NCBI RefSeq assembly: GCF_003335045.1
Contig: NZ_QOZG01000004.1
Coordinates: 372,001 to 436,000 of the forward strand
DNA from: Paramesorhizobium salinisoli
GTDB taxonomy: Bacteria > Pseudomonadota > Alphaproteobacteria > Rhizobiales > Rhizobiaceae
DNA length: 64,000 bases
Direction: 5' to 3'
The position numbers and the translations under genes were made by a program. Numbering within the stretch: the first letter of the stretch is position 1; each line of letters starts with the position of its first letter. The notes under the pieces are model-generated. The model did no database searches. It was not told where the DNA came from and saw only the letters and a program-made list of their open reading frames with translations. This document shows, one piece after another, positions 1-64,000 of this stretch.

Positions 1-834
1 GCGGTAGCGGTTGCGGTCGCTCTTGGAATGACCGCGATGGCGATAGGTCTTGCACTCGATGAGGGTTGGACCATCGCCACGACGTGCGCGCTCGACAGCC
101 TCGCTAGAGGCTTCGGCGACATCGGACAGATTGTTACCGTCAACGATGACTCCGGGCATTGCGTAGGCGGCAGCCCGGTCGGCGACATTGGCCACGGCGG
201 TGGAGCGCCTGGTCGAGGTCGACATGCCGTAGCCATTGTTCTCGCAAACGAAAATGACCGGTAGCTTCCAGACGGAGGCCATGTTCAGCGCCTCGTGGAA
301 AGCGCCTTCATTGTTGGCGCCGTCGCCGAAATAGGAGACGACGACGCGGCCCGTCTTCAGTTTCTTCATTGACAGAGCGGCGCCGACGGCAATGGGGATG
401 CCGCCGCCGACGATGCCGTTGGCGCCAAGATTGCCCTTGGAGACGTCGGCGATGTGCATTGAGCCGCCACGGCCGCGGCAATAGCCGGTTTCCTTGCCGA
501 AGAACTCGGCGAACATCCTGGAGACGTCCGCCCCCTTGGCAATGCAATGGCCATGGCCGCGATGGGTGGAGGTGATCATGTCTTCATCGGCGAGGGGGAG
601 CGAGATGCCCACGGCGCTCGCTTCCTGGCCGATGGAAAGATGCATGGTGCCGTGGATGAGGCCCCGCGTGTAGCTTTCCTCTGCTCCTTCCTCGAAGCGG
701 CGGATCAGATACATCTTGCGCAGCGCTTCCTTCAACTGCTCTGGCGAATAGTGCCGGAAGGCGAAAGGCAGATTGTGCCCGCCTTCCTGAGCTGTCATGT
801 CCGCTTTGGCGATGATCTTGCCGGCTTCACCCAT
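1..834 (-). CDS. Thiamine-diphosphate-dependent dehydrogenase E1 component, alpha subunit (partial, C-terminus off window)
   Basis: The first 278 codons are present; the left window edge cuts the gene. The protein belongs to the pyruvate/acetoin/branched-chain 2-oxo acid dehydrogenase E1-alpha family, which decarboxylates a 2-oxo acid or acetoin using thiamine diphosphate. The diphosphate-binding motif GDG followed by NN is at residues 170-175 ([16 protein letters not shown]), and the family segments RGHGH (about 92-96) and GRGGSMH (about 121-127) are intact. The ATG at 834 follows a clear AGGAGT ribosome binding site. The stop of the upstream dehydrogenase is 24 bases away, so both are probably one operon; E1-beta and E2 genes would be expected beyond the left edge. 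The substrate cannot be told from this part. The partner gene argues against housekeeping pyruvate dehydrogenase and for a catabolic version. Confidence 0.9.
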
Positions 835-858
835 CTCGGGCACTCCTGTTTTCCGCGA

Positions 859-2178
859 TCAGCTTCCGTACACAAGCTTGTCCTGCCGTGAACGCAGTTC
901 GGCGATCTTTGATCCCGGCATGACGGCGGCATTCTCATAGGTGATGAGCTCGCCTTTCTTGATCGGGGCCGTGACGGTGCCGCGTTCCAGCAGGCCGCAA
1001 GGGATGGCCTTGGCGGCGCGGGCTTCCGGCACGGTCATGATCCAGGCGCGATAGCTGTATTCGCCGATGGCGTCGAGCTTGTCGCCGGGCTTCAGATCCT
1101 TCTTGGACACGGCGCAGACTTCGGCGACCGGCTTTGCCAGCGGCACCATGTCGGGCTTGCCGTAAAGCACGACGCGGGCGCAAGTCAGCGGCACTTCGAG
1201 CGAGGTCAAATGGTATGGCCGGTGGAAGGTGAAATAGGGGCCATGACCCATCTTCAAATCTTCCATGCGCTCACGAATGCGCGGATGGGACATATCGGCG
1301 ATGACGAAGACGCCGGGCGCCACGCCCTTGCCGATGGAGTAATCGACGACGCCTACCTTCGAGAGCACACCGCCATCCTTTACCGGGATCAGCGTTTTGT
1401 TGAGTTCGCTCACCGTGGCCGTGGGACCATGCATGCCCGGCTTGTCCGGCACGAGGCCGGTGGCGTTGGCGATCGCCGCCATTTCCACCATGGTCTTGGA
1501 GCCGTCGACGAACTCGACCAGCATGCGCACGTTCATGTTGCGGCGCTGGGCTTCCTCGGCATAGTCGTCGGGGATGGCATCGATGTTGAGCGGGTTGTTC
1601 TTACCCTTGCCGGCGGCGACGATCGGATGTCCCATGGCGGTGACGAATTCGATCAGTTCCATGCAGGAGGACGGCTCGTCGCCAGCGCCGAGCGAATAGG
1701 TCACGCCCAGGCGGTCGGCTTCGCTTTTGAGATAGGCGCCGATGGTCACGTCAGCCTCGACATTCATCATGACGAGATGCTTGCCATGCTCCATGGCGCG
1801 CAGGCCAATCTCGGCGCCGACGGCGGGGACGCCTGTTGCGTCGATCACCACATCGATCATGTCGTTCTGTAGGATCAGGTCGGCATTGTCGGTTACGGCG
1901 ATCTTGTGGCTTTCCATCGTCCTGGTGAGGTCGGAAGCGTTGGAGACTTCCCTCGCATGGCCTTCTTCCTGATAGGCGATATCCACGGCCTTGACCGCAT
2001 TGGGTACGCGCAGTTCGGAAATTGCGCCGATCTCGATGCCCGGCATGTGCGCTACGCGGGAGACGATGTCCGTCCCCATCTCACCGGCGCCGATCAAGCC
2101 TATGCGGATCGGCTTGCCACTGCCGGCGCGCGCCTGCATGTCACGTGCCAGGCCAGTCAATGCTACGTTGGTTGCCAT
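859..2178 (-). CDS. NAD(P)-dependent homoserine-dehydrogenase-like oxidoreductase with C-terminal SAF domain
   Basis: A 439-residue cytoplasmic oxidoreductase. The N-terminal Rossmann fold shows the dinucleotide motif GLIGAGEMG (about residues 25-33) and a homoserine-dehydrogenase-like NAD domain. The C-terminal third (from about residue 340) looks like a SAF domain, which is why relatives are often mislabelled FlgA or 'AFP-like'. The longer open frame begins at 2277, but the ATG at 2178 has a strong GGAGGAAC Shine-Dalgarno and starts the conserved part, so it is preferred. It lies 24 bases ahead of the E1-alpha gene and is divergent from a HAD phosphatase. Enzymes of this type occur in branched sugar and polyol catabolism, but the substrate here is unknown. 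Family assignment is secure; the reaction is inference. Confidence 0.8.
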   Translation of the reverse strand: MATNVALTGLARDMQARAGSGKPIRIGLIGAGEMGTDIVSRVAHMPGIEIGAISELRVPNAVKAVDIAYQEEGHAREVSNASDLTRTMESHKIAVTDNADLILQNDMIDVVIDATGVPAVGAEIGLRAMEHGKHLVMMNVEADVTIGAYLKSEADRLGVTYSLGAGDEPSSCMELIEFVTAMGHPIVAAGKGKNNPLNIDAIPDDYAEEAQRRNMNVRMLVEFVDGSKTMVEMAAIANATGLVPDKPGMHGPTATVSELNKTLIPVKDGGVLSKVGVVDYSIGKGVAPGVFVIADMSHPRIRERMEDLKMGHGPYFTFHRPYHLTSLEVPLTCARVVLYGKPDMVPLAKPVAEVCAVSKKDLKPGDKLDAIGEYSYRAWIMTVPEARAAKAIPCGLLERGTVTAPIKKGELITYENAAVMPGSKIAELRSRQDKLVYGS

Positions 2179-2252
2179 TTGGTTCCTCCTCGAACGCCAG
2201 TCGCGCTCGATCTTTGCGCGGACATTGCCGCTGCTTTGTTGATTTAATCGCC

Positions 2253-2279
2253 TATTGAACATTTGTATCTTTGTCAATA
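2253..2279. promoter_or_regulatory. Operator-like palindrome in a divergent promoter region
   Basis: TATTGA and TCAATA arms flank a 15-base spacer that is itself partly symmetric (CAAAG/ CATTTG-like). It sits midway between the dehydrogenase start (2178) and the HAD gene start (2339). A TTGACA hexamer for the minus strand overlaps the right arm (2272-2277), although the matching -10 is poor. This is where a repressor controlling both directions would bind. No regulator gene is visible next to it. Confidence 0.35.
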
Positions 2280-2338
2280 CCTATGTCCATTCCAAAGCGG
2301 AAACGCGCGGCGATGTCACGAAGAATTCATTTAGGGAA

Positions 2339-3013
2339 ATGTCGATGAAATCCGAGCTTAGTCCTTTCGATCTGGTGATTTTCGATTGCGATGGGGTGCT
2401 TGTGGATAGTGAGCCGCTTGCGGCTCTTGCCTATCACAATGTCTACGCGAAAGAAGGAATGCCGATACCGGACGGAACCGTGGCGCACGGTGTCGGCATG
2501 AAGCAGGCCGATATCATCCTCAAGATCGCCGAGTTGACTGGTCATCACCTGCCGCAGACGGCGGAGGCCAATATATGGCCGGAAACGCGATTGCTCTTCG
2601 CCGAATCACTGCAGCCTACGACCGGCATCATCGATTTTCTCGACCGGCTGGAGATACCGCGCTGCGTCGCTTCCTCCTCATCCCCCGAACGTATCGACTT
2701 CAGCCTCGATGTCACGCGGCTTCGCGGATATTTCGGAGAGGCGCTCTATTCCTCCTCGATGGTGAAGCATGGCAAACCGGCGCCGGACCTGTTTCTCCAC
2801 GCGGCCGAGGCGATGGGCGCCGATCCGCGACGCTGCGTCGTCATCGAGGATTCGCCCTATGGCATCGAGGGTGCTGTCGCGGCAGGGATGACGGCCATCG
2901 GCTACACCGGTGGGGGCCATAGCTATGACGGGCATGCCGACAGACTCCTCGGCAAGGGTGCTGCGGCCGTCTATCGCGACTGGAGCGGCATAGCCGCGTT
3001 GATGATTGGCTGA
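2339..3013 (+). CDS. HAD-superfamily phosphatase, beta-phosphoglucomutase/sugar-phosphatase-like
   Basis: A cytoplasmic haloacid-dehalogenase hydrolase of 224 residues. Motif I is FDCDGVLVDSEP with the nucleophile and acid aspartates at residues 16 and 18. Motif II is the SSSS stretch near residue 113, motif III the lysine in HGKPAPD (about 140), and motif IV IEDSPYG (about 165), so all catalytic motifs are intact. The helical cap inserted after motif I is typical of the YfbT/beta-phosphoglucomutase group that dephosphorylates sugar or polyol phosphates. The open frame extends back to 2255, but the ATG at 2339 (or 2345) starts just before the HAD fold. The gene is divergent from the SAF-domain dehydrogenase and may share its regulation. 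The exact substrate cannot be deduced. Confidence 0.85.
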   Translation: MSMKSELSPFDLVIFDCDGVLVDSEPLAALAYHNVYAKEGMPIPDGTVAHGVGMKQADIILKIAELTGHHLPQTAEANIWPETRLLFAESLQPTTGIIDFLDRLEIPRCVASSSSPERIDFSLDVTRLRGYFGEALYSSSMVKHGKPAPDLFLHAAEAMGADPRRCVVIEDSPYGIEGAVAAGMTAIGYTGGGHSYDGHADRLLGKGAAAVYRDWSGIAALMIG

Positions 3014-3143
3014 ATTGCCACAGTGGCGCGGCTTTTTCGCTTTATCGGGTGGGGCGGTTTGTCATGTCATGGCAAATTGGTAAACAGCGGCTAGAACGGT
3101 CATAGAGGAGCCCTCCGGCTCCGCCCATGAGAGAAGCGGCGAT

Positions 3144-3620
3144 ATGAAAGAAGCAATTACACTGGATCAGGTGAGAGAAGCCGTCGGCACGGAAATCGGC
3201 TGTTCCGAGTGGCGGGTCGTAACTCAGGAGATGATCGACAAGTTCGCCGATGCGACCGACGATCACCAGTTCATCCATGTGGATCCGGAACGGGCGGCGA
3301 AGGAAACCCCGTTCGGCGGTACCATCGCCCATGGCTTCCTGACACTTTCGCTGCTTTCGACGCTTGCCTTCGAAGCGCTGCCGATGATCGAGGGCGCGAC
3401 GATGGGCATCAATTACGGTTTCGACAAGGTGCGTTTCATGGCGCCGGTCAAGAGCGGGGCGCGGGTGCGCGCTCGCTTCAAGCTGGCGGATGCCGATATC
3501 CGGCCGTCCGGCCGGGTGGTCAATCATTACGAGGTGACGCTGGAGATCGAGAACTCGCTGAAACCTGCTTTGACCGCGACATGGCTGACGATTGCAGTGG
3601 TCGAACCGCCCGAGGCATAG
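3144..3620 (+). CDS. MaoC-family (R)-specific enoyl-CoA hydratase-like protein
   Basis: A 158-residue hot-dog fold protein. The hydratase 2 motif is visible as DATDDHQFIHVDPERA (about residues 34-49), containing the catalytic aspartate and histidine, followed by the glycine-rich AHGFLTLSLL segment (about 58-67). Family members hydrate trans-2-enoyl-CoA to (R)-3-hydroxyacyl-CoA, linking fatty acid oxidation to polyhydroxyalkanoate synthesis or other acyl-CoA steps in the cytoplasm. The ATG at 3144 follows a modest purine-rich site (GAGAAGCGGCG). The gene stands alone: the HAD gene upstream ends 130 bases earlier and the next gene is convergent 11 bases downstream. Length matches single-domain MaoC proteins; the physiological acyl-CoA is not known. 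Confidence 0.85.
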   Translation: MKEAITLDQVREAVGTEIGCSEWRVVTQEMIDKFADATDDHQFIHVDPERAAKETPFGGTIAHGFLTLSLLSTLAFEALPMIEGATMGINYGFDKVRFMAPVKSGARVRARFKLADADIRPSGRVVNHYEVTLEIENSLKPALTATWLTIAVVEPPEA

Positions 3621-3631
3621 CCCCTATCGGG

Positions 3632-4810
3632 TCAAGCGTTCAGCCGCCCTTCTTCGTCGAGAGGGGCGGCTGTTCCTTTATGGACGGTCACCAGATCGCG
3701 AAGCGTGAAGGGGCCGTGCAGGAACATGCCGATATCATAGGCATTGCGCTTCTGGGCTCCTTTGAGGAACAGGAGATGCATCTTGAAGAAATTGCCCTTG
3801 GCGCGCTTGTAGCGGCTTTCGCTGTGTACATTCTTGAATCTGATCCGCGAAATGACGGGCTTATTGGTCGGTGCGATCGCCAGCGCCTGTGCGGGATCCG
3901 AACCATAGAAATGGATGATGTCCGTCAGCGCCTGAAATTCCGCCCAGAGAACCGGCGTGTCCTGCATGACGAGGCGGATATCCTCGCGCAGGCTTTTAGC
4001 TTTCGGATGGAAGGCGAGCATCAACAGGCATGAGCCGATGGATAGCAGTGACACCGGCTGTCTTTCCAGAAGCTCGGGATGCGAACGCCTGACAGCGGCG
4101 ATGGCCTCGACAGCAGGCACGGTGCCGAGGCTGTGGCCGACAATGACGATTTCATCGGCATTGGTTTCGCGCAGTTTCTGCGCAAGGATGGCGGCGAATT
4201 CCTGCCGGCGCTCGTTGAGCTTGGGATTGCCGGCATGGATGCGGTCATAGGCGGCTGACCAGTCGTCCAAGAGATAGGAAAGGAAGAATTTCTTTCCCGG
4301 CCAGCGCATGAGGACTGCGCCGCCAGCGATGGCAAGCGGCAGCGACCATATCAGGTGGAGAGGCCCGAGACCCAGAATGAAGGGGAGAGTTGCAATCAGG
4401 GCGGCAAGCCCGACAAGGGCGAGGGTCATCCCGAAAGGCCAGAGAAAAAACAGGACGAAGCGCCAACTCGTCCTGGCATAGCGCCACAACGTGCCGGTCA
4501 GCAGGATATCGATAAAAGCGCGAAGTCCGGTGAGAAGACGCGCCGTTGTGGATCGTTTGGCATAGTCGTCGAAAATGTCGGCGGTCCCGAACTGGCAAAA
4601 CTCGACCTCGGTCTGCCAGTTCGTGCCTTGCGTTGTGAGTTGCATCGCGCCGCAGCCGGCATCGCCGGTTTGCATGGGCGTGGCTCTCGTATGCGAATGC
4701 CAGAGACGGTCGAAATCGGCGATAGCCTGCATATGCCGACCGCGTACGGCATTGGGATGAAGGCCTTCATAGCCAGTGAAATTGAGAACGAGACGCTTTT
4801 TGACGATCAT
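3632..4810 (-). CDS. Membrane-anchored alpha/beta hydrolase of unknown substrate
   Basis: A 392-residue protein. Two or three hydrophobic segments lie in the middle (about residues 120-195: a FVLFFLWPFGMTLALVG stretch, then LAALIATLPFIL and LPLAIAGGAVLM). A hydrolase-like half follows, with the nucleophile elbow GHSLG (about residue 250) inside DEIVIVGHSLGTVPAVEAI. The start at 4810 is chosen because the residues in front of it in the longer frame are encoded by the palindromic repeat at 4837-4906. The layout suggests an inner-membrane protein with a cytoplasmic lipase/esterase-like domain. It follows soxG on the same strand after a 147-base gap that contains the repeat, so co-transcription is doubtful. 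Nothing indicates the substrate. Confidence 0.7.
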   Translation of the reverse strand: MIVKKRLVLNFTGYEGLHPNAVRGRHMQAIADFDRLWHSHTRATPMQTGDAGCGAMQLTTQGTNWQTEVEFCQFGTADIFDDYAKRSTTARLLTGLRAFIDILLTGTLWRYARTSWRFVLFFLWPFGMTLALVGLAALIATLPFILGLGPLHLIWSLPLAIAGGAVLMRWPGKKFFLSYLLDDWSAAYDRIHAGNPKLNERRQEFAAILAQKLRETNADEIVIVGHSLGTVPAVEAIAAVRRSHPELLERQPVSLLSIGSCLLMLAFHPKAKSLREDIRLVMQDTPVLWAEFQALTDIIHFYGSDPAQALAIAPTNKPVISRIRFKNVHSESRYKRAKGNFFKMHLLFLKGAQKRNAYDIGMFLHGPFTLRDLVTVHKGTAAPLDEEGRLNA

Positions 4811-4836
4811 GAAGCCGTGCTTTGAAAATGGAAATT

Positions 4837-4906
4837 CGCGCGGAGCCTTGGAGCATGATCCCGAAAGTCTGCAACTTTTCGGGATCATGCTCCACGGCTC
4901 CGCGCG
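4837..4906. repeat. Long intergenic palindrome, rhizobial 'GAGCATGATCCCGAAA' type
   Basis: Two arms of about 30 bases pair almost perfectly around a short loop (GTCTGCAAC). The outer CGCGCGGAGCC pairs with GGCTCCGCGCG and the inner GGAGCATGATCCCGAAA with TTTCGGGATCATGCTCC. Dispersed palindromes with the GAGCATGATC core are common between genes in Rhizobiales genomes. This copy lies between soxG and the hydrolase gene, both on the minus strand, and would form a very stable RNA hairpin that could stop or stabilise transcripts. Confidence 0.8.
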
Positions 4907-4957
4907 AACCATCCGCCAAGTGAGCGGGAGGCAGGCGTCTATTAACCCTTCATGCAC

Positions 4958-5530
4958 TCAAAGAACAGCGTCGCGGGCCGCCTCGCTCAGAAACGTGAAG
5001 GCGTAGTCGGAAAAGGAGCGCCAGCACTCGACGCGGAAGCTGTTCTCGCCGTTACGCCACAGGACGATTTCGATCTTGCCGAGTAATGTGCGGGAGACGG
5101 CACTCACCGGAAAAGCGGCAAGCGCAAGGTCCTGCGGACAGCCGGCATTGATCACGGCTTCAGCTCCGGGGCCGGAAACGACGATGGCGGTGTTGCGCTG
5201 GGAGACATCGACCGCTGAATGCAGCACCGTTGCTTTCGCCAAATCGGCGGCGGGATCCTTGCTGCCCGTATCGATCACCAGCCATTCGTCGGGACCCAGC
5301 CAGAGGGCAGTGCGAGTACCCACGGTGGCTGACGATTTCGGCTTCACCGGAAGTTCAACCCCAAGCGCTTTGGAAAGCGTGGCGAGCACGTCGGGCCGTG
5401 CGCGCAATGCGGTGCGGAAGGCCGGTTCGGCAGGCTGGATCGAGGCGATGCCCGAGCCGCCATGGCGGCCAGCCAGCGGAAGAACGCGCTCGGCGAACGC
5501 AGCCGGCCTGGCAGATACTGATTTAGCCAT
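4958..5530 (-). CDS. soxG: Sarcosine oxidase, gamma subunit
   Basis: A 190-residue protein matching the small gamma subunit of heterotetrameric sarcosine oxidase. This cytoplasmic complex oxidatively demethylates sarcosine to glycine, passing the one-carbon unit to tetrahydrofolate. The sequence has the gamma-subunit segments LWLGPDEWLVI (about residues 80-90), AVDVSQRNTAIVVSGPGAE and CPQDLALAAFPVSAVSRTLL, resembling the folate-binding GcvT fold. Its ATG at 5530 overlaps the end of soxA by eight bases (5523-5530), which implies translational coupling; the ribosome binding site GGGAGAG lies inside soxA. It is the last gene of soxBDAG. Length is normal for the family. Confidence 0.93.
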   Translation of the reverse strand: MAKSVSARPAAFAERVLPLAGRHGGSGIASIQPAEPAFRTALRARPDVLATLSKALGVELPVKPKSSATVGTRTALWLGPDEWLVIDTGSKDPAADLAKATVLHSAVDVSQRNTAIVVSGPGAEAVINAGCPQDLALAAFPVSAVSRTLLGKIEIVLWRNGENSFRVECWRSFSDYAFTFLSEAARDAVL

Positions 5531-8500
5531 TGAGGCGCTCTCCCTTTTCATCGATGAACACGGCGCTCGTTATTACGACCTCGATCACGCCATCCGGCAT
5601 CGGCACGTAAAGCGTCTCGCCCATGCGCTTCGATCCGTCGGCGACAAGCGCCAGCGCGATGGAGCGACCGCAATTTTCAGACCAGTAGGACGAGGTGACA
5701 TGGCCGATCATGGTCATGGGTATTGCCTGTTTCGGATCGGCGACGATCTGCGCGCCTTCTTCAAGCACGATTTTTGGATCTTTGGTCTTGAGGCCGACAA
5801 GCTGCTTTCGGCCGTCGGCCATGAGATCAGGCCGTTTCAGGCCGCGAATGCCGACGAAATCCGGCTTGTTCTTGCCGATGGCCCATGCGAGCCCCGCATC
5901 CTGGGGCGTCACGGTGCCGTCGGTGTCCTGGCCCACGATGATATAGCCCTTTTCGGCGCGGAGCACATGCATCGCCTCGGTGCCGTAAGGGGTCAGGCCA
6001 TGCGGCTTGCCGCTTTCGAAGATCGCTTCCCAGACCGCCTTGCCGTAATCGGCGGGCACATTGATTTCATACCCCGTCTCGCCGGTGAAGGACATGCGGA
6101 ACAGCCTCGTCGGCACACCACAGATCCTGCCCTCGCGCACGCTCATATGCGGGAAGGCTTCGGCCGAGAGATCGATGCCCTCGACCAGCGGCGCGATAAT
6201 TTCGCGCGCCTTCGGCCCCTGCACGGCGATGACGGCCCATTGCTCGGTCGTCGACGTGATCCACACATCGAGATGCGGGAACTCGGTCTGGAGATAATCC
6301 TCCATGTGGTGCATGACGCGCGGCGCGCCGCCCGTCGTCGTGGTCACATGGAAACGGTCTTCCGCCAGCCGGCCGACCACGCCATCATCATAGATGAACC
6401 CGTCCTCGCGCAGCATTACGCCATAGCGCAGCCGCCCGACGCCGAGCTTCGCCCACGGGTTCGTATAGAGAAGTTCAAGGAATTTTGCGGCATCGGGGCC
6501 GACAATTTCGATCTTGCCGAGGGTTGAGGCGTCGAAAATGCCGGCAGCATTGCGGACCGCCACGCATTCGCGGTCAACCGCCCTATGCATGTCCTCGCCG
6601 GGGCGCGGGTAGTACCATGGGCGCTTCCACTGGCCGACATCCTCGTACACCGCGCCATGCGCTTCATGCCAGGCACGAATCGGCGTGTGGCGCGTCGGAT
6701 CGAACAGCTCGTGCCGCGCGTGATTGACGATGGCTCCGAAAGTCACCGGCGTGTAAGGCGGTCTGAACGTCGTCAGCCCCACCTCGGGGATCTCACGGTC
6801 CAGCATTTCCGCGGCAATCGCCAGACCATGCAGGTTGGAGGTCTTGCCCTGATCGGTTGCCATTCCGGTGGTGGTGAAGCGCTTGACGTGCTCGATCGAG
6901 TGCATTCCCTCGCGCACCGCCTGGCGGATATCCTTGGCGGTGACGTCGTTCTGGAAGTCGATGAACGCCTTGACGGTGGTATCAGCACCGGCGCCTGGCG
7001 CGGCCCCGATCATGCCGCCCTTCCAGGAAGCCCCGCCGGAAGCCACAATCCGGGTACCGCTCACTTTGGCTGCGACGCCGGCCTCGCGGGCCATGCGGCT
7101 GCCCGCCGCGAAGGCTTCATCGATCGTTTCCTGCAATCCGTCAGTGCCATTGCAGGCGCCGACGGAGACGCAATCCTGAACGTAGGTGCCGGGCAGGAAG
7201 CGTTCGGTTTCCTTTTCCCAGCGCACCTTGCCGCGCGATTGCGAGAAGAGATGCACCGACGGCGTCCATCCGGCCGAGTTGATCAGCGCATCAACGGCGA
7301 TGGAACGGCTGCCGCCGCCATTCTTCGGCATCACCCTCATCGAGGAGACGCGGCGGGTGCCGCCTACTTTCTGCACGGCGTGGCCGGCAAGCACCTCGAT
7401 ACCAAGACTGCGTGCTTCCTCGACGAGATCAGACGAGGGGGCATCGCGCAGATCGACGATGGCGGGAATGTCGATGCCGGCGCGCTTCAGGTCAATTGCG
7501 GCTGCGTAAGCCGAATCATTGGCGGTATAGACGCCGACCTTGCGGCCCACGGAGACGCCGTAGTGGTTCAAATAGGTGCGCGCCGCGGCTGCGAGCATGA
7601 TGCCCGGGCGGTCATTATCGGCGAAGACCATGTGCCGTTCAATGGCGCCGGTGGCGAGAACGACGCGTTTGGCGCGCACCTGCCAGAGCCGTTCGCGCGG
7701 GCTGCCGGTGGCAGGCCTTGCCATGTGATCGCTGACGCGCTCGACCAGGCCGACGAAATTTTGCGCGTAATAGCCGAATGCCGTGGTGCGGATGAGTACC
7801 CGGACATTGTCCATAGCCGCAAGTTGCGCAGCGGTTTCCTGCGACCACTCATAGCCGGGCTGACCCTGGACATGGGCTCCGCTTTCATAGCGCAGTGCGC
7901 CGCCGGCTTCTGCCTGCTCGTCGCAGATGATGACCCGCGCGCCGGTTTCCGCCGCGGCAAGGGCTGCCGCAAGACCTGCGGCCCCCGCGCCGATCACCAG
8001 CACGTCGCAATGCGCGAACCGGCTGTCATAGCGATCCGGATCGGCTTCATCAGGTGCTTCGCCGAGACCGGCGGCGGCGCGGATGTTGGGCTCGTAGATG
8101 CTTTTCCAGGCCGCCCTCGGCCACATGAAGGTCTTGTAGTAAAAACCGGCGGTGAGTAGCGGCGACAGCAGGTCGTTGATGGAGCCGACGTCGAAACCGA
8201 GTGACGGCCAACGGTTCTGCGAGTTGGCCTTCAACCCGTCATAGACCTCCTGCACGGTGGCGCGGACATTGGGCTGCCTGCGCGTCCGGTCGCGCTCGAC
8301 GCCGACCAGCGCGTTGGGCTCCTCCGCGCCGGCGGAAAGGATGCCGCGCGGCCGGTGATATTTGAACGAGCGGCCGACGAGATGGACGCCATTGGCAAGA
8401 AGCGCGGAGGCGAGCGTGTCGCCTTCGAGCCCGGTGAAATGCTCGCCGTCGAAGGTGAAGCGGACGGATCTTGCCGGCGTGAGGCGACCGGCGCCGGCGA

Positions 8501-8534
8501 TGCGGTTGCTGCCTGATTTGGAATTGAAGGACAT
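5523..8534 (-). CDS. soxA: Sarcosine oxidase, alpha subunit
   Basis: A 1003-residue large subunit, the usual length. In order: an N-terminal ferredoxin-like region (about residues 25-100, containing LEGDTLASALLANG); an FAD/NAD-binding module with DVLVIGAGAAGLAAAL (about 173-188) and a second dinucleotide segment VGVYTANDSAYAAAI (about 330); and a C-terminal aminomethyltransferase (GcvT) domain from about residue 610 that binds tetrahydrofolate. The alpha subunit carries NAD and the folate site where the methylene group released from sarcosine is captured. It begins six bases after the soxD stop and overlaps soxG by eight bases, so it is in the middle of a tight operon. Large spurious open frames run opposite it because of the GC-rich codon use. 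Confidence 0.96.
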   Translation of the reverse strand: MSFNSKSGSNRIAGAGRLTPARSVRFTFDGEHFTGLEGDTLASALLANGVHLVGRSFKYHRPRGILSAGAEEPNALVGVERDRTRRQPNVRATVQEVYDGLKANSQNRWPSLGFDVGSINDLLSPLLTAGFYYKTFMWPRAAWKSIYEPNIRAAAGLGEAPDEADPDRYDSRFAHCDVLVIGAGAAGLAAALAAAETGARVIICDEQAEAGGALRYESGAHVQGQPGYEWSQETAAQLAAMDNVRVLIRTTAFGYYAQNFVGLVERVSDHMARPATGSPRERLWQVRAKRVVLATGAIERHMVFADNDRPGIMLAAAARTYLNHYGVSVGRKVGVYTANDSAYAAAIDLKRAGIDIPAIVDLRDAPSSDLVEEARSLGIEVLAGHAVQKVGGTRRVSSMRVMPKNGGGSRSIAVDALINSAGWTPSVHLFSQSRGKVRWEKETERFLPGTYVQDCVSVGACNGTDGLQETIDEAFAAGSRMAREAGVAAKVSGTRIVASGGASWKGGMIGAAPGAGADTTVKAFIDFQNDVTAKDIRQAVREGMHSIEHVKRFTTTGMATDQGKTSNLHGLAIAAEMLDREIPEVGLTTFRPPYTPVTFGAIVNHARHELFDPTRHTPIRAWHEAHGAVYEDVGQWKRPWYYPRPGEDMHRAVDRECVAVRNAAGIFDASTLGKIEIVGPDAAKFLELLYTNPWAKLGVGRLRYGVMLREDGFIYDDGVVGRLAEDRFHVTTTTGGAPRVMHHMEDYLQTEFPHLDVWITSTTEQWAVIAVQGPKAREIIAPLVEGIDLSAEAFPHMSVREGRICGVPTRLFRMSFTGETGYEINVPADYGKAVWEAIFESGKPHGLTPYGTEAMHVLRAEKGYIIVGQDTDGTVTPQDAGLAWAIGKNKPDFVGIRGLKRPDLMADGRKQLVGLKTKDPKIVLEEGAQIVADPKQAIPMTMIGHVTSSYWSENCGRSIALALVADGSKRMGETLYVPMPDGVIEVVITSAVFIDEKGERLNG

Positions 8535-8539
8535 GGGAA

Positions 8540-8926
8540 TCAGGCCTCTGATTTGCGGGCGGCTAATGCGGATGTCGCTGCGCTTGCGGCGGGCTGCGTC
8601 AGCGGCTTTCCGGAATGTGCGACGTTGGGAGCATTCGCGAGAACGGCGTCGAGGTCCGGCATCAGTTCGCCTGCCTTGTAGGTGGCGTAGATGCGGTCGC
8701 TGACCGTGTCGCGTATGGCGTTGAAGAACCTGCCGCAGCCGTGGATATGGCGCCAGCGTTCGGCGATAATGCCCTTGGGGTTCTGGCGCAGATAGAGATA
8801 GGCCTCGAATTCCAGCTCACCCTGGTCGGCTATATCGGGTGAGCGCACAAGATGGGCCTGGCCGGCGTGACGGAACTCGATTTCCGGACGTTCTTCCTCA
8901 CAATAGGGGCAGTAGATCAAAAGCAT
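8540..8926 (-). CDS. soxD: Sarcosine oxidase, delta subunit
   Basis: A 128-residue zinc-binding delta subunit. The cysteines CPYC near the N-terminus (residues 6-9), the following EIEFRHAGQ and the later HGCGRFFN segment (about residues 61-68) supply the expected zinc ligands. The family core ends near residue 95; the remaining 30 residues are an Ala/Ser-rich tail that makes it somewhat longer than usual. The ATG at 8926 follows GGAGCAGGAAA. It lies 14 bases after soxB and five before soxA, consistent with a single mRNA. Delta is a structural part of the cytoplasmic sarcosine oxidase heterotetramer. Confidence 0.94.
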   Translation of the reverse strand: MLLIYCPYCEEERPEIEFRHAGQAHLVRSPDIADQGELEFEAYLYLRQNPKGIIAERWRHIHGCGRFFNAIRDTVSDRIYATYKAGELMPDLDAVLANAPNVAHSGKPLTQPAASAATSALAARKSEA

Positions 8927-8940
8927 TTTCCTGCTCCTTG

Positions 8941-10194
8941 TTAGTGCGCGACGGCGGCAGCGGCCGCTTCGTCGATCAGGCGGCCGGTGCGGAAGCGCTC
9001 CAGCGTGAACGGTGCGTTGATGCGATGCGGCTCATCGCGGGCGATCGTATAGGCAAAGACATTGCCGGAGCCCGGCGTCGCCTTGAAGCCGCCGGTGCCC
9101 CAGCCGCAATTGACGTAGAGACCCGGCACGGGTGTCTTGGCGAGGATCGGCGAGCGGTCGGGCGTAACATCGACGATGCCGCCCCAGGAGCGCATCATCT
9201 TCATGCGCGTGAAGATCGGGAACATCTCGCAGATCGCATCGAGCGTGTGATTGATGATGTGCAGTCCGCCGGTCTGGGAATAGGAGGTGTACTGGTCGGT
9301 TCCGGCGCCGATGACGAGCTCGCCCTTGTCGGATTGCGAGATATAGGCATGCACGGTATTTGACATGACAACGCACGGAAAAGCCGGCTTGACGGGTTCC
9401 GAAACAAGCGCCTGGAGAGGATAGCTTTCCAGAGGCATGCGGACGCCGGCCATCTGCATCAGCACTGATGTGTGGCCCGCGGCAACCACGCCGACCTTCT
9501 TTGCGCCGATGAAGCCCTGTGTCGTCTCGACGCCGGTTACAGCGCCCGTCGGTGAACGGCGGACGCCGGTCACTTCGCAGTTCTGGATGATATGGACGCC
9601 GCGGTCGGATGCCGCCCGGGCATAGCCCCAGGCGACAGCATCATGTCGCGCCGTGCCGCCGCGCCGCTGGAGCGATGCGCCGACCACGGGATAGCGGGCG
9701 GTCTGCGAAATATTCAGCGGGGGACAGAATTCCTTCGCCTGTTCGGGCGACAGCCATTCATTGTCAATGCCGTTCAGGCGGTTGGCGTGGACATGGCGCT
9801 TCAAGACCTGCACGTCATGGACATTGTGGGCGAGCATCATCACGCCGCGCGGGCTGTACATGACGTTGTAGTTCAAGTCCTGGCTCAGGCCTTCCCATAG
9901 CTTTACGGCGTGCTCATAGATGCCGGCCGATTCGTCATAGAGATAATTGGAGCGGATGATCGTGGTGTTGCGGCCGGTATTGCCGCCACCGAGCCAGCCC
10001 TTTTCGAGAACGGCGACATTGGTGATGCCGTGTTCCTTGGCGAGATAATAGGCCGTCGCCAGCCCGTGGCCGCCCGCGCCAATGATGATGACATCATATT
10101 CCGACCTGGGCTCTGGCGAGGTCCATTGCTTTTCCCAGCCCTTTCCCCCACGCATCGCCTCGCGGGCGATGGCGAAAACCGAATATCTGCGCAT
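8941..10194 (-). CDS. soxB: Sarcosine oxidase, beta subunit
   Basis: A 417-residue FAD-dependent subunit that oxidises the N-methyl group of sarcosine. The FAD-binding motif [17 protein letters not shown] is at about residues 36-52, and the segment [12 protein letters not shown] (about 179-190) carries the histidine that is the likely covalent FMN attachment point in this family. The C-terminal [14 protein letters not shown] segment is typical. The open frame runs to 10221, but the ATG at 10194 has a GGGAAAAAC leader and gives the family N-terminus ([13 protein letters not shown]). It is the first gene of soxBDAG; its promoter must lie in the 366-base gap shared with rpsU. Confidence 0.96.
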
Positions 10195-10560
10195 GTTTTT
10201 CCCTTTTTGGGTAACTGGCAAAAAGATGCCAGCGCCATAACCTATTTTCCTATCACTAGACTATCATTGCTCCGAGATTTTGCCATTTTGCGACCAACCA
10301 TGGCGTTCGCTTCCATATGATCTTCATATTTGTCGGTATGGTTGAGCGGTCCAGGGCCGTGATTCGCGCTGCCGCCTGATTTCGGGCGGGACAGCGGTGA
10401 TATTTGACGCGCTGCAGTGTGGACATCGGCTTAGGTTTCTGCTATCAGCCAACTCCAATTTGCTTCGGATATCCGTTGCGAAGCCTTGGTTTCTCGGATG
10501 TTTGGAACCGATCATTCGACCTTGGCTCAATCGAAATTCTAACTGAAAACGGGATCACAC
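10195..10560. other. Divergent intergenic region between soxB and rpsU
   Basis: 366 bases without a convincing gene. It must hold the promoter of the sox operon (left end, minus strand) and that of rpsU (right end, plus strand). No palindromic operator or riboswitch fold stands out. Short open frames here have no ribosome binding site and no recognisable product. Confidence 0.5.
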
Positions 10561-10797
10561 GTGCAGGTACTCGTCCGCGATAACAATGTCGATCAGGCTC
10601 TCCGCGCTCTCAAGAAGAAGATGCAGCGCGAAGGCATCTTCCGCGAAATGAAAATGCGCGGCCATTATGAAAAGCCGTCCGAGAAGCGTGCTCGCGAGAA
10701 GGCCGAAGCCGTTCGCCGTGCGCGCAAGCTGGCGCGCAAGCGCGCTCAGCGCGAAGGTCTGGTTCCCGGCGGTCGCGTAGCAGCTCCTGCCCGTTGA
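10561..10797 (+). CDS. rpsU: 30S ribosomal protein S21
   Basis: A 78-residue basic protein starting with GTG at 10561. The N-terminal [20 protein letters not shown] and the [16 protein letters not shown] segment are diagnostic of bS21 in alphaproteobacteria. The C-terminal half is a run of Arg/Lys/Ala helices ([16 protein letters not shown]). S21 binds the small ribosomal subunit near the mRNA Shine-Dalgarno cleft and helps initiation. It is a single-gene unit with its own terminator at 10849-10883. A 187-residue open frame on the opposite strand is a shadow. Confidence 0.97.
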
Positions 10798-10848
10798 TTG
10801 GCACATATCCCAGCGCTTTCGCATGCGCTGAGGAAAGAGATCGAGCTG

Positions 10849-10883
10849 AAGGTGGGGTGATGATTGTCGCCGCCACCTTTTTT
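10849..10883 (+). terminator. Rho-independent terminator of rpsU
   Basis: AAGGTGGGGTGA pairs with TCGCCGCCACCTT around a TGATTG loop, with one bulge, and the stem runs into a T-tract (TTTTTT). It begins 52 bases after the rpsU stop. A smaller hairpin (CAGCGC/GCGCTG, 10811-10830) precedes it. Confidence 0.85.
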
Positions 10884-10918
10884 GCTGTTTTGCGGGCCGG
10901 GGGGAATTGGAAGGAATA

Positions 10919-11779
10919 ATGGAACTGACGATGCGCCACTTTACTGCCGCCGCCCAGCCGACGGGTATCCTCCGCTCCAAGTTTGTCATAGTCGCATCCT
11001 TTGCGATGCTCGCGCTCGCGGGCTGCCAGACCAGTTCATCCAATATCCTGGCGCCCATCGACAAGGCGCAGGGATCGAGCGAAAACATCGGTTCGCTCAC
11101 CTCCGTCATCCAGAGCAATCCGCGCGACCCTGAAGGCTACAATGTCCGTGGCTCGGCCTATGGCAAGGCAGGACGCTACCGCGACGCGCTGAAGGATTTC
11201 GACACGGCGCTTCAGCTCAATCCGAATTTCTATCAGGCCTATGCCAACCGGGCGCTGATCTACCGCTTCATGGGCGACAACGTAAAAGCGGTGAACGACT
11301 ACAACCGCGCCATCCAGATCAACCCGCAATATGATGTGGCCTATATCGGGCGGGGCAATGTCTACCGCCAGGCGGGCCGCCTGGATGAGGCGTTCAATGA
11401 TTTCAACCGCGCCATCCAGATCGACACGACCGACGGGCGAGCCTACCATAATCGCGGGCTGATCTATCAGGCACGCGGCGAGCACAAGCTCGCCATCGAG
11501 GATTTCTCGACGGCGATATCGTTGCAGCCGAATGCGCCGGAGCCATATAACGGTCGCGGCATTTCTTATATTGCGCTCGGTGACTACGACAATGCGTTCG
11601 ACGATTTCAACACCGCCATCAATCTCGACGGCGATGTTGCGGAAAGCTGGGCCAACCAGGCGCTGGTCTATGAACATCGCGGCGACAAGGCACGCGCGGC
11701 GAAGTCCTATGCGCGCGCTGTGCATCTCGATCCGAAATATCAACCGGCCAAGGACGGGCTAGCGCGCACGCGCGCCTAG
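10919..11779 (+). CDS. TPR-repeat lipoprotein, NlpI-like
   Basis: A 286-residue protein. A signal peptide ends at a lipobox LALAGC with the acylated cysteine at about residue 36, followed by QTSSSN, so the mature protein should be membrane-anchored by lipid. About six consecutive tetratricopeptide repeats follow from residue 60 to the end; each unit carries the AxxNRGxxY and AIxDFxxAI patterns (for example NVRGSAYGKAGRYRDALKD, NRALIYRFMGDNVKAVND). Such proteins act as scaffolds for envelope enzymes; Escherichia coli NlpI recruits peptidoglycan hydrolases and proteases. The ATG at 10919 follows AAGGA; a TTG at 10907 is an alternative. It is a single gene with no obvious operon partner. Confidence 0.85.
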   Translation: MELTMRHFTAAAQPTGILRSKFVIVASFAMLALAGCQTSSSNILAPIDKAQGSSENIGSLTSVIQSNPRDPEGYNVRGSAYGKAGRYRDALKDFDTALQLNPNFYQAYANRALIYRFMGDNVKAVNDYNRAIQINPQYDVAYIGRGNVYRQAGRLDEAFNDFNRAIQIDTTDGRAYHNRGLIYQARGEHKLAIEDFSTAISLQPNAPEPYNGRGISYIALGDYDNAFDDFNTAINLDGDVAESWANQALVYEHRGDKARAAKSYARAVHLDPKYQPAKDGLARTRA

Positions 11780-11883
11780 GCCTGTTTGCCACCTCCTCCG
11801 GCCAGCCGGAGGGGGTGAATATACTCCTATGTGTTGAAAAGGAATGTCTTTTCTTCGCCACGGTGCCGTCTATACTAGACCCC

Positions 11884-12309
11884 ATGTCGCTCTTCGATCA
11901 CATCGGCTTCCATACAGCAGACCTAAACCGTTCCCTGCATTTTTATGCAGGATGCATGCCAGCGCTGGAACTGGAGGTCATTCGCAATGCTGATGCCTCG
12001 TTCTTTGTCAGCGGTGGCGAAAGGGCGCCGGTTCCGTTCATTTGGATCACGGCAGTGTCAGTGTCAGGGCCGGCAGCGGTCGCCTCGCCGGCGCCTCCCG
12101 AAAATCCGGGCAATCATCTGCATCTGATGTTCGCGGCGCTCAGTCGCGATGCGGTAGAGGCGTTCCATCAGGCGGCGCTCGCCTTTGGCGGCGTTGACAG
12201 CGGGTCTCCAGGTTATCAAGGGCCTGAAGAGATGGGCTATTACGCTGCGCTGGTCTTCGACCCCGACGGCAACACGATCGAAGTAGGGTTCCGCGAAAGG
12301 CGGAGCTGA
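11884..12309 (+). CDS. VOC-family (glyoxalase/bleomycin-resistance-like) protein
   Basis: A 141-residue single-module vicinal oxygen chelate protein. It begins MSLFDHIGFHTADLNRSLHFY, where the first histidine is a metal ligand position, and ends with LVFDPDGNTIEVGFR, which holds the usual C-terminal glutamate ligand. HLHLMF supplies the middle histidine. Small VOC proteins are dioxygenases, isomerases or binding proteins; the substrate is not evident. The ATG at 11884 lacks a strong ribosome binding site, but upstream residues of the longer frame do not look like protein. It stands alone after the TPR gene and is convergent with the unknown gene at 12385-13032. Confidence 0.8.
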   Translation: MSLFDHIGFHTADLNRSLHFYAGCMPALELEVIRNADASFFVSGGERAPVPFIWITAVSVSGPAAVASPAPPENPGNHLHLMFAALSRDAVEAFHQAALAFGGVDSGSPGYQGPEEMGYYAALVFDPDGNTIEVGFRERRS

Positions 12310-12384
12310 TTGCTTTTGGGTAGGTTCGCGCAAGTAGGACGGAAGAAACACGGCTGTTTTTCAGGGAAATCCGTCCGACGCTGC

Positions 12385-13032
12385 CTAGAGTCCGCCGAGC
12401 GCCTCGCTGGGGCGGCCCTCGCCAAGCGCCTTGCGGATCGCCGCCCTGGCGGAAGCGATGTCGGGAACGAGCCAATTTGGTTCCATGCCAAGGAATTTGT
12501 CGAGAAAAGCGATGGCATAGCTCGGCATTTCCGCAATATTCTCCTTATATGACCACCATGTACGCAGTTCATCGGCGCATTTGTCGATGGATCTCGCTTC
12601 GCCGAACTCCTGCTGGAATATGGCCGCGACCGCCCCGATGCAGAAATTCGTGTAGAGAAAGCCCTCGGGCCAGAAATCGACGATCTCGCGCATGGATAGA
12701 TCAACTGGCTTGGCGCCAAGACGTCTGGGGAGCGCCTTGGCGGGCTGCTCGCGGATCAGCTCGCACAGCACCAGACCGGCGGCGAAGATGATAAAATCCT
12801 TGCGGTCGAGGCCGGCATAATCCTTCTGGGCATTGACGGTTTCAACCCAGCCGAGAAAAGCCCGCGTCAGCTTCTTCTCATCGACCTCGAAGCCGACGCC
12901 ATAGGTCTCGGTCACAAGGCGGGCGTTCGTGCGGAAAGACGCCCGGAACCACCGCAACTGGCGCAGACGATGACGCAGATCCGGCATCGAAACGAGTTCA
13001 TTCTTCAAAAGTATCTTCATTGCCGCCGCCAT
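12385..13032 (-). CDS. Conserved-looking protein of unknown function (215 residues)
   Basis: I do not recognise this family. The protein is soluble and mixed charged: an N-terminal basic stretch (RHRLRQLRWFRASFR, about 20-34), a central helical part (FAAGLVLCELIREQPAKALPRRLG), and a C-terminal part with several tryptophans and a cysteine (DELRTWWSYKENIAEMPSYAIAFLDKFLGMEPNW). No signal peptide or membrane segment is visible. The ATG at 13032 follows GGAGAA, which fixes the start; a second ATG at 13020 has no such site. Upstream is an AT-rich stretch with a possible short overlapping frame. The gene is convergent with the VOC gene. Codon use looks like that of real genes here, so it is probably expressed. 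Confidence 0.65.
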   Translation of the reverse strand: MAAAMKILLKNELVSMPDLRHRLRQLRWFRASFRTNARLVTETYGVGFEVDEKKLTRAFLGWVETVNAQKDYAGLDRKDFIIFAAGLVLCELIREQPAKALPRRLGAKPVDLSMREIVDFWPEGFLYTNFCIGAVAAIFQQEFGEARSIDKCADELRTWWSYKENIAEMPSYAIAFLDKFLGMEPNWLVPDIASARAAIRKALGEGRPSEALGGL

Positions 13033-13129
13033 TTCTCCAGATATAGCCTATCATATTTTCTAGCTCTTCCCAATAAATAGGGTCTTTCGTCGCAACGTTT
13101 GACAGCTCCCCAACGATACATATTGACAT
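12998..13129 (-). CDS. Possible small protein (43 residues) overlapping the unknown gene
   Basis: A short frame beginning at ATG 13129 (or TTG 13198 for 66 residues) ends 35 bases inside the next gene. The peptide is acidic with IYWEELENMIGYIW and ends EDTFEE. Base composition is lower in GC than the surrounding genes, and no ribosome binding site is seen before either start. It could be a small partner of the 215-residue protein or just an open frame in a promoter region. Evidence is weak. Confidence 0.25.
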   Translation of the reverse strand: MSICIVGELSNVATKDPIYWEELENMIGYIWRNGGGNEDTFEE

Positions 13130-13132
13130 ATG

Positions 13133-13409
13133 CAAAAACAAATGTTCTCTGAATGTCAGTGGATAATGTGATTGCGTATGGTTGGTTAGTGGAGACAACG
13201 GCGATCAGGGGAATTTGCGCCGGCAACCGCTGGACGCTTGTTTGGGCCGGAAAGTCTGACACTCTTTCCGCAAGGCGGATCATGACGCGGCAATAAGAGC
13301 GTCGCGCAACCAACTGGACGTGCAAAGGACGCTTTAATATTTTCAAATGCTGCATAATCAACCTAAATCGGTTTGGATTTAGAGAATTATGGAGAAGAGA
13401 GGAGACCTT
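13133..13409. other. AT-rich intergenic region upstream of the srl cluster
   Basis: This gap must hold the promoter for gutM-srlAEB-ptsI (plus strand) and for the unknown minus-strand gene. Apart from the perfect dyad at 13363-13382 I see no further element that I can name. Confidence 0.5.
13363..13382 (+). promoter_or_regulatory. Dyad just upstream of gutM, candidate operator
   Basis: CTAAATC and GATTTAG are perfect inverted repeats separated by six bases, ending 28 bases before the gutM ATG. This is the right place for a repressor or activator site controlling the PTS operon; the SorC-family protein encoded at 19250-20290 is the obvious candidate. No matching copy is seen in front of that regulator gene, which lowers confidence. 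Confidence 0.4.
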
Positions 13410-13844
13410 ATGGCAATCTGGCAATGGGGTTTGCTGGCTCTGGGAGCCGTCTGGGCCTTGCAGTCGCTCGGCGTCTGGCTTCAGATGCGGCACTATTCGG
13501 ACGTCTTCAAAGGGGTTACGGCGAAATATAGCGACGGCTTCGTCGGCGCCGGAAATTGCCGGGGACGTCTCGGCAAGGGTGTGATCGTGCTGATAGTGGT
13601 GACGCCCGATCTGGTGGTAAGGCGGCTTCTGGAAATGAGCGGGCGCTCGGTCTTCGCGAAATTCAGAAGACGCGAGGAATTCGAGGGCTTGACCCTCGAT
13701 GCTCTCCGGTCGAATTCCAATGCGGGCGAGGGAGAGCCGGGTGTGGCGGAGGCCATCAAACGGGCGATCGAGCAGATCGACCGGATGCGGTCGGAACCCA
13801 AGGAGAAGCCGGGTCTTACCGGCCTGAAAACAGTAGGCGCTTAA
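13410..13844 (+). CDS. gutM: GutM-family accessory protein of the glucitol/sorbitol PTS
   Basis: A 144-residue protein with one N-terminal membrane helix (about residues 4-22, WGLLALGAVWALQSLGVWL) followed by a cytoplasmic part containing GAGNCRGRLGKGVIVLIVV, characteristic of GutM (SrlM), the glucitol operon activator. ATG 13410 is chosen over 13389 because AGGAGA stands just before it. It is the first gene of the PTS cluster, and srlA begins 152 bases later, after a repeat element. In enterobacteria GutM works with the DeoR-type repressor SrlR; here the regulator is of the SorC family instead. The C-terminal tail (about 95-144) is charged and probably flexible. Confidence 0.85.
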   Translation: MAIWQWGLLALGAVWALQSLGVWLQMRHYSDVFKGVTAKYSDGFVGAGNCRGRLGKGVIVLIVVTPDLVVRRLLEMSGRSVFAKFRRREEFEGLTLDALRSNSNAGEGEPGVAEAIKRAIEQIDRMRSEPKEKPGLTGLKTVGA

Positions 13845-13845
13845 A

Positions 13846-13943
13846 GCAAGTCCAGGAAAGTGGAAACCGGTTTTTCCGGAAAAACAGGAACTGTTTTCCT
13901 GCGGACTTGCGCAAAAATAAAAGAATAGAGCGGGAACCGCTCT
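13846..13943. repeat. Two-hairpin intergenic repeat between gutM and srlA
   Basis: The first unit (13846-13910) is bounded by GCAAGTCC and GGACTTGC and contains the AAAGTGGAAACCGG core known from dispersed rhizobial repeats. The second (13927-13943) is AGAGCGG and CCGCTCT around GAA. Such elements often lie in transcription units and can lower or stabilise downstream expression. Its position between a regulator-like gene and the transport genes could separate their levels. Confidence 0.7.
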
Positions 13944-13996
13944 AGGTAAACGCCGGGAAGCGGGGAGCTTCACCGAGTGGCTCAAGGAGGAGCAAG

Positions 13997-14770
13997 ATGT
14001 CCATAATCACAATGTTGGCGCAACACGCCGACGTGACCATGCAACACCTGTCGGTGGCAGGTTCTCTGGTCTCCGATGCAGCTTTGCACGGGAAACAAGC
14101 CGTCCTCACTGCCGGCCAGCATGCAGGCAATGATCTCGTCATTCTTGCTCAGGCGGGCGGCGACAATCTGACCGTCGATCAGTTTCGCGAGCGGCTGCAA
14201 AATGTCCAGCAGGAGGAGCAACTGGGCTGGCTTGCCAATATCGGCAAGTATTTCATCGGCATGTTTCAAAAGGGCGGAGAGGTTTTCGCCGGCTTCGTGA
14301 CCGGCATCATTCCAACGCTGGTGGTGCTGATGACCGCGTTCTATGCGTTGACGGAACTCGTCGGCGAACAGCGGGTTCATGGCATCGCGCGCGGAGCGGG
14401 GCGCATTGCACTCACGCGCTACACCGTCCTGCCTGTTCTGGCGGTGTTCTTCCTGACTAATCCGATGGCCTATACCTTCGGCTCGTTTCTCGAGGAAAAG
14501 CACAAGCCTGCCTTCTATGACGCGGCTGTCTCCTATGTCCATCCTCCGCTCGGCCTGTTCCCGCATGTCAATCCGGGCGAATATTTCGTCTGGGGCGGCA
14601 TTCTGGTTGCCTTGCTCGAACTGGAGAAGAAGGGTGCCGTCGTCGCCGGCTACCATATCAAGGTCGCCATCTGGTACGCGCTCGTCGGCCTCGTTGTCAT
14701 CCTGCTCAAGGGCATGCTGACGGAGCGCATCACAGCACTCATGGCGCGCCGCCAGGGCGTTGAGCTTTGA
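13997..14770 (+). CDS. srlA: PTS glucitol/sorbitol-specific enzyme IIC
   Basis: A 257-residue membrane permease of the phosphotransferase system. The family core starts near residue 76 with WLANIGKYFIGMFQKGGEVFAGFVTGIIP and continues through NPMAYTFGSF, GLFPHVNPGEYFVWGG and the last helix before GMLTERITALMARR. It moves a hexitol across the inner membrane while it is phosphorylated. The Escherichia coli protein is about 187 residues; the extra 70-75 N-terminal residues here (His/Ala/Gln-rich, no membrane helix) are unusual. AGGAGGAGCAAG precedes ATG 13997, so the extension is probably translated. It is followed 21 bases later by srlE. Confidence 0.93.
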   Translation: MSIITMLAQHADVTMQHLSVAGSLVSDAALHGKQAVLTAGQHAGNDLVILAQAGGDNLTVDQFRERLQNVQQEEQLGWLANIGKYFIGMFQKGGEVFAGFVTGIIPTLVVLMTAFYALTELVGEQRVHGIARGAGRIALTRYTVLPVLAVFFLTNPMAYTFGSFLEEKHKPAFYDAAVSYVHPPLGLFPHVNPGEYFVWGGILVALLELEKKGAVVAGYHIKVAIWYALVGLVVILLKGMLTERITALMARRQGVEL

Positions 14771-14791
14771 GTCTGAGGGGAGGACAGAACG

Positions 14792-15805
14792 ATGGTCAAG
14801 ACATATAAAGCAGTCAAGATTTCCAGGGGTTCCGGCGGTTGGGGCGGGCCACTCGTCATCCAGTTGACGCCCCAGCGCAACAAGATCGTTTCCGTTACCG
14901 GAGGCGGTATCCATCCGGTGGCGCAGCGCATTGCGGAACTGACGGGTGGAGAAGCTGTCGATGGTTTCAGGTCTCCGCCTGTCGAAGGCGAGATGGCCGT
15001 CGTGGTCGTCGATTGCGGCGGCACGGCACGCTGCGGCGTCTATCCGCGCAAGCGCATCCCGACCGTCAACCTGACGCCCGTCGGACAGGCAGGCCCGCTC
15101 GCGCAGTTCATCACCGAGGATATCTATGTCTCGGGCGTCAAGCCGGAGAACATCGTTCCTGCGGATGGCTCGGACGCGGCCACGGTCGCCGGCATTGCCA
15201 CCGCAGCGGGGTCAGAACCGACGGCATCTGCGTCAAGCACCGCCACGACTCAGGCCTCCAGCGGCGAAGGCGGCATGATCGCCTTCATCAGCACCGTCGG
15301 CCGCGTGATGGGCCGCGTCGTCGGTATTTTCTTCAATGCCGGTCGCCGTACCATCGATCAGGTCATCCGCAACGTGCTGCCGTTCATGGCATTCGTCACC
15401 ATGCTGATCGGCGTGATCCTCTACACCGGTATCGGTGACATCCTGGCTCAGCCGATGGGACCGCTCGCCAACAATATCATCGGGCTTCTGATTATTTCGG
15501 CTATCTGCGGCCTTCCGTTCCTGTCACCCATTCTCGGGCCGGGCGCGGTGATCGCACAGGTGATCGGTGTCGCCATCATCGGGCCGCAGATCGCCAATGG
15601 CACGATCTCGCCTGCGATGGCGCTGCCGGCGCTCTTCGCCTACAACACGCAGGTCGGCTGCGATTTCGTTCCCGTCGGCCTGGCGTTGGGCGAAGCCAAA
15701 CCGAAAACCATTGAGATCGGCGTTCCCGCCGTTCTGCTCAGCCGCCAGATCATGGGTCCCGTTTCGGTGCTCATCGCCTGGGCCGTGAGCCTCGTGGTAT
15801 TCTGA
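14792..15805 (+). CDS. srlE: PTS glucitol/sorbitol-specific enzyme IIBC
   Basis: A 337-residue protein. The cytoplasmic IIB half (about 1-125) contains VDCGGTARCGVYPRKRIPT, where Cys75 is the expected phosphocysteine of the Gut family. A low-complexity Ala/Ser/Thr linker follows (about 130-160), then the membrane half with ISTVGRVMGRVVGIFFNAGRRTIDQVIRNVLPFMAF and several hydrophobic helices including GLPFLSPILGPGAVIAQVIG. Together with SrlA it forms the transport channel and passes phosphate from IIA to the sugar. Its length is close to that of the enterobacterial protein (about 319). GGGGAGGAC precedes ATG 14792; srlB follows after 70 bases. Confidence 0.94.
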   Translation: MVKTYKAVKISRGSGGWGGPLVIQLTPQRNKIVSVTGGGIHPVAQRIAELTGGEAVDGFRSPPVEGEMAVVVVDCGGTARCGVYPRKRIPTVNLTPVGQAGPLAQFITEDIYVSGVKPENIVPADGSDAATVAGIATAAGSEPTASASSTATTQASSGEGGMIAFISTVGRVMGRVVGIFFNAGRRTIDQVIRNVLPFMAFVTMLIGVILYTGIGDILAQPMGPLANNIIGLLIISAICGLPFLSPILGPGAVIAQVIGVAIIGPQIANGTISPAMALPALFAYNTQVGCDFVPVGLALGEAKPKTIEIGVPAVLLSRQIMGPVSVLIAWAVSLVVF

Positions 15806-15875
15806 TCAATATTTACAAACGGGGGCGCTGCCTAGCAGTGTCCCCGCCATCAATAGACAAGTGAGGTATGCCATC

Positions 15876-16256
15876 ATGTCGGTTCTTCTGAAAACACGGA
15901 TCACAGCAATCGGTCCTGAGGTGGCGGATCTGGCAGAGGGTGGCGTGGTCATATTATTCGCCGACGGCGCACCGCCGGAACTGGCCGAAGTCTCCGTCCT
16001 GCATGCCGTCGAAGATGGTCCGAGCGATGTTGTTCCTGCCGTCGGCACACCGATCAGGATTGGCGGCCTCACAGCCGAAATCACAGCTATCGGCGATTAT
16101 GCATGGCAAAAAGTACGCGATATCGGCCACGTGGTAATCAATTTCAACGGTGCTGCCCAGGCCGAGCGTCCCGGTGAAATATCGGCTTCGAAGATCGATC
16201 CGGAGATGCTGGTGACGGCGCTCAAGATGGATGCGATCATCACCATAGGCAGTTGA
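15876..16256 (+). CDS. srlB: PTS glucitol/sorbitol-specific enzyme IIA
   Basis: A 126-residue cytoplasmic IIA protein. SVLHAVEDGP places a histidine at residue 43, the same position as the phosphorylated histidine of Escherichia coli SrlB. The conserved IGDYAWQKVRDIGHVVINFNG segment (about 80-100) supports the assignment. The longer frame starts with GTG at 15861, but that GTGAGG is better read as the ribosome binding site of ATG 15876. It receives phosphate from the HPr domain encoded just downstream and passes it to IIB (SrlE). The enzyme I-HPr fusion starts 45 bases later. Confidence 0.93.
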   Translation: MSVLLKTRITAIGPEVADLAEGGVVILFADGAPPELAEVSVLHAVEDGPSDVVPAVGTPIRIGGLTAEITAIGDYAWQKVRDIGHVVINFNGAAQAERPGEISASKIDPEMLVTALKMDAIITIGS

Positions 16257-16301
16257 GTTTCAGCTTCCATAGAGATGTAGACACTATCTGGAAAGACGAT
16301 C

Positions 16302-18278
16302 ATGGAACGCTCGACCATCGTCAGAGTGCATGAGGGCCTTCATGCACGTCCCGCCACCCGCTTTGTCAAGCTTGCCAAGAGCTTCGAATCCGAGATCGAT
16401 CTGGTAAAGGGGGAAAAGTCGGTCAGCGCCAAGAGTTCGGTCAAGCTGATGCTGCTCGGCGTCAAGGAGAATGACGAGGTAATTGTCCGCGCCCAGGGCG
16501 CCGATGCCATCGAGGCGGTCGAGGCGCTGATCGGTTATCTCGAGAACCCGAAATCCGGTCTTGATGAAGAGGGGCAGGCGGATCGAGGAAAGCCCAAAGC
16601 AACCAATACGGCAGCTACACCGGAGCTTGCCATGAATTTGGCTGCCGACGGCAGGCTGAAAGGCGTCGGGGCCAGCGAGGGCGTATCGCTCGGGCTTGCC
16701 CATCCCCATTTTCCAGACGAGATAAAACTCGAAAACCGAAAACTCGCCGCTGATGAAGTCGAGGCGGAAGTGGCGCGGTTTCGCGACGCGGTGGTCGTGG
16801 TCCAGAAGCGAATGGATGTTTCGCTCGCCGCCGGAAATCTGGCTGAAAGCGACCGGGGCATCATCGCGGCGCTGAAGGACATTGCGGCCGACGATACGCT
16901 GAGCGAGGAAACCATATCGCTTATCCGCGGCGGCATGGACGCGGTGACAGCCGTATTTGGCGCTGCTTCGAAAGTCGCCACCGAATTCAGCGAAATGGAC
17001 GATCCCTATCTCAATGCCCGTGCCGACGATGTGCATGCCGTCGGTCGCCAATTGTGCCTGGCGCTGCTCGGGCGCGAGGAGGGGGGGCTGGAAGACATTC
17101 CCGACGGCGCCATCCTGATCGCCAGGGATATAGGCGCCTGGGATCTGGCGCGGGCGCCGCTGAAGCGCATCAGGGGCGTGATCTGCGGTCATGGCGGGGC
17201 GACTTCGCATGTAGCCATCATCGCGCGTGCGCACGGCATTCCGGCGGTGCTCGGGCTTGGTAACCAGGTGGAACAGCTGCGCACGGCTAAACAGATCGCG
17301 CTCGACGGTGGCACGGGAGAGGTGTTCGCCGATCCCGATGGCGAAACTACCGTCCGCTTCGAGGAACGCATCCGAAAAGCTGAGGAAGAGCACGCTGCGT
17401 TGAAAGTGTTCCGGGATGTGGTCTCCAAGCGTTCGGACGGCGTGATCATCGAGGTGGCGGCCAATATAGGCTCGCTCGAAGAAATCGAAGCGGCGCAGGA
17501 AGCTGGCGCGATGGGTGTCGGGCTGTTCCGTACCGAGCTTTTGTTCATGCGCCATATGCATCTGCCTTCAGAGGACATGCAGACGGAGATCTATTCGACG
17601 CTGGCGAAGGCATTCGCGCCGCACCCGGTCATCGTTCGCACGCTCGATGTCGGCGGCGACAAACCGGTCGCCGGGGTGGAATTTCCGGATGAGGAGAACC
17701 CCTTCCTTGGTTGGCGCGGCATCCGCATGTGCCTGGACAGGCCGGATATCTTCAAGCCGCAATTGCGCGCCCTGCTGCGGGCGGCCGTGCACGGCAAACT
17801 GAAGGTCATGTTGCCGATGGTATCGGAAATCTCGGAAGTGGCGCGGACGCGGGCGCTGATCGCGGATTGCGAAACCGAGCTGAAAGCGGAGGGAAAGGAT
17901 TGTCGTTCGTTCGATCTCGGCGTGATGATCGAGACGCCGGCCGCGGTTCTGATAGCGCCGATGCTCGCCAGGGAGGTTGCATTTTTCTCCATCGGCACCA
18001 ATGATCTGACGCAATATGTGATGGCGGCGGACAGGCTGAATCCGACGGTCGCGGCATTGAATGACGTGAAAAACCCCGCCGTGATGGCAGCGATCGCGAT
18101 GACGGCGAAAGCCGGCGTGGAAGCTGGCATCATGGTCGGCATGTGCGGAGAGGCGGCGGGCCGTCCGGATTTGATCCCGGAATTCATCCGCATGGGGCTT
18201 ACGGAGCTCAGCATGAGCCCGGCCTCCATCCAGCGCGCAAAGAAATGCCTGGCGGAACTGGCCAGCCCATCATCCTGA
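16302..18278 (+). CDS. HPr-enzyme I fusion, phosphoenolpyruvate-protein phosphotransferase
   Basis: A 658-residue cytoplasmic fusion. Residues 1-88 are an HPr domain with VHEGLHARPATRFVKLAK; His14 is the phosphorylation site. A linker of about 30 charged residues leads to enzyme I, whose phosphohistidine lies in GHGGATSHVAIIARAHG (His303). The PEP-binding part is complete: GVGLFRTELLFM, GWRGIRMCLDRPDIF, IGTNDLTQYVMAADR and MVGMCGEAA. With srlA, srlE and srlB it completes the relay from PEP to sugar inside one cluster. Alphaproteobacteria usually carry only the regulatory nitrogen PTS, whose enzyme I has a GAF domain instead, so a dedicated HPr-EI fusion is a sign of an imported sugar system. 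It is convergent with the unknown gene at 18292. Confidence 0.94.
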   Translation: MERSTIVRVHEGLHARPATRFVKLAKSFESEIDLVKGEKSVSAKSSVKLMLLGVKENDEVIVRAQGADAIEAVEALIGYLENPKSGLDEEGQADRGKPKATNTAATPELAMNLAADGRLKGVGASEGVSLGLAHPHFPDEIKLENRKLAADEVEAEVARFRDAVVVVQKRMDVSLAAGNLAESDRGIIAALKDIAADDTLSEETISLIRGGMDAVTAVFGAASKVATEFSEMDDPYLNARADDVHAVGRQLCLALLGREEGGLEDIPDGAILIARDIGAWDLARAPLKRIRGVICGHGGATSHVAIIARAHGIPAVLGLGNQVEQLRTAKQIALDGGTGEVFADPDGETTVRFEERIRKAEEEHAALKVFRDVVSKRSDGVIIEVAANIGSLEEIEAAQEAGAMGVGLFRTELLFMRHMHLPSEDMQTEIYSTLAKAFAPHPVIVRTLDVGGDKPVAGVEFPDEENPFLGWRGIRMCLDRPDIFKPQLRALLRAAVHGKLKVMLPMVSEISEVARTRALIADCETELKAEGKDCRSFDLGVMIETPAAVLIAPMLAREVAFFSIGTNDLTQYVMAADRLNPTVAALNDVKNPAVMAAIAMTAKAGVEAGIMVGMCGEAAGRPDLIPEFIRMGLTELSMSPASIQRAKKCLAELASPSS

Positions 18279-18292
18279 AAGAGATTTCAGGT
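18275..18292. terminator. Hairpin between convergent genes
   Basis: CCTGAAA and TTTCAGG pair around GAGA, overlapping the stop codon of the HPr-enzyme I gene and touching the stop of the convergent gene. No T-tract follows on either strand, so it is a weak terminator at best. Confidence 0.35.
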
Positions 18293-19089
18293 CAGGGCAA
18301 ATAAACGACCAGACGCGAAAACAGCTCCGCCAAAGCGCTGCACGGGTCTTCTGACGCAAAAGCGGCGGCGAAACGGTCTTCCCGGGCCGAAACGGCGAGA
18401 AATGCGCTCTCCAGCAGGTCCGACATGTCATCCGTCGGGGCTGACGTGTCTTGCGGCTGCGTCGTAGCGACAGCGTATGCAAGGCCGATCGTGGAAAAGA
18501 CCAGTATTTCCGTCTCTGGCTGCAGGGCCACGCTGGCGGGCAAAGGAGAGGCGGTTCCCATGGTTTTGGCGGGATGCCGCCGCACTGATTCGATGGTGAG
18601 TACAGCACAGGCCTTGGCGATATCGCGGGTGGAGGCATCCTGTGCCAGCGCGCGGGCAAACACATTTCCGTGATTGCGCGCCAGGCTGATGTAGACATCC
18701 GCGAATGCCGCTTCATGTATGAAAGCGTCGCCTCTGCCAGAGCGGCGCAACACTTCTTTGGTGAGATGATACATCTCACGGTGGAACAGGCGGCGGCCAT
18801 CCGGATGGGAGAAATAGAGCTTGAGGCTGCCGATCCGATTGGTGCGGCCACGCGCAGGGTGATCGGAAATCAGGGAAATCGAGATAGTTTCTGCCATGGT
18901 CAGGGCCGTATCGACGAAAGTCGCGGCGGTTCCCAGAAGCATTTCAGGCAGTTCGGCCGGGTTTTTCGGCGGTAAGTTCGTCAGCCGGCGGCCCTGACTG
19001 TTGGATCCGACTTGGCGGATTACATGGCGGATATCGCGCAAGCGGTCCTTCAGATTGACAACGATGTCGTCGTTCACATGATTGAACAT
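18292..19089 (-). CDS. Unknown 265-residue protein within the PTS cluster
   Basis: I do not recognise this family. The protein is soluble, without signal peptide or long hydrophobic segment. The N-terminal part is basic (NLKDRLRDIRHVIRQVG) and the middle is helical with AAFADVYISLARNHGNVFARAL. The C-terminal part is acidic (PTDDMSDLLESAFLAVSAREDRFAAAFASEDPCSALAELFSRLVVYLP). It lies between the HPr-enzyme I gene (convergent, 13 bases apart) and the divergent SorC regulator gene. This placement suggests a role in regulation or use of the sugar system, but that is only inference. Its upstream region (160 bases) is shared with the regulator. Confidence 0.65.
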   Translation of the reverse strand: MFNHVNDDIVVNLKDRLRDIRHVIRQVGSNSQGRRLTNLPPKNPAELPEMLLGTAATFVDTALTMAETISISLISDHPARGRTNRIGSLKLYFSHPDGRRLFHREMYHLTKEVLRRSGRGDAFIHEAAFADVYISLARNHGNVFARALAQDASTRDIAKACAVLTIESVRRHPAKTMGTASPLPASVALQPETEILVFSTIGLAYAVATTQPQDTSAPTDDMSDLLESAFLAVSAREDRFAAAFASEDPCSALAELFSRLVVYLP

Positions 19090-19249
19090 GATAACCGCTT
19101 TTCTCCAGTTTTACGACCCAGACCATTTGGGCGTGTCGCATGCAGGACGATCATGCCAGAAACTTGTTTCGGGACGGAACTAAAATCAATAGGTTCGGTC
19201 CGTCGTCGGAGAATATGAATCAATATCGGGTGGACGAGGAGGACGACAT

Positions 19250-20290
19250 TTGACGGAACGGCATACCGGAAAGGTGAGGGCCGGAAAAGTGAAGGCCGCG
19301 CAGGGCGGCGGTCGTCAAGCTGGCGAGGCGGCGCCCGGTACAGTATCGGGCGAAAGCCGGAGCGACAGGCTGAGAACCCGCGCGGCGTGGATGTATTATA
19401 TCGAGCAGATGACGCAGAACGATATTGCCGATGTGCTCGGCGTCGGGCGTGTAACGATCGTTCGCCTTCTGGCGGAGGCGCGGGCGCGCAACGAGGTCAA
19501 GATCTCGATCGACAGCAATCTTTCGAGCCTCATCGGCCTGGAGCGGCAATTGGAGAAGGCATTCGGGCTGGAACGGGCGATCGTGGCGCCGCTTTCGGCC
19601 CCTGGAAACGATCCGATCAATGCAATCGCTGCCGCAACCGGAGACTATCTTTCCGAGGTGATCCGCCACGGGATGCGGGTCGGTGTAGGCTGGGGGCGTA
19701 CGCTGTTCCATACGCTTTCCTTCATCAATGCGCGCTCGCTTAATGATCTCACCGTGATCTCGCTTCTTGGCGGTATCAGCCAGCCGCGCCGCTTCAATCC
19801 GGCGGAGTTCGCCTGGCAGTTTGCCGAGATATTCCAGGGCGAGGGATATCTGATTCCCGCGCCGGCGCTCGTCGACAGCATGGAAACAAAACGCGCGCTG
19901 ATCGAGCGTTGTGGGCTGCAATACGTCTTCGAAATGGCCGAAAGTCTCGATCTGGTACTTCTCAGCGTCGGCGGGATCGAAAGCGCTACAACCTCTTACC
20001 GCGTCGGCCATATCACCGAGGAACAGCGGGATTCGCTTGCCGCCAAGGGCGCGGTCGGCGATCTCCTCTACCATTTCTACGATATCGACGGAAAACTGGT
20101 CGATCATCCGATCCAGGATGGCGTGATGTCGGTCGGCGTGTCGACGCTGCAGAAGGCGCCGGCCCGGATATTGACGTCAGGCGGGCCGGAAAAGATCGCG
20201 GCGCTGCTTGGCGCGATGAAGCTGATCCGTCCGACGGTCTTCATCACGGATGAGGAGAGTGCTGCCCGGATGCTGGAAAAAATGGAGTGA
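19250..20290 (+). CDS. SorC/DeoR-type sugar-binding transcriptional regulator
   Basis: A 346-residue DNA-binding protein of the SorC family. A disordered basic N-terminus of about 40 residues precedes a helix-turn-helix (MYYIEQMTQNDIADVLGVGRVTIVRLLAEAR, about 48-78). The sugar-binding domain follows, with GVGWGRTLFHTL (about 145), SLLGGISQPRR and the C-terminal ILTSGGPEKIAALLGA. Members respond to phosphorylated sugars and act as repressors or activators. The start is TTG at 19250, chosen because GAGGAGGAC lies just before it. It is the likely regulator of the srl operon and of the unknown gene next to it. It ends one base before the metI stop on the other strand. Confidence 0.9.
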   Translation: MTERHTGKVRAGKVKAAQGGGRQAGEAAPGTVSGESRSDRLRTRAAWMYYIEQMTQNDIADVLGVGRVTIVRLLAEARARNEVKISIDSNLSSLIGLERQLEKAFGLERAIVAPLSAPGNDPINAIAAATGDYLSEVIRHGMRVGVGWGRTLFHTLSFINARSLNDLTVISLLGGISQPRRFNPAEFAWQFAEIFQGEGYLIPAPALVDSMETKRALIERCGLQYVFEMAESLDLVLLSVGGIESATTSYRVGHITEEQRDSLAAKGAVGDLLYHFYDIDGKLVDHPIQDGVMSVGVSTLQKAPARILTSGGPEKIAALLGAMKLIRPTVFITDEESAARMLEKME

Positions 20291-20291
20291 C

Positions 20292-20957
20292 TCACCGCTT
20301 GACGATGCGATGGTCCAGCCGTTCGACGAGGCGGTCGCCGACCCACTGAACGCCCGAGACCAGGAGGATCAGGATCGCAACGACAGCGACCATGATTTCC
20401 GTCTCGAAGCGCTGGTAGCCATAGCGGATCGCCAGATCCCCCAGGCCGCCGGCGCCGATGGCGCCAGCCATTGCGGAGGCGCCGACAAGTGTCACCAGCG
20501 TCACGGTGAAACCGGCTATCAGACTGGGCATGGCTTCGGGAACGAGCACCTCGCGGATGATCGTCCAGCGCGTTGCGCCCATGGCGCGGGCGGCCTCGAT
20601 CAATCCCCTGTCGACCTCGCGCAACGAGACTTCGGCGATGCGGGCATAGTAGGGCGTTGCCGCGATGGAGAGCGGCACGATCGATGCCCATGTCCCGAGC
20701 GAGGTTCCGACGATGAAGCGCGTGACCGGGATGAGAGCGACGAGCAGGATGATGAATGGGACGGAGCGGAAGCCGTTGATGACGGCGCCGAGGCTGCGGT
20801 TCACCCAGAGGTTTTCGGCCAGGCCGCCGCGATCCGTCAAGATCAGAATCAATGCCAGCGGCAGGCCCGCGACAAGCGAGATCAGACCGGAAAAGCCGGT
20901 CATGATGATGGTTTCCCAGAAGGAGCGCCAGAGAAGATCAAGCATCGCCTGAGACAT
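20292..20957 (-). CDS. metI: D,L-methionine ABC transporter, permease
   Basis: A 221-residue inner-membrane permease with five or so hydrophobic helices. The binding-protein-dependent transport signature for contact with the ATPase is EAARAMGATRWTIIREVLVPEAMPSL (about 125-150). GFRSVPFIILLVALIPVTRF is the typical MetI segment. The ATG at 20957 lies 20 bases inside the end of metN, so translation is coupled. It is the last gene of metQNI; with MetN and MetQ it imports methionine. The upstream frame to 20984 is not needed for the domain. Confidence 0.95.
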   Translation of the reverse strand: MSQAMLDLLWRSFWETIIMTGFSGLISLVAGLPLALILILTDRGGLAENLWVNRSLGAVINGFRSVPFIILLVALIPVTRFIVGTSLGTWASIVPLSIAATPYYARIAEVSLREVDRGLIEAARAMGATRWTIIREVLVPEAMPSLIAGFTVTLVTLVGASAMAGAIGAGGLGDLAIRYGYQRFETEIMVAVVAILILLVSGVQWVGDRLVERLDHRIVKR

Positions 20958-22023
20958 AGCCCAGCACCTCCACATGGTCCGCATTGGATTTCAGATATTG
21001 GACGGCCTTTTCCAGGGCCGTCTTGTCACGGGCGGGGATGCCGAGGAACAATGTACCGACTGGCTCGCCCTGTACAGTGTCTATGCCGCCATGCAAGAGC
21101 CGGACGCCGATCAATCCGGCGAAGAATGGCTGCCGTGCGGCATCGCCCGAGAGCTGGACCTTGACCACGGCATCGTCGCCGGCCACGGGGTCCAGTCGCG
21201 CGCGCAGGGTTGGCGGCAATTCGGGCGTCAGCACCTGCAACAGGCTTTTCGTCGTATCGGCGGCGGGATTGGCGAAAACCTGCCAGACCGGGCCTTGCTC
21301 GACAATGCGACCGCGATCCAGCACGATGACGCGGTCCGCAACTCGCCGGATAACCTCCATCTCGTGAGTGATCAGCAGGATCGTCAGCCCGAGTTGACGG
21401 TTGATATCCTTCAGAAGCGTCAGAATGGACCGGGTCGTCTCAGGATCGAGCGCCGATGTCGCCTCGTCGGATAGCAGCAGCGACGGCTTGGCGGCGAGTG
21501 CGCGGGCAATGCCGACGCGCTGTTTCTGGCCGCCGGAAAGCTGCGCCGGATAGTGCTTCGCCTTGTCTGAGAGACCGACGAGATCCAGAAGTTCCGCCAC
21601 GCGCTTCCTGCGTTGGGCGCGCGACTGCCCCTCGATCTTGAGTGGCAGCGCGATATTGTCTTCCACGGACTTGGCCGACAGCAGATTGAAATGCTGGAAG
21701 ATCATGCCGATGCGGCGACGCACAGGCTGCAGGCGACGCTCGTCGAGCGCAGTTATCTCCATGCCTTCGACTTGGACCGAGCCGGAATCGGGACGCTCCA
21801 GCCCGTTGAGGCAGCGGATCAGCGTCGATTTCCCCGCACCGCTGCGCCCGATGATGCCAAGGATTTCGCCACGCTGCACGCTGAGCGAGACCGCATCTAT
21901 GGCTGGCGTGTCGCCGAAGGCGCGGCACACATCAGTTAGCTTAACGATGATGTCGCCGGATGCCTCCGAGGGTCGCGCCTCCCCGGTGGTGTGCGTGGGA
22001 ATATTAAGTGCCTGGGTATTCAC
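20938..22023 (-). CDS. metN: Methionine ABC transporter, ATP-binding protein
   Basis: A 361-residue ATPase. Walker A is GRSGAGKST (about 57-65), the ABC signature LSGGQKQRVGIARAL (about 162-176) and Walker B LLLSDEATSALD (about 181-192). A C-terminal NIL (ACT-like) domain from about residue 280 binds methionine and inhibits transport in the family. The start is GTG at 22023, preceded by GAGG with proper spacing. An imperfect hairpin at 22080-22106 separates it from metQ. It couples ATP hydrolysis to MetI at the inner face of the membrane. Confidence 0.95.
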   Translation of the reverse strand: MNTQALNIPTHTTGEARPSEASGDIIVKLTDVCRAFGDTPAIDAVSLSVQRGEILGIIGRSGAGKSTLIRCLNGLERPDSGSVQVEGMEITALDERRLQPVRRRIGMIFQHFNLLSAKSVEDNIALPLKIEGQSRAQRRKRVAELLDLVGLSDKAKHYPAQLSGGQKQRVGIARALAAKPSLLLSDEATSALDPETTRSILTLLKDINRQLGLTILLITHEMEVIRRVADRVIVLDRGRIVEQGPVWQVFANPAADTTKSLLQVLTPELPPTLRARLDPVAGDDAVVKVQLSGDAARQPFFAGLIGVRLLHGGIDTVQGEPVGTLFLGIPARDKTALEKAVQYLKSNADHVEVLGYVSGDA

Positions 22024-22079
22024 ATCTGCCTCAAAACTTCGTCGTAGGGCGCTTTATGGGCATATCATTTAAACACAAA

Positions 22080-22106
22080 CGGTCCGGATAAGGGATATCC
22101 GAACCG
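22080..22106 (-). terminator. Hairpin in the metQ-metN gap, possible partial terminator
   Basis: An 11-base-pair stem with one mismatch (CGGTTCGGATA/TATCCGGACCG on the minus strand) and a five-base loop is followed by a T-rich stretch (TTTGTGTTTA). In ABC operons such hairpins can reduce downstream expression relative to the binding protein gene. Confidence 0.5.
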
Positions 22107-22145
22107 CATGGCTTGAGAACTGGCTAGGCCAGAACTGGCGCGATA

Positions 22146-22982
22146 TCACCAGGCCGGCAGTGCCGTTCCCTTGTAGACTTCAAGCAACTTTTGCTTCACC
22201 GCATCATTCTGGAAGGCGGCGACGAGGGGCTTCACCCAGGGGGCGTCCTTGTCCTCAGTGCGGATTGCGATGAAGTTGTTGTATGGATTGTTGTCCTTCG
22301 ATTCACGCGCGATCACGTCCTTCACCGGATCCAGCCCGGCCTTCAGCGCCCAGTCATTGTTGACGACGGCTGCGTCCAGATCGTCGATGGAGCGGCCGAC
22401 GACGCCGGCATCAAGCTCCTTGATCTCCAGGTTCTTGGGGTTTTCGACGATGTCGATCGGGGTGGCGAGGATACCAGCGCCGTCCTTGAGCTTGATCAGG
22501 CCCTGAGATTCGAGAACCCGCAGGGCGCGGCCCTCGTTCGAGGGATCGTTCGGTACGCCGACGGCAGCTCCGTCCTTCAGCTCGCTCAGGCTCTTCACCT
22601 TGCGCGAATAGACGCCAATCGGGAAGACGGCGGTGTAGCCGGCCGGCTCGATCTTGTATTGATGCTGCTCGATCTGCGCATCGAGATAAGGCTTGTGCTG
22701 GAAGGCGTTGGCGTCGATCTCCTTGCGCTCGAGCGCTTCGTTCGGCTGGGTATAGTCGGCAAAGGTGACGGTCTCGATCTTCAGCCCGCTCTTGGCGGCC
22801 TGTTCGGCGACGACCTTCCAGATATCCTCATCCTGTCCACCCATAATGCCGACCTTGATCGTTTGTTCCTGGGCAAGACCGGAGGTTGGGGCGGCAAAGC
22901 CCACGGAAAGGGCGATGGCCGAGAAAAGCAGCGCCTTGAGGCCGGCGCGGCGCGACGGCGATTTGGGAGAAGAGAGCGTCAT
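22146..22982 (-). CDS. metQ: Methionine ABC transporter, periplasmic binding protein
   Basis: A 278-residue NLPA-family binding protein. A signal peptide of about 36 residues ends near SGLAQE; there is no lipobox cysteine, unlike Escherichia coli MetQ, so the protein is probably soluble in the periplasm. The family body is clear: VGIMGGQDEDIWKVV, ADYTQPNEALERKEIDANAFQHKPYLD, and IGVYSRKVKSL. The ATG at 22982 follows AAGGAAAC. It is the first gene of the minus-strand operon metQNI. No SAM-II-like riboswitch was recognised upstream, so its regulation is not clear. Confidence 0.94.
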   Translation of the reverse strand: MTLSSPKSPSRRAGLKALLFSAIALSVGFAAPTSGLAQEQTIKVGIMGGQDEDIWKVVAEQAAKSGLKIETVTFADYTQPNEALERKEIDANAFQHKPYLDAQIEQHQYKIEPAGYTAVFPIGVYSRKVKSLSELKDGAAVGVPNDPSNEGRALRVLESQGLIKLKDGAGILATPIDIVENPKNLEIKELDAGVVGRSIDDLDAAVVNNDWALKAGLDPVKDVIARESKDNNPYNNFIAIRTEDKDAPWVKPLVAAFQNDAVKQKLLEVYKGTALPAW

Positions 22983-23202
22983 TTTATTGTTTCCTTGCGG
23001 TCTCGGATTTCGAAATCATACCGGCAGATGCAATTCCTTGCCCCCACCCTTATAGGGCTTCATAATTTCTGCGAGGCCAAAGATAAACAAGAAATATTAT
23101 GCCGTTTGTGGGGCGGGGCCGAAACGGGATTTCCAACGGAGCCGATTGTTGGTAATTGGTTTCTCGAAGCGGCCTATTTCCATGCGCCCTCTCGGTGGGT
23201 CG

Positions 23203-24798
23203 TCACGCCCGCCCCAGGATCAGATCTGCCGCCTTTTCCGCGATCATCAGTGTTGGCGAATTGGTATTACCCGACGTGATCGTCGGCATGATCGAGGCAT
23301 CGGCGATGCGCAGGCCTTCAATGCCGTTGACGCGCAATCGCGGATCGACCACCGCATCGGGGTCGATGCCCATGCGACAGGTGCCGACAGGGTGGAAGAT
23401 CGTCGTGCCGATTTGGGCGGCGGCCTTCATCAATTCATCTTCGGTTCGGTATTGCGGGCCCGGCTTGAACTCCTGCGGGGTATATTTCTTCAGCGGTTCC
23501 TGCGCGACGATGCGGCGCGTGATGCGGATCGCATCGGCGGCTACATGACGGTCGCTTTCGGTGGCGAGGTAGTTGGGGCGGATCGCGGGCTGTACGCGGT
23601 AATTGGGGTCTCGGACATGGATCGAACCGCGGCTGTCGGGGCGCAGATTGCAGACGCTGGCGGTGAAGGCCGGGAAGGGATGGACGTTCTCGCCGAACTT
23701 TTCGAGGCTCAGCGGCTGGACGTGATATTGCAGGTTGGGCGTCTCGAAGGAGGGGTCCGAGCGCGTGAATATGCCGAGCTGGCTCGGCGCCATCGACATC
23801 GGCCCGGACTGCCTGACGAGATATTCAAGCGCGATCGCGGCCTTGCCCACCAGCCGGTTTGCCTGCTCGTTCAGCGTGCGGATGCCCGTGACCTTGTAGG
23901 CGCAGCGCAATTGCAGATGATCCTGAAGGTTTTCACCGACATCCCTGCGCTCAAGGACGAGCGGTATGCCGGCCTCGCGCAGGATATCGCCGCGGCCGAT
24001 GCCGGAGAGTTCCAGAATATGCGGTGAGCCGACAGAGCCGGCGCAGAGGATGATTTCGTGCCTCGCCCTGACGCTGCGCATCGTCCCCATCTGGTCGAAT
24101 TCGACGCCGGTCGCCTTCAACCCTTCCAGCAGCAGGCGGCGGACATGCGCGCCGGTTTCCACCTTGAGATTGCGCCTGCCGAGGACGGGGCGCAGGAAGG
24201 CCTTGGCGGTGTTCCAGCGGATGCCGCGCTTCTGGTTGACCTTGAAGTAGGAGGAACCTTCATTGTCGCCCCGGTTGAAATCATCGATGCGGGGGATGCC
24301 GGCCGCTTCCGCCGCGTCGCGGAAGGCGTCCAGAATATCCCAATGAAGACGGGCGTTTTCGACCCGCCACTCGCCGCCTACGCCGTGCATTTCATCGGGG
24401 CCAGCGTAGTAATCCTCGGATTTCCTGAAATAGGGAAGGACATCGTCCCAGCCCCAGCCGGCGCAGCCCGCCTGCCGCCACAGATCGTAATCGCGCGCCT
24501 GGCCGCGCATATAGATCATGCCGTTGATCGAGGAGCAGCCGCCAAGCACCTTGCCGCGGGGATAGCCGAGCGCGCGGCCGTTGAGCCCCGGCTCCGGGTC
24601 GGTGGTAAAGCACCAGTCGGCGCGCGGATTGCCGATGCAGTAGAGATAGCCCACCGGGATGTGGATCCAGGCGTAATTGTCTCTGGCGCCGGCCTCCAGC
24701 AGCAGGACGGATATTTTGGGGTCGGCGGAAAGACGGTTGGCGAGAGCACAGCCGGCGGTGCCCGCACCGACGATGATGTAGTCGTAGCTGTCGGTCAT
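23203..24798 (-). CDS. GMC-family FAD-dependent alcohol/choline dehydrogenase
   Basis: A 531-residue flavoenzyme of the glucose-methanol-choline family. The FAD-binding motif DYIIVGAGTAGCALANRLS is at residues 5-23, GMC signature 1 includes PRGKVLGGCSSINGMIY (about 79-95), and signature 2 is GSVGSPHILELSGIG (about 253-267). The catalytic histidine is in FHPVGTCRMG (about 463) and the last family block is TSGNTNSPTLMIAEKAADLI. It oxidises an alcohol, passing electrons to an acceptor. It starts four bases after livM in a run of six minus-strand genes, so its substrate is probably what the Liv-type importer takes up. It is not adjacent to betB or betI, which argues against osmoprotective choline oxidation. 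Confidence 0.88.
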   Translation of the reverse strand: MTDSYDYIIVGAGTAGCALANRLSADPKISVLLLEAGARDNYAWIHIPVGYLYCIGNPRADWCFTTDPEPGLNGRALGYPRGKVLGGCSSINGMIYMRGQARDYDLWRQAGCAGWGWDDVLPYFRKSEDYYAGPDEMHGVGGEWRVENARLHWDILDAFRDAAEAAGIPRIDDFNRGDNEGSSYFKVNQKRGIRWNTAKAFLRPVLGRRNLKVETGAHVRRLLLEGLKATGVEFDQMGTMRSVRARHEIILCAGSVGSPHILELSGIGRGDILREAGIPLVLERRDVGENLQDHLQLRCAYKVTGIRTLNEQANRLVGKAAIALEYLVRQSGPMSMAPSQLGIFTRSDPSFETPNLQYHVQPLSLEKFGENVHPFPAFTASVCNLRPDSRGSIHVRDPNYRVQPAIRPNYLATESDRHVAADAIRITRRIVAQEPLKKYTPQEFKPGPQYRTEDELMKAAAQIGTTIFHPVGTCRMGIDPDAVVDPRLRVNGIEGLRIADASIMPTITSGNTNSPTLMIAEKAADLILGRA

Positions 24799-24802
24799 GG
24801 CG

Positions 24803-25795
24803 TCAATCGCGTCTCGCCATCAGCTTGCGGCCGAGCCGCGAGGCATAGAGTTCCCCGATGATGCCGCGCCGGAACAGAAGCACGCAGATCATGAAGATCG
24901 CGCCGGTGACGACCGTGACGGGGAAATCCGATGTTGCGAGATAGTTCTGCAGCGTCACGACCAGGGCTGCGCCGACGATCGGGCCGATGAGCGTGCCGAT
25001 ACCGCCGAGAAGGGTCATCAGGATGACCTCGCCCGACATCTGCCAACTCACGTCGGTCAACGTGGCGAACTGGAAGACCAGTGCCTTGGCCGCGCCCGCG
25101 AGACCGGCGATAGAAGCCGACATGACGAAAGCGGCGAGCTTGTATCTGCCGACGGAATAGCCGAGCGAAATGGCGCGCGGTTCATTTTCGCGCACGGATT
25201 TGAGGATCATGCCGAAAGGCGAGTTGATGATGCGCCAGATGGCAAAGACACCGATCAGGAAGATGCCCAGAACCATGTAGTACATGTTTATCGGTACGTT
25301 CAGATCAATGAAGCCGAAGAGATGGCCGCGCGGAACGCCCTGGATACCATCCTCGCCCTTGGTGAAATTGGATTGCAGGCAGAAGAAGTAGAACATCTGC
25401 GCCAACGCCAGCGTTACCATGGCGAAATAGATGCCCTGGCGACGAATGGCGAGGAAGCCAATGACAAGGCCAAGAGCCGCCGCTCCGATAACACCGATCA
25501 GGATGCCGATCTCGGGAGGGAGGCCCCATTCCTTGACAGCGTGTGCAGTGATATAGGCCGCTCCGCCGAAAAAGGCGGCATGGCCGAAGGAGAGAAGGCC
25601 GGTATAGCCGAGGAGCAGGTTGAAGGCGCAGGCGAAGAGCGCGAAGCACAGCACCTTCATGATGAAGATCGGATAGAAGAAGAATGGCGCGGCAACAAGC
25701 GCCGCAATGCAGATGACGACCAGCGCGATCTGCAGTGAATGGGCGACGGATTTGCCGTTCCGTCCTGCCAATGATGTCAACGTCGTTTCGGCCAT
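24803..25795 (-). CDS. Branched-chain-amino-acid-type ABC permease, LivM-like
   Basis: A 330-residue inner-membrane permease. The hydrophobic body contains the LivM segments GLLSFGHAAFFGGAAY (about 70-85), AIRRQGIYFAMVTLALAQM and IGVFAIWRIINSPFGMILKSVRENEPRAISLGY, the last forming the contact loop for the ATPase. It is the second permease of the importer. It starts one base after the livH stop, with the GGAGGCGTGAG ribosome binding site overlapping that stop, and its own stop is four bases before the GMC gene. Substrate is unlikely to be branched-chain amino acids given the dehydrogenase. Confidence 0.9.
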   Translation of the reverse strand: MAETTLTSLAGRNGKSVAHSLQIALVVICIAALVAAPFFFYPIFIMKVLCFALFACAFNLLLGYTGLLSFGHAAFFGGAAYITAHAVKEWGLPPEIGILIGVIGAAALGLVIGFLAIRRQGIYFAMVTLALAQMFYFFCLQSNFTKGEDGIQGVPRGHLFGFIDLNVPINMYYMVLGIFLIGVFAIWRIINSPFGMILKSVRENEPRAISLGYSVGRYKLAAFVMSASIAGLAGAAKALVFQFATLTDVSWQMSGEVILMTLLGGIGTLIGPIVGAALVVTLQNYLATSDFPVTVVTGAIFMICVLLFRRGIIGELYASRLGRKLMARRD

Positions 25796-25796
25796 C

Positions 25797-26684
25797 TCAC
25801 GCCTCCTTTCCGAATAGTCCGGCGGGACGGATCAAAAGCACGATCGCCATGATGACGAAGATCACTATATTGGACGCCTCGGGATAGAACACCTTGGTCA
25901 GCCCTTCGCAAAGCCCGAGCAGGTAGCCGGTGACGATGGCGCCGAGAATGGAACCCATGCCGCCGACCACAACCACGGCGAAGACGACGATGATGATGTT
26001 GGAACCCATTAGCGGGCTTACCTGATAGATCGGCGCCGCCATGACGCCGGCGAGGCCGGCCAGCGCCGCACCCAGCCCGTAGGTGAAGGTCAGCAGCAGA
26101 GGCACGTTGATGCCGAAGGCCTTGACCAATGTCGGGTTTTCCGTAGCCGCGCGCAGATAGGCGCCGAGCCTGGTCTTTTCGATCAGGAGCCATGTTCCGA
26201 GACAGACAATGAGTGACGCGACAACCACCCAGGCGCGGTAGTTGGGCAGGAACATGAAGCCGAGATTCTGTCCACCGGCGAGCGATGGCGGTACGGCATA
26301 GGGCTGGCCTGCCGCGCCGTAATAATAGCGGAAGGCGCCTTCGATCACGAGCGCCAGGCCGAAGGTGAAGAGAAGCCCGTAGAGCGGGTCGAGATTGTAA
26401 AGACGCGACAGAGCTACCCGCTCGATGATGGCGCCGCCAAGCCCGATGATGAGGGGAGCGAGGATCAGGGCCGGCCAGTAACCGATGCCGAACTGCGTCA
26501 GGAGCAGATAGCCGACGAAAGCGCCCAGCATATATTGCGCGCCATGGGCGAAATTGATCACGCGCAGGAGCCCGAAGATGATGGCGAGGCCGAGGCTCAG
26601 CATGGCGTAAAAGGAGCCGTTGATGAGGCCCACCAGCAATTGTCCGAGCAGGGCCTGAACGGGTATTCCGAAGATCATGGTCAT
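25797..26684 (-). CDS. Branched-chain-amino-acid-type ABC permease, LivH-like
   Basis: A 295-residue inner-membrane permease. The typical segments are GLINGSFYAMLSLGLAIIFGLLRVINFAHGA (about 17-47), GLLFTFGLALVIEGAFRYYYG, the ATPase-contact loop TRLGAYLRAATENPTLVKAFG (about 182-202), and GGMGSILGAIVTGYLLG. It pairs with the LivM-like protein. The ATG at 26684 is five bases after the livF stop, and a second ATG at 26678 is possible. Confidence 0.92.
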   Translation of the reverse strand: MTMIFGIPVQALLGQLLVGLINGSFYAMLSLGLAIIFGLLRVINFAHGAQYMLGAFVGYLLLTQFGIGYWPALILAPLIIGLGGAIIERVALSRLYNLDPLYGLLFTFGLALVIEGAFRYYYGAAGQPYAVPPSLAGGQNLGFMFLPNYRAWVVVASLIVCLGTWLLIEKTRLGAYLRAATENPTLVKAFGINVPLLLTFTYGLGAALAGLAGVMAAPIYQVSPLMGSNIIIVVFAVVVVGGMGSILGAIVTGYLLGLCEGLTKVFYPEASNIVIFVIMAIVLLIRPAGLFGKEA

Positions 26685-26689
26685 GGCCG

Positions 26690-27392
<703 letters not shown>

Positions 27393-27400
<8 letters not shown>

Positions 27401-28214
27401 GTTCTGTTCCCATATAGGCGATGCGGACGCGCTCGTCCTGGCTGACGGTGCGATAGTCGCCGGCGGCCAGGATTTCGCCACGCTGCAGCACTGTGACATG
27501 ATCACAGATATCGGCGACCACCCTCAGATTGTGTTCCACCATCAGCACGGCGCGGTCGCGCGCCACCTTGGTGATGAGCCGGGCGACATTGCCGACGTCC
27601 TCCTGGCCCATGCCGGCCATGGGCTCGTCGAGAAGCAGAACCTTTGGATCGAGCGCCAGCGTGGTGGCGATTTCCAGCACGCGCTTGCGGCCGTAGGAAA
27701 GGTCCGCGGCAAGGGCGTTGCGCGCGTCCTTCAGCCCGACTTCTTCGAGAAGCTGCATCGCCCGTTCATTGAGTTCATCGAGTGCGCTCATGGGCCGCCA
27801 GAACTGTATTGCGAGCCCGTTCGGCCGCTGCAGCGCGACGCGGACATTTTCCAGTACTGTCAGGTGCGGAAAGATCGCCGAGATCTGGAAGGAGCGGACG
27901 AGGCCCATCCGCGCGACCTTTGCCGGAGGCGTCCTGGTAATGTTTTCGCCGAGAAGCGTGATGGTGCCGCTGGTCGGCTGCAGGAATTTGGTGAGCAGAT
28001 TGAAGACCGTCGTCTTGCCTGCGCCATTCGGGCCGATCAGCGCGTGCACCTTGGCATGGTGCACGTCGAGATCGACATTGTTGACGGCATTGAAGCCGCC
28101 GAAATCCTTGCGCAGGCCGCGGGCGGAGAGAACCACCCGGGCCTTTGCCTGATCAGGACCCGGCGAGGCTTCAGCCTTCGCCGGATCATCCATGATTGCC
28201 GCTTTCATAGCCAA
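27393..28214 (-). CDS. Branched-chain-amino-acid-type ABC transporter ATPase, LivG-like
   Basis: A 273-residue ATPase. Walker A is GPNGAGKTT (about 60-68), the LivG-type signature LSYGRKRVLEIATTLA (about 170-185) and Walker B VLLLDEPMAGMG (about 189-200). It has a charged, proline-containing N-terminal extension of about 25 residues before the ABC core. The start is TTG at 28214 or ATG at 28208; neither changes the domain. It begins five bases after the stop of the binding-protein gene. Confidence 0.92.
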
Positions 28215-28218
28215 GGCC

Positions 28219-29427
28219 TTATTGTGAAACCAGCGGGCAGCCGCTTTCCTGCGCCGTCAGGTAAGCTTGGTCGCCGGGGATGGTCGCCAGCACCTTGTAA
28301 TAGTCCCAGGGCTCCTTGCTCTCGTCCGGCTTTTTGACCTCCATCAGGTACATGTCGTAGACCATGCGCCCGTTCGCCAACACCTTGCCGCCGCGGGCAA
28401 AGACATCTTCCACCGGCATTTCATGGAGCTTCTTGGCGACGGCCTCGCTTTCATCCGTCCCCGCTGCCTGAATGGCCTTCAGATACTGCGTCACAGCGGA
28501 ATAGGTGCCGGTATGGATCATGTTCGGCATGCGGCCGGTGCGCTCGAAGAACTTGCGACCGAAGGCGCGCGACTGGTCGTCCCGGTCCCAGTAGAAGCCT
28601 TCGGTCAGCGTCAGGCCCTGCGCCGCTTCGAGGCCGAGGCCATGGACTTCCGACAGCGTGAAAAGAAGCGCCGCGAGGCGCTGGCCGCCGGCAACGATGC
28701 CGAACTCGGAGGCTTGCTTGATGGCGTTGGCCGTATCGAGACCGGCATTGGCGAGGCCGATCACCTTGGCCCCGGATGACTGGGCTTGCAGCAGGAACGA
28801 CGAATAGTCGGTGGTGGCGAGCGGATGGCGGACGGAGCCGAGGACCTTTCCGCCCTTCGACGTCACGAATTTGGAAGTCTGCTCTTCCAGCGAGTAGCCG
28901 AAGGCATAATCGGCGGTGAGGAAGAACCAGCTGTCGCCGCCCTGCTCGACCAACGCGCCGCCTGTGCCAACAGCCAGCGCGTGCGTGTCATAGGCCCAAT
29001 GGAAACCGTAGGGCGAGCATTGCTTGCCCGTCAACTCGGTCGTCGCCGGGCCGGTGGCGATGGTGATTTTCTTCTTCTCCTTGGAAAGCCCCTGAACGGC
29101 AAGAGCCACCGATGAGGTGGTCAGTTCCATGATGGAATCGACCTGCTCGGTGTCATACCATTGGCGTGCGATATTCGACGCGATATCCGCCTTGTTCTGG
29201 TGATCGGCGGTGATGATCTCGATCGGGGCGTCGAGAACCTTGCCGCCGAAATCCTCTGCGGCCATCTTGGCGGCTTCATAGGACCATTTGCCGCCGAAAT
29301 CGGCATAGACGCCGGACTGGTCGTTGAGGATGCCGATCTTGACCTTGCCGTCGGAAATCTCGGCGCTTTGCGCGGAAATGACAGTTGCGGCCAGCAAGGC
29401 GGCGGATGCGATTGCCAATAGCTTCAT
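28219..29427 (-). CDS. Periplasmic substrate-binding protein of the Liv-type importer
   Basis: A 402-residue type I periplasmic binding protein of the Leu/Ile/Val-binding family. A signal peptide of about 22 residues (MKLLAIASAALLAATVISAQSA) precedes the two-lobed body, with KIGILNDQSGVYADFGGKWSYEAAKMA at the start. Length and sequence fit the ABC importers for aromatic or short-chain compounds rather than the amino acid binding LivJ/LivK (about 370). It is the first gene of the operon for the importer and the GMC dehydrogenase. The ATG at 29427 follows GGAGGAGAAC. The divergent LysR gene is the likely regulator. Confidence 0.9.
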   Translation of the reverse strand: MKLLAIASAALLAATVISAQSAEISDGKVKIGILNDQSGVYADFGGKWSYEAAKMAAEDFGGKVLDAPIEIITADHQNKADIASNIARQWYDTEQVDSIMELTTSSVALAVQGLSKEKKKITIATGPATTELTGKQCSPYGFHWAYDTHALAVGTGGALVEQGGDSWFFLTADYAFGYSLEEQTSKFVTSKGGKVLGSVRHPLATTDYSSFLLQAQSSGAKVIGLANAGLDTANAIKQASEFGIVAGGQRLAALLFTLSEVHGLGLEAAQGLTLTEGFYWDRDDQSRAFGRKFFERTGRMPNMIHTGTYSAVTQYLKAIQAAGTDESEAVAKKLHEMPVEDVFARGGKVLANGRMVYDMYLMEVKKPDESKEPWDYYKVLATIPGDQAYLTAQESGCPLVSQ

Positions 29428-29459
29428 CTTGTTCTCCTCCCAATGGTGCGGCGCTCGTT

Positions 29460-29479
29460 AAACAGGAGTGATCCTGTTT
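29460..29479. promoter_or_regulatory. Perfect dyad upstream of the Liv-type operon
   Basis: AAACAGGA and TCCTGTTT are perfect inverted arms around GTGA, 33 bases upstream of the binding-protein start and in the 287-base divergent region shared with the LysR-type gene. It may be an operator or, on the RNA, a 5' hairpin. Confidence 0.45.
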
Positions 29480-29714
29480 CAGCAGCCGATAATCCCGATT
29501 TTCGTCGTGAATGATTTTCGCAGCTTCACGACTCTCCCTGCCGTGGAACGCGCGTAATGGTTCCTCCTCCCACATCATAGGCCGTTTTTCCCGCTGGCGG
29601 CTATCACGTGTTCTTAAAAGCCTAGCATTGACAAATGCGTACAAGAACAACAATTTTCGAACAGGTTCCGTACAAATATGCACAGATGTCTTCAGGCAAA
29701 GAGGAAAGAGCGCC

Positions 29715-30626
29715 GTGCGGCAGTTCACGTGGGACGATCTTCAATATTTTCTGGCCGTTGCGCGCACCGGGCAGCTCTCTACGGCGGCGCGCAGGCTGAG
29801 GACGAACCACGCCACCGTTTCGCGGCGGATCGACCGCCTGGAGCAGGCGCTTTCGGCCAAGCTTTTCGAGCGTAACCCGCGCGGCTACATGCTGACGCCG
29901 CTTGGTGAGAGGCTGATGGAACCGGCCGAGGTCATGGAGCGCGAGGCGGGGAAATTCCAGACGGAGGCTACCGGCAACATGGCGTCACTTTCGGGTGTGG
30001 TGCGCTTGAGCACGCTTGAGGGCTTCGGCAATTTTTTCCTCGCGGAGCGCCTGCCCGTCATGGCGCAAGCCTATCCCGGATTGTCGGTAGAGGTTGTGAC
30101 GATCCAGCAGATCGTATCCCTGTCGCGCCGCGAGGCGGAACTGTCGATCACGCTGCACCCGCCGCGCACCGGGGCATACCAGCATGAGAAACTCACCTCC
30201 TACCGGCTGTTCATCTATGGCTCCGCCGACTATCTCGCGAGGCATCCGCCAATCAGGCAGCGCAAGGATCTCTCCACCCACCCATTCATCGGCTATATCG
30301 AGGATATGGTTTTTACGCCGGGGCTCGATTACATGCGCGAGATACTGCCCGGCCTTCGACCGGCTTATCAGAGTTCCAGCATCCATGCGCAACTGAGCGC
30401 GGCGCTGGCCGGCTATGGCCTCTGTGTGCTGCCTTATTACATCGCCGGCAAGCATGACACGCTGGTGCCGGTGTTGCCTGCGGAAATGCATCTGGTGCGC
30501 GATTATTGGCTGAGTTGCCACGACGATGTGGTGGCTGCACCACGAATCCGCGTTCTGACTGACTTCATCAGGCGCGAGGCGCGCAGCTTTTCGGCGAGTT
30601 TTCTGGGGGAGGCGCTGCTGGACTGA
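29715..30626 (+). CDS. LysR-type transcriptional regulator
   Basis: A 303-residue protein. The N-terminal winged helix-turn-helix is WDDLQYFLAVARTGQLSTAARRLRTNHATVSRRIDRLEQALSAKLF (about 5-50). The effector-binding domain follows from about residue 85. The GTG at 29715 is used because GAGGAAAG precedes it and it begins the conserved part; the open frame runs back to 29511. LysR proteins usually control the divergent operon, so this one probably regulates the Liv-type importer and GMC dehydrogenase in response to their substrate. The gene ends 50 bases before tRNA-Val on the other strand. Confidence 0.9.
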   Translation: MRQFTWDDLQYFLAVARTGQLSTAARRLRTNHATVSRRIDRLEQALSAKLFERNPRGYMLTPLGERLMEPAEVMEREAGKFQTEATGNMASLSGVVRLSTLEGFGNFFLAERLPVMAQAYPGLSVEVVTIQQIVSLSRREAELSITLHPPRTGAYQHEKLTSYRLFIYGSADYLARHPPIRQRKDLSTHPFIGYIEDMVFTPGLDYMREILPGLRPAYQSSSIHAQLSAALAGYGLCVLPYYIAGKHDTLVPVLPAEMHLVRDYWLSCHDDVVAAPRIRVLTDFIRREARSFSASFLGEALLD

Positions 30627-30675
30627 AATGGCGTCCGCTGGACTTGTGGCGAACCAGCAAAGTTTTTTGAGTGGA

Positions 30676-30750
30676 TGGTGGGCGTGACAGGGATTGAACC
30701 TGTGACCCCTGCAATGTCAATGCAGTGCTCTCCCGCTGAGCTACACGCCC
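30676..30750 (-). tRNA. tRNA-Val (anticodon GAC)
   Basis: On the minus strand the 75-base gene starts GGGCGTGTAGCTCAG and ends CACGCCCACCA. The acceptor stem pairs GGGCGTG with CACGCCC, the D-arm is GCTCAGCGGGAGAGC, the anticodon arm CTGCATTGACATTGCAG carries GAC, and the T-arm is CAGGTTCAATCCCTG. The CCA end is encoded. Confidence 0.98.
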
Positions 30751-30886
30751 ATCCGTGGAGGCGCATACACCATATCGGCATGCGCCCGTCAATGCCTGAT
30801 TTTGAATTTCAGGACTGATTTGAACTTCCGCCGTTTTTCCATTTCGCCAGGCGGAAGGTCAAGCCAGTCAAGTCGGTCTGGTCTGG

Positions 30887-31249
30887 TCAGGCAGCGACCA
30901 GCATCTTTTCGATCTCGTTGACGAGATCGCGCAAATGGAACGGCTTCGACAGGACCTTTGCATCCTTCGGCGCGTTCGAATCCGGATTGAGCGCCACCGC
31001 GGCAAAGCCGGTGATGAACATAACCTTGAGGTCGGGATCGATCTCTGTGGCACGGCGCGCGAGCTCAATCCCGTCCATCTCAGGCATGACGATGTCGGTC
31101 AAAAGCAGCGAGAAGGGCTCCTCGCGAAGCCGCTCATAGGCGCTGGCGCCGTTGTCGAAATGGGTAACGTGATAGCCCGCCTTCTCCAGCGCTTTCACCA
31201 GAAAGCGGCGCATATCATTGTCATCTTCCGCTAGAAGAATTCTTTTCAT
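30887..31249 (-). CDS. cpdR: Response regulator CpdR, single receiver domain
   Basis: A 120-residue stand-alone receiver domain. It begins MKRILLAEDDNDMRRFLVKALEKAGYHV; the acidic pocket is E8/D9 and the phosphorylated aspartate is D52 in LLLTDIVMPEMDGI. The threonine lies in MFITGF and the lysine in LSKPFHLRDL. There is no output domain. In alphaproteobacteria unphosphorylated CpdR delivers cell-cycle substrates to the ClpXP protease, and its phosphorylation by the CckA-ChpT relay turns this off. The start at 31249 is chosen because the six residues before it are not part of the family. It is a single gene just upstream of tRNA-Val on the same strand. Confidence 0.93.
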   Translation of the reverse strand: MKRILLAEDDNDMRRFLVKALEKAGYHVTHFDNGASAYERLREEPFSLLLTDIVMPEMDGIELARRATEIDPDLKVMFITGFAAVALNPDSNAPKDAKVLSKPFHLRDLVNEIEKMLVAA

Positions 31250-31622
31250 TGGTCCGTCCGAATTCATGGTCGCTCTGCCGCTGGCCTGCCCACACTAGCT
31301 CACTGGGCGCGGCGGGCGACTCAACCCGTTTGAAGAAACGCCTTTTTGGTAAATATCGAATGAATGCAGGGCTTGACAATAGAGACAGAGCAGTTGGTTT
31401 GTCGATAGGCTGGGTTGTCGCCCGCACAGGGCTGCCGGATGGCCAGCCGGGTGGTCACATTGCCGAGAACGGCGGACGAGCGGGCCTCCGGGGACTGGAC
31501 AGCATGGCGTTCTGCTGGCACTTTCTCCCGATGACATTTTCCGCCCGAACGGCCGACCGCACCATGGACGACATTTCTGCGATAATTACCAGGGATAATA
31601 ATGGTGAGCGAATGGTGGGCCG
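31250..31622. other. Intergenic region between cpdR and the N-formylglutamate amidohydrolase gene
   Basis: 373 bases holding the promoters of both divergent genes. A plus-strand open frame of 125 residues (31249-31626) ends at the start of the next gene in an ATGA overlap, but it has no ribosome binding site and its composition is not that of a protein I know. No palindrome, riboswitch or repeat was recognised. Confidence 0.5.
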
Positions 31623-32513
31623 ATGAGCTTGGAGTGCGATTTTTCCGTCGTTCCGCCGCATGAGGTTCGTGCACCGGCGGAGCAGCGCATTCCCTTCGTG
31701 TTCGATTCGCCGCATAGCGGGCGCTATTATCCGTCCCGGTTCCTTGCCTCCTCCAGACTTGACGAATACGCGATCCGCCGGTCGGAGGATTGCTATGTCG
31801 AGGAATTGTTCGGCGCCGCCGTGGCGCTTGGGGCGCCGATGCTCCTGGCGAATTTCCCGCGCGCCTATCTCGACGTCAACCGGGAGCCTTACGAACTCGA
31901 CCCGCGCATGTTTGCCGAACCGCTGCCGCCTTACGCCAATGCCCAGTCGGCGCGGGTGGCGGGCGGGCTCGGCACGGTGCCGAGGCTGGTGGGTGAGGGG
32001 CAGGACATCTATCCCGGCAAATTGCCACTCACCGAGGCGCTGGAGCGGATCGAGACGCTCTATAAGCCTTACCATGCGGTGTTGAGCCGGCTGATCGCGG
32101 ATACGCAGCGCCGCTTCGGCTATTGCGTGCTGATAGACTGCCATTCCATGCCGGCGGGCATAAAGGTGGGTGATGGCATCGGGCGACCGGATTTCATTAT
32201 CGGCGACCGGTTCGGCATGTCGTGCAGCGACGGCCTTTCCGCCGCGGCGATCGAACTTCTGCGCGACATGGGCTATGCGGTCGCGCATAACAAGCCTTAT
32301 GCCGGGGGCTACATCACAGAGCATTACGGGCGGCCGACAAGGGGTTTTCACGCGCTGCAGATCGAAGTCAATCGTGGTCTCTATCTTAACGAGCGTACAT
32401 TCGCAAAGCATGCCGGTTTTGAACTGCTTCGCAAGGATATCGACATGTTCCTGGCCGATCTGTCCTCATTGCCGGACTATCATTTCGGCGTGCCCCCGCT
32501 TGCTGCGGAATGA
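31623..32513 (+). CDS. N-formylglutamate amidohydrolase-family protein
   Basis: A 296-residue zinc-type hydrolase. The family start is VFDSPHSGRYYP (about residues 26-37), followed by DEYAIRRSEDCYVEELF, the YLDVNREPYELDPRMF segment (about 80-95), DCHSMP (about 172-177) and GGYITEHYGRPTRGFHALQIEVNRGLYLNE (about 226-255), which include the metal-binding His and Glu residues. Enzymes of this family cleave N-formyl-L-glutamate to formate and glutamate in one branch of histidine degradation. No other hut gene is near, so its role may be more general. Gene length matches the family. The mmgR-like RNA lies downstream on the opposite strand. Confidence 0.87.
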   Translation: MSLECDFSVVPPHEVRAPAEQRIPFVFDSPHSGRYYPSRFLASSRLDEYAIRRSEDCYVEELFGAAVALGAPMLLANFPRAYLDVNREPYELDPRMFAEPLPPYANAQSARVAGGLGTVPRLVGEGQDIYPGKLPLTEALERIETLYKPYHAVLSRLIADTQRRFGYCVLIDCHSMPAGIKVGDGIGRPDFIIGDRFGMSCSDGLSAAAIELLRDMGYAVAHNKPYAGGYITEHYGRPTRGFHALQIEVNRGLYLNERTFAKHAGFELLRKDIDMFLADLSSLPDYHFGVPPLAAE

Positions 32514-32606
32514 TTGGCAGGTTGGGCGCTATTTTCGTTTTCGAAATATTGCAGTAATCACGGTCACTCATCGCCGTGGCCTGTCACGTTCTGCTGGGCA
32601 TTAGAC

Positions 32607-32631
32607 AAAAAAAGACCGCCCGTGGGCGGCC
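32607..32631 (-). terminator. Terminator of the mmgR-like RNA
   Basis: A GC-rich hairpin (GGCCGCC CACG GGCGGTC on the minus strand) runs directly into seven T. It is the third hairpin of the RNA. Confidence 0.85.
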
Positions 32632-32685
32632 TAAAGTCTAGGGAGGAAACGCCCAAGGAGGGCATAGACAGGAAACCCTGTCTGA
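32607..32685 (-). ncRNA. mmgR: MmgR/suhB-type small RNA (alpha-r8 family)
   Basis: A minus-strand RNA of about 79 bases. It folds into hairpin 1 (AGACAGG/CCTGTCT around GTTT), hairpin 2 (GCCC/GGGC around TCCTT) and a terminator hairpin (GCCGCC/GGCGGT around CACG) that ends in seven T. Between hairpins 2 and 3 is a single-stranded TTTCCTCCC stretch, able to pair with ribosome binding sites. It lies between an N-formylglutamate-amidohydrolase-like gene and an inositol-monophosphatase-family gene, the setting I recall for the Sinorhizobium meliloti mmgR locus and the Rfam family suhB. That RNA is Hfq-dependent and limits polyhydroxybutyrate granules. Identity rests on structure, promoter and position, not on a covariance search. 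Confidence 0.75.
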
Positions 32686-32690
32686 TGTTT

Positions 32691-32719
32691 ATCCTATGCT
32701 GCGATGCACAAAGGGTCAA
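32691..32719 (-). promoter_or_regulatory. Sigma-70-type promoter of the mmgR-like RNA
   Basis: On the minus strand TTGACC (-35) and TAGGAT (-10) are separated by exactly 17 bases. Transcription would start near 32685, giving a product close to the length known for this RNA family. Confidence 0.75.
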
Positions 32720-32824
32720 GTGAGAAACCGATAATTTGGGCATTTTTTATGCATGCCTAGATATAAGGCATTTTTGCTATGGTTGCCTGGATTGCAACCA
32801 TTCACATTCATTCGGGAGGCCATT

Positions 32825-33610
32825 TTGGTCGTTGAAAAGTCATTCCTTGTGCAGATCGCGGATGCCGCCGCAGCCGAAACCCTTCCGCGGTTTCGCAATC
32901 CCGGTTTGATCGACAATAAATATGCGGTGGGTTTCGACCCGGTGACGGAGGCCGACCGCGAGGCGGAGCGGGCGATCCGCGCCGTGATCCGCAGCGCCTA
33001 TCCCGATCACGGCATCCTGGGTGAGGAGCACGGATCGGAAAATCTCGATCACAGCCATATCTGGGTGATCGATCCCATCGACGGAACCCGGGCATTCATT
33101 TCCGGCCTGCCGGTATGGGGAACGCTGGTGGGGCTGACCATCGACGGAAACGCCGAGGCGGGATTGATGTCGCAGCCCTTTACCGGGGAACTTTTCTATA
33201 GCGATGGCGAGGGAGCGTTTTACGAACGTCTCAGCGTCGGCGAACAGGCGCGGCGTCTGAAAACGCGCGATACCGCAGTGCTTGCCGATGCCACCTTGTT
33301 CACCACTACGCCTGCCCTCTACAAGGGCGCCAAGCGGCTTGCCTACGACCGTCTGGAAGCGGTGGTGCGTCTGCCGCGTTATGGGGTGGATTGCTATGCC
33401 TTCGCGATGGTGGCGGCGGGATTTGCCGATATCGCCGTCGAAGCGGGCTTGCAGCCCTACGATATCGTCGCCTTGATCCCGATCATCGAAAAGGCCGGCG
33501 GTGTGGTGACGCGCTGGGATGGTGGGGCAGCGGAAGAGGGCGGCGACATCATTGCGGCGGCGACGCCGGATCTCCACAAGGCCGCGCTCGACCTGCTTAA
33601 CGCAGGCTGA
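32825..33610 (+). CDS. hisN: Inositol-monophosphatase-family phosphatase, HisN-type histidinol-phosphatase
   Basis: A 261-residue metal-dependent phosphatase. The three family motifs are complete: GEEHGSEN (about residue 66) after the first metal site, WVIDPIDGTRAFISGLPVWGTLVGL (about 80-104), and the C-terminal QPYDIVALIPIIEKAGGVV (about 209-227). The YDIVA form instead of WD and the 'FISGLP' loop point to histidinol-phosphate phosphatase (HisN) rather than SuhB; other members hydrolyse myo-inositol phosphate. The start TTG at 32825 is chosen because GGGAGG lies five bases before it. It is convergent with the hydrolase gene at 33618. Confidence 0.85.
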   Translation: MVVEKSFLVQIADAAAAETLPRFRNPGLIDNKYAVGFDPVTEADREAERAIRAVIRSAYPDHGILGEEHGSENLDHSHIWVIDPIDGTRAFISGLPVWGTLVGLTIDGNAEAGLMSQPFTGELFYSDGEGAFYERLSVGEQARRLKTRDTAVLADATLFTTTPALYKGAKRLAYDRLEAVVRLPRYGVDCYAFAMVAAGFADIAVEAGLQPYDIVALIPIIEKAGGVVTRWDGGAAEEGGDIIAAATPDLHKAALDLLNAG

Positions 33611-33617
33611 TCGGCTG

Positions 33618-34607
33618 TCACGCGGTTTCCTCCGGTTCGGTTGAGATCACATTATCGGGTTCATCCGAGCCTGGTACAAAGGCGTCGAAGGCGGCGAGCA
33701 GTTGCTCGCGGTAGAAATCGGCCTCCTGCAGGATTTCGTGGCGCGCGCCGTCTATGGTCAGAAGTGCGCCGTTGCGCAATTGCGCGGCAAAGCGCTCCGC
33801 GGCCGGCGTGGAAACCACGCCGTCGTTGCCTGCGGTGACGACGAGTGTAGGAATGCGGATCTTCGCGATGAAATCGGGATCGCTGACCCGGTCGATCGCA
33901 TGGAGTGCGGCGGAGACCCAGCGCACCGTCGGGCCACCCAGTCCAAGCTGCGGCTGACGGCGGACGATCTCAACATTGCGCATATAGCGGCCGGGATCGC
34001 TCGTCAGTAGATTACCGGAAAAAGGCCTGGCGCCTGCCTGATATCGGTTTTTGGTGGCGTAACGCCTCCCCATCCCGATGAGGTTCAGCGTCCGGGTGGC
34101 AACACGAATGCCATTCGTCGAGAAACGCGAGCCAGGAAGGCCAAGAAGCGGGGCGACCAGCACCATACGACGGACACGAATGGTCAGCAGGGGTGCGGCG
34201 AGCAGCGCGACGAGCGCGCCTGCCGAATGGGCCAAGACATAGAAAGGCGGCGGGCAATCCGGCAGGACGAGTTCGCGGAAGACCTGATCCAGGTCCGAGA
34301 CATAATCATCGAAGCGGTTGACATGGCCGCGCATCGCGTCCCGGATCATGCGGCTCGATCCGCCTTGCCCGCGCCAGTCGAAACACACCACGGCGAAGCC
34401 GCGCGTGCTCAGATCGGTAATGGTCTCGAAATATTTCTCGATGGATTCATTGCGACCGTGGAGCAAGAGCACCGTGCCGCGCAGTGGCCGGTTGGCGGCC
34501 TGCGTGACCATGTAGCGCAACAGCTTGCCGTCCCGCATCTCCAGCATGCCGGAGCGGGTTGCAGCGGGAATCTGATTGGTATCGGTCTCGAAAAGAAAGT
34601 CCGTCAT
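33618..34607 (-). CDS. Alpha/beta hydrolase, lysophospholipase/monoglyceride-lipase type
   Basis: A 329-residue hydrolase. The core has GTVLLLHGRNESIEKYFETI (about 42-61), the FDWRGQGGSSR segment (about 76-86), and the nucleophile elbow VLAHSAGALVALLAA (about 126-140). The aspartate is probably in VVTAGNDGVV (about 267) and the histidine in GARHEIL (about 296). This pattern matches serine-aquaporin-type hydrolase_4 (lysophospholipase L2/PldB-like) proteins, acting on monoacylglycerols or lysophospholipids. ATG 34607 is used; upstream residues include a cysteine-rich stretch that may not be translated. It follows the RcnB-like gene after a terminator-like hairpin. Confidence 0.82.
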   Translation of the reverse strand: MTDFLFETDTNQIPAATRSGMLEMRDGKLLRYMVTQAANRPLRGTVLLLHGRNESIEKYFETITDLSTRGFAVVCFDWRGQGGSSRMIRDAMRGHVNRFDDYVSDLDQVFRELVLPDCPPPFYVLAHSAGALVALLAAPLLTIRVRRMVLVAPLLGLPGSRFSTNGIRVATRTLNLIGMGRRYATKNRYQAGARPFSGNLLTSDPGRYMRNVEIVRRQPQLGLGGPTVRWVSAALHAIDRVSDPDFIAKIRIPTLVVTAGNDGVVSTPAAERFAAQLRNGALLTIDGARHEILQEADFYREQLLAAFDAFVPGSDEPDNVISTEPEETA

Positions 34608-34684
34608 GCAGCTTTGGCAACAATATTCCGGATTGACACGATCGCCCATCGTTAGGCCGGCCGATGGCAAAGGTCAAATGACAA

Positions 34685-34717
34685 GAGCCGGAAGCTCCGT
34701 GATGGAACCTCCGGCTC
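34685..34717 (-). terminator. Terminator-like hairpin after the RcnB-like gene
   Basis: GAGCCGGA and TCCGGCTC pair around a 17-base centre that has a further TCC/GGA stem. On the minus strand it lies 49 bases after the stop of the 34766-35215 gene and is followed by a moderately T-rich stretch. Confidence 0.5.
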
Positions 34718-34765
34718 AACCTGCCGTCTGGAAGGGACGTTACATCCGGCAGGCTGTTGGTGTGC

Positions 34766-35215
34766 CTAGGGATTGATTTCGATAGTGAAGCCAGAGCGGC
34801 GCGCGCCGCCGGCACGCTGTTCGTCGAGAATGCGGCCGCTGCGAGCATCGACAACGAGCATGACGCGCCGTCCGTTCGGTCGGGTGGCGCGGACGAAATA
34901 ACGGCCGCGGCGCAGATCGATATCGCCGACGTCATAGCCGCGGCTTTCCAGCATCCTGGCAACGCGGCGGGGGTTCATGACCTCGTCGCGGCGAGGACGG
35001 TCGCGGCCAGGCCTCCAGTCGCGGTCGCGATCCGGCCTCCAATCCCGGTCGCGACGTTCCATTTCATAGCCGCGCGGCGGCCTTGGAGCTTCGCGATAAT
35101 CCCCATCCCAGCCCTGGGCCAGAATGATATTCGATCGCTCCGCCGCAAAAACCGGGGCGGAAAAGCTGAACGAAAGCGTTGCGGCGGCAGCGATGGCTAT
35201 AAGAGCCTTTTTCAT
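34766..35215 (-). CDS. Small periplasmic basic protein with RD-rich repeats and PepSY-like C-terminus
   Basis: A 149-residue exported protein. Residues 1-24 form a signal peptide (KKALIAIAAAATLSFSFSAPVFA). Residues 40-85 are very basic and repetitive, with the unit RDRDWRP seen two or three times (RRDRDWRPDRDRDWRPGRDR). The C-terminal half (about 88-149) resembles a PepSY-like fold: MNPRRVARMLESRGYDVGDIDLRRGRYFVRATRPNGRRVMLVVDARSGRIL. Relatives are described as RcnB-like or 'PepSY domain' proteins, and no biochemical role is established. It is a single gene; upstream are a small hairpin and a perfect dyad (35253-35268). The strongly basic middle might bind lipopolysaccharide or nucleic acid. 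Confidence 0.72.
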   Translation of the reverse strand: MKKALIAIAAAATLSFSFSAPVFAAERSNIILAQGWDGDYREAPRPPRGYEMERRDRDWRPDRDRDWRPGRDRPRRDEVMNPRRVARMLESRGYDVGDIDLRRGRYFVRATRPNGRRVMLVVDARSGRILDEQRAGGARRSGFTIEINP

Positions 35216-35252
35216 CGTCGTTTCCTCTCAAGTGCCGGAACACTCCGGACAT

Positions 35253-35268
35253 GGTTAAAGATTTAACC
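35253..35268. promoter_or_regulatory. Perfect dyad upstream of the RcnB-like gene
   Basis: GGTTAAA and TTTAACC flank GA, 38 bases before the start codon. A smaller hairpin (CCGGA/TCCGG, 35235-35248) lies between. It could be an operator, but its target regulator is unknown. Confidence 0.35.
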
Positions 35269-35375
35269 TGCACAAGCTGAATAAATGCCGAAGACGGTAT
35301 TCATCTGGCGTTCAGCGATATGCACAGAAGAAAGATTCGAGAGGTCGTCCAGTTCCACTTCGCTCCTGCGGAACC

Positions 35376-35404
35376 CTTGAAATCGTAAAATAACGCCCCC
35401 AAAT
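35376..35404 (+). promoter_or_regulatory. RpoH (sigma-32)-type heat-shock promoter of hsp20
   Basis: CTTGAAA (35376-35382) and CCCCAAAT (35397-35404) are separated by 14 bases, matching the alphaproteobacterial RpoH pattern of CTTGAAA and CCCCATNT. It would give a 5' leader of about 100 bases before hsp20. Confidence 0.7.
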
Positions 35405-35441
35405 CATGGATGCAGCCGCCAAAATGGGGCTGCTGGCTCAA

Positions 35442-35515
35442 GAAAATTCGCCGATATCGGGAATTTTCGCTTCGGCCAAAAACGCAAACATCGTCGCTCT
35501 GAAGGAGGGCTTACC
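35442..35515 (+). promoter_or_regulatory. ROSE-like RNA thermometer in the hsp20 leader
   Basis: A first near-perfect hairpin (GAAAATTC...GAATTTTC with CCGAT/ATCGG inside, 35442-35468) is followed by a second one in which TCGCTCT (35494-35500) pairs with the ribosome binding site AGGAGGG (35503-35509), with a G facing a G. The U(U/C)GCU sequence opposite the Shine-Dalgarno is the conserved mark of ROSE elements, which open on heating and allow translation of small heat-shock genes in Rhizobiales. Identification is by eye. Confidence 0.65.
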
Positions 35516-35986
35516 ATGCGTCACGTTGATTTTTCACCGCTCTATCGTTCCACGGTCGGTTTCGACCGGCTTTTCACCATGCTTGATTCGCTCGCGCAGC
35601 CCGAGGGCGCGCCGACCTATCCGCCTTATAATATCGAGCGGACGGGCGAGAACGCCTATCGCATCACGATGGCCGTTGCAGGTTTCGCGGAAGATGAGAT
35701 CGAGATCGAGGCTCACCGCAACCAGCTGACCATCAAGGGTCAAAAGTCTGAGGAAAGTGCCGGCAATGGCAGCGAAGTGCTGTATCGCGGCATCGCCTCA
35801 CGGGCTTTCGAGCGCCGCTTCCAGCTTGCCGATTTCGTCGAAGTCAATGGCGCAAGCTTGAAGAACGGCCTGCTGCATATCGATCTGAAGCGCGAAATCC
35901 CGGAAGGGATGAAGCCCCGCAAGATCGCGGTGACGGCAGTATCGTCCGATAAGGCCAAGCAGATCGAAACCAAGGCTGCGGAATAA
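35516..35986 (+). CDS. Small heat-shock protein, Hsp20/alpha-crystallin family
   Basis: A 156-residue cytoplasmic chaperone. The N-terminus is MRHVDFSPLYRSTVGFDRLFTMLDS, typical of the IbpA-like class of rhizobial small heat-shock proteins. The alpha-crystallin domain spans about residues 35-140 (YPPYNIERTGENAYRITMAVAGF, NQLTIKGQKSEE, YRGIASRAFERRFQL and the beta strand NGLLHIDLKREIPE). The C-terminal extension is lysine- and alanine-rich. It holds unfolding proteins during heat shock. An RpoH-type promoter and a ROSE-like thermometer upstream explain how heat would induce it, and a strong terminator follows. Confidence 0.95.
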   Translation: MRHVDFSPLYRSTVGFDRLFTMLDSLAQPEGAPTYPPYNIERTGENAYRITMAVAGFAEDEIEIEAHRNQLTIKGQKSEESAGNGSEVLYRGIASRAFERRFQLADFVEVNGASLKNGLLHIDLKREIPEGMKPRKIAVTAVSSDKAKQIETKAAE

Positions 35987-36007
35987 TCTTGCCTGACCGG
36001 AAATAAG

Positions 36008-36034
36008 AACGGCGCCTCTGGGCGCCGTTTTTTT
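36008..36034 (+). terminator. Rho-independent terminator of hsp20
   Basis: AACGGCGCC pairs perfectly with GGCGCCGTT around TCTG, followed by a T-tract. The T-tract touches the stop codon of the convergent threonine aldolase gene. Confidence 0.92.
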
Positions 36035-37082
36035 AGGCGATCAGATCGCCGAGCTGGTCCACTTCATCGTCGGATGTTGAGAAGCTCGTCACGAAGCGGG
36101 CGAAAACTTCGCCCTCCTCGACGCGGTTCATTTCCGAATGCGGCGGATTCCACTCGTAGAAGACGGCGCCCTGCTGCTGCAGCTTTTCGCTGACGCTCTT
36201 CTTCATGATGGCGAAGACTTCGTTAGCCTGCGGAGACCAGGCGAGGCGAATGCGCTCGGAAGTCCGGATATGGCCGGCAAGCCGGGTAGCCATCGCATTG
36301 GCATGCGTTGCCAGTTCGAGCCAGAGGCCGCCGTCAAGATAGGCGTCAAACTGGGCCGCGATGAAGCGGGTCTTGGAAAAGAGCTGGGCGGCGCGCTTGC
36401 GGATGAAAGGTAGGTCCCTGGCGTGGGAGGGGTCCATGAACACCAGTGCTTCGGCGCACCAGCAGCCATTCTTGGTACCGCCGAAGGAAACGATATCAAC
36501 GCCCTGCCGCCAAGTCATATCCGCCGGGGAGACACCCAGGGAAACAAGCGCATTGGCGAAGCGCGCGCCATCGAGATGCAGCGGCAAGCCATGTTCACGG
36601 CATACGGCGGAGATGCGGGCGATCTCGGCGAGGCTATAAAGCGTACCGACTTCAGTCGCTTGAGTGATGGACACGGCCATGGGCTGTCCGGCATGAATGA
36701 AAGCCGGGTTGAAACGCTTCAGTTCCCGTTTCAGATTAACGGGATCGATGCGCCCCAGCGCGCCGTCCACCGGATGCAGGCGAGCGCCGCCGGTGAAATA
36801 TTCGGGCGCGCCACATTCGTCCTCGATGGCATGGGCCTCGCGGTGGCAGAAGGAGACGCCGCCCGGGCGGTTGACGCTCGCCAGCGCCAGCGAATTGGCA
36901 GCGGTTCCGGTGCCAACGAAAAATACGGCGACCTCGCGCTCGAACATCTCGTTGAAGCGCTTTTCCACGATGCGGTCGAGCTCGCTTGCTCCATAGGAGG
37001 CGGCAAAGCCTCCTGCATGGCGGGTCAGGCTCTCGGCAATCCTGGGATGGGCGCCCGCCCAATTATCGGATGCGAAATTCAT
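36033..37082 (-). CDS. ltaE: Low-specificity L-threonine aldolase, PLP-dependent
   Basis: A 349-residue fold-type I enzyme. The lysine that binds pyridoxal phosphate is in VSFGGTKNGCWCAEALV (about residue 203). The aspartate facing the ring nitrogen is in GLPLHLDGARFANAL (about 168), and GTGTAANSLALASV (about 55) is the phosphate-binding region. It splits L-threonine (and allo-threonine) to glycine and acetaldehyde, and can supply glycine. It lies alone, convergent with hsp20. The length is as expected. Confidence 0.9.
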   Translation of the reverse strand: MNFASDNWAGAHPRIAESLTRHAGGFAASYGASELDRIVEKRFNEMFEREVAVFFVGTGTAANSLALASVNRPGGVSFCHREAHAIEDECGAPEYFTGGARLHPVDGALGRIDPVNLKRELKRFNPAFIHAGQPMAVSITQATEVGTLYSLAEIARISAVCREHGLPLHLDGARFANALVSLGVSPADMTWRQGVDIVSFGGTKNGCWCAEALVFMDPSHARDLPFIRKRAAQLFSKTRFIAAQFDAYLDGGLWLELATHANAMATRLAGHIRTSERIRLAWSPQANEVFAIMKKSVSEKLQQQGAVFYEWNPPHSEMNRVEEGEVFARFVTSFSTSDDEVDQLGDLIA

Positions 37083-37380
37083 ACGGCTTCTCCGGCATTT
37101 CTCCGCTCGCCATATCGTGGCGGGCTGTTGTGCACTGCGGTGCTGCCGGCTGTCTATATGAAAGCAGACATAATCATGTCCAGGGTTCGAATGGAGATCA
37201 TCGGAGGGGGAGCATTGAGGTTAGAGAATTCCTCTACCAAGGCATCACGCTCGCGTGAAAATCCCTGCAAACACAATTTACGTAATGGAAGGCGGTCTTT
37301 GACGTAATAATATTTCAAAAGGAGCAAATTTATTTTGCTTTTCCATCTTGTAGCGGAGCATAATTTCTGGCATAGAATAT

Positions 37381-37399
37381 AGGACAGTATTGCTGTCTT
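37381..37399 (+). promoter_or_regulatory. Dyad near the gltB promoter
   Basis: AGGACAG and CTGTCTT form inverted arms around TATTG, just after a possible -10 box. A regulator of glutamate synthase (for example of the Lrp or LysR class) could bind here; this is inference. Confidence 0.3.
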
Positions 37400-37411
37400 A
37401 TTTAACGACCC

Positions 37412-37452
37412 AACCCGGGATGAAGGCATGGTATCGTCTCCGTCCGGGTTTT
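37412..37452 (+). terminator. Terminator-like hairpin in the gltB leader
   Basis: AACCCGG and CCGGGTT pair around a 25-base centre and are followed by TTTTG. It lies 220 bases before gltB, so it could mark a short leader RNA or an attenuator. Only seven base pairs make the main stem, so this is tentative. Confidence 0.4.
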
Positions 37453-37671
37453 GTCGCGGGCAGGTCTGCAAGGTGGCCGGGCTGGGCGAAGAAGCAGTCC
37501 GGTATCGTCTTGCTGGCGCGAAAGCGCAGGAATGTGGGTGAGAAACGTCGTATTCCCCCGTTTCGCGAATGCTCTTGCAGTCATATGCCGCATGGACGCG
37601 GGGTGGAATCGAACATATTCCCCCCGATAAGAATGACCGCCCCAGTAGGGCTCTAGAAGGAGGAAATGACG

Positions 37672-42417
<4,746 letters not shown>

Positions 42418-42541
42418 TCGTCAACATATGTGTGCCTGAGGCCCGGCGATCTGCCGGCCTTGGCGCCAAGGTTCAAACCCGCGGGTTTCGCTCCAAAAAA
42501 GCTGAAACCGCGCGACCTCGACAGCGAGGGGAGAAAAGTTC

Positions 42542-43996
42542 ATGGGCAAGGTTACAGGCTTTCTGGAAATCGACCGGCAGGTGGCAAAGTATCAGCCGGC
42601 CTCCGACCGTATCCGGCATTTTCGCGAATTCACCATCCCGATGACCGATGGCGAGGTGCAGAAGCAGGCGGCGCGCTGCATGGATTGCGGCATTCCCTAT
42701 TGCCATGGGCCGACCGGCTGCCCCGTGCACAACCAGATCCCTGACTGGAACGATCTCGTCTACAACAACAATTGGGACGAGGCGATCCGCAACCTCCACT
42801 CCACCAACAATTTCCCGGAGTTCACCGGCCGCATCTGCCCGGCGCCGTGCGAAGAGGCCTGCACGCTCAATCTGGAAGACGTGCCCGTCACCATCAAGAC
42901 GATCGAACAGGCGATCGCCGACAAAGCCTATGAGATGGGCCATGTCGTGCCGCAGCCTTCCGCCGTCAAGACGGGCCGGAAGGTGGCTGTCATCGGCTCC
43001 GGTCCGGCGGGGCTTGCGGCGGCGCAGCAGCTTGGCCGCGCGGGCCACGAGGTGCATGTCTACGAGCGCGAAAGCCGGCCCGGCGGGTTGCTTCGTTACG
43101 GCATTCCCGATTTCAAGATGGAGAAGCACTATATCGACCGGCGCGTGACGCAGATGCAGGGCGAGGGCGTCACCTTCTTCTGCGGCGTCAATGTCGGTGT
43201 CGACAAGCCGGTCAGGGAACTGATCGACGGATATGACGCCGTTCTCTATTGCGGCGGCTCTGAGACGCCGCGTCCAGCGGGCATTCCCGGCGCGGAACTT
43301 GAAGGCGTCCATGACGCGATGAACTACCTCGTGCAGCAGAACCGCCGCATTGGGCGTGAGGACATCGATTCGGTCGCGTGGCCGTCCGCCCCCATCCTTG
43401 CCGGAGGCAAGCATATCGTCGTGGTTGGCGGCGGCGACACGGCGTCCGACTGCGTCGGAACGGCTTTCCGGCAGGGCGCCGTGAAGGTGACGCAGCTCGA
43501 TATCCGTCCGCAGCCGCCGGAAAAGGAAGACAAGCTCACCGTCTGGCCTTATTGGGCAACAAAGATGCGCGTTTCCTCCAGTCAGGCGGAGGGCGCAGAT
43601 CGCGAGTTCCAGGTGGCGACGCTCGAATTCATCGGCGAGGAGGGCAGGCTCACCCATGTGCGCTGCTGCGAGGTGGATGAAGGACGCAAGCCGATAGAAG
43701 GCACTGAATTCTTCATCAAGGCGGATCTGGCCTTCATCGCCATCGGCTTTTCCGGCCCGATCGAGAGCGGCGTGGTGAAGGAATTGGGCGAGGAGCTTAA
43801 AATTTCCGCCGACCGGCGCGGAAACCGTGCCGTGGAAGCAAACGATCGCGACTATCGCACCAGCGTGGACAAGGTCTTCGCGGCGGGTGACGTGCGGCGT
43901 GGTCAATCACTGGTGGTCTGGGCGATCCGCGAGGGCCGTCAGGCGGCGCGTGCAGTAGACGAGCACCTTATGGGGTCAACCGTTCTGCCGAGCTAA
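42542..43996 (+). CDS. gltD: Glutamate synthase (NADPH), small subunit
   Basis: A 484-residue flavoprotein that takes electrons from NADPH and passes them to GltB. Two N-terminal cysteine groups for 4Fe-4S clusters are present: CMDCGIPYCHGPTGCPVHN (about 39-57) and CPAPCEEAC (about 100-108). The FAD-binding motif VIGSGPAGLAAAQQLG (about 150-165) and NADPH-binding motif VVVGGGDTASDCVGTA (about 296-311) follow. ATG 42542 comes after GGGAGAAAAG. It forms an operon with gltB, and it ends 46 bases before the convergent DUF459 gene. Its length matches the family. Confidence 0.97.
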   Translation: MGKVTGFLEIDRQVAKYQPASDRIRHFREFTIPMTDGEVQKQAARCMDCGIPYCHGPTGCPVHNQIPDWNDLVYNNNWDEAIRNLHSTNNFPEFTGRICPAPCEEACTLNLEDVPVTIKTIEQAIADKAYEMGHVVPQPSAVKTGRKVAVIGSGPAGLAAAQQLGRAGHEVHVYERESRPGGLLRYGIPDFKMEKHYIDRRVTQMQGEGVTFFCGVNVGVDKPVRELIDGYDAVLYCGGSETPRPAGIPGAELEGVHDAMNYLVQQNRRIGREDIDSVAWPSAPILAGGKHIVVVGGGDTASDCVGTAFRQGAVKVTQLDIRPQPPEKEDKLTVWPYWATKMRVSSSQAEGADREFQVATLEFIGEEGRLTHVRCCEVDEGRKPIEGTEFFIKADLAFIAIGFSGPIESGVVKELGEELKISADRRGNRAVEANDRDYRTSVDKVFAAGDVRRGQSLVVWAIREGRQAARAVDEHLMGSTVLPS

Positions 43997-44042
43997 GATC
44001 TGAGATATGCCGCACCTGCTTCGGCCGGAGCAGGGCGGCAAA

Positions 44043-45314
44043 TCAGGGTGTGGTGCCCGTCGTCGTATCGTCTGTCGGCACTGGCGGCTGCCTTGCCGTA
44101 AGGACCGGCTTGCGCGGCCAGGTGAAATCGTCGGCCCGGCCGGGCTGGGGCTTTGCCGCGACGCCATCTATAACCAGGAGATCGCGGGCGGATTTGATCG
44201 ACGCGGTGGATGTCCCGAGCGTTGCGCCCAGCAATTCGTTACTGCCGTCGAGATCGAGATCATTGAGGCTGACCGGTGCGATACGGTCGATCCTTGCCGG
44301 CGCCTTCGCTTCGGCGGGCGCCTGTTGCGGCAGATCACCCGGCTTCTGTACCCCGTCCGGCGACAGGCTCCCACCCAGCAATTGTCGCAACGGCTTTTCG
44401 GCATAGAAGGCAAGCTTGCGTTTCCCGGCCTGGGTTATGTTGATGCCGTCATTGGCGCGCAGTCGCGCCGTCTGGCCATTGATATCGAATCCCGAAAGAG
44501 AGAAGTTGCCGGCTTCGTCGACAAAGCCATCCCAGACATCGGCGAAACTGCCGCCGGCCTTTTCAGCCGCGTTCCGGTAGATCTCGTTTAATGCGAGAAT
44601 ATCCTGCGACATGCCGCGCGGCTTGAAAGGCGGCTGGCCGACCCAGACAAACGGGTAACCCGCCGTCTTGATCGCGTTGACAAATTGATCGACACGCCTG
44701 GTATATTCCGCCGTCCATTCCGACGAGCGCGGAGCATAGGACATGCCGTCCAGTGATATAGGCTGGCGGTCATTGGCCCCGATCATGACCACGACGGCCG
44801 CAGGTTTTTCCTCGTCGAGAATCGCCTTGATCTTTGCCGTCCAGTCGTAATGGTCGGTTCGCACGAAACCCGAGGAGCCATTGACCCGATTTGCGACCTG
44901 CGCTTCGGGGTTCTGGGCGAAAGCTTCGGTAAGGCCGTCGGCAAGCCCTCCACCGATAAAGTCGCCTATGACCAGGATGGTCTTTGCATCGGGGTTTTTT
45001 TCCACCGGAGGAGGTGCCGCGGGGCGCGACGGCACCTCCGCGGCGGCGGGCGCGCGCGAACGCGGGGTGCTATCGGTGCTGGACCGACGGCGAGCCGCCG
45101 GCGGCGGTTTGGACGGGCGGGTGGCCCGGCGCGGCGGGGGATCGTAATAATAATCGGGTGGAGCCTCGCGCCTGCCGAAAAACATATCAAACAGCGTTCT
45201 CGGTCGCCCCTGCGCCGCTGCATCCGGCATGACCGCAAGAACAGCCAAGGCCGCCGCTATCAGAAGCGCCAGCAGATTCCAAAACGATGCAACCGGATTG
45301 GCAGTGCGCTTCAC
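44043..45314 (-). CDS. DUF459 SGNH-like exported protein lacking catalytic Ser and His
   Basis: A 423-residue envelope protein. A signal peptide or anchor (residues 1-35) is followed by a Pro/Arg-rich region (about 50-115) and a DUF459 domain of the SGNH hydrolase superfamily from about residue 115. Block I reads VIGDFIGGGLADGL where hydrolases have GDS, so the serine is absent. Block III VMIGANDRQ (about 200) is normal, and block V DGINITQAG (about 325) lacks the usual histidine. The protein may bind, not cleave, its ligand, or may use different residues. A C-terminal Pro/Thr-rich tail ends the protein. It is followed by the lytic transglycosylase gene on the same strand, 86 bases apart. Confidence 0.78.
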   Translation of the reverse strand: MKRTANPVASFWNLLALLIAAALAVLAVMPDAAAQGRPRTLFDMFFGRREAPPDYYYDPPPRRATRPSKPPPAARRRSSTDSTPRSRAPAAAEVPSRPAAPPPVEKNPDAKTILVIGDFIGGGLADGLTEAFAQNPEAQVANRVNGSSGFVRTDHYDWTAKIKAILDEEKPAAVVVMIGANDRQPISLDGMSYAPRSSEWTAEYTRRVDQFVNAIKTAGYPFVWVGQPPFKPRGMSQDILALNEIYRNAAEKAGGSFADVWDGFVDEAGNFSLSGFDINGQTARLRANDGINITQAGKRKLAFYAEKPLRQLLGGSLSPDGVQKPGDLPQQAPAEAKAPARIDRIAPVSLNDLDLDGSNELLGATLGTSTASIKSARDLLVIDGVAAKPQPGRADDFTWPRKPVLTARQPPVPTDDTTTGTTP

Positions 45315-45400
45315 GCCCGTTCCTCAAGCCGAGAACTCTTCCACGCCATTTGAGCGCAGAAGAGTTTCTTTGTCACGCAATTCCGCAGGAATTCAGCAGG

Positions 45401-46639
45401 TCAGCGTCGACGCAGGACCGAAAGCACTTCCTTGCTCGGATGACCGTCCGGGGAAAGGCCGTTGCGCTTCTGGAACGCCTCGATGGCGGCGCGTGAGGTG
45501 GAGCCGATCTTGCCGTCGATATTGCCATCGTAATAGCCGAGCGCCTGGAGATGGTGCTGCAGTTCCTCGCGCTCCTTCATGGAGATGGGGGTGAAAGGAC
45601 GGTTCCAGTCCTGCACGAGACCCTGATATCCGGCGATCCGGTCCGCGAGAAGCCCTACGCCAAGCGCGTATTTATCGGCATTGTTATAGCGCTTGAGAAC
45701 AAAGAAGTTCTTGGTCATCAGGAAGGCCGGACCTCCGCGCCCATCGGGCGTTTTCAGCGTCGCCTTCTCCGACGCGTGGGTAAACGGCTTTCCATTGGCA
45801 CGCACAACGCCCAGTTTCTGCCATTCGGCCAGGGTCAGGGAACCGGATGGAAACTTGCGTCCGGCAGGCAGGACGACCTCGTAGCCCCAGGTCTTGCCCG
45901 GCTGCCAGCCGTTCCGCTTCAAGAGATTGGCGGCTGTCGCCAGCGCATCGGGTATGGATGTCCAGATGTCGCGCTTGCCGTTTCCGTCCATATCCACCGC
46001 ATAGGCCTGGTAGCTGGTGGGGATAAACTGGGTGTGGCCCAGTGCGCCGGCCCACGAGCCGGTCAGGTGACTGCGATCGATATCGCCGGTCTGGAGGATT
46101 TTCATGGCGGCGATCAACTGAGTCCGGGCATATTTGGCCCGCGCCTTGTCGGCATAGGCAAGCGTTGCCAGCGACCGGATCGCATCGCGCATGACGTCGT
46201 CGCGCTTGAGGATTTCGCCATAATTGGATTCCATCGACCAGATGGCGAGAAGAACACTACGCTGGACCCCGAAGTTCTTTTCGATGCGCGACAGCCATGG
46301 GCTCCATTGGCGGGCCATGGCCTGTCCTGTCGCGACCGAATTCTCATTGACGCGATTGTCGATATAATCCCAGACAGGGGCGGTGAATTCAGGCTGGAAG
46401 CGGGCTTTCTGCAGCACTTCCGGATCGGGCGCGGTGATGCCGGCGAATGCCCTCTTGTAGGTTGCAGATGAAATGCCGTTGTTAAGAGCGGTCGAGCGGA
46501 AATCAGCCACCCAGCGCTGGAACTTCGCATCGGCAAACGCGTTTGCTGTTGCCAATGTCGAAAGCAATGTCGCCATGACAGCTATTTTCGCGAGCGTTTT
46601 TCCGATCCGGCCGATCGTAGCTGGGCGCGTCCGAACCAT
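45401..46639 (-). CDS. Lytic murein transglycosylase (MltB family) with peptidoglycan-binding domain
   Basis: A 412-residue periplasmic enzyme. The signal peptide (about 1-36) ends ANAFA. The catalytic SLT_2 domain runs from about residue 38 to 330, with the active glutamate E137 in IWSMESNYGE and the typical GALGHTQFIPTSY segment (about 190-202). A C-terminal PG_binding_1 domain (about 355-410) reads LQALGYYDGNIDGKIGSTSRAAIEAFQ. It cuts the glycan chain of peptidoglycan between N-acetylmuramic acid and N-acetylglucosamine with anhydro-ring formation. Length is normal for MltB-like proteins of alphaproteobacteria. It is divergent from galU and may form an operon with the DUF459 gene. Confidence 0.92.
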   Translation of the reverse strand: MVRTRPATIGRIGKTLAKIAVMATLLSTLATANAFADAKFQRWVADFRSTALNNGISSATYKRAFAGITAPDPEVLQKARFQPEFTAPVWDYIDNRVNENSVATGQAMARQWSPWLSRIEKNFGVQRSVLLAIWSMESNYGEILKRDDVMRDAIRSLATLAYADKARAKYARTQLIAAMKILQTGDIDRSHLTGSWAGALGHTQFIPTSYQAYAVDMDGNGKRDIWTSIPDALATAANLLKRNGWQPGKTWGYEVVLPAGRKFPSGSLTLAEWQKLGVVRANGKPFTHASEKATLKTPDGRGGPAFLMTKNFFVLKRYNNADKYALGVGLLADRIAGYQGLVQDWNRPFTPISMKEREELQHHLQALGYYDGNIDGKIGSTSRAAIEAFQKRNGLSPDGHPSKEVLSVLRRR

Positions 46640-46902
46640 GCTTTTCTCCTTGAAGGCCTACAAATCTTCTCTGCAGCCTGGAAAGCTAGCGCCTTGAGGT
46701 TAGCATTTAGTTTACCATGCAGGTGTGGTTCGCCAAGAGCGATTGTATTCTCCGTCGTCCGCCGTTTTGCACCGCGAAATGCAACGTGATCAGATGGCGC
46801 ACGGCATTAGGCATTTTTTCCGATGTTCACCGCTATATAGCCATGATCGGCTGGACGTTGAGCCCCATTGTGATCATCATTTTTGTGGAGTTGGAAAGAG
46901 GA

Positions 46903-47799
46903 ATGAGTTCAAAGAAAAAGATCCGTAAGGCTGTTTTCCCCGTGGCAGGTCTTGGAACGCGCTTTCTACCCGCCACCAAGTCCATACCCAAGGAAATGCT
47001 TCCCGTGGTCGACAAGCCGGTCATCCAGTATGTGGTGGATGAGGCGCGCGAGGCTGGGATCGAACATCTGATTTTCGTGACGGGCCGCAGCAAGGCGGTG
47101 ATCGAGGATTATTTTGACGCGCAGGTCGAGCTTTACTCGACATTGGCCGAGCGCGGAAAGCACGAGCAACTTACCCATCTCCAGAATATTCAGCCGGCGC
47201 CGGGTACGGCGAGCTTTACCCGCCAGCAGGTGCCCCTGGGTCTCGGTCATGCCGTCTGGTGTGCCCGCGAACTGGTAGGGGACGAGCCGTTCGCGCTGCT
47301 TTTGCCTGACATGGTGATGCAGTCGAAGAAGGGCTGCCTGGCGGAGATGGTGGAACTTTACGAGCAAAGCGGCGGAAACGTCATCGCGGTCCAGGAGTGC
47401 GATCCCGCGGAAACGCATAAATACGGGATCGTCGGGCGCGGCGAGCCGGTCGGCTCAGGCTTCGAGGTCACCAGCATGGTGGAGAAGCCTGCCAAGGGCA
47501 CGGCTGAATCAAACCTCTACATCAACGGGCGTTACATTCTGCAGCCCGAAATCTTCGATATTCTTGCCCAGCAGGAAAAAGGCTCCGGCAACGAAATCCA
47601 GCTGACCGACGGGATGCTGAAACTGGCGCAGCAACAATCCTTCTATGGCTTTCATTATACGGGCCGGACATTCGACTGCGGTTCGAAGGAAGGTTTCATC
47701 GAGGCCAATGTGGCTTTCGCGCTCTGGCGTAAAGATATCCGCCCGAATGTGGAGCATACCCTCGGCGATCTTCTGCGGACCATCAAGGTCGAAGATTGA
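46903..47799 (+). CDS. galU: UTP-glucose-1-phosphate uridylyltransferase
   Basis: A 298-residue nucleotidyltransferase. The N-terminal motif is [34 protein letters not shown] (about 8-41) with the Gly-rich nucleotide loop, followed by [25 protein letters not shown] (about 108-132) and the sugar-binding segment [18 protein letters not shown] near the C-terminus. It makes UDP-glucose for lipopolysaccharide, glucans and exopolysaccharide. The open frame extends upstream to 46717, but ATG 46903 after GGAAAGAGG starts the family. It is convergent with the outer-membrane protein gene, 25 bases away. Confidence 0.95.
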
Positions 47800-47812
47800 A
47801 GCCGGAACTGAT

Positions 47813-47834
47813 GCGGCGCTGAAATCAGCGCTGC
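47813..47834. terminator. Shared hairpin between galU and the outer-membrane protein gene
   Basis: A 10-base-pair stem (GCGGCGCTGA/TCAGCGCTGC) with AA in the loop overlaps the stop codon of the beta-barrel gene. It lies 14 bases after galU. No T-tract is visible on either strand, so efficiency is uncertain. Confidence 0.4.
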
Positions 47835-49537
47835 ATCTTCACGCCGAGATAGACGCTGTTGGATGTGTATTCACGGGAGGCGACGTCGCTCTTCATGAAT
47901 TCATGGCGCAGGCTGCCGTTGATGCCGACAAAGCGGTTGAACCAGTAGGTAGCGCCAACTTCCGCGCCAAGACCACGGTCGAGGCCGGAGCCGTCATGAT
48001 TGTCACGAACGGTGAGATCCAGTCCGGCCTCCAGGGTGAGGTTGGCGCGTATCAGGCGCCTGACGTCGATATTGGCGAGATAGAGGACGGAGCCGCTCTC
48101 GCCAGGCGCGGTGCCGCCTTCGACGATCGTCTGCGCCGCCAGCCTGACATCGGTACCACGTTCGGGTGACCAGTTCATCGCCGCATTGAGCGACAGGCCG
48201 CGGATGTCCTCCAGGCGCTCGTCTTCGATGTTCTCGCGGAGATAGCCAATCGAGAACTCGCCGTTGAGCTTTTCGCCCATATCGATGAGAGCACCGGCCC
48301 GCGCGCCGAGCCTTGTGGCGCCGCGTTCATATCCATTGCTGTCCCGCTTTTCGTCATAGGCCCGTTTCCCGACCTCGATTTCGATGAACGGCCTTATCGC
48401 TGCGGAGAGCTGATAACCACCGCGCAGCGTCACGCTGGCGAAGGTGTTGTCGCGGTCTTTCTGGCTGACTTCGCCGCCTGACGAAAGCTCCGCATCGCCA
48501 TAGACCGAACGCTCGACGCGACCCGTTATGGCGCCGAAGAGAAGGCCGATTTCGCGTTCGACACCCAGTGTGCCGTTAAGCGTCTGCACGATGGGGCGTT
48601 TCAACGCACCGACCACGCCGAATGGATTGTTGGCGCTTTCGCGCCGCAGATGATAGCCGGCGCCGGTGTTGAGTGTCGTTTGATCGCTGAGATCGAGCCT
48701 CAGTCCGCTCTCGATGTCGAGGCGGGGTTCCGAGACGTCCTGGCCGGAGATGGTCTTGGCAATAGTGCCGGACGCGTCAAGCGTAGCCTGATGGCGCGAC
48801 CAGTCGGATCGGGCGTTGAGCCGCAGCGTGGTTTCGGAAAGCGTGGCGCTCGATCCGGTAGAGCTGTTGTCGGCATTGCTGGTGATGCGGATGCCCTGTT
48901 CAATGCTGGGACGCAGCAGGAACGAACCGAGGCGCAGGCCGACAGGCGCGAATGGGTCCTGTTCCACCGGCGAACGTGGCCGACCATCGACTGTCGGCTG
49001 CCTCTCGTTTTCCGACATTGCGCGGCCGGTGTCGTTCTGTTCTTCGCTGTTTACCGTACTGGTGCGCAGGTTATCGACCGATACCGGCTGATCGGCATCC
49101 GCTTCGTCCGTGGGTCGGGGTGCGCGGGGAGCCGCGCTTTGGTCGGAAATAGTCGATGATTCCTGGCCGGCTGGCTGGATCGGCTGGCCAGCCAGGGTAG
49201 CATCATTCAGATTGGCTCCGTCGTTCGCCATGGCATCGCCGCCCTCGATGTTCGCGCCGTCGCTTTCATCGGAAAGATCAACGGAGGGAAGGGCGCCGGG
49301 GCTGACCGGTTCATAGCTGGGCGGAGGGAGCTGTCGGCGTTGCTGTTGTCCCGACTGGGCTGTTGTCCCTGATGTAGCGAGAACATTTTCCGGCACGGAA
49401 CCGCGCAGGCCGGCATCCTGTGCCTGGGCAGAAAAGCCTTCCGCGCCGATGGCAACGCCAGCCAGAAGCAGCACGGCCAAGCGGCGCCGTCTTGCTAGGT
49501 CGGGTCTGTTGCCCGGAGGCGGTGCGATTTTATGCAT
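47825..49537 (-). CDS. Outer-membrane beta-barrel protein (OMP_b-brl_2 type) with long disordered N-terminus
   Basis: A 570-residue protein. An N-terminal signal (about 10-45) precedes a long low-complexity acidic and Pro/Ser/Gln-rich region (about 45-215) with no recognised fold. From about residue 215 to the end alternate aromatic/hydrophobic strands form a beta-barrel (LRLGSFLLRPSIEQGIRITSNADNSSTG, ALKRPIVQTLNGTLGVEREIG), and the last residues (YTSNSVYLGVKMQR) form the final strand, though it does not end in phenylalanine. Such proteins occur next to galU and kdsD in Rhizobiales and are thought to belong to the outer membrane. The function of this one is unknown. The start codon is at 49537. 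Confidence 0.78.
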   Translation of the reverse strand: MHKIAPPPGNRPDLARRRRLAVLLLAGVAIGAEGFSAQAQDAGLRGSVPENVLATSGTTAQSGQQQRRQLPPPSYEPVSPGALPSVDLSDESDGANIEGGDAMANDGANLNDATLAGQPIQPAGQESSTISDQSAAPRAPRPTDEADADQPVSVDNLRTSTVNSEEQNDTGRAMSENERQPTVDGRPRSPVEQDPFAPVGLRLGSFLLRPSIEQGIRITSNADNSSTGSSATLSETTLRLNARSDWSRHQATLDASGTIAKTISGQDVSEPRLDIESGLRLDLSDQTTLNTGAGYHLRRESANNPFGVVGALKRPIVQTLNGTLGVEREIGLLFGAITGRVERSVYGDAELSSGGEVSQKDRDNTFASVTLRGGYQLSAAIRPFIEIEVGKRAYDEKRDSNGYERGATRLGARAGALIDMGEKLNGEFSIGYLRENIEDERLEDIRGLSLNAAMNWSPERGTDVRLAAQTIVEGGTAPGESGSVLYLANIDVRRLIRANLTLEAGLDLTVRDNHDGSGLDRGLGAEVGATYWFNRFVGINGSLRHEFMKSDVASREYTSNSVYLGVKMQR

Positions 49538-49702
49538 GTGCAGGATTGGAACCGGTTACATCGTGGTTTCCTGAACGTAAATCCACATGGTTAATGCTTG
49601 GTTTCTTTAACGCTTTATTCAGCGCCTTATTGAGAGGGTTGGCGGCGAGTCCAGGCAACAAAGATTGGACAGATGTGACCTAAAGCGCTAACGCTTTGGC
49701 CC

Positions 49703-50698
49703 ATGCAGGACGTCAAAGAACCTAAAGCGGACGCAAAGACGGCGGTTAATTCCGCATTGCGCACGATTGAAACGGAAAAAGCCGGGCTGACCGCGCTGGA
49801 AGAGGCGCTTCAGAATGGTCTCGCCACGCCATTCGCCGAGGCGGTGGACCGCATCGCCGGCAGCACCGGGCGGGTCATCGTGACAGGCATTGGCAAGAGC
49901 GGTCATATCGGCACGAAGATCGCTGCCACGCTCGCCTCCACCGGAACCCCGGCGTTTTTCGTCCATTCGGCCGAAGCCAATCATGGCGATCTTGGAATGG
50001 TGGGCAGCAACGATATTATCCTCGCCCTTTCCTGGTCGGGAGAAACAGCAGAACTGAAAGGTATCGTCAGCTATTCCAGGCGGTTCCGCATTCCCCTCAT
50101 CGCGCTGACCTCGCGCGAACATTCGACGCTCGGACGCGAGGCGGATATCGTGCTGCTGCTGCCGCGGACGGATGAAGCCTGCCCCCACGGCCTTGCCCCG
50201 ACCACATCGACGTTGGTGCAGCTTGCACTAGGCGATGCGCTCGCCGTTGCGCTGCTCGAAGCGCGCGGCTTTACCGCCGGTGACTTCAGGACGTTCCATC
50301 CTGGCGGTTCGCTGGGTGCAAGCCTGACCCATGTGCGCGATATCATGCATCGCGGCAACGATCTGCCGCTGGTGCCGCTCGGTACACCACTGCCGGCGGC
50401 GATGCAGGTTCTTTCACACAAGCGCTTTGGCTGCGTCGGCGTTACGGATGATGCCGGGCGTCTCGTCGGGATCGTCACGGACGGCGATCTCGCGCGCAAT
50501 CTTCACCGTAATCTCGGTGAGCTGAAGGTCGATGACATCATGACCTGCGAGCCGAAGACCGTTGCTCCCCATATGCTGGTCGGTGCCGCGATGGGCCTTC
50601 TCAACGAGCATAATATCAGCGCCTTGATCGTGACCGAGGAAAGCCACCCGGTCGGGCTCATTCATTTCCACGATCTGCTGCGCATCGGGGTTGCCTGA
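49703..50698 (+). CDS. kdsD: D-arabinose-5-phosphate isomerase, KdsD/GutQ-type
   Basis: A 331-residue cytoplasmic enzyme. The SIS domain spans about residues 40-180 with GRVIVTGIGKSGHIGTKIAATLASTGTPAFFVHSAEANHGDLGMV, including the active histidine and glutamate region. Two CBS domains follow from about residue 208 (VRDIMHRGNDLPLVP, GIVTDGDLARNLH, DIMTCEPKTVAPHMLVG). It interconverts ribulose 5-phosphate and arabinose 5-phosphate, the first step to Kdo of the lipid A inner core. Although related to GutQ of sorbitol operons, it is not near the srl cluster and its neighbours are envelope genes, so the Kdo role is preferred. It is convergent with hemH. Confidence 0.93.
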   Translation: MQDVKEPKADAKTAVNSALRTIETEKAGLTALEEALQNGLATPFAEAVDRIAGSTGRVIVTGIGKSGHIGTKIAATLASTGTPAFFVHSAEANHGDLGMVGSNDIILALSWSGETAELKGIVSYSRRFRIPLIALTSREHSTLGREADIVLLLPRTDEACPHGLAPTTSTLVQLALGDALAVALLEARGFTAGDFRTFHPGGSLGASLTHVRDIMHRGNDLPLVPLGTPLPAAMQVLSHKRFGCVGVTDDAGRLVGIVTDGDLARNLHRNLGELKVDDIMTCEPKTVAPHMLVGAAMGLLNEHNISALIVTEESHPVGLIHFHDLLRIGVA

Positions 50699-50716
50699 CC
50701 GCGAAGAGACCCTGGA

Positions 50717-51784
50717 TTATCGAACCCAGCCCTGCAATTCCCGACGCACCAGCGTTTCGATGACGCTCATGCCTTCGGCGGAATCGTTGAGACAGGGGAT
50801 ATGGCTGAAATTGACGCCACCATGTTCGTGGAAGCTCTCAGCCGCCTCGTTGCCGATCTCGTCGAGCGTTTCCAGACAATCCGAGACGAAGCCCGGGTTG
50901 AAGACGGCGATGGATTTGACGCCATCTCTCGCAAGTTGCTCGATGGTCTTGTCGGTATAAGGCTGGAGCCATTCTTCCGGGCCGAATCGTGACTGAAAGC
51001 AGGTCTGGAGCTTCTTTTCGTCCCAGCCGAGCCGTTCGCGCAGGAGACGCGACGTGGTCAGGCAATGGGAGGGATAGGGGTCGCCACGCTTGGCATAGCT
51101 TTGCGGAATCCCGTGATAGGAGGCGATCACGACTTCAGGCTCGAAATCGAGCGTCGCCAGGTGCTTCTCGATGGAGCGGGCAAGCGCATCGATATAAACC
51201 GGCTCGTCCTCGTAGGAGGGGACGGTGCGCACGGCGGGCATGAAGCGCGTCTTCATCAGCGCTTCGAAGAACTTGTCGTTCACCGTGGCCGTGGTGGTCG
51301 CGGAATATTGCGGATAGAGCGGGAACATGACGATGCGCTGGCATCCCTGTTCGCGCAGGCGCGTCAGCACGGTTTCGATCGAGGGCTGGCCGTAGCGCAT
51401 GGCCCAGTCAACCACGATATTGGGCTGGTCCTTCAGCACCCCAGACAATTTTTCGGCCTGCGAGTGGGTGAAGGTTCGCAACGGCGATTCATTCTTTTCC
51501 CTGTTCCAGATGCGCTCGTAGTTGCTGCCGGATTTCGTCGGCCGGGTATTGAGGACGATGCCGTAGAGAACGGGATACCAGATGGCGCGCGGCCATTCGA
51601 TGACGCGCTTGTCGGAGAGGAATTCCTTGAGATAGCGGCGCATGGACGTGAAATCGGTCCCGTCAGGGGTGCCGAGATTGACCAGGAGAACGCCGACTTT
51701 CGGCGTCGGGAGGACGATATCGTTCGCGCATGGCGCTTCTGCCGCCGACGCCCTTTTTACCCTCGTCCTGCCCGTTGCACTCAT
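50717..51784 (-). CDS. hemH: Ferrochelatase
   Basis: A 355-residue enzyme that inserts iron into protoporphyrin IX in the last step of protoheme synthesis. The active histidine is in VVIASYHGIPQSYAKRGDPYPSHC (about residue 220), and VGVLLVNLGTPDGTDF (about 29) is the N-terminal family block. The conserved acidic part is NPGFVSDCLETLDEIGNEAAESF near residue 300. The long open frame upstream to 52057 is not coding; ATG 51784 after AAGGAGA starts the protein. It lies between kdsD and the UshA-like gene; spacing of 149 bases to the latter suggests a separate promoter. Confidence 0.95.
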   Translation of the reverse strand: MSATGRTRVKRASAAEAPCANDIVLPTPKVGVLLVNLGTPDGTDFTSMRRYLKEFLSDKRVIEWPRAIWYPVLYGIVLNTRPTKSGSNYERIWNREKNESPLRTFTHSQAEKLSGVLKDQPNIVVDWAMRYGQPSIETVLTRLREQGCQRIVMFPLYPQYSATTTATVNDKFFEALMKTRFMPAVRTVPSYEDEPVYIDALARSIEKHLATLDFEPEVVIASYHGIPQSYAKRGDPYPSHCLTTSRLLRERLGWDEKKLQTCFQSRFGPEEWLQPYTDKTIEQLARDGVKSIAVFNPGFVSDCLETLDEIGNEAAESFHEHGGVNFSHIPCLNDSAEGMSVIETLVRRELQGWVR

Positions 51785-51933
51785 TTGGTCTTTTTCTCCT
51801 TGGCGGCGCTGCGCGCGCGAATTCAAACGCGTCCGGAAAGTAGGGTTTCGGGATGTGATTTCAATGATGCGAAAGCGCGCAGGCGGCGCGCTGACGAGCG
51901 CCGCCTTATATAGTGCGTGACAGGCTCCAGCGC

Positions 51934-53850
51934 CTATTCGGCGGGAACCTGCAGCTTTCCGCCAATGGGCAGGCGGCGCGGGTGATAGGACGGATTGGCA
52001 TCGCGCAATTTGCGCCATTTGGTCGGCTCGTTGTAGAAGCTTTCCGCCAGATCCCAATAGGTATCGCCAGCCTTGATCACATAGGGTTCGCCCGCAGCCG
52101 GCTTTTGCGGCGCCATGGGTTGCTCTTCCATCGCCGGGAGTGGGCTTGGTTTGGCTGGCTCGGCAGGCATCGCCGGTTTCGGTTGGGCTGGCGGCGCCGA
52201 CGTTTCGGCGGCCGGGGCTTGCGTGCCGCCCGTCATATCGACGGTCTGTATGCGGCCATCGGTATAGGGCCTGTAGGGCGGGTTCTTCGCCAGATATTCG
52301 GCGACGACCTCTTCGAGGCCCGGTCCGTAGTCGTAGGCATTCATGCCATTGGTGGCAAAGATCTTATAGCCGTCGCCGCCGCTGCGGAGGTAATTGTTCG
52401 AGACAACACCATAAGTCGCGGCGGGGTCGATGGGCGTCCATCCGCCCTGCGGATCCTTCACCAACACATCGGAAATGCGGCTACCGGCCGGCTTGGACCT
52501 GTCGAAGGCAAATTTGAGGCCCGCCACTTGCGGGAAGCGGCCCGCGCCTTCCTCGACCTGGCCAACGCCGCTCTCAAGTGCGGCGACGACATCCGCGCCC
52601 TTTAGCTGAAAGGTGGAAAGCGTGTTCTGGAAGGGCAGCACGGTCAGCACTTCGCCCATCGTTACATCGCCCTGGTCGATGGAGGCGCGCAGGCCGCCGC
52701 CATTCGTGATGGCAATCGTGATACCCTGGTCCTTGACGCGATCGAGCGTCGCGTCGGCGACGAGATTGCCCATCGGGCATTCCATGGCGCGACAGGCCTC
52801 GCGCGAGCCGTCGATGGGGGCCTCGGTCGTGGCGACGACCCTGTTCTTCAGTTCCTCGAGCGGCTTGGCCAGTTCCGCGACGCGGGCGGCAAAGGCTGCG
52901 TCCGGCGTGATCGTGGAATCGAGAAGAATGGGGTCGCCCTTGGCCGAGACAACATTCCCGGCGTCGTCGAAGGTGACGGTCAGATCACCCAGATATTTGG
53001 AATAGGCATAGGCGGTGACAACAGGGACATCCTTGCCTGCCGGGTTCCTGACAAGCGTCGGGTAGGGGCCTTCAGCCTTGGAATCGGTGTTGGAAAGAAG
53101 CGTATGGCTGTGCCCGCCGACGATCGCATCGATGCCGTCCACCGCCGCCGCAATAGCTTTGTCGCGGGGATAGCCGACATGGGTGACTGCGATGATCTTG
53201 TTGACGCCCTGCTTCTGCAGATCGGCGACCGCGCCCTTGAGATAGGCGATCTCATCCTGGAAATGGATATCGGGGCCGGGTGAGGAGGTTTCCTGCGTGT
53301 CAGTCGCCAGAACGGAGACGATGCCGATCTTCTGGCCGCCGATCTCCTTGACGATATAGGGTTGGTATTTTCCGGCGATGGGCGATTTCGCGTCGGCGGT
53401 GACATTGCCGGAAATCACCGGGAATTTCACCTTATCCAGAAAGGCAGCCAATCCCTGCGGGCCGTCGTCGAATTCATGATTGCCCAGCACCATCGCATCG
53501 AAGCCGATGCCGTTCATGAATTCGGCCGTGTCCTCGCCCTTGTAGGTGGTATAGAAAAGCGAGCCTTGGAACTGGTCTCCCGCATCGACCACGAGAACAT
53601 TGCCGCCGTCTTGCGAGAGCCTTCCGCGTTCCCGGTCTATGGCCGCCTTGATGCGCGCCACACCGCCGAAACATTCGTTCTTCTTCTGCTCCTCGGCGGA
53701 ACAGGTGGAGTCATATTTATTGATCGGCTCGACACGCGAATGGACGTCGTTGATGTGCAGGATATTCAAGGTGTAGTCGGCGAAGGCTGTTCCCGCCGAA
53801 AGTGCTAGAATCGAGGAACAAAGGAATGCACGAGTGAAGGATCTGGACAT
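51934..53850 (-). CDS. 5'-nucleotidase/UDP-sugar hydrolase (UshA family) with C-terminal LysM domain
   Basis: A 638-residue periplasmic metallophosphoesterase. The signal peptide (residues 1-22) is followed by NILHINDVHSRVEP, GDQFQGSLFYTT and GNHEFDDGP, the di-metal site motifs, then VGGHSHTLLSN. The C-terminal 5'-nucleotidase domain has ITNGGGLRASIDQGDVTMGEVLTVLPF (about 400-426). After a Pro/Ala-rich linker (about 540-585) comes a LysM-like peptidoglycan-binding domain, YVIKAGDTYWDLAESFYNEPTKWRKLRDANPSYHPRRLPIGGKLQVP. LysM is not part of standard UshA and should hold the enzyme near the wall. It hydrolyses nucleotides and UDP-sugars to recover nucleosides. ATG 53850 is used. Confidence 0.92.
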   Translation of the reverse strand: MSRSFTRAFLCSSILALSAGTAFADYTLNILHINDVHSRVEPINKYDSTCSAEEQKKNECFGGVARIKAAIDRERGRLSQDGGNVLVVDAGDQFQGSLFYTTYKGEDTAEFMNGIGFDAMVLGNHEFDDGPQGLAAFLDKVKFPVISGNVTADAKSPIAGKYQPYIVKEIGGQKIGIVSVLATDTQETSSPGPDIHFQDEIAYLKGAVADLQKQGVNKIIAVTHVGYPRDKAIAAAVDGIDAIVGGHSHTLLSNTDSKAEGPYPTLVRNPAGKDVPVVTAYAYSKYLGDLTVTFDDAGNVVSAKGDPILLDSTITPDAAFAARVAELAKPLEELKNRVVATTEAPIDGSREACRAMECPMGNLVADATLDRVKDQGITIAITNGGGLRASIDQGDVTMGEVLTVLPFQNTLSTFQLKGADVVAALESGVGQVEEGAGRFPQVAGLKFAFDRSKPAGSRISDVLVKDPQGGWTPIDPAATYGVVSNNYLRSGGDGYKIFATNGMNAYDYGPGLEEVVAEYLAKNPPYRPYTDGRIQTVDMTGGTQAPAAETSAPPAQPKPAMPAEPAKPSPLPAMEEQPMAPQKPAAGEPYVIKAGDTYWDLAESFYNEPTKWRKLRDANPSYHPRRLPIGGKLQVPAE

Positions 53851-53986
53851 CTTGGCTTGTCTCCCTGCGGCCTGCCCATTCGAAGAGTGAATGGTCACAC
53901 CTTGCAGGCGGATATGCAAGACGGAAAGCCATCCTCCACATCCGCGCTACGGGAGACGTCAGCCGGTCAGATCCGGATCTGTGTCA

Positions 53987-54364
53987 CTAGCCAGCGGCCC
54001 TGCGCGTCAGCGTGAACTGCGATCCGGCCGATGAGGTACAATTGAGCTGGGAAGGCGAAACCACGGCGCAATTGACGCGCGAGGTGGTACCACGGACGAG
54101 GGAACGCAGGTCGATGGCGACAAGCTGCGGTGATTCATAACGGTAGTTGCCTTCCGCCAGCTTCTCCTGCGTATCGGTCGTCCGTGTCACGAACACACCG
54201 GAATTGAAGCTCGAGGTAATGCCGTTGGCGTCCACCCAATTGCCTTCGATGCCACCGCCGCGCGAGGCGACCGGTACGTTGCCGCCCATGGGGCCTGCGG
54301 ATTGGCAGGACGCGAGCGCCATGGAAACCACCGCAAGTGTTGCCGCTGCTCCGAAGCGTTTCAT
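53987..54364 (-). CDS. omp10: Outer-membrane lipoprotein Omp10 (Brucella-type)
   Basis: A 125-residue lipoprotein. The signal peptide (MKRFGAAATLAVVSMALASC) has the lipobox ALASC with the acylated Cys20. The mature part has GIEGNWVDANGITSSFNSGVF and the segment QLVAIDLRSLVRGTTSRVNCAVVSPSQLNCTSSAGSQFTLTRR, which I recognise as closely similar to Brucella Omp10. A disulfide could form between the two mature cysteines. In Brucella this is an abundant outer-membrane lipoprotein; its exact work is unknown. ATG 54364 follows GGGAGA. It stands alone between the UshA-like gene and homospermidine synthase. Confidence 0.9.
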   Translation of the reverse strand: MKRFGAAATLAVVSMALASCQSAGPMGGNVPVASRGGGIEGNWVDANGITSSFNSGVFVTRTTDTQEKLAEGNYRYESPQLVAIDLRSLVRGTTSRVNCAVVSPSQLNCTSSAGSQFTLTRRAAG

Positions 54365-54477
54365 ATGATTGGTCTCCCGTAAGGTTTCGCTCCCTTGTGA
54401 TGTATCCAAATTGGAGCGAAAACAAGCCCCACTAGGAGGATGCGCGGAGGAAGTGTTGCGATTATGCCGCACATGAA

Positions 54478-54499
54478 GACGGCGCCCGGAGGCGCCGTC
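54478..54499 (-). terminator. GC-rich hairpin after homospermidine synthase
   Basis: GACGGCGCC and GGCGCCGTC form a perfect stem around CGGA, starting 31 bases past the stop codon on the minus strand. It is followed only by TTCATG, so termination may be incomplete. Confidence 0.55.
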
Positions 54500-54529
54500 G
54501 GTGTGAAAAAATGGTTCGTGCCGATAATG

Positions 54530-55975
54530 TCATCGCACCAGAATGTTGCGGAACTGCCAAGGGTCCTTGGTATCCAGATCTTCCCTAAAGAAGCCCGGCC
54601 GCCCGGTGAGCGGCGTCCAATCGGTGTAATAGCCCTTCACCGGACCGAGATAGGGCAGCTGGATCTCGAGGCAGCGGCGGTAATCCATCTCGTCGGTCTC
54701 GACGATGCCGGCCGTCGGATTTTCCAGCGCCCAGACCATGCCTGCCAGTACGGCTGAAGACACCTGCAGGCCGGTCGCGTTTTGGTATGGTGCGAGTTTG
54801 CGCGCCTCAGCCAGGGAAAGCTGCGAGCCGAACCAATAGGCGTTCTTCTTGTGGCCGTAGAGCAGGACGCCCAACTCGTCGATGCCATCAACCAGTTCGC
54901 TCTCGTCGAGAACGTGCTGCACCGGCTGCGGTTTACCGGCGGCACCGAACATTTCGTCGAGCGACAGCACGGCGTCGTTCGCGGGATGATAAGCATAGTG
55001 GCAGGTCGGACGGTAGGAAACCTTCCCCTTCTTGTCCCTGACCGTGAAGAAATCTGCGATCGAGATGGATTCATTATGCGTGACGAGGAGGCCATATTGC
55101 GGGCCCGGCGTCGGGCACCAGCTGCGCACGCGGGTGTTGGCGCCCGGCTGTTCGAGGAAAATCGCTGACTTGTTGCCCTTCTCCTGCTTGCGGGCGTTCT
55201 TCGGCATCCATTTCTCATGCGTGCCCCAGCCAAGCTCGGCCGGCTGCAAGCCTTCCGAAATGAAGCCTTCGACGGACCAGGTGTTCCAGAATACGTCCAG
55301 CGGCTTCGGCTTCTTGGCGCGCTGCGTATCGCGTTCGGCGATATGGATGCCCTTGACGCCGGTTTTCTTCATCAGCTTCGCCCAACCGTCGCGATCGTCG
55401 AATGCGGGCTCGGTGAAATCAAGCTCCAGTTCCCGGGCTAGATCGACAAGCGCCTGCTTGACGAACCAGGAGACCATGCCCGGATTTGCGCCGCAGCAGG
55501 AGACGGCGGTGGCGCCGCCGGGATTTTTCTTCTTCTCGGCACGCGCCGTTTCGCGCAGGGCATAATTGGTGCGCGCTGCGTTGTCGGTCTTTTCGTCGAA
55601 ATAGAAGCCGGGCCAGGGCTCGACCACGGTATCGATATAGAGCGCGTCCATCTCGCGGCAGAAGCGCATGATATCGACCGACGAGGTATCGACGGAAAGA
55701 TTGACGCAGAATGCCTGGCCTTCGCCTTCGCTGAGCAGCGGCTGAAGAATGGACTGATAATTGTCTGGGGTGATCGCTTCCTGAATGAAGCGGATGCCCT
55801 TCTGATCGAGAATTTTCTTGTTCGCGTCGCTCGGGTCAATGACGACCATGCGCGACTTGTCGAATTTGAAGTGGCGTTCGATCAGCGGCAGGGTACCGCG
55901 CCCGATCGACCCAAAGCCGATCATTACTATGGGGCCGGTAATTTCGCCGTGAATCGGCCAGTTCGCTTTCGCCAT
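54530..55975 (-). CDS. hss: Homospermidine synthase
   Basis: A 481-residue NAD-dependent enzyme that joins putrescine and an aminobutyl group to make sym-homospermidine, a main polyamine in rhizobia. The Rossmann motif is IVMIGFGSIGRGTLPLIERH (about 17-36), and the body has family segments WPGFYFDEKTDNAARTNYALR, CCGANPGMVSWFVKQALVDLA (about 162-182) and WNTWSVEGFISEGLQPAELGWGTHEKWMP. Length fits the bacterial family. The ATG at 55975 is preceded by ACAGGAA; the ATG at 55990 is an alternative. It is a single gene. Confidence 0.94.
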   Translation of the reverse strand: MAKANWPIHGEITGPIVMIGFGSIGRGTLPLIERHFKFDKSRMVVIDPSDANKKILDQKGIRFIQEAITPDNYQSILQPLLSEGEGQAFCVNLSVDTSSVDIMRFCREMDALYIDTVVEPWPGFYFDEKTDNAARTNYALRETARAEKKKNPGGATAVSCCGANPGMVSWFVKQALVDLARELELDFTEPAFDDRDGWAKLMKKTGVKGIHIAERDTQRAKKPKPLDVFWNTWSVEGFISEGLQPAELGWGTHEKWMPKNARKQEKGNKSAIFLEQPGANTRVRSWCPTPGPQYGLLVTHNESISIADFFTVRDKKGKVSYRPTCHYAYHPANDAVLSLDEMFGAAGKPQPVQHVLDESELVDGIDELGVLLYGHKKNAYWFGSQLSLAEARKLAPYQNATGLQVSSAVLAGMVWALENPTAGIVETDEMDYRRCLEIQLPYLGPVKGYYTDWTPLTGRPGFFREDLDTKDPWQFRNILVR

Positions 55976-56159
55976 TTCCTGTATCTCCATCAGGTTTCAA
56001 TGTTTGGTGCGGTTTGTTCCTCGTTGGGTTCGGTCAAATACCCGTCCCGGCTAAACCATAGATTTCTGTCACAATAAAGCATTACCGGATAATTCCTCCT
56101 TAACCTGAGACTGTCGAGGAGTAAAACTGTGTATTATATCAAAACGATACGGTGATCTG

Positions 56160-56819
56160 TCAGATCAGCCGCGCCCTGATAAGCCCGCGCAGCGAATTGC
56201 CAATCAGGATATTCCTGGCCCTTCGAAGGTCATCAGCCGTCAGCTCCGCTTCCGAGACGACGCCGTCGGCGAGCAGTTCTTCACGCAAGACGCCGGGCAG
56301 CAAGCCACAGCGGAGCGCCGGCGTGGCGCATGACGCGCCGCCCCGATCGATGAAGATCGATGTGATGGTGCCCTCGCAGACCTGTCCCTCGCCATTGAGG
56401 AGGATAACCTCGTCCACCTCGTCGCGGGCGAACTCAGCCCGCGCGGTATCATAGACCTGCCGCCGTGTCGTCTTGTGGTGAACGAGCGGGTCGTCGCGAT
56501 CGAGCGTCGTCCCGGCGATGGCGATGCGCCAGACCGTATCCTGCGGCAGCGGGAGGAAGGGTTGCGTCGTCACATCTACGCCGCCGTCGGGGTCGAGCGT
56601 GAGGCGAACGCGCAACGCCCGGTCGCCTCGGGCAATCTTGTCGAGGCTGGACCGGACCAGTGTTTCATCTAGCGGATAGCCAAGCGCGCCGGCGGAACGT
56701 TCAAGCCGCGCCAGATGGCGCTTCAGCCGCAGGAAGCCGCAAAGCGGTTCCCACCGCAATGTTTCGATCAATTCGTAGTCGGGACCATCCCCGTCGCGAA
56801 CCGGGCTTTCAGAAGACAT
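56160..56819 (-). CDS. pabC: Class IV aminotransferase, aminodeoxychorismate lyase-like
   Basis: A 219-residue pyridoxal-phosphate enzyme of fold type IV. The PLP-binding lysine is probably in DPLVHHKTTRRQVYDTA (about 113), and LLNGEGQVCEGTITSIFIDR (about 143-162) is the conserved cofactor region. In this position it would cleave aminodeoxychorismate to p-aminobenzoate and pyruvate for folate synthesis. Its ATG at 56819 lies 52 bases inside the end of pabB, so the two are tightly coupled. It is shorter than Escherichia coli PabC (about 269), having lost part of the N-terminal domain, so its activity needs caution. Context with pabB is the main support for the name. Confidence 0.82.
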   Translation of the reverse strand: MSSESPVRDGDGPDYELIETLRWEPLCGFLRLKRHLARLERSAGALGYPLDETLVRSSLDKIARGDRALRVRLTLDPDGGVDVTTQPFLPLPQDTVWRIAIAGTTLDRDDPLVHHKTTRRQVYDTARAEFARDEVDEVILLNGEGQVCEGTITSIFIDRGGASCATPALRCGLLPGVLREELLADGVVSEAELTADDLRRARNILIGNSLRGLIRARLI

Positions 56820-57940
56820 TCCTCATACTCCGCCTCCGCGGTGGAATCGAAAACGATGCCGCCGCCGATGTTGAAAGTGGCATGGCCGTCCGGATAAAGC
56901 GAGATGGTGCGGATAGCAACGTTGAAGCGCATCCGGCCCTGCGGCGCGATCCAGCCGATGGAGCCGCAATAGATATCGCGCGGCACGCCTTCAAGCCCGC
57001 GCAGGATTTCCATGGCGCGGATTTTGGGCGCGCCTGTCACCGAGCCGCAGGGAAACAGCGCCGCGAAGATCTCGCGGAGCTTGAGGCCCGGATTGAGGCG
57101 GGCACGCACGCGGCTGATCATCTGATGCACGGTGGGATAACGCTCAACCTTGAAGAGTTCGGGTACATGGAGTGTCGAGGGCTCGCTGATCAGCGATATG
57201 TCGTTGCGCAGGAGATCGACGATCATGCGGTTTTCCGCCTGACTCTTGGGATCGTTGATCAGGAAATCGCGCAACCGGTCGTCTTCTTCCGGCGTTTGCC
57301 CACGCGGTGTCGTGCCCTTCATCGGGTGGGCTTCGATCCAGCCATCGGCATTCACGTCGAAGAACAGTTCGGGCGACCGCGACAGGATGACGGGGCCGCC
57401 GAGCCTCGAGAATGCGCCGTAGCGCACGGGCTGACGCGTGGTCAGCGCATCGAAGGCGGCGAGCGGATCACCCGACCAGCGGGCGTGGACGGGAAAGGTC
57501 AGGTTCCCCTGGTAGCAGTCGCCTTCGCGCAGATGACGGTGCAAGCGCGAGAACCGCTTTTCATATTCCTCGAAGGTCCAGGCGGCACGCGGGGGGCTGA
57601 GAAAGGCATTGTCCTGCGGCAGGGAATCGCGCTCAGGAAACGCGCGCTCCGAGGGGCCGTCGAAAACGCCGAAGCAGAGGAGCGGCGCGCGCCGGTCCTC
57701 GGGCAGGATGGGCGCCAGCTTGGGTTCGAGAAGATAGCCCGCCTCATAGGAGAGATAGCCGGCAAGCCACTTTCCCTCTTCATGAGCTGCCTGCGCCGCG
57801 GTGAAGGCATTTTCGAAGTCCGCCGGGCTTTCCGCGATGATAATGTCCGACGGCTCGGCAAACAGGATTTCGCGCTGCGCCTTGTCGTCTCGGAACAGGA
57901 TGAATGGATCGGACGGGCCGAGCGGGTTCACAATCTGCAT
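56768..57940 (-). CDS. pabB: Aminodeoxychorismate synthase, component I
   Basis: A 390-residue chorismate-utilising enzyme. The C-terminal domain has the diagnostic blocks LSRSPELFFDV, AHPMKGTTPRG (with the lysine of PabB-type enzymes), AENRMIVDLLRNDIS and LFPCGSVTGAPKIRAMEIL, and ends with FNIGGGIVFDS. It converts chorismate with ammonia to 4-amino-4-deoxychorismate; the glutamine amidotransferase partner PabA is not in this window. The open frame starts with TTG at 57958; ATG 57940 is preferred. It overlaps pabC by 52 bases, and pepF on the same strand lies 84 bases upstream. Confidence 0.93.
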   Translation of the reverse strand: MQIVNPLGPSDPFILFRDDKAQREILFAEPSDIIIAESPADFENAFTAAQAAHEEGKWLAGYLSYEAGYLLEPKLAPILPEDRRAPLLCFGVFDGPSERAFPERDSLPQDNAFLSPPRAAWTFEEYEKRFSRLHRHLREGDCYQGNLTFPVHARWSGDPLAAFDALTTRQPVRYGAFSRLGGPVILSRSPELFFDVNADGWIEAHPMKGTTPRGQTPEEDDRLRDFLINDPKSQAENRMIVDLLRNDISLISEPSTLHVPELFKVERYPTVHQMISRVRARLNPGLKLREIFAALFPCGSVTGAPKIRAMEILRGLEGVPRDIYCGSIGWIAPQGRMRFNVAIRTISLYPDGHATFNIGGGIVFDSTAEAEYEECLLKARFATGMVPTTN

Positions 57941-58024
57941 ATCCTGTTGTATCGGCAAAAGCGGGCGGACCTGCCCACTTTTGCGGCATTATACAGGATA
58001 TGCGACGCCATCTGCCGGAGCAAA

Positions 58025-59917
58025 TCAGTCTTCCATTGCTTCCAGCTCATCGATGATGCCCTCGATGACCGAAAGGCCTTTTTGCCAGAAGCCGGGATCC
58101 GAGGCGTCGAGCCCGAAAGGTGCGAGAAGCTCCTTGTGGTGCTTGGTGCCGCCGGCCTTGAGAAGATCGAAATATTTCTCCTGAAAGCCTTTTTCGGCAT
58201 TCTGGTAGACGGCATAGAGCGAATTCACCAGACAGTCGCCGAAGGCATAGGCGTAGACATAAAACGGCGAATGGATGAAATGCGGGATATAGGTCCAGAA
58301 GGCCTCATAGCCGGGGTTGAGGCGAACCGCCGGTCCAAGGCTTTCCTTCTGCACATCGAGCCAGTTTTCGCCGATGCGCTCGGCTGTGAGTTCGCCGTTG
58401 CGCCGCTCGCTATGGATGCGCCGCTCGAACTCGTAGAAAGCAATCTGGCGCACGACCGTATTGATCATGTCCTCAGCCTTCTGCGCCAGCATCGCCTTTC
58501 GCTCGCGCTTGTCCATGGTGCGGTCGAGGAGCGAACGGAATGTTAGCATCTCGCCAAAGACAGAGGCGGTTTCGGCGAGCGTTAGCGGCGTCGAAGCCAT
58601 CAGCGCGCCCTGCCGCCCCGCCAGTACCTGATGAACGCCATGTCCCAGCTCATGGGCGAGCGTCATCACGTCGCGCGGCTTGCCCATGTAGTTGAGCAGG
58701 ACATAGGGATGGACGGAGGGGACGGTCGGATGCGCGAAGGCGCCCGGCGCTTTGCCGGGCCGCGTTGGCGCGTCGATCCAGTCGCGGTCGAAAAAGTCGC
58801 GCGCGATGTCGGCCATTTCGGGGGCGAAGCCGGCATAGGCTGATAGCACCGTCTCCTTTGCCTCGTTCCACGGAATAACGGTCTGCGGCGTCTCGGGAAG
58901 TGGCGCGTTGCGATCCCAGTTTTCCAGAACGTCCAGCCCGAGCCATTTGGCCTTCATCGCGTAATAACGGTGCGACAGCCGGGGATAGGCGTCCTGCACC
59001 GCCTTTGCCAACGCGTCGACCACTTCCGGCTCGACGCGGTTGGCGAGATGGCGGGAATCGGCGATATCCTTGAAACCACGCCAGCGGTCGGAAATCTCCT
59101 TGTCCTTGGCGAGCGTATTGGTGATGAGCGTGAAGGTCCTGAGATTGGCCTTGAAGGTTTCGGCGAGCGCGTCGGAAGCTTTTTTGCGGACGGCGCCGTC
59201 GGCGTCCTGCAACAAATTGAGCGTCGGCTCGAGCGGTAATTGCTCGCCGTCCACGGTGAAGCGCAACGCAGTCATCGTCTCGTCGAACAGACGGTTCCAT
59301 GCACCGCGCCCAGTGACTGACTTCTCATGGAAAAGCTGCTCGATCCGGTCTTCGAGCTGATAAGGCTTGTCCATCCGCAGGTCGACGAGCCAGGGCCGGT
59401 AATGACCGATTGCCGGATTGGCATTCATCGCGGCTTCGATGACGGCGTCATCGATATGATTGAGTTCAAGGCCGAAGAAGATCAGATGCGCGCTCGCGTC
59501 CGTCATCTTGTCCTGCACGTCGCCGTAGAACTTTGCGCGTTTCGGGTCCGATGTGTCGCCGGCATAGACGAGGCCGGCATAGGAGAAGATGCGGCCCATC
59601 AACTCTTCCAGCTTTTCATAGGCGACGATGGCGCTGGCGAAATCGCCGCCATTGGGCTTGGCGGCCTCTTCGGCCAGCTTGCCTTTCCAGCGCTCCTCGA
59701 AGGCGATGGCGTCGCGGGCGGCATTTGCCGTGTCCGCGGCCAGTTCGGGGGAATCGATGGAGGGGTAGAGATCAGCCAGATTCCACTCCGGCAAATTGCC
59801 GAGATTTCCGGCCTCCTGCGTCGTGACGGCGGCGGCCCCTTCGTGTTTCGATGCGGCCTGTCTAGCGCCGGCCTGCTCAGGCAAGGAATGGCGGGCGAAT
59901 TCCAGGGGGCTATTCAT
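58025..59917 (-). CDS. pepF: Oligoendopeptidase F, M3 family metallopeptidase
   Basis: A 630-residue cytoplasmic zinc peptidase. The HEXXH motif is in LAHELGHGVHQVLAGRQG (about residue 416), and the third ligand glutamate is in TLAETASVFGEML (about 446). The C-terminal part has YVYAYAFGDCLVNSLYAVYQ. It trims short peptides of about 7-17 residues and recycles peptides. ATG 59917 follows AAGGAAC, and the first 40 residues are an Ala-rich extension before the PepF_M3 domain. It is transcribed towards pabB but is likely its own unit. Confidence 0.94.
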   Translation of the reverse strand: MNSPLEFARHSLPEQAGARQAASKHEGAAAVTTQEAGNLGNLPEWNLADLYPSIDSPELAADTANAARDAIAFEERWKGKLAEEAAKPNGGDFASAIVAYEKLEELMGRIFSYAGLVYAGDTSDPKRAKFYGDVQDKMTDASAHLIFFGLELNHIDDAVIEAAMNANPAIGHYRPWLVDLRMDKPYQLEDRIEQLFHEKSVTGRGAWNRLFDETMTALRFTVDGEQLPLEPTLNLLQDADGAVRKKASDALAETFKANLRTFTLITNTLAKDKEISDRWRGFKDIADSRHLANRVEPEVVDALAKAVQDAYPRLSHRYYAMKAKWLGLDVLENWDRNAPLPETPQTVIPWNEAKETVLSAYAGFAPEMADIARDFFDRDWIDAPTRPGKAPGAFAHPTVPSVHPYVLLNYMGKPRDVMTLAHELGHGVHQVLAGRQGALMASTPLTLAETASVFGEMLTFRSLLDRTMDKRERKAMLAQKAEDMINTVVRQIAFYEFERRIHSERRNGELTAERIGENWLDVQKESLGPAVRLNPGYEAFWTYIPHFIHSPFYVYAYAFGDCLVNSLYAVYQNAEKGFQEKYFDLLKAGGTKHHKELLAPFGLDASDPGFWQKGLSVIEGIIDELEAMED

Positions 59918-60069
59918 AAGATGTTCCTTAAATTCCGATTCCGTAGTATGCTACACTTTATGCACGATGTGCCGACCATCGATCGTATTTTTAATCAAAT
60001 GCCGACTGTGATTAGCAGTCTTTATTTAGATTCCTACATCATCCTGATCCAGTTCAGATTTTTTATAAG

Positions 60070-61620
60070 ATGAAAACATATTCCATGACCGGCCCCATTC
60101 TTATCGTTGACGACGATCCGGTCCAGCGCCGTTTGCTGGAGGCGGCAGTGCTGCGGATGGGGCATAGGACCGTTCTTGCCGATGGCGGTCATGCCGCGTT
60201 GGCGCTGCTGCGCAGCCGCAAGGAAATTTCCCTCGTCATTCTGGATCTGGTGATGCCGGATATGGACGGTTTCACTGTCCTGAAACGGATGCGCGAAACG
60301 GGGTCGTCGCTTCCTGTCATCGTGCAGACTGCCCAGGGAGGCCTCGATACAGTCATCACGGCCATGCGGCTCGGCGCGTTCGATTTCGCGGTCAAGCCTG
60401 TTTCGCCGGAGCGTCTCCAGGTATCGGTCGCCAACGCGCTGAAGCTCGGCGCGCTGGAGGGCGAGATCAAGCGCATCAGGCATTCAGCCGAGGGCAGGCT
60501 CACCTTTGGCGATCTGGTAACGCGCAGCGAAGCGATGGTGAGGGTGATCAAGCTCGGCCAGAAGGCGGCAGCCTCGAACATACCCATCCTGATCGAAGGC
60601 GAATCCGGTGTCGGTAAGGAGATGCTGGCGCGGGCGATCCAGGGATCGGGCGAGCGGCGTGGCAAGCCTTTCATCACTGTCAATTGCGGCGCGATTCCCG
60701 ATAATCTGGCGGAAAGCATCCTGTTTGGACATGAAAAGGGGTCTTTTACCGGCGCAACGGAAAAGCATCTCGGCAAATTTGTCGAGGCCGATGGCGGCAC
60801 GCTGTTCCTGGATGAGGTCGGCGACCTGTCTCCTGAAATCCAAGTCAAGCTCCTGCGTGCCGTGCAGGAAGGCGAAGTTGATGCTGTCGGCGGAAAAAAG
60901 CCCGTCAATGTTGACATAAGGCTGATATCGGCGACCAACCGCAACCTGCTCGATCTGGTGAAAAGCGGCCAGTTCCGCGAAGATCTGTTCTACCGCCTGC
61001 ACGTCTTTCCAATTTCCCTGCCGCCTCTCAGGAAACGGCGCGAGGACATTCCCGTGCTTGTGCGCCATTTCCTCGCGCGCTTTGCCGCCGAGGAAGGCCG
61101 GTCGCAGATCAAGGGCATCACGCCTTCGGCGCTCGCCTTGCTCGGCGTCTATGATTGGCCGGGCAATATAAGGCAGCTGGAGAACGCGGTTTTCAGGGCC
61201 GTCGTGCTATGCGAGGGCACGGAACTGACGGTGGACGATTTTCCACAAATCCAGGCGCAGGCAAAAGATGGGACGGCGGATCGCGGGGATGGCACGCGGG
61301 GGCCGAACGCGACGCCTGGGAAGGACGATGCCGTGCTCCAGCCGAATTTGAGCGGGCCGGATCGCCAGATGATGTCGGACCGGTTCGGGCAATTGCAAGG
61401 CATTGACGGGCAGGGACAGGTGCGGTCTCTGGCGCAAATCGAGGAAGCCATGGTTCGCCTCGCGATTTCGCATTATGGTGGACAGATGAGCGAGGTGGCG
61501 CGGCGCCTCGGAATCGGCCGCTCGACACTTTATCGAAAGCTGAAGGATTACGGCATCGACGCGGCGGGGTATCCGGGAGGAGGCACGGAGACCGGCGCAG
61601 GGGACGACGAGACGGGATAG
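60070..61620 (+). CDS. Sigma-54-dependent response regulator (receiver, AAA+, Fis-type HTH)
   Basis: A 516-residue NtrC-type activator. The receiver domain (about 8-125) carries the acidic pair D14/D15 and phospho-acceptor D59 in VILDLVMPDMDG. The AAA+ domain (about 150-395) has Walker A GESGVGKE (about 177), the sigma-54 contact loop GSFTGA (about 222), Walker B GGTLFLDEVGDLS (about 240) and the arginine-finger region FREDLFYRLHVFPI. A Gly/Asp-rich linker leads to a Fis-type helix-turn-helix (MSEVARRLGIGRSTLYRKLKDYGI, about 477-500). No sensor kinase gene is beside it, so its signal is unknown. The ATG at 60070 and another at 60085 both lack a strong ribosome binding site. Confidence 0.92.
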   Translation: MKTYSMTGPILIVDDDPVQRRLLEAAVLRMGHRTVLADGGHAALALLRSRKEISLVILDLVMPDMDGFTVLKRMRETGSSLPVIVQTAQGGLDTVITAMRLGAFDFAVKPVSPERLQVSVANALKLGALEGEIKRIRHSAEGRLTFGDLVTRSEAMVRVIKLGQKAAASNIPILIEGESGVGKEMLARAIQGSGERRGKPFITVNCGAIPDNLAESILFGHEKGSFTGATEKHLGKFVEADGGTLFLDEVGDLSPEIQVKLLRAVQEGEVDAVGGKKPVNVDIRLISATNRNLLDLVKSGQFREDLFYRLHVFPISLPPLRKRREDIPVLVRHFLARFAAEEGRSQIKGITPSALALLGVYDWPGNIRQLENAVFRAVVLCEGTELTVDDFPQIQAQAKDGTADRGDGTRGPNATPGKDDAVLQPNLSGPDRQMMSDRFGQLQGIDGQGQVRSLAQIEEAMVRLAISHYGGQMSEVARRLGIGRSTLYRKLKDYGIDAAGYPGGGTETGAGDDETG

Positions 61621-61837
61621 CCAACCGGCCGAAGCTTTCTGGATATCTCTGTCGCTGTTTACAGTTAGCTTACCAAGCTTGTTAATAAGCCATTTACCAT
61701 GACATTAGCGCGTGATTCGCTGTGCCTTTTTTGCCATTCTATAAACGTATTTGTTCTTCAATAAACCTCCATTAACCATTAAAACCGATAGTCCGAGCCT
61801 TCGGGGACTGCTACAAACGGCAAGGCTAGACCAATTG

Positions 61838-63769
61838 ATGAACTGTATTTTGGGATTTAAAGCGATTTTCGCAGCGGCGCTGATGCGCCGGATGCTGTGG
61901 ATTGCCATCCTTACCGTCGCGGGCCCCATCGTCCTCGCGCCTTCGCTTGCAGCGGCGGAAACGCGGACGCTGAAGCTCTATTACATCCATACCAAGGAGA
62001 AGGCCGAGATCACCTTCAAGAAGGATGGGCGGTATCTCTCGGGCGGTCTTGCGCAGCTTAACCGATTCCTGCGCGACTGGCGGCGCAACGAGCCTACCAA
62101 GATGGATCCCCGCCTGTTCGATCTCGTCTGGCAGGTCTACAAGGCCAGCGGTTCACGAGATTATATCCATGTCGTTTCCGCCTACCGTTCGCCGGCGACC
62201 AATTCGATGTTGCGTTCGCGTTCGCGCGGCGTCGCCAAGACCAGCCAGCACATGCTTGGCAAGGCGATGGATTTCTATATCCCCGACGTGCCACTGAAGA
62301 AGCTGCGCTATATCGGCATGCGTTATCAAGCCGGCGGTGTCGGCTATTATCCGCGGTCTGGCTCACCGTTCGTGCATATGGATGTCGGCAATGTCCGTCA
62401 CTGGCCGCGCATGAGCCGCCGCGAATTGCTGGCGGTTTTCCCTAATGGCAAAACCCTGCATGTTCCCACAGACGGCAAGCCATTGCCGGGCTACGAACAG
62501 GCGCTTGCCGCCTATGAGGCGCGCAAGGCGGGTGGCGGTTCAATCACGGTTGCGAGTGCGCCGCGCAAGAGCAAGACCCTGTTCGCCGCCCTCTTCGGCG
62601 GTGGTGCGGACGAGGAAGAGGATACGAGCGAATCCGGGGGCGAAGCCGGTGGAGCGGTCGCGGTGGCTTCCGCCGCCAAGCCTTCGCGCCAGGTTGCTCC
62701 CGCGCGTGCCGTGCCCAGGGCGACTGTCGCCGCACCGGAACCGCCAACCCCAGCTCCCGCCCGCACGCCGGAACCGCAACCTCAGCAGCCTACAATTGTT
62801 GCGGCCCTGCCGTCGCGTGAGGTTCCCCGTCCGCTCGAGGTGCCGCGTCCGGCTGCGCCTGTTACGGAAGATACGCCTGAGACACGGGCAGCGCTTGCCT
62901 TCGCCGTGCCCGTGCCAGGGCGCAGACCTGAGACGGCGATTGCCATGATCACACCGCCGGCAGCCGTGCCGACGCCGGTCAATATCCCGGCCAGCAGCGC
63001 GGATGCCATCAATGCGGCCGTCGATGCCAATTCCGCCCAGATGGCCGACGCGGGCGTGCCAAATCCTTTGATGAACGGCTTCGTGCCAGTGCCGTTGAAC
63101 AAGCCCGGGCACGCCGATCCGAGGGTATTGATGGCTGCCGCCGTCGTTCCGGAACCGCGGCCTGAGGCAGGCGTTGTCGTTGCCGCCACGGATGCCGCGG
63201 CGCCGTCCAGTGCAGCGGAGCCACACCGCGACGTGATCGCGGATGTGCTGGAAGCGAACGAGGATGTGGCGGAAGCCGATATGGAAACGCCTGCGTTCCC
63301 GCTTCCGCAGAACGCGCCGCCGCCAAGGAGCCAGCAGGTAGCGCTTGCCTTGCCGGAAGGGCCGAAAACGTCGCCTGACCTGGTTGCGTCCGTTTCGCCG
63401 GCCCGAACCACCTCACCGCGCAAGGTTCTGCTCGATGCTGCCGCCAAGGGCCAGCCGATCAATGCCATCGATACGGGCGTGCGGACCACGGCAAAGGGCG
63501 CCAAGCCGCATCGCAGCGAGGCCAGAGACCCCGAAGCGGTCGTGCAGCCGGTAAGTGCGCCGGTGCCGCAGATGGCTATCTCCGGCACGTCCGTTTCACG
63601 CGCTATACCGGTTATGAGCCCGGTTTTGCGTAATGACGCGCTACGCTCGGCACCGACGACGGTCTACACCGCCGGGTTCCAGCGGGATCTGCCATCGGAG
63701 AAGGCCGATACATTCTCGGGCAATGCCGTGACATTCATGTCGATTGCCAAATTCTCTGCGTCGAATTAG
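61838..63769 (+). CDS. DUF882 (YcbK/M15-like) exported protein with long Pro/Ala-rich C-terminus
   Basis: A 643-residue protein. A signal peptide of about 42 residues ends LAAAE. The DUF882 domain (about 45-225) resembles zinc peptidases of the M15 family: VVSAYRSPATNSML, SQHMLGKAMDFYIPD and PFVHMDVGNVRHW hold the His/Asp metal ligands. The remaining 400 residues are rich in Pro, Ala and Val with no recognised fold (for example PEPPTPAPARTPEPQPQQP) and may span the periplasm or bind the wall. Escherichia coli YcbK/MepK is much shorter and is a murein endopeptidase, so a role in peptidoglycan is likely but not shown. ATG 61838 is used; ATG 61883 is possible. A strong bidirectional terminator follows. 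Confidence 0.83.
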   Translation: MNCILGFKAIFAAALMRRMLWIAILTVAGPIVLAPSLAAAETRTLKLYYIHTKEKAEITFKKDGRYLSGGLAQLNRFLRDWRRNEPTKMDPRLFDLVWQVYKASGSRDYIHVVSAYRSPATNSMLRSRSRGVAKTSQHMLGKAMDFYIPDVPLKKLRYIGMRYQAGGVGYYPRSGSPFVHMDVGNVRHWPRMSRRELLAVFPNGKTLHVPTDGKPLPGYEQALAAYEARKAGGGSITVASAPRKSKTLFAALFGGGADEEEDTSESGGEAGGAVAVASAAKPSRQVAPARAVPRATVAAPEPPTPAPARTPEPQPQQPTIVAALPSREVPRPLEVPRPAAPVTEDTPETRAALAFAVPVPGRRPETAIAMITPPAAVPTPVNIPASSADAINAAVDANSAQMADAGVPNPLMNGFVPVPLNKPGHADPRVLMAAAVVPEPRPEAGVVVAATDAAAPSSAAEPHRDVIADVLEANEDVAEADMETPAFPLPQNAPPPRSQQVALALPEGPKTSPDLVASVSPARTTSPRKVLLDAAAKGQPINAIDTGVRTTAKGAKPHRSEARDPEAVVQPVSAPVPQMAISGTSVSRAIPVMSPVLRNDALRSAPTTVYTAGFQRDLPSEKADTFSGNAVTFMSIAKFSASN

Positions 63770-63793
63770 GTAGGAATCCGAGCGAAATCTTCA

Positions 63794-63819
63794 AAAAAAG
63801 GGCCTCTAGGCCCTTTTTT
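63794..63819. terminator. Bidirectional Rho-independent terminator
   Basis: AAAAAAGGGCC and GGCCCTTTTTT pair around TCTA, giving a T-tract on both strands. It serves the DUF882 gene on the plus strand and eda on the minus strand. Confidence 0.93.
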
Positions 63820-63838
63820 ATTACGCATTTTGTGCCGT

Positions 63839-64000
63839 TCAGGCGGACAGTTTGGATGCTTCCGAGGCAAGCGCTGTAATCTTTGCCCATTCGCCTGCTT
63901 CGACGAGTTCCTTCGGGGCGACCCATGAGCCGCCGACGCAAACGACATTGGGCAGGGCCAGATAGGTTTTGGCATTGCCGAGACCGATACCACCGGTTGG
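63839..64000 (-). CDS. eda: 2-keto-3-deoxy-6-phosphogluconate aldolase, C-terminal end (partial)
   Basis: The last 53 codons and the stop of a gene cut by the right window edge. The reading [19 protein letters not shown], then [19 protein letters not shown], is typical of the C-terminus of KDPG/KHG aldolase (Eda), which splits 2-keto-3-deoxy-6-phosphogluconate to pyruvate and glyceraldehyde 3-phosphate in the Entner-Doudoroff pathway. It ends 20 bases from the shared terminator. Only this C-terminal part can be judged. Confidence 0.88.

Follow-up and report, generated by a model that had tools for sequence, protein, structure and literature searches.

The glucitol-family phosphotransferase system (PTS) encoded at 13389-20290 of the analyzed window (the whole 64,000-nucleotide stretch of the contig of Paramesorhizobium salinisoli, a bacterium of soil and plants), together with a DXR-II and AcoABC-like unit at the left edge of the window, probably serves the catabolism of a branched tetritol, with 2-C-methyl-D-erythritol as the likeliest substrate (a rough probability of 0.72, judged from sequence). 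Within the proposed pathway, an HPr-enzyme I fusion would take phosphate from PEP and pass it on via SrlB and SrlE, and the PTS would bring in 2-C-methyl-D-erythritol as methylerythritol phosphate (MEP). DXR-II would then oxidize MEP to DXP, occupying the slot of the sorbitol-6-phosphate dehydrogenase in Escherichia coli, and the AcoABC-like complex with dihydrolipoyl dehydrogenase would cleave DXP, an alpha-hydroxy methyl ketone, in the manner of acetoin to acetyl-CoA and glyceraldehyde 3-phosphate. The first two isoprenoid-building steps would thus run backwards, with the SorC-type protein and GutM as putative regulators.

The sequence-only reading had described a glucitol-family PTS that brings along a dedicated HPr and enzyme I, and each gene that it named was confirmed by Pfam domains and a residue check; all named genes of the PTS cluster exceed the Pfam cut-offs. 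The genes, all on the plus strand, encode GutM (13389-13844; PF06923, 78 bits), SrlA, the IIC2 component of the Gut PTS (13997-14770; PF03608, 210 bits; NF049923 over cut-off), SrlE, the IIB-IIC1 component (14792-15805; PF03612, 239 bits; PF07663, 138 bits; NF049924 over cut-off), SrlB, the IIA component (15861-16256; PF03829, 93 bits), the HPr-enzyme I fusion (16302-18278; PF00381, PF05524, PF00391, and PF02896) and a SorC/DeoR-type sugar-binding regulator (19250-20290; PF04198, 189 bits). The SrlA, SrlE, and SrlB domains lie in a single operon, which identifies a Gut-family PTS permease by Pfam and by NF049923/NF049924. SrlB scores below the NCBI glucitol IIA models (TIGR00849, 66.8 of 189.55 bits; PRK10377, 62.6 of 165 bits) and the regulator below the NCBIfam DeoR cut-off (186.5 of 420 bits). 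SrlA carries an N-terminal extension relative to E. coli SrlA, and srlB begins with a GTG codon (an ATG follows at 15876). The fusion holds HPr His14 and enzyme I His303 on a single chain, with the enzyme I motif GMCGE from residue 613; among 100 homologous loci the HPr motif was found in 99 and the strict enzyme I motif in 92. One further frame with an enzyme I N-domain (762 aa, consistent with EI-Ntr) and one further HPr frame are present in the genome. A scan for promoters and terminators returned 5 versus 2.7 expected and 12 versus 7.1 expected, respectively, and was given no weight.

Compared with the srlAEBD-gutM-srlR glucitol operon of E. coli (identity 40% for SrlA, 49% for SrlE, 29% for SrlB, and 27% for GutM), the cluster lacks SrlD and carries a SorC-type regulator in place of the DeoR-type SrlR, while the HPr-enzyme I fusion, the DXR-II/Aco unit and two conserved genes without a known family, here called Y12 and X18, are additions. 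These two genes and the linked genes at 1-3013 had been overlooked earlier. The functional unit is probably larger than the PTS, with DXR-II and the AcoABC-like complex as candidate catabolic steps that point away from sorbitol.

Y12 (12385-13032, minus strand, divergent from gutM) and X18 (18292-19089, minus strand) are each present in 78 out of 80 named loci and travel with the PTS system, of which they may be accessory proteins. Neither window protein matched Pfam or NCBIfam, comparison with PDB sequences gave nothing better than E 0.2, and a Foldseek search of the PDB (E 0.001) with confident structure models (pLDDT 87.9 for Y12 and 85.3 for X18) returned no match, ruling out an assignment to known families in these resources. 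Relatives of the two proteins show scattered weak Pfam matches (one member each, at best E 1.9e-4 and 0.03), and relatedness between Y12 and X18 was not detectable (probability 2).

At the left edge, an AcoA-like E1 alpha subunit (1-843, minus strand; PF00676, 264 bits) runs past the end of the window and is followed on the same strand by AcoB and AcoC, at 18785-19792 and 17447-18781 of L155, the part of the contig left of the window. DXR-II, a DXP reductoisomerase-like protein, is encoded at 859-2277 (minus strand; PF21135, 228 bits; homology from residue 34 on, about position 2178), and divergent from it lies a gene for a HAD-family sugar phosphatase-like protein (2255-3013, plus strand; PF00702 and PF13419). 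HAD-type frames occur in 56 out of 80 named loci, HAD being a broad family. DXR-II, an alternative enzyme of isoprenoid synthesis, converts DXP and MEP into one another; its known activity is in the MEP-forming direction, which counts against the methylerythritol reading, although the reaction is probably reversible. The window protein shares 74% identity over 435 residues with DXR-II (DRL) of Brucella abortus (PDB 3upl/3upy) and retains all ligand and dimer residues (E174, F178, K191, K193, T229, H250, R320, and Y322). The Brucella enzyme is known as biosynthetic, whereas here DXR-II forms a unit with AcoABC, is linked to an importer and is proposed to act in reverse. In the window genome DXS is present, DXR-I was not found and the single DXR-II of this type is the only DXR found; DXR-II should therefore act on DXP and MEP.

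The unit resembles the acetoin dehydrogenase complex in its E1 alpha, E1 beta, and E2 subunits, and AcoC, which combines lipoyl and alpha/beta-hydrolase domains, passes the acetoin dehydrogenase E2 model (NF011457, 426.7 of 307 bits). It differs in the proposed substrate, DXP, and in E1 subunits that score best against pyruvate dehydrogenase models: the E1 beta here passes such models, and in two relatives the E1 alpha falls just short of their cut-off. These scores count against the methylerythritol reading and do not settle the E1 substrate. The distance between DXR-II and the PTS in the window (10 kb, with unrelated genes between) also counts against it.

Linkage across genomes supports the methylerythritol reading. 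SrlE is patchy within the order (17 out of 297 genomes), and DXR-II adjoins AcoAB in 14 of these 17 genomes compared with 9 out of 280 others (Fisher 1.5e-15); the three PTS genomes that lack the unit (G104, G155, and G210) count against the reading. In 36 out of 80 named loci the fetched stretch contains DXR-II and/or AcoAB, and the arrangement and orientation of these genes differ between loci. In the genus of the window, two of the six genomes lack SrlE and have no Aco genes next to DXR-II, yet still keep DXR-II, an observation in favor of the reading. The importer module is exchanged while the DXR-II linkage persists: an ABC importer and a PfkB kinase replace the PTS, both in 7 out of 12 Aco-linked unnamed stretches, and this form was found on three plasmids and is the one carried by S. 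meliloti Rm41; in Priestia, an MFS transporter and an FGGY kinase lie beside DXR-II instead of the PTS. DXR-II adjoins a Gut PTS in Listeria, Ligilactobacillus, and Enterococcus. The Listeria monocytogenes Gut PTS operon (DXR-II, gutM, srlA, srlE, and srlB) shares the regulator, DXR-II, GutM, and the three PTS proteins with the window, arranged in one row, but the fetched stretch contains neither an HPr-enzyme I fusion nor Aco genes. On the other side, 49 out of 111 rows in the DXR-II family tree have neither Gut nor Aco genes nearby, and DXR-I was not found in 15 out of the 17 genomes that carry the PTS, so that a single DXR-II, where alone, must also serve biosynthesis.

The acquisition of the PTS as a unit, proposed from the sequence, gains support from the patchy occurrence of SrlE and from such clusters being found on plasmids as well, but a recent arrival in this genome does not. 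The G+C content of the PTS cluster is ordinary against the window's first 30 kb, and SrlE is present in 7 out of 7 sampled genomes of a genus identified as Mesorhizobium from shared contigs and in 4 out of 6 genomes of the window's own genus; the cluster is therefore not a recent arrival here.

Among the alternatives, it is unlikely that the PTS imports 1-deoxy-D-xylulose or a relative directly as DXP, with Aco cleaving DXP and DXR-II only diverting DXP to MEP for isoprenoids. Gut PTSs carry polyols, DXR-II directly adjoins the PTS without Aco in Listeria and Ligilactobacillus, and DXR-I, available for biosynthesis, accompanies the DXR-II/Aco unit in 5 of the 23 genomes with the unit, an observation that also favors the methylerythritol reading; the FGGY kinase in Priestia is nevertheless compatible with deoxyxylulose, which the E. 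coli FGGY kinase XylB phosphorylates (PMC3424233). Another methyl-branched or related tetritol (e.g., 2-C-methyl-threitol), handled by a DXR-II lineage of shifted specificity, is quite improbable. The linked DXR-II proteins do form a clade of their own, and Aco-linked and unlinked copies coexist in seven Mesorhizobium genomes, but K191, K193, T229, H250, and R320 are unchanged in the linked proteins and the linked DXR-II is the only DXR found in the window genome.

An ordinary PTS for sorbitol or another hexitol, with the dehydrogenase located elsewhere and an incidental DXR-II/Aco link, is very improbable. SrlA and SrlE do exceed the NCBI glucitol equivalog cut-offs and the Listeria operon is treated as a sorbitol operon (PMC11176438). 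However, a search with E. coli SrlD (E 1e-5) detected no homologue in the window or in 96 fetched PTS stretches (five of them duplicate places already in the 80 named loci), bearing out the earlier remark that no sorbitol-6-phosphate dehydrogenase lies beside the PTS; the pairing of SrlD with the PTS that marks a sorbitol catabolic operon was thus not found. All nine SDR-type frames detected (E 1e-5) come from DXR-II stretches or from L155 (one weak frame), and their absence from the 96 PTS stretches speaks against an SrlD beside the PTS there; this search covered the fetched stretches and L155. The DXR-II linkage across two phyla and the importer exchange also argue against a hexitol. Least probable of all is salvage of imported methylerythritol as MEP for isoprenoids rather than as a carbon source: MEP is an isoprenoid precursor and the window genome lacks a detectable DXR-I, but salvage could dispense both with DXR-II and with the CoA-dependent E1/E2 complex, which is accompanied by dihydrolipoyl dehydrogenase and lipoyl synthase.

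PMC3847144 raises the question of the evolution of DXR-II in strains already equipped with DXR-I, and records DXR-II activity for Finegoldia, in which the MEP pathway is otherwise without detected genes; its main text contains none of the terms acetoin, phosphotransferase, and catabol. Anaerococcus, too, showed no MEP genes beyond DXR-II. A description of the methylerythritol pathway was not found in the titles and abstract openings of CC0, CC BY, and CC BY-SA papers in PMC. On balance it seems somewhat probable that DXR-II arose or was kept as the catabolic enzyme of the proposed system, that in Phyllobacterium it also supports the synthesis of isoprenoids following the loss of other DXR genes, and that Y12 and X18 are two new families of the system. 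If correct, the methylerythritol reading would provide a physiological reason for DXR-II and explain why a seemingly redundant DXR-II is kept. It would also supply a route for the use of methylerythritol, a small plant alcohol to which the 2-methyltetrols that form in air from isoprene are related. Furthermore, the sorbitol label on such operons would be corrected in more than one phylum, and two uncharacterized protein families, Y12 and X18, would be placed in a testable setting.

The PTS, HPr-EI and regulator genes named by the sequence-only reading were borne out by Pfam and NCBIfam matches; the active histidines are His14 and His303, and HPr-EI displays 88% identity to a P. phragmitis protein, on which basis the window is assigned to a Phyllobacterium. 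The operon is framed by two genes whose products have no Pfam or NCBIfam match, Y12 (12385-13032, minus strand, divergent from gutM) and X18 (18292-19089, minus strand, between HPr-EI and the regulator). Both represent conserved, mostly helical protein families without known relatives. Among the best 80 of 468 HPr-EI relatives (the named loci), SrlA, SrlE, SrlB and EI are jointly present in 78, X18 in 78 and Y12 in 78, and the sequence of the loci without the full set (L082, L092, and L096) stops early. The 80 loci belong to Phyllobacterium, Mesorhizobium, Brucella/Ochrobactrum, Aminobacter, Pseudaminobacter, Pseudochrobactrum, Oryzicola and further Rhizobiales. Another complete HPr-EI fusion gene is located close to the glucitol-family (Gut) cluster in L118 (17274-19313, genome G266), and in L121 (6914-9357, genome G085) the HPr and EI parts occupy different, overlapping frames (split genes or a frameshift).

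Of 297 genomes in the order, 17 have SrlE (PF03612), among them 7/7 genomes of a genus recognised as Mesorhizobium through contigs shared with the named loci. Within the window's genus it is present in 4/6 genomes, and clusters similar to that of the window are also found on plasmids. The suggestion that the cluster was acquired as a unit agrees with this patchy, partly plasmid-borne distribution but not as a recent arrival here: the cluster does not belong to the core genome of the order, nor is it newly arrived in the window's genome.

Clustering of flanking frames and a family scan around the PTS loci revealed a DXR-like oxidoreductase (PF21135, DXR-II, interconverting DXP and MEP) and the E1 alpha, E1 beta and lipoyl E2 genes of an AcoABC-like complex (Aco). 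AcoA and AcoB lie within the stretch in 36, and DXR-II in 31, of the best 80 of 468 HPr-EI relatives; their side and orientation relative to the PTS vary. The window carries AcoA (1-843) and DXR-II (859-2277), with AcoB and AcoC further left beyond its edge and about 10 kb of unrelated genes separating DXR-II/AcoA from Y12 and the PTS. AcoC of this genome passed the acetoin E2 model and E1 beta a pyruvate dehydrogenase subfamily model.

Based on genome sets compiled by hand and a search of the stretches around DXR-II-type matches, DXR-II adjoins AcoAB (the unit) in 14/17 SrlE genomes versus 9/280 others (Fisher, 1.5e-15), and Y12 is present in 23/23 genomes with the unit versus 3/274 without (2e-31), P values that are too strong since the genomes are not independent. 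The same applies to X18 (15/17 SrlE genomes versus 0/280 others, 2e-23), where the zero is valid at E 0.001 only, as weaker relatives are present in ABC-type loci. A marginal Y12 match in G084 (E 3.5e-4) was left out of the counts, and the DXR-II of G162, a fragment at the end of a contig, went unreported in the PF21135 search. Y12 is sometimes distant (about 60 kb in G188, separate contigs in G068 and G208). Among the SrlE genomes without the unit, AcoABC adjoins the PTS and DXR-II lies elsewhere in G155, and DXR-II lies elsewhere without Aco in G210. The third, G104, retains DXR-II only as a remnant (PF21135 E 2e-9) beside the PTS cluster and a Y12 frame with an internal TGA (L112), apparently a decaying pathway.

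At 74% identity to B. abortus DXR-II, the window protein has retained eight residues named in the literature; K191, K193, T229, H250 and R320 are invariant in all 62 linked DXR-II proteins examined. A quick tree of 112 proteins (five repeat cluster copies excluded, the Priestia row relabelled by hand), whose root is uncertain owing to the long branches L168 and L183, placed it in a 47-row clade (SH-aLRT 99; 33 linked to Gut and Aco, 13 to Aco, one to neither), with B. abortus DXR-II just outside. Second, unlinked copies from seven Mesorhizobium genomes form an 18-row clade (SH-aLRT 100) with no linked member. Linkage also occurs at another place in the tree (L107, L118, L119, L121, L226, and L227, with three unlinked rows). 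PMC3847144 describes 53 DXR-IIs (11 verified), notes that M. loti and O. anthropi each have a pair of functional paralogues, and raises the question of DXR-II evolution alongside DXR-I.

The window DXR-II should also supply MEP for isoprenoids, because the genome contains DXS and a single DXR-II (further PF21135 frames in it show 30% and 24% identity) and a DXR-I was not found in it. One strong DXR-II is present in 6/6 genomes of the genus, and G298 and G299, which lack SrlE, keep it with no Aco adjoining. DXR-I is found in only 2/17 SrlE genomes (G155 and G248), indicating that most such hosts rely on some DXR-II, and in 5/23 genomes with the unit (G023, G116, G134, G172, and G248), where DXR-II is thus spare for biosynthesis. 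Import, phosphorylation and a CoA-dependent complex together point to a putative catabolic role. The DXR reaction should be reversible. The proposed substrate, 2-C-methyl-D-erythritol imported as MEP, is deduced from what DXR-II is known to act on. The order of a polyol PTS and then DXR-II parallels that of SrlABE and then SrlD in the sorbitol system, and DXP and acetoin share the same alpha-hydroxy methyl ketone. Pyruvate dehydrogenase made deoxyxylulose in vitro and aceE mutants made DXP in vivo, according to PMC3424233.

Twelve stretches with DXR-II and Aco but without the PTS were compared. Seven (L156, L161, L164, L175, L179, L188, and L198) contain an ABC importer and a PfkB kinase, L158 has the kinase alone in view and L210 the importer alone. 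Neither was found in L184 and L186, from Mesorhizobium genomes carrying the PTS elsewhere, or in L215, a contig piece. Y12 and X18 adjoin as a pair in four ABC-type loci (L219, L229, L231, and L244), so they belong with the pathway and not with the PTS.

Sixteen regions were examined out of 96 plasmid records with a DXR-II-family match. The Gut PTS is present in nine (Rhizobium, Nitratireductor, Terrarubrum, Pseudoroseomonas, two Listeria, two Ligilactobacillus, and Enterococcus), an ABC importer with a sugar kinase in three (S. meliloti Rm41, A. tumefaciens, and R. sophoriradicis), MFS with FGGY in one (Priestia), and Aco without an obvious importer in two (Aminobacter and Shinella). In the remaining region (Phyllobacterium sp. 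628) DXR-II (L218, 19998-21317) follows sugar ABC transporter and aldose epimerase genes, with no Aco or Gut in view. The Listeria operon, with its "SAF domain-containing protein", was taken as a sorbitol operon in PMC11176438. Dihydrolipoyl dehydrogenase adjoins the unit in S. meliloti, A. tumefaciens, R. sophoriradicis and Shinella, as does lipoyl synthase in the first two, and in Priestia about 5 kb separates DXR-II from the E1/E2/E3 genes. On the Ligilactobacillus plasmids (L223 and L224, 12907-15569) fsa and tkt follow the DXR-II/Gut genes in place of Aco, perhaps as another exit from DXP. DXP is also a thiamine precursor; on a Rhizobium plasmid, thiC, thiO, thiS and thiazole synthase genes (L220, 15814-19314) lie close to the Gut/DXR-II/E1 cluster. 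Overall, the constant part of these gene clusters is DXR-II, and the part that is exchanged is import and phosphorylation.
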